DNA of 12,500 nucleotides, taken from NCBI GenBank assembly GCA_014634225.1, contig BLFN01000502.1, positions 3,873,243 to 3,885,742 of the forward strand, given 5' to 3'. Origin of the DNA: Acropora yongei. Taxonomy: Eukaryota; Cnidaria; Anthozoa; Scleractinia; Acroporidae. Below the pieces are notes generated by a model, which had not been told where the DNA came from, searched no databases, and saw only the letters and a list, made by a program, of their open reading frames with translations. The position numbers and the translations under genes were made by a program. Each line of letters begins with the position of its first letter. The first letter of the stretch is position 1. This document shows positions 1 to 12,500 of this stretch, one piece after another.

Positions 1-759
1 TCCTCTTGTGGAACAGAATGTGTCTCAGCAGCACAGTTTTGTCACCAGTGTGGAAACACAATAAGTCCAAATGAAAATGCCTTGAAGAGAGACGCTAGTG
101 CAGTTGATGACAACTGGACCGGTGGCAGTGGAACAGCGCCATTAACATTTCCACAGTTCAAAGCTCGCAAAGAAGAGGATAGAAAGGGGTATTTTCGCAG
201 TAAATGCCCGAAAACTGCTAAGGGACCTAGAGTGCTTAACCAGGCAGATGTGAACCCAGAAGTGAAGATCAACATTGGTGTCATGACACTGAAGGATGGC
301 GTTCTGAGCATGAAGAGAGGAATCACTCTGCCGTTGACTGTCCCACAGTGTATTGGTACTGACGATTTACTGGGGAAAGCAGTAGACAAAAACAACCGGT
401 TCAACAAAAATGTTATAACGAGCTCTAACAAAGCATTTTACCACTTACTGTACGGTGACAAAAACCGGTGTCTTACACTTCCTGGATCTGAGGACCCCTT
501 TACCTTGAAGAGATAAAAGGATGAAATTGATAAACCATATTCAAGAATTACTTTGTATCTGTGCTCTTGTTGTGATTATACTGATAGCATTTTATTCGGG
601 TTGGGTGCGGACTCTGGGTCAGACCTTGAGTTAAGTGACGTTACTCCGGGATTTACATGTATAAGTACCGTAATTTCCGGGCGATTACCCGCCGGTAATG
701 TGTTAATTTTTCCGCAAACAGTTGTTGGTGCGGGTTATAGGAAGGTGCGGGTAATGTGA
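1..759 (+). pseudogene. 3' part of unrecognised zinc-ribbon-like gene, in-frame stop
   Basis: One frame is open from base 1 to the TGA at 757-759, broken only by a TAA at 514-516. Seen: two cysteine pairs near the start (C-G-T-E-C, then FCHQCG), which look like a zinc ribbon. A mixed alpha/beta stretch follows, ending in a motif like LPGSEDPFTLKR just before the TAA. Downstream of the TAA the frame goes on with KDEIDKPYSRITLYLC, protein-like sequence that appears to belong to the same domain. The TAA is therefore probably a nonsense mutation. The layout could be a beta-grasp (ubiquitin-like) fold, but that is weak inference. Protein-like sequence fades near 635-640, where the retrotransposon probably begins, so the last 120 bases are doubtful. 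The 5' part lies outside the window. I do not recognise the family. Confidence 0.5.
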
Positions 760-821
760 TAATTTTGTAATCTTCCGGTATAGTTTTAAAACCGCAAGTA
801 GGGGAAAAATATAAAATTGTT

Positions 822-852
822 ATTTGCTGCGGTTCGCAGAATAGCAGCAAAT
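822..852. repeat. Perfect 9-bp hairpin in retrotransposon 5' region
   Basis: ATTTGCTGC at 822-830 is the exact reverse complement of GCAGCAAAT at 844-852, with a 13-base loop that contains part of a GCGGTTCGC repeat. Role unknown. It could act in the RNA leader or as a recombinase recognition structure. Confidence 0.5.
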
Positions 853-905
853 CGTTGTTTTTGCGGTTCGCCGGTTTTTGACAGTTTCTATGGTGACGCA
901 AGTAC

Positions 906-940
906 TATAAGGGTGGGATTTTGCTGAGTCGAGCCATTCT
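906..940 (+). promoter_or_regulatory. Candidate TATA plus Inr core promoter
   Basis: TATAAGG at 906-912 is followed by CCATTCT at 934-940, which fits the YYANWYY initiator with its A at 936. The 30-base spacing is the usual one, and the site lies about 130 bases before the open Gag frame. Each motif alone is common. The spacing makes the pair worth noting, but nothing else proves a promoter. Confidence 0.35.
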
Positions 941-1065
941 ATGCTGACGTTGCTGCCAGCTTGCTCTCGTTTCGAGATTTTTATTTTCAAATCAAGTTTT
1001 CTCGTTAGCCCAGTTCACAGTACTCAAGTCTTAAGGTTCAATTTGTCTTCAGATCCTGTATTTAG

Positions 1066-1452
1066 GACGCACCGTTTTTCCAGAATTCCAAACAGATAGA
1101 TCCAGCCTTTCAAGCCGAACTTGACCGGCAGCAGTCCAGCATGCTTGAAAAGCTCTCTTCAATCATCGACAACAAACTAGACTCAATGAAAAGAGAGCTG
1201 GAAGAGTCCTCCAACACCCAAATGAGTGAATTAAAAAAGATCCGCCTTACGGAATCACGTACATTCAAAAAGAAAGGGCACGAACAGCAATTCAAACACA
1301 ACCAGCTGGTGAAGTCCGTGGTCAGTGAAGCCAAAGACGCCGTCACCAGTGGAAAACAGGACGCATGTATCGCCAAGCTGAATGAAGGTATTGAGCTCAT
1401 TGATCGACGCCAAAAGCTCATTTTAATAGCAGACAAATCTGAGTATGGCTGA
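1066..1452 (+). pseudogene. Gag-like coiled-coil region (N-terminal part of retrotransposon polyprotein)
   Basis: The frame is open from after the TAG at 1063-1065 to the TGA at 1450-1452. The first ATG is at 1141, but the frame before it (starting near DPAFQAELDR) already looks like protein, so the true start may have been lost upstream. The product is strongly charged and helical, with leucine/isoleucine spacing suggestive of a coiled coil, as expected for a YR-retrotransposon Gag that packages RNA. It ends abruptly at ADKSEYG followed by TGA. The sequence that should follow continues in the next frame from about 1445. A small insertion or deletion in 1445-1452 has therefore split Gag in two. 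Confidence 0.6.
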
Positions 1453-1987
1453 AACCGTCAGCAAATACCTAGACAACGAACTCGCCGATAACGACCAGGA
1501 CGCCAAGAAAATGAAAAAGGCCGAAAAAGAAGCTCAGAGAAAACTTGCCGAAACACGCGCCTCCAAGGCTGCAAGGGTTCGCTCCTGGTCATTCAAGTCT
1601 ACCAGAGCAGTGGGAAACACAGCTATTTCGCCATTACAAAGCTCGTTCGCTTTCCCATCAGGGAATTACACATCACGTTTTTCACAGTCCGCCGGTGCCA
1701 CAAGAAATATCGGTCCATTTGCAGGCGGTCCCGGCCAGAAACGTGGCACGTGTTTCAGCTGCGGTAAACCAGGCCATTGGCGAGCTGAATGTCCTTTGTT
1801 GGTCGTTGCACAGACTCAACCAGACGGAAAGAAGTTAAGTAATCATTTTATTGATTTATGTGATAGCGAATCCCTATCGGGGAGCAATGATGCCTCGGAG
1901 CATGTTTCTGGACTTTCTGAAATAGATAGTAGACCCTTTGAGAAGGCAGATTTTCTAGAGCGGGTATGCCGTCCAGACAGCGTTTGA
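1445..1987 (+). pseudogene. Gag C-terminal part with CCHC zinc knuckle
   Basis: This is the second part of Gag, in the +1 frame relative to the preceding piece. It starts with a lysine- and glutamate-rich helix, then a Ser/Gly/Phe-rich linker, then CFSCGKPGHWRAEC. That is an exact C-x2-C-x4-H-x4-C zinc knuckle, the nucleic-acid-binding module of Gag proteins. An acidic Ser-rich stretch follows. The frame ends at TGA 1985-1987 but reopens at once in the same frame as the reverse transcriptase. The knuckle and RT were therefore probably one continuous polyprotein, with the TGA as a later nonsense change. The ATG at 1445 is only the first in the frame, not a likely true start. Confidence 0.65.
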
Positions 1988-3480
1988 GGGAGGCTTAAAA
2001 CAAATATTTTAGCTTGGAAAGAGCTAGAGCCCACTGAAGCGGTCCTGAGTGTGATTAAAGAGGGTTATAAATTACCATTACACAGTATTCCGGAGTCCTG
2101 CGTTTTGCGGAATAATAAATCTGCCTTAGACAATAACGACTTCGTCACGGAGGCCTTAAATGATCTCTTAGGCACCCAGTGTATTTCCGTCGTTGAAAGC
2201 CAGCCATGGGTAGTAAATCCTCTCACTGTGTCAACCCGGGACGATGGGAAAAGACGTTTGGTACTCGATTTACGGCATGTTAACCCCCAGCTTTTTAAGT
2301 ATTAATTCAAATGCGAAGACGTAACCACAGCCCTGGATCTACTAGGGGAGGGTTATTATCTGTATACATTCGATATCAAGAGTGCTTATCATCACATTGA
2401 AATTTTTCCGAATCATCGAACTTACCTAGGATTCCAATGGTCCTATCGGGGTAAAGCGACTTATTTCGTTTTTAACGTGTTACCGTTTGGTCTGTCCACC
2501 GCTCCTTACATATTCACCAAACTCTTGAAACCTCTGCTAAGTCATTGGAGGGGTTCCGGTAAGAGAATTTGCATGTTTTTGGACGACGGTTTAGGCGGCA
2601 ATTCTTCCAAAGAGTCCGCTACTTTTGACGCCAAAGCATTCAAGGAAGATCTTGGCCGATTGGGCTTCGTTCTCAGCGGAAATAAGTGTGCTTGGGAACC
2701 ATCCCTTACCCAGACCTGGTTGGGTCACGTTTTCAATATGTCAGAAAACCGTTTGTATGTAACTGAAAACAGGTTGTCAAAATTAAAGGAATCCCTGTCA
2801 TCAGTTCTGGATAGAATTGACAATGTTTCAGCCAAACTCCTAGCCCAGGTTACCGGTCGCATTATATCCATGTCAAAAGCCATTGGTTCGGCCGTTTATT
2901 TGTACACCAGACACACGTATTTCGCGATAGAAACTAGGCAATCGTGGGATGCCATCATTCCTTGCTCTTCAAAGGTTAGAGAAGAGCTACAATTCTGGGA
3001 TAAAAATGTGGGACAGTTAAATGGCAAGAAGCTGTTCGACGAGCCTCATGTTTTTGATTCCATGGTTTATTCAGATGCATCTGAGCAGGGCTTTGGCGGT
3101 TACGTAGTTTCCGCAAAGCACACTTTGGTGTGTCAGGGGCAATGACAAATTAATGAAAGGGGAAAGAGCTCTACTTGGCGAGAGCTGAAAGCTGTACACA
3201 ATATGTTATTGTCCATTGGACATAGCCTTAGAGGACATAAAGTACAATGGCATACTGACAATCGGAACATTGTTCGTGTTATCGACAGAGGGAGCACGAA
3301 ACCTGATCTTCAATCATTGGTTAAAGACATCGTCTGTTTGTGTGCCGAAAATCACGTTGTAGTTGTCCCGGTGTGGGTACCCCGGGAGCAGAACCAGTTG
3401 GCTGATTATCTCAGCAAACTTACAGACGTTAACGATTGGGGTATTAGTCCAGACATTTTTCGGTGGATCAGCACTTTATG
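1988..3480 (+). pseudogene. Reverse transcriptase and RNase H of YR retrotransposon
   Basis: One frame runs through RT and RNase H, broken by TAA 2303-2305 and TGA 3143-3145. RT blocks in order: RRLVLDLRHVN; motif A FDIKSAYHH with the first catalytic Asp at 2372; LPFGLSTAP before the thumb; and the polymerase box as FLDDG, the DIRS/Ty3-like form. RNase H follows with YSDASEQGFGG, TWRELKAV, WHTDN and NQLADYLS, which supply the D-E-D-D metal ligands. The TAA falls in the fingers just before motif A. The TGA falls between the first two RNase H blocks, where a Trp is likely. The coding sequence is cut at 3480 by the DNA transposon and resumes at 11270. No protein can be made from this copy as it stands. 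Confidence 0.85.
3472..3480. repeat. Left copy of 9-bp target-site duplication
   Basis: CACTTTATG lies directly before the left inverted repeat and is repeated exactly at 11270-11278 directly after the right one. The bases outside each copy differ (G at 3471; G at 11279), so the length is 9 if the TIR begins TAGTCTCC. Confidence 0.93.
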
Positions 3481-3566
3481 TAGTCTCCCTCGCAGCCGTT
3501 TTTAGTCTCGTCACGCAACGCTCCTCCCCACAAACGGCTGCTCACATTCGAACAACATTCCTTTCC
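3481..3566 (+). repeat. Left terminal inverted repeat (86 bp)
   Basis: It matches the reverse complement of 11184-11269 at 85 of 86 positions; the only difference is G at 3498. Matching stops sharply after ATTCCTTTCC. Inside it, TAGTCTC occurs at 3481-3487 and again at 3503-3509, 22 bp apart. GCAGCCGTTT (3492-3501) is the exact inverted partner of AAACGGCTGC (3532-3541). Confidence 0.96.
3492..3541. repeat. 10-bp inverted repeat inside the left TIR
   Basis: GCAGCCGTTT at 3492-3501 and AAACGGCTGC at 3532-3541 are perfect inverted copies with a 30-base spacer. In the right TIR the single TIR mismatch reduces this to 9 of 10. It could be a paired binding site for a transposase dimer or a foldable end. 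Confidence 0.7.
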
Positions 3567-3695
3567 CTTTGTAGTCTTTGCACCAATGAGATCAATGACA
3601 TTGTTTCTTATATGACCAATCACAGCACAGGAGATTGCACTCAACATAGCTTTTCCCGCGAGTTTTCAAATTCTGCATTTGATCGTAGTTTCCAG
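3567..3695 (+). promoter_or_regulatory. Candidate promoter of transposase gene: CCAAT boxes and E2F-like site
   Basis: Between TIR and ATG lie CCAAT at 3583-3587 and 3616-3620 and TTTCCCGC at 3652-3659. The last is an exact match to the E2F consensus TTTSSCGC, 37 bases before the ATG at 3696. No TATA box is evident. The helicase gene at the other end has the same two motif types upstream, which raises the chance that they are functional. Confidence 0.45.
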
Positions 3696-4805
3696 ATGGA
3701 GGAAACGCCGAAGAAAGTTGTGCAAAGTGATCGTTGCTTTATTTGTTCCACTTCAGTTCAGAAAAAAGAAAAAATTTATATTTTTGGAAAAAGTTCTTTT
3801 GATTTTCCGGCGATTATTAGTTCCTGTCTGGATGTGAATGTGAGCTGCTATTCAGCTACCAGCGAGTTGTCAGTTTGTAAAACATGCTACCGACGACTGA
3901 TCAAGTTCAAAAAGGCCTCTGATCATCTTGAAGAGCTCAAAGATGAATTGAAGGAAATCTTCAAAGATCGCGAACTTCCCAGAACGAAGCGCTTATTGAA
4001 CGTTGAGAGCGACGGCGGAGAAACCCAAGCTTCGCGCTGTGGGAAATCCTCGAAATCTTTACAGTTCGATCCGATTAATACCACTTGTACTTCTAATGCT
4101 ATAGCCAATTCTAGTATTTCTACCGCAATCAGCCAACAGGTACGTTATGATACTCCGGCAAGATTTCCTATTGGTGCTATTGCTGTGTCTCCTATTCGAA
4201 GTCATACATACGGACTTGTGCTACAAGCTTTCCCTAGTCAAGTAAGACCCCCGTGCGAAATTCCTCAACCGATACTTACCTCTACTCCAATCGCCTCAAA
4301 AGCTTCTTCCATTCATCTTACTAATAATAATGAAACTTCAAAGACTGTTTTGAGCGTCCAGTATCCTAGTAAAACTATGAACAAAACTCTCTGTGGAAGC
4401 TATCAGACCATTGGAAAGGCTTTAGCGCATGGTGTACCTTCACAGATCGCAAATGCCGTAATGAAAAATCCAACACTTAGAAATCACGTCATTAAAAATG
4501 TATTCAAAACTTTGTCCAAAGAGGTGGCGGCGTTGTGCTCGAAAAAGAATCCTTCAATTTTAAGAAAATCTGGCAAAGAAGATCTGGCCAAATTCGACTT
4601 GCAACTCCTCTGCAACGAGTGGAAAGAGAGAGCTCCACTGTTCTACTCGTTCTTGATGACGTCCGCAGTAAACAAAAGGACCAAAGAGTGTTATTGGTTT
4701 TCAAGCATTGCCATAGCAGGATCAGTACTTTTAAAGCAAAGGAGTGAGAAAATAGATGCAACTGCTTCGATGCTTGGCGTACTTCTCAAGTCAAAATCAG
4801 TCGAG
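3696..4805 (+). CDS. Transposase exon 1: ZAD-like zinc domain and conserved helical region
   Basis: It encodes residues 1-370. CFIC near the N terminus, 43 residues, then CKTCYRRLIKF followed by a long charged helix is the layout of ZAD-type treble-clef domains (paired CxxC, then a helix used for dimerisation). A low-complexity Ser/Thr/Pro region follows. The last 100 residues contain WKERAPLFYSFL and are well ordered. The donor is GAG|GTCAGT at 4806. It ends on a codon boundary. Confidence 0.8.
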
Positions 4806-7800
4806 GTCAGTTATAGTAGTAATTTTCTTGCATAATGCCTGATGTGATGTTTACGGTTCCATACCGGCAGTGCTAAATTAAGTGAGATGTAGAGGGGATG
4901 GGGGATGAGTCCATCAGTTAAATTTATGTAATCACTAACAATAGTCATATATCCCAGTCATATTTATTGAAAAATGTATCATAGTGCGGTCCATGACATA
5001 AATCTAAAATAACAATGCAAAGCACCTGCAGTTACAATAGAAAGGGCATTTTGATGACAACTTTTTTGTCTATAATTTACTTACCAAATTCTTGCCAAGT
5101 TTTCTTTCTTAATATTCAAATTATTCTTCCTTCATGAAAATTAAAGTGATAGAGAAAACCAAAAAGAAACAAGAATGCCATGTTCAGATTCAACTCACCA
5201 GTTTTTTTATTTGTTTTGTCTTTATTTTTAAAGTAACATGCTATCAAATATTAATCTCAAAAAATCTCTTTTCAAATTACTTGTTTAGGGCAAGATATAT
5301 AAGACCTTTTTCACTTGTACATTTTGATTTCCCAATACAGATCATGTGATAATATGCAGGATATTTGATCCTTTGTCTTGCTCATTAAAAAGAATACATG
5401 CAAGTATGAATATGTCTGCATGTAGTATTTGTAATGAACAAGACAAAGGATCAAATATCCTGCAAATTATTATCACATGATCTGTGTTGGGAAAACAAAA
5501 TTTACAAGCAAAAAAGGTCTATTGCTGTAAGCTATTGATGATTTATATTATTTCATCTCTTTAAGGAAAGCTAGTAAAATATGTTACAATTGTTTCATGG
5601 GTTAGCTTACATGAACACTTAACAGGTTCACTTTGTTTTGTATAGGAGAGATACACAGTAGCCTATGTATATCTTTGCTTGCTCAACAGGCTACTATCTC
5701 CAGATTTAACAAGATGAAACTGACTAATGCAAATTCCAGTATCCTGAGAAAACTTGATGAGCTTGGTCAGAACTATGATGCAGATATTGTCCAAGCAAAA
5801 CAGCAAATTTCAAAGCAAAACAGAGAATTGAGGACTGCTCAAGATAAATGCAATGCTGCCTCTTCAAGACATGCTTCCCACACCCACTGTTCTACTGAAT
5901 GTCATGATGAAATCCAGTCAGCGTTCAGAGAGAAATGTGAGCTGGAAAAGGCAGCTCACCCTGGCTTTGTCATCTCTTTTGACAACTTGGACATTCACTT
6001 GGATCGAAAGAACATGACTATGGATTCACAAAACAAAGACTTCCACTGGGTAAATCATCAAATGGTTAAGAACAGAGTTTCTGGGGCTATGCTGGATTCT
6101 TCAGCACCAAAAACAAATCTGCTTGATGTTTGTAATTTGAAGTTTTTGCCATCAATGGAGGATCAAAAATGTCAGAGGCTTAACTACATTATCCTGTGTT
6201 CAAGAATATTGGTTGATTACTTTGATGTTTTAGCACCTTTGGCTGATGCCTGCATCCGACATATTCCACATAAATATTCAAATCAATTATCCCAGAAAAC
6301 CAAAAAGGTTTGTTTTACATAAATCATATTAGAATCATCAGAGAAATCCAATTTCAGGGTATGATTTATGTATGGTACCTTAATAGCTCAAGCTGGACCA
6401 AAAAGCTAAAATTCAAAAATGTGTATGGCTGGATAAACTTGTATTTCTTAAAATATAAATTTCAATAATGAAGTCAGACAAATGAACTGATCACATTTTG
6501 TTATTTATTAATACAATGTGAATCTTATGGGGCTGTTTTAGGGCAGCCAAGAAAGTGTTGCTTTCAATAATAAACCCCTAAAGTCCACACAGCCCTACCT
6601 AAATTGCCAAGGCATTAATTATAAATGCTCTATAATCTATAATCTTAAAACTCATCATTTCATCCACTTGTTGTTCAAGGCACAGAGTGCTTATGTCATG
6701 TATTTTCTATCTGCAATCATCTAATCCTTGTTTCACTCCCATTCAACTTGCAAGTGTCAGCTGCTAAGTGTATATGTGTGTCACTATAACAACTCAGTGT
6801 TTAAATTTGTATTTCAGGTTCCCCTTGGATTAATATTCAAGAACGAAAATGCCAATGAGGACATGATAGAAATTCTACAGCAATTCCATAATTATCTTCC
6901 TCAGACACACAATGGGGGTATAGATGGTCAGTTGTTTTCTGGAGACCAGCTAACAATTGAACGGGCACTGAATATTATATCCTCTGTGGCTAATGGTTAC
7001 ACTCCCAAAGACAGACTTGAAGGAATCAACTTACAACTGGGTGATTGGCATGCTGCTGTCAAACTACTCAGTGTGAGTAAAACAATATTAAAATTATCAA
7101 CACATTTTTTTACAAATTACATTTGTCACTGAAAATACTGTTATTTCTTATGTTAAGTACAATAGGTCTACTACTGATTCATCATCGTCATTATTTCATT
7201 GCACTATACTAGTGATAATCTAACAGATTGATTTTTTTTCTCGTCAACAGTTGATCTACTCCAGATTCTACAGTGAAAAATCAACAATTGACAGTTGCAC
7301 CATGTTTTCAGACTGCAATCTTATTAATCGAAGAAATGTTGCAGAGGATGTAACATCATCGTACCGTCCAGACAGAGACTTCCTTGAGATTGTGTTCCAG
7401 TCAAGAGTCATTGCAGCTGCCAAAAAAGTTCTTGGATTTGAAAACAAGACTACAAAGCCAACAAAGTTCAACTTACCATCTAGAATAGATTTGCTAAAGA
7501 AGTCACAAAAACTTAATTGCCTACATGAGCTAGCTGGCAAGGTCGTTGATGAATTTGTCTTTGACCAAAGTTCTTCTGTTGATGTCATTGTAAATGCTGT
7601 AGTGACTGAACAAGAGAAAGAAAATCTGCTAGGCCAACAGAACCTAACACCTGATGGCAGATTTCCCTGCCGATTTCCTGGGTGCAGCAGCACCTTTAAG
7701 TATGATGGCAAAAGCCGAAGAAATCATGAACTGAAGCATAACCCACCAGTTCAAGTCGAGGATCCACCTACTGAAATCACTTTATTCACACAAGTTCCCC

Positions 7801-8537
7801 CAACAACAGTAACTAAAGCAAGCACTGAAAATATCGAAGTTGGTGATGATTACTCTTCTGGAGTTACAAAGAAGACAAGTGATGATGTTTTCAACTACAA
7901 CTGCGCACTTTTGGCTGACTGTTTTCTGTTTTTTAATTTCCTCGATGCTATCAAAGAAGGCGATGGAATGAGGCTTATGAGACAGTACAAGTATTTTATG
8001 CTGTACTGTAAAGCAGATGATCCACATAGCACAAAATATTCACTAGAATGTTTGTACCAATTTTTTCTGGTCCATTCTCTGTTGTCACCTAGGGACAGTG
8101 AACGTTTTACTTGGAACCGGTTCACAAATAATCATGGTAAGAAAGGTACAAACATTCCTCTGGATGAGGCAACAGAGCACAGCAACAATTATGTGAAGCA
8201 AGCTATCAAAAACCTAGGACCAAACCTAACAGAGGCAGCCATATCAAGAATATGTAAAGCTGAGAGTTCTACATCATCAATCCTTGATAATCTTGATGAA
8301 TCTTTGAAACGACATGCAAAATCTGGCAAACATTCTGATCCATCTAAAGAGAGGGATCTGCATGAGCTAATCAAAAGAGCTGAGGAACTGAATGTCTTTG
8401 AGGAAACAGTGGGACGTTCTTATAATCATTTCTGTGACTTCAAGCGAGACAGGTTGAAAGATTTGGATGCCTCAAAATTATATCACTGGATTAATAAACA
8501 CAAGAAAAACATACTCAGGGGTATAAGAGCTAGATAA
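3696..8537 (+). CDS. DUF6589-family (Academ-like) transposase, four exons
   Basis: Predicted exons are 3696-4805, 5651-6307, 6818-7072 and 7251-8537, giving 1,102 codons with every junction in phase 0. Architecture: ZAD-like zinc domain (Cys 14, 17, 61, 64), variable Ser/Thr-rich linker, conserved helical region (about 270-420), core with FDNLD (D481/D484), GDQLT (D632), GDWH (D665, H667), C2H2 finger (814-837), EGDG (910-913), KYSLE (E940), WNRF and EH (983-984). The core motifs are those I associate with DUF6589, thought to be an RNase H-fold DDE-type transposase. D481, D632 and E940 are my candidates for the catalytic triad. No stop or frameshift is seen in any exon, so it may be intact. 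It would act in the nucleus on the element's TIRs. The ATG at 3696 is preferred over 3612, which sits inside the promoter motifs. Confidence 0.85.
4806..5650 (+). other. Transposase intron 1 (845 bp)
   Basis: AT-rich, with no gene. The donor GTCAGT is good. The acceptor is less certain. The strongest-looking AG (TTTTGTATAG, ending 5645) would put the next exon out of phase with the donor at 4806. The AG ending at 5650 keeps frame and joins KSVE directly to IHSSLC. The intron contains a 219-bp fold-back repeat at 5302-5520. The 71-codon open frame at 5134-5349 is AT-rich and shows no protein features. Confidence 0.65.
5302..5520. repeat. Fold-back (MITE-like) palindrome in intron 1
   Basis: The left arm, from AGACCTTTTT at 5302 to about 5388, is the reverse complement of the right arm (about 5430-5520) at roughly nine bases in ten. 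It includes an almost unbroken core around ACAGATCATGTGATAAT and AGGATATTTGATCCTTTG. The short centre folds again (ATACATGCA against TGCATGTA). This looks like a small non-autonomous element inserted in the intron. I could not define a target duplication, and no protein is encoded. Confidence 0.8.
5651..6307 (+). CDS. Transposase exon 2: coiled helix and first core aspartates
   Basis: It encodes residues 371-589. It opens with a helical block (SSLCISLLAQQA), continues with a Gln/Lys-rich helix (about 415-435) and a His/Cys-rich patch (HASHTHCSTECH, about 444-455), and reaches FDNLD at 480-484, the first conserved acidic site of the core. The donor AAG|GTTTGT at 6308 falls between codons. Confidence 0.82.
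6308..6817 (+). other. Transposase intron 2 (510 bp) with imperfect hairpin
   Basis: GT at 6308-6309 to AG at 6816-6817 (TTTGTATTTCAG). AT-rich, with no gene. A hairpin pairs GGGCTGT/TTTAGGG (6530-6543) with CCCTAAA (6576-6582) and ACAGCCC (6589-6595), with a 6-base bulge. It may be a decayed small repeat. Confidence 0.75.
6818..7072 (+). CDS. Transposase exon 3: GDQLT and GDWH core motifs
   Basis: It encodes residues 590-674. It contains SGDQLTIERA (D632), followed 33 residues later by GDWHAA (D665, H667). This pair, with an Arg-Leu-Glu stretch between, is the most recognisable part of the DUF6589 family. Both splice sites are strong: TATTTCAG before, and AGT|GTGAGT after. Confidence 0.85.
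7073..7250 (+). other. Transposase intron 3 (178 bp)
   Basis: It runs from GTGAGT at 7073 to TTTTTTTTCTCGTCAACAG at 7250, both close to consensus and phase 0. No other feature is seen in it. Confidence 0.85.
7251..8537 (+). CDS. Transposase exon 4: C2H2 finger and C-terminal core
   Basis: It encodes residues 675-1102 and the stop codon. A C-x4-C-x13-H-x3-H finger (Cys 814, 819; His 833, 837) lies between the second and third conserved core blocks, as an insertion within the catalytic domain. After a Thr-rich linker come EGDG, KYSLE (E940, candidate third catalytic residue), WNRF (962-965) and TEHSNNYVKQAIKNLG (H984). The end is lysine-rich (HKKNILRGIRAR). The frame is open throughout. Confidence 0.87.
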   Translation: MIYSRFYSEKSTIDSCTMFSDCNLINRRNVAEDVTSSYRPDRDFLEIVFQSRVIAAAKKVLGFENKTTKPTKFNLPSRIDLLKKSQKLNCLHELAGKVVDEFVFDQSSSVDVIVNAVVTEQEKENLLGQQNLTPDGRFPCRFPGCSSTFKYDGKSRRNHELKHNPPVQVEDPPTEITLFTQVPPTTVTKASTENIEVGDDYSSGVTKKTSDDVFNYNCALLADCFLFFNFLDAIKEGDGMRLMRQYKYFMLYCKADDPHSTKYSLECLYQFFLVHSLLSPRDSERFTWNRFTNNHGKKGTNIPLDEATEHSNNYVKQAIKNLGPNLTEAAISRICKAESSTSSILDNLDESLKRHAKSGKHSDPSKERDLHELIKRAEELNVFEETVGRSYNHFCDFKRDRLKDLDASKLYHWINKHKKNILRGIRAR

Positions 8538-8852
8538 ACAGAGTAAACAAAACATTTTTTTGTTGGTACCGGTACATGGGAAATTGAATTCTGTAGACCA
8601 TAGCTTTTGAGAATTCACTGTCTATTTAATATGTAATTGCAGTGATAAGTAGTCTATGAATAGACCGGACCAACACAAATGTACGATCAAATTTTATGAG
8701 AGCCTAGTGACAAGTATGTGCCAATGATGACAAACTGTTACAGCCAAAAAATTTCAAAACAGGACCCCAAAAAAGTCTGTTGGCCCAGATCTGCCTCTGT
8801 CCAGTACATGATACAGTTAAGTCAATGACATTAATGTTACTTACAGTAGTTA
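8538..8852. other. Region between the two convergent genes
   Basis: About 315 bases with no gene. It should hold the 3' ends and polyadenylation sites of both genes. AATAAA does not occur on + after the transposase stop. On - a variant ATTAAA is present near 8625-8630. GTACCGGTAC at 8566-8575 is a perfect 10-base palindrome with no known role here. Confidence 0.5.
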
Positions 8853-9011
8853 TCAGTGATCCAGTGTTATATTCTCAACAGTTGCCAATACTGCTGGTGG
8901 CATTACATCATCATCGCATGAATCATTGGCATTTTCCTCTTCCAGTGCTGAGCTTTCTAGGTGTGACAATGACATATTGTCCACAATCATCTCATAAAGT
9001 TCATCATCTTG
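8853..9011 (-). pseudogene. Stranded acidic tail of helicase beyond in-frame TAG
   Basis: After the helicase TAG (9014-9012) the same frame stays open for 52 codons, to TGA at 8855-8853. The tail has 15 Asp/Glu and no Lys or Arg, beginning QDDELYEMIV. The residues just before the TAG (YEFDDDLLDEW) have the same acidic character. The frame therefore looks like one continuous C terminus cut by a nonsense mutation. Readthrough is possible in principle (the codon after TAG is CAA) but has no further support. Confidence 0.6.
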
Positions 9012-10263
9012 CTAAAATTCATGCCATTCATCAAGTAAGTCATCATCAAATTCATAGTTATCGGTATCATTTACAACAACTAGTGAGTCACTGTTAACAT
9101 TGATGTCCTGAAATACATTGCTTACAATTGAAAGGATTCTCTGTGCATGCCTTCTGTCCCATATTTCTACCAAGTTGTAAACATCGGCTGTTGTGAAAAT
9201 TCTGTGCAAGTTATCTAGAACCTGTGATATTTGGTGCTGTGAAAATCCCAACATAAATTGTAAATTTGTTAGGGTCTTCACATTTCCATTTGCAGTGGTA
9301 TCAACCAGTTGCATGATGATAGATTTGTGATAATTTATCAAATTGTCTTCTGCAACTTTCCTTTGCAGTTGCAACACTTCTCTTTCTTTAGATGTTGGCA
9401 GAGTGTCCTTGTATGCTGTGACAGGGCATTTAGTAATGTTATCAGAGTGTGGCATACCACATTTGCATTGAGCAGCACAATTGTCACAACAAAGGTGGGG
9501 TTGCTCTGGATACAGGGACACAGACTCAAAATGATTCAGAAGGGTTTTTCTCCTGCACTCTTCAGTCTTAATGAAAGACTTCATATGGGCATCAATATGG
9601 TTTAACACAACTCCATGGTATAAAACATATGCAACGCTTTGGTGGCCATCCCTTCCTGCCCTGCCAGTTTCCTGGACGTAGGACTCCACATTCTTGGAAG
9701 GTCCAAAATGTATGACTCTATGAACACCTCGGCAGTCAACGCCCATTCCAAAGGCTATAGTTGCTATTAGTAGACGAATGGTACCATTGTCAGACTGAAA
9801 GGACTCCAAAATGTTATGCTTATTGGCTTCAGGAGTGCAGGAATGCAACATTTTAACAAGCACATGTTTCAAGTCAATTCCAGTAAACATATATTCTCCT
9901 AAGAGAGCTTTAATAGTAGCATAAAGTAAACCACACTGTCTTATAGTCTGGCAATAAATAATAGTTCCTTCTGTTTTCTCCCGACTCTGTTTCAGTTCAT
10001 CAGTAAGCCAGCCAAAATAGAATTCCATTTCCGTATCCTTATCCATATATTGCACAACATAAGCAACATTTAATTTATTTGGACTTTCCTTAATTTCTAC
10101 TGCATTTTTCATGTTCAGAAGGTTAAAAAATGTGTCTCTGGTCAGTTTTGTGGCAGTTGCAGTCAAGGCTACTATTGGCACATTTGGTGCGAGTGACCTT
10201 AATTCATACAGCTTTGAGTAAGACTCGCGGAATGATGCCATTTTATTATCTTGGGACGTTCCC
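9012..10263 (-). CDS. Helicase exon 2: motifs III-VI and zinc site
   Basis: It begins after the acceptor AATGTGTAG with the last base of the split Trp codon, then GTSQDNKMAS. It holds the second RecA-like domain, the CRR...CCDNC zinc region, and a C-terminal part rich in helices ending in an acidic stretch cut by TAG at 9014-9012. The open frame before 10263 (starting MQFIFLLMCR) is intron sequence, not protein. Confidence 0.85.
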
Positions 10264-11075
10264 CTACACATTAAAAGGAAAATAAACTGCATTAATCTCT
10301 AATGAAATTTATACTAATAATAAAAATAACAATAATATAATGAAAACTTAATTAATATTTTTAATAATTTAATAATAATAATGTCTTGTTTTTAGACAAA
10401 ATAGTTTTACAGGTGATCATGTGTAATATAACTCAGACAGTGATAACCAAAATAAGACCACAATGTAATATTAATACTGACTAACCTATTTACATTTTCT
10501 ATTTACAATATTTACATTCTTATTGTCCTTTCCTTTATACTGCTTAGAACATACATGTAAAATGACATTTGTCCATTGCTGTAGACTCGTTTTTACTTAA
10601 ACACTTACCACTGTCTTACAACATGCGCTTCATCCACTGCAATGGCACAGAGTTTTTTGGAATATACAGAGTTCATCAGCATAAATCTCCAGTGTTCGTT
10701 CTTCAGCCACGCTTCAGGTGATCCGTAAACTAAGGAATATTCGCCACTTTCAACACGAGTGTCTTCACCTTTCTCAAGTGAACTTATGTTAGCTGCTTTT
10801 AGCCCTAGCTTCTTCAAATGGGACACTTGGTCCTCGATAAGGCTTATCAATGGTGAGACAACGACGACGATATGACCAGGCTCTTGTGAGGTCAGATCAA
10901 ACACGAGTGGCAGTGCTTGATACAGGAGAGATTTCCCGAAACCAGTAGGAAGATTGACAAATACATCCTTTTTTTCCTCAACTATTTTCCTAATTGCAGT
11001 TTTTTGCTGCGCATTTAAGCTAGGAATTCGAAATGTATTACTAACAACATCAAACGCTTCTTCAAAGGTCGCCAT
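9012..11075 (-). CDS. RecQ-like superfamily 2 DNA helicase, two exons
   Basis: Exons are 11075-10609 and 10263-9012, 572 codons. The junction splits the Trp codon of DEAHVVRQW. Motifs in order: LNAQQKTAI (Q motif, 20-28); motif I TGFGKS (44-49, Lys48 binds ATP); SPLISLI (74-80); motif II DEAH (148-151); motif III TATAT (190-194); IIYCQT (257-262); motif V IATIAFGMGVD (312-322); motif VI QETGRAGRDG (343-352). C382 and CCDNC (404-408) form the RecQ zinc site. A helical, possibly winged-helix-like, region follows. There is no HRDC. After DEAH the usual RecQ aromatic-rich loop (GHDFRP type) is replaced by GTSQDNKMASF, so coupling of ATP use to DNA may differ. It lies inside the TIRs, so it is transposon cargo, probably unwinding or repairing DNA during transposition. 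It converges on the transposase gene. The ATG at 11075 gives the conserved start. Confidence 0.85.
10264..10608 (-). other. Helicase intron (345 bp)
   Basis: Read on -, the donor GTAAGTGT starts at 10608 and the acceptor TGTAG ends at 10264. It is very AT-rich with AAT/ATT runs and shows no gene or repeat of note. The splice restores the W-G junction expected right after the DEAH box of RecQ-type helicases. Confidence 0.88.
10609..11075 (-). CDS. Helicase exon 1: Q motif, Walker A and DEAH
   Basis: It encodes residues 1-156, the first RecA-like domain up to DEAHVVRQW. The first ATG of the conserved protein is at 11075. An upstream in-frame TTG at 11105 extends the open frame by ten codons but is not needed. 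Confidence 0.87.
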
Positions 11076-11183
11076 TTTGAAAGCTTTGACTCCAAGATGA
11101 AACAAACAATATGATTGGTTAGATTACTTTGGCGCGCAGAGTTCTCGACATATGTAACCTGAATGGTGATTGGTTTAAGTGGC
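11076..11183 (-). promoter_or_regulatory. Candidate promoter of helicase gene: CCAAT boxes and E2F-like site
   Basis: On -, CCAAT occurs at 11118-11114 and 11173-11169. TTTGGCGCGC at 11128-11137 matches the E2F consensus TTTSSCGC and overlaps a GGCGCGC core. The site is about 53 bases before the ATG at 11075. No TATA box is evident. The same motif types are found upstream of the transposase gene, and ACCAATCAC is shared between the two regions. Confidence 0.45.
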
Positions 11184-11269
11184 GGAAAGGAATGTTGTTC
11201 GAATGTGAGCAGCCGTTTGTGGGGAGGAGCGTTGCGTGACGAGACTAAAAATGGCTGCGAGGGAGACTA
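11184..11269 (-). repeat. Right terminal inverted repeat (86 bp)
   Basis: Reverse complement of 3481-3566 with one mismatch (T at 11252). GAGACTA, the inverted form of the left-end heptamer, occurs at 11263-11269 and 11241-11247, keeping the 22-bp spacing. Confidence 0.96.
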
Positions 11270-11278
11270 CACTTTATG
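11270..11278. repeat. Right copy of 9-bp target-site duplication
   Basis: CACTTTATG, identical to 3472-3480, abuts the right TIR and continues into the retrotransposon coding frame (TGG GGC CCT). Confidence 0.93.
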
Positions 11279-11754
11279 GGGCCCTTTTACAGTTGACAGG
11301 TTCGCAACTTGATATAACGCCAAATGTCTTAGATTTAATTCCCGCTTCTGGAATCCTGGCTGCGAGGGCGTGGATGCCTTTACCCAAAATTTTCAGGGGG
11401 AAAACAACTGGCTGGTACCCCCACCAAGCCAGATAATTAGGGTATGGCGCCACCTCAAGCTTTGCAAAGCACAAGGGGCTTTAATAATACCCCTGTGGAA
11501 AGGAGCTTTGTTTTGGCCATGTGTGTGTCCGGACGGGGTCCATTTAGCTAAATGTGTTTTGGACTGGGTTGGAGTTCCAGAATTCAGTTCGGCCGCCACG
11601 ACAAGGGGAAGGACTTACAATTCTATGTTCCATGGTGAACGTCTCGAATTCAAACTTATAGCTTTGTACATAAACTGGCAGTCTATTCGCCCAGCAAGCA
11701 GTGACAGAGGTTTTTGCTTGTCAACAGAAGGTTTGTGTGAACGTTGCATTCGAG
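11270..11754 (+). pseudogene. C-terminal pol region of YR retrotransposon (after RNase H)
   Basis: It continues the RNase H frame after the inserted transposon: TLWGPFTVDRFAT, TGA at 11310-11312, then YNAKCLRFNSRFWNPG. The rest is open to a TAA at 11757-11759. Blocks such as ENNWLVPPP, IRVWRHLKLCKAQGALIIP, ALFWPCVCPDG and DWVGVPEF are what I associate with the conserved segment between RNase H and recombinase in DIRS-like pol proteins. In some lineages this segment is assigned to a methyltransferase-like domain, but I see no methyltransferase motif here. At its end CATTCGAG|GTTAAA is a plausible splice donor that would join this region, in frame, to the recombinase at 12002. Confidence 0.7.
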
Positions 11755-12001
11755 GTTAAACAAATCCTTAACTTAGCCGTCTACGGCAGGAGCGAATTGC
11801 AGCCCACAGGAGGCAAGACAATAATGAACCCGCAGGTGGTTTATGAAGGAACCCACAGGTGGTTTTGAACACCAGGCCCTTGAATATCGTTCACTACACT
11901 CACAGGTGGTGTTATAAGATTCATAGTAGCATATTAACATCGGAGATGGCTTCAATCTCATCTTTGTTTTTTATCATGCACAGTCTCTCTGTTTCTCACA
12001 G
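11755..12001 (+). other. Probable intron joining pol to the tyrosine recombinase (247 bp)
   Basis: The donor GTTAAA at 11755 is modest. The acceptor (pyrimidine-rich TCTCTCTGTTTCTCACAG, ending 12001) is strong. Joining 11754 to 12002 completes a Gly codon and keeps the frame open into the recombinase. Without splicing, the pol frame stops at 11757. The interval also holds four degenerate copies of CRCAGGTGG. Confidence 0.5.
11803..11910. repeat. Four dispersed copies of a CACAGGTGG-type motif
   Basis: CCCACAGGAGG (11803-11813), CCCGCAGGTGGT (11829-11840), CCCACAGGTGGT (11852-11863) and CTCACAGGTGGT (11899-11910). Spacing is irregular. They resemble neither splice sites nor known terminal repeats. 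They may be remnants of a short tandem repeat. Confidence 0.5.
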
Positions 12002-12500
12002 GTTTAAACCTCTTTGATCAAGGCCCGTGGAAGGAGCTTGAAGACCGCGCAGGATCTGGCCGTGGGAGCATTCATCTCACCCGCTTGTTTGAAGCGTTAA
12101 AGCAGACAGTCTTTTCTTCAAAAGCTTGTGGAACCGTTGTTAATTACACTAGTTCTTTAAATCGTTGGATTAAGTTCGCACGCGATAATAATTTAATCAT
12201 TTTCCCAGTTACTGTTGTTGATGCCGCTTTGTATTTTAGTTATTTGTCCACTTCTCAAGTTTCTGCCTCCGTGATCGAAACTTGTTTTAGCGCTTTAAAA
12301 TGGGTTCACGACATTGCTGGGGTTTCTAACCCTATGATTAGCCCTTTTGTAAGAAACGTAGTCGAGGGCGCTAAACGTCAAAATGCTAAACCTGTAGCAA
12401 AGAAATCACCCATTTCTCATGAGGGTCTTACAGCATGTTGTATAGAGCATTCTAGGGAGCTACCAATACGTAGGGATATTTCTATGGCCTTACTTTTGTT
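12002..12500 (+). CDS. Tyrosine recombinase of the YR retrotransposon, N-terminal part
   Basis: The frame is open from the acceptor to the window edge (about 166 codons) with no stop. The visible part is the helical, core-binding (SAM-like) domain of phage-integrase-type recombinases: TVVNYTSSLNRWIKFARDNN, then a helix with YFSYLST, then SALKWVHDIAGVSNP, then NVVEGAKRQNAKP. The last bases (RRDISMALLL) correspond to the start of the catalytic domain, just before the first catalytic Arg is expected. The R-H-R-Y residues are outside the window. In this element class the enzyme inserts the circular DNA copy without a DDE integrase. No ATG near the start is needed if it is joined to pol by splicing. 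Confidence 0.75.

What the first reader, a model, noticed from the sequence alone, without database searches (positions are those of the whole stretch)
3481..11269. Complete two-gene DNA transposon: DUF6589 transposase plus RecQ-like helicase between 86-bp TIRs
Both ends, both duplications and both genes are present, so the element can be defined to the base. The TIRs are 85/86 identical and the transposase exons carry no visible damage, suggesting a recent insertion. Helicase cargo is unusual for cut-and-paste transposons and suggests a replicative or repair-coupled mechanism. A named helicase-carrying Academ lineage (AcademH) may already cover it.
Basis: partly seen in the sequence, partly recalled or inferred. 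Interest (0 to 1): 0.85.

Follow-up and report, generated by a model that had tools for sequence, protein, structure and literature searches.

The report
Coral helicase-carrying DNA transposon (AcademH-type)
This is a nearly complete jumping gene, probably from a reef coral, that carries a transposase and a DNA-unwinding enzyme; it matches what has been reported for the known AcademH group, so it is a good new example rather than a new kind of element.

Summary
A 7,789-bp element at 3481-11269 has 86-bp terminal inverted repeats (85/86 identical) and a perfect 9-bp flanking duplication, CACTTTATG. It interrupts a degenerate retroelement; joining the flanks through one duplication restores that retroelement's reading frame. 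It encodes a four-exon 1,089-aa DUF6589 protein (E=6e-44) and, convergently, a two-exon RecQ/WRN-like helicase. Nearest hits are coral proteins: helicase 91% to Montipora capricornis, transposase 49% to Acropora palmata.

Corrections: the 572-aa helicase probably ends at a premature stop (97 of 114 comparable relatives run at least 30 residues further; but the closest one, P0006, is also short). The transposase is 1,089 aa, not 1,102. TIR identity does not date the insertion.

RecQ helicase in Academ (PMC3627910) and 9- or 10-bp duplications for AcademH (PMC10045372) are in print, so the helicase is the lineage's trait, not a surprise. Best reading: a new AcademH-type family. Not shown: that DUF6589 is the Academ transposase (no labelled sequence; founding paper not held), a catalytic fold (model failed), and other genomic copies (genome search did not complete).

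The parts
3472..3480 (.). target-site duplication, left copy (CACTTTATG)
3481..3566 (+). left terminal inverted repeat, 86 bp
3492..3541 (+). inverted repeat inside the left TIR (10-base arms 3492-3501 and 3532-3541)
   Evidence: DNA fold z -3.45, 0 of 200 shuffles as stable; the right TIR has a broken pair: z -0.85, 36 of 200
3696..4805 (+). transposase exon 1: Cys-rich N-terminal domain resembling zf-AD, and linker
   Evidence: zf-AD E 5.2e-4, 20.6 bits, below Pfam's cut-off of 28; N-terminus resembles Exaiptasia P0126, E 2e-10
5690..6307 (+). transposase exon 2, holds candidate catalytic D468 and the start of DUF6589
6818..7072 (+). transposase exon 3, holds candidate catalytic D619
7251..8537 (+). 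transposase exon 4 with stop codon, DUF6589 remainder, candidate catalytic E897
10609..11075 (-). helicase exon 1 (Walker A, DEAH motifs)
   Evidence: DEAD Pfam match
9012..10263 (-). helicase exon 2 (Helicase_C, RecQ_Zn_bind), ending in the probably premature stop at 9012-9014
8856..9011 (-). about 52 in-frame codons beyond that stop that resemble the tail of P0007; probable lost C-terminus
   Evidence: translation against P0007; coordinates by arithmetic
11184..11269 (-). right terminal inverted repeat, 86 bp, 85/86 identical to the left
11270..11278 (.). target-site duplication, right copy (CACTTTATG)

Best explanation
A two-gene, TIR-type DNA transposon of the AcademH kind, inserted in a degenerate tyrosine-recombinase (DIRS-like) retroelement in a coral-like genome. 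Shown: ends, 9-bp duplication, restored empty-site frame, the two gene structures, DUF6589 and RecQ-family identities. Inferred: the DUF6589 protein is the DDE-type transposase (candidate triad D468, D619, E897) that binds the TIRs, cuts the element out and joins it to target DNA with a 9-base stagger that the host fills in; the RecQ-like 3'-5' helicase is an accessory factor that opens or remodels DNA at the ends, target or gapped junctions. In this copy the helicase may be impaired by loss of a probably disordered C-terminal tail.
For: 86-bp TIRs, 85/86, with 9/9 duplication. Joined flanks read FRWISTLWGPFTVDRFAT in the frame of the RNase H ORF (RNase H-like match RVT_3 E 1.9e-6). DUF6589 E 6e-44 over residues 523-1022; all 6 of 6 members of A1 match DUF6589; nine acidic positions invariant in 6 of 6, among them D468, D619 and E897. 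Helicase: best solved relative WRN E 2.8e-44, family profile against WRN 2.3e-73, all 50 listed Foldseek rows are RecQ-family chains (model of relative P0008, pLDDT 77). Several helicase lineages occur within one species (Montipora capricornis P0006 and P0008, 60% identical), and 59 of the 120 listed relatives start at the place of the exon boundary found here, as expected of a dispersed intron-bearing family. AcademH = helicase + 9- or 10-bp duplications, AcademX = nuclease + 3- or 4-bp (PMC10045372 passage); RecQ helicase in Academ (PMC3627910 passage).
Against: No labelled Academ or AcademH transposase was available, and no paper in the library mentions DUF6589. The structure model of the transposase relative failed (pLDDT 39) and its profile found no transposase among solved structures (best E 0.023 to an RNA-editing protein), so the DDE fold is unproven; nine invariant acidic residues leave other triads possible. 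No second genomic copy was seen (genome search unanswered 19 of 19; exact TIR core patterns 0 matches in genome contigs and viral contigs, both collections poor in animal DNA). The duplication length has a 5-bp alternative.
Confidence: 0.84

Rival explanations
1. Same element, but replicative: the helicase unwinds the element so that it is copied out (or peeled off and copied) rather than cut out.
For: A processive RecQ-type helicase is encoded within the TIRs; the left TIR has a perfect 10-base-arm inverted repeat that could fold when single-stranded.
Against: TIRs plus a short duplication are what cut-and-paste leaves. No replication initiator, Rep/HUH or polymerase match in the ORFs scanned. 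The right TIR does not fold better than shuffles (36 of 200 as stable).
Confidence: 0.12
2. A composite: a transposon of another kind (for instance one moved only by the DUF6589 protein) that picked up a host RecQ gene as a passenger.
For: Helicase is convergent to, and separate from, the transposase gene; no second copy with both genes could be inspected.
Against: The helicase is nearer to a many-lineage coral family than to host WRN (best listed relatives 91-37% identical; WRN about 27-29% in the structural alignments) and the pairing of helicase with a 9-bp duplication is that reported for AcademH.
Confidence: 0.06
3. Assembly or chance artefact.
For: Single locus examined.
Against: TIR probe 2 matches against a chance mean of 0.00, duplication flush with the TIRs, host reading frame restored.
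Confidence: 0.01

Closest known systems
AcademH (Academ DNA transposons with helicase; Kojima 2020, cited in PMC10045372 and PMC10799480, itself not held)
   Same: Helicase-encoding TIR element with a 9-bp duplication; animals and fungi as hosts according to the cited title; RecQ helicase reported in Academ (PMC3627910)
   Different: Nothing tested differs. Transposase kinship, terminal bases and gene orientation could not be compared. In this copy the helicase is probably C-terminally truncated.
AcademX
   Same: Same superfamily as AcademH (PMC10045372)
   Different: Described with a nuclease and 3- or 4-bp duplications; here a helicase and 9 bp, and no nuclease match in the ORFs scanned
KolobokH and Kolobok-1_CCri (PMC9587614)
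   Same: DNA transposons carrying a RecQ helicase; in Kolobok-1_CCri on the complementary strand, as here
   Different: KolobokH is reported only from fungi; the C/DxxH signature of Kolobok is absent between the candidate second D and E
WRN/BLM/RecQ helicases
   Same: Core and fold
   Different: Divergent coral family with its own C-terminal region; no exonuclease domain matched

Membership tests
AcademH | 9- or 10-bp target-site duplication | tested here: met
   CACTTTATG, 9/9; definition from a passage of PMC10045372. A 5-bp reading is not formally excluded.
AcademH | encodes a helicase (RecQ reported for Academ) | tested here: met
   PMC10045372, PMC3627910
AcademH | Academ-type DDD/E transposase | not testable with these tools
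   no labelled Academ sequence; DUF6589 in no paper of the library; fold model failed
AcademH | terminal inverted repeats | tested here: met
   86 bp, 85/86
AcademX | 3- or 4-bp duplication and a nuclease | tested here: not met
   9 bp; no nuclease domain in the 18 ORFs or 2 spliced proteins scanned against Pfam
KDZ (Kyakuja-Dileera-Zisupton) | KDZ transposase domain (name recalled) | tested here: not met
   only DUF6589 passed Pfam's cut-off in the spliced transposase; whether Pfam's KDZ model would catch a distant member was not tested
[quoted passage not shown]
   no [CD]xxH in residues 619-897; depends on the assumed triad

The most novel reading that the evidence does not exclude
The RecQ helicase is an obligatory motor of an unusual transposition route (unwinding the element into a copied or hairpin-ended intermediate, helped by the inverted repeat inside the TIR), and the switch from 3-4 to 9-10 bp duplications within Academ is set by that motor rather than by the transposase.
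Probability: 0.08. Interest if true: 0.7.

Novelty: new member of a known kind. Interest (0 to 1): 0.33.

Why it matters
It gives a base-precise element, with an apparently intact transposase frame and both ends, for a transposon lineage whose helicase has no tested role in what I saw in print. It gives a candidate function for DUF6589, a Pfam family of unknown function that is present in animal proteins such as those of Acropora, Exaiptasia, Clytia, Lingula and Branchiostoma. It also shows RecQ-like genes annotated in coral genomes as WRN-like or 'mediator subunit 34-like' that may be transposon genes.

Tried and rejected
Genome-wide copies: the same genome search (own genome, 120 bases of left end) was sent 19 times and never answered, so copy number, consensus ends and deletion derivatives are unknown.

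Relatives in other collections: transposase profile A1 in genome contigs gave 42 pattern stretches and in viral contigs 61, none encoding a relative by tblastn; exact TIR cores gave 0 matches. These collections hold prokaryotes and viruses, so this only says that no such relative was found there.

A second, profile-based transposase search returned only P0001 and P0126 and did not list P0002-P0005 again; only the 7,992 candidates sharing most words were scored, so distant or fungal relatives may have been missed. The first search likewise scored 7,995 candidates, and the helicase table shows 120 of 7,460 hits.

Transposase structure: model of P0001 from six sequences had pLDDT 39, pTM 0.32 and was not searched further; the sequence profile found no transposase in the PDB.

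Helicase truncation: a strict motif for the tail was found in only 38 of 120 relatives, too strict for diverged tails; the alignment count, 97 of 114 with at least 30 residues beyond the stop, is the one I use. Against it, the closest relative P0006 (562 aa) is short too, and the tail of relative P0008 is modelled with low confidence (548-623 mostly below 50).

Age from TIR identity was rejected as an argument. AcademX, KDZ, Kolobok and Helitron were considered; no Rep/HUH match was seen in the scanned ORFs. PMC4522978 (passages) concerns subtelomeric RecQ genes of a fungus and did not bear on this.

Full report
What is there. Positions 3481-11269 hold a 7,789-bp element bounded by 86-bp terminal inverted repeats with one mismatch. 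The flanks carry CACTTTATG on both sides, 9 of 9. Because the bases next to the TIRs (TG on the left, CA on the right) also pair, a reading with 88-bp TIRs and a 5-bp duplication leads to the same empty site; 9 bp is the simpler reading and the one that fits the lineage. A TIR probe has two matches, against a chance mean of 0.00 in 200 shuffles.

The empty site. The element interrupts an older retroelement: a zinc-knuckle ORF (E 6.6e-7), a reverse-transcriptase match (E 1.6e-15), both, an RNase H-like match (RVT_3, E 1.9e-6), and downstream a weak tyrosine-recombinase-like match (Phage_int_SAM_1, E 4.9e-4, 20.8 bits, below Pfam's 22.3). Its coding frame is broken by stops, so it was already, or has since become, degenerate; 'DIRS-like' is my inference. 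Joining the flanks with a single copy of the duplication continues the RNase H frame as FRWISTL-WGPFTVDRFAT and then, after one stop, YNAKCLRFNSRFWNPGCEGVDAF. As a control the joint was slid by 1 to 3 bases: shifts of 1 and 2 lose the frame; shifts of 3 keep it but add a stop and residue (-3) or change and drop residues at the joint (+3). So the insertion is real and its ends are right to within that.

The transposase gene. DUF6589 covers residues 523-1022 (E 6e-44, 150.8 bits against a cut-off of 27). The N-terminus has a Cys-rich module resembling zf-AD (E 5.2e-4, below cut-off) and matches the N-terminus of an Exaiptasia relative (E 2e-10). Relatives found: Acropora palmata 49%, Branchiostoma, Lingula and Clytia 26-28%, plus Exaiptasia 35% over a third of the query; none of the named ones is prokaryotic. 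Nine acidic positions are invariant in 6 of 6 aligned proteins; D468 (in a FDN motif), D619 (GDQLT) and E897 (KEGDG) are my candidates for a DDE triad. This is conjecture: the structure model was unusable and no solved transposase was found by profile.

The helicase gene. On the minus strand, two exons give 572 aa with Walker A, DEAH, TATAT and QETGRAGRDG motifs in order. It is RecQ-family: WRN is the best solved relative (E 2.8e-44), the profile of 36 relatives reaches 2.3e-73, and the 50 Foldseek rows listed for the model of relative P0008 are WRN, BLM, RecQ, RECQ1 or RECQL5 chains. Beyond its stop about 52 codons continue in frame and resemble the tail of P0007. Of the 120 relatives listed, 114 reach this end of the protein and 97 of these run at least 30 residues past the stop. 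The closest relative, P0006, does not, and the tail is poorly modelled in P0008, so loss of function does not follow.

Host and family size. Helicase relatives named by their source are largely stony corals (Montipora, Stylophora, Oculina, Porites), with sea anemone and octocoral entries. In a tree of 92 of 121 sequences (those of 440 aa or more) the window pairs with M. capricornis P0006 (support 99) inside a ten-row clade (99). M. capricornis also has P0008, 60% identical to P0006. Multiple divergent lineages per species, and 59 of 120 listed relatives that begin at the exon boundary seen here, fit a dispersed, intron-bearing transposon family. Genomic context of these relatives was not seen.

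How it most likely works. From the anatomy: the transposase recognises the TIRs, cuts, and inserts with a 9-base stagger which repair turns into the duplication. That is established for DDE elements generally and inferred here. The helicase's part is inference: opening ends or target, or processing gapped junctions. PMC10045372 (passage) remarks that the difference in duplication length between AcademH and AcademX seems related to helicase against nuclease. Within the left TIR a 10-base-arm inverted repeat folds better than 200 of 200 shuffles, but the right TIR has a broken pair and does not stand out (36 of 200).

Comparison with what is known. The two traits stated for AcademH in the passage I saw, helicase and 9- or 10-bp duplication, are both met; AcademX's (nuclease, 3-4 bp) are not. 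'RecQ Helicase in Academ' is mentioned in PMC3627910 (passage). KolobokH also carries RecQ, but Kolobok's C/DxxH signature (PMC9587614 passage) is absent between my assumed D619 and E897. Transposase membership in Academ could not be tested; I therefore call it AcademH-type. Searches for AcademH, Academ and DUF6589 gave no paper describing this element; the founding AcademH paper is not held and may well list coral families.

Verdict. A real, well-delimited, nearly intact element of a lineage already in print. Useful as a specimen and as a hint to what DUF6589 does; not a new kind of system.

Noticed in passing
1066-3480 and 11279-12498: Degenerate retroelement split by the transposon: zinc-knuckle ORF, reverse transcriptase, RNase H-like, weak tyrosine-recombinase-like match; looks DIRS-like.
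   Followed up: partly
5302-5520: Large near-palindrome (two nested inverted repeats of 53-54 nt arms, 91%) inside transposase intron 1, probably a nested foldback or MITE insertion.
   Followed up: no
3492-3541: Perfect 10-base-arm inverted repeat inside the left TIR; the only TIR mismatch breaks the corresponding pair in the right TIR.
   Followed up: partly
1-516: Open reading frame of 171 aa running off the window start with no Pfam match above cut-off and no solved relative.
   Followed up: partly
11826-11869: Two copies of a 23-bp tandem unit in the right flank.
   Followed up: no
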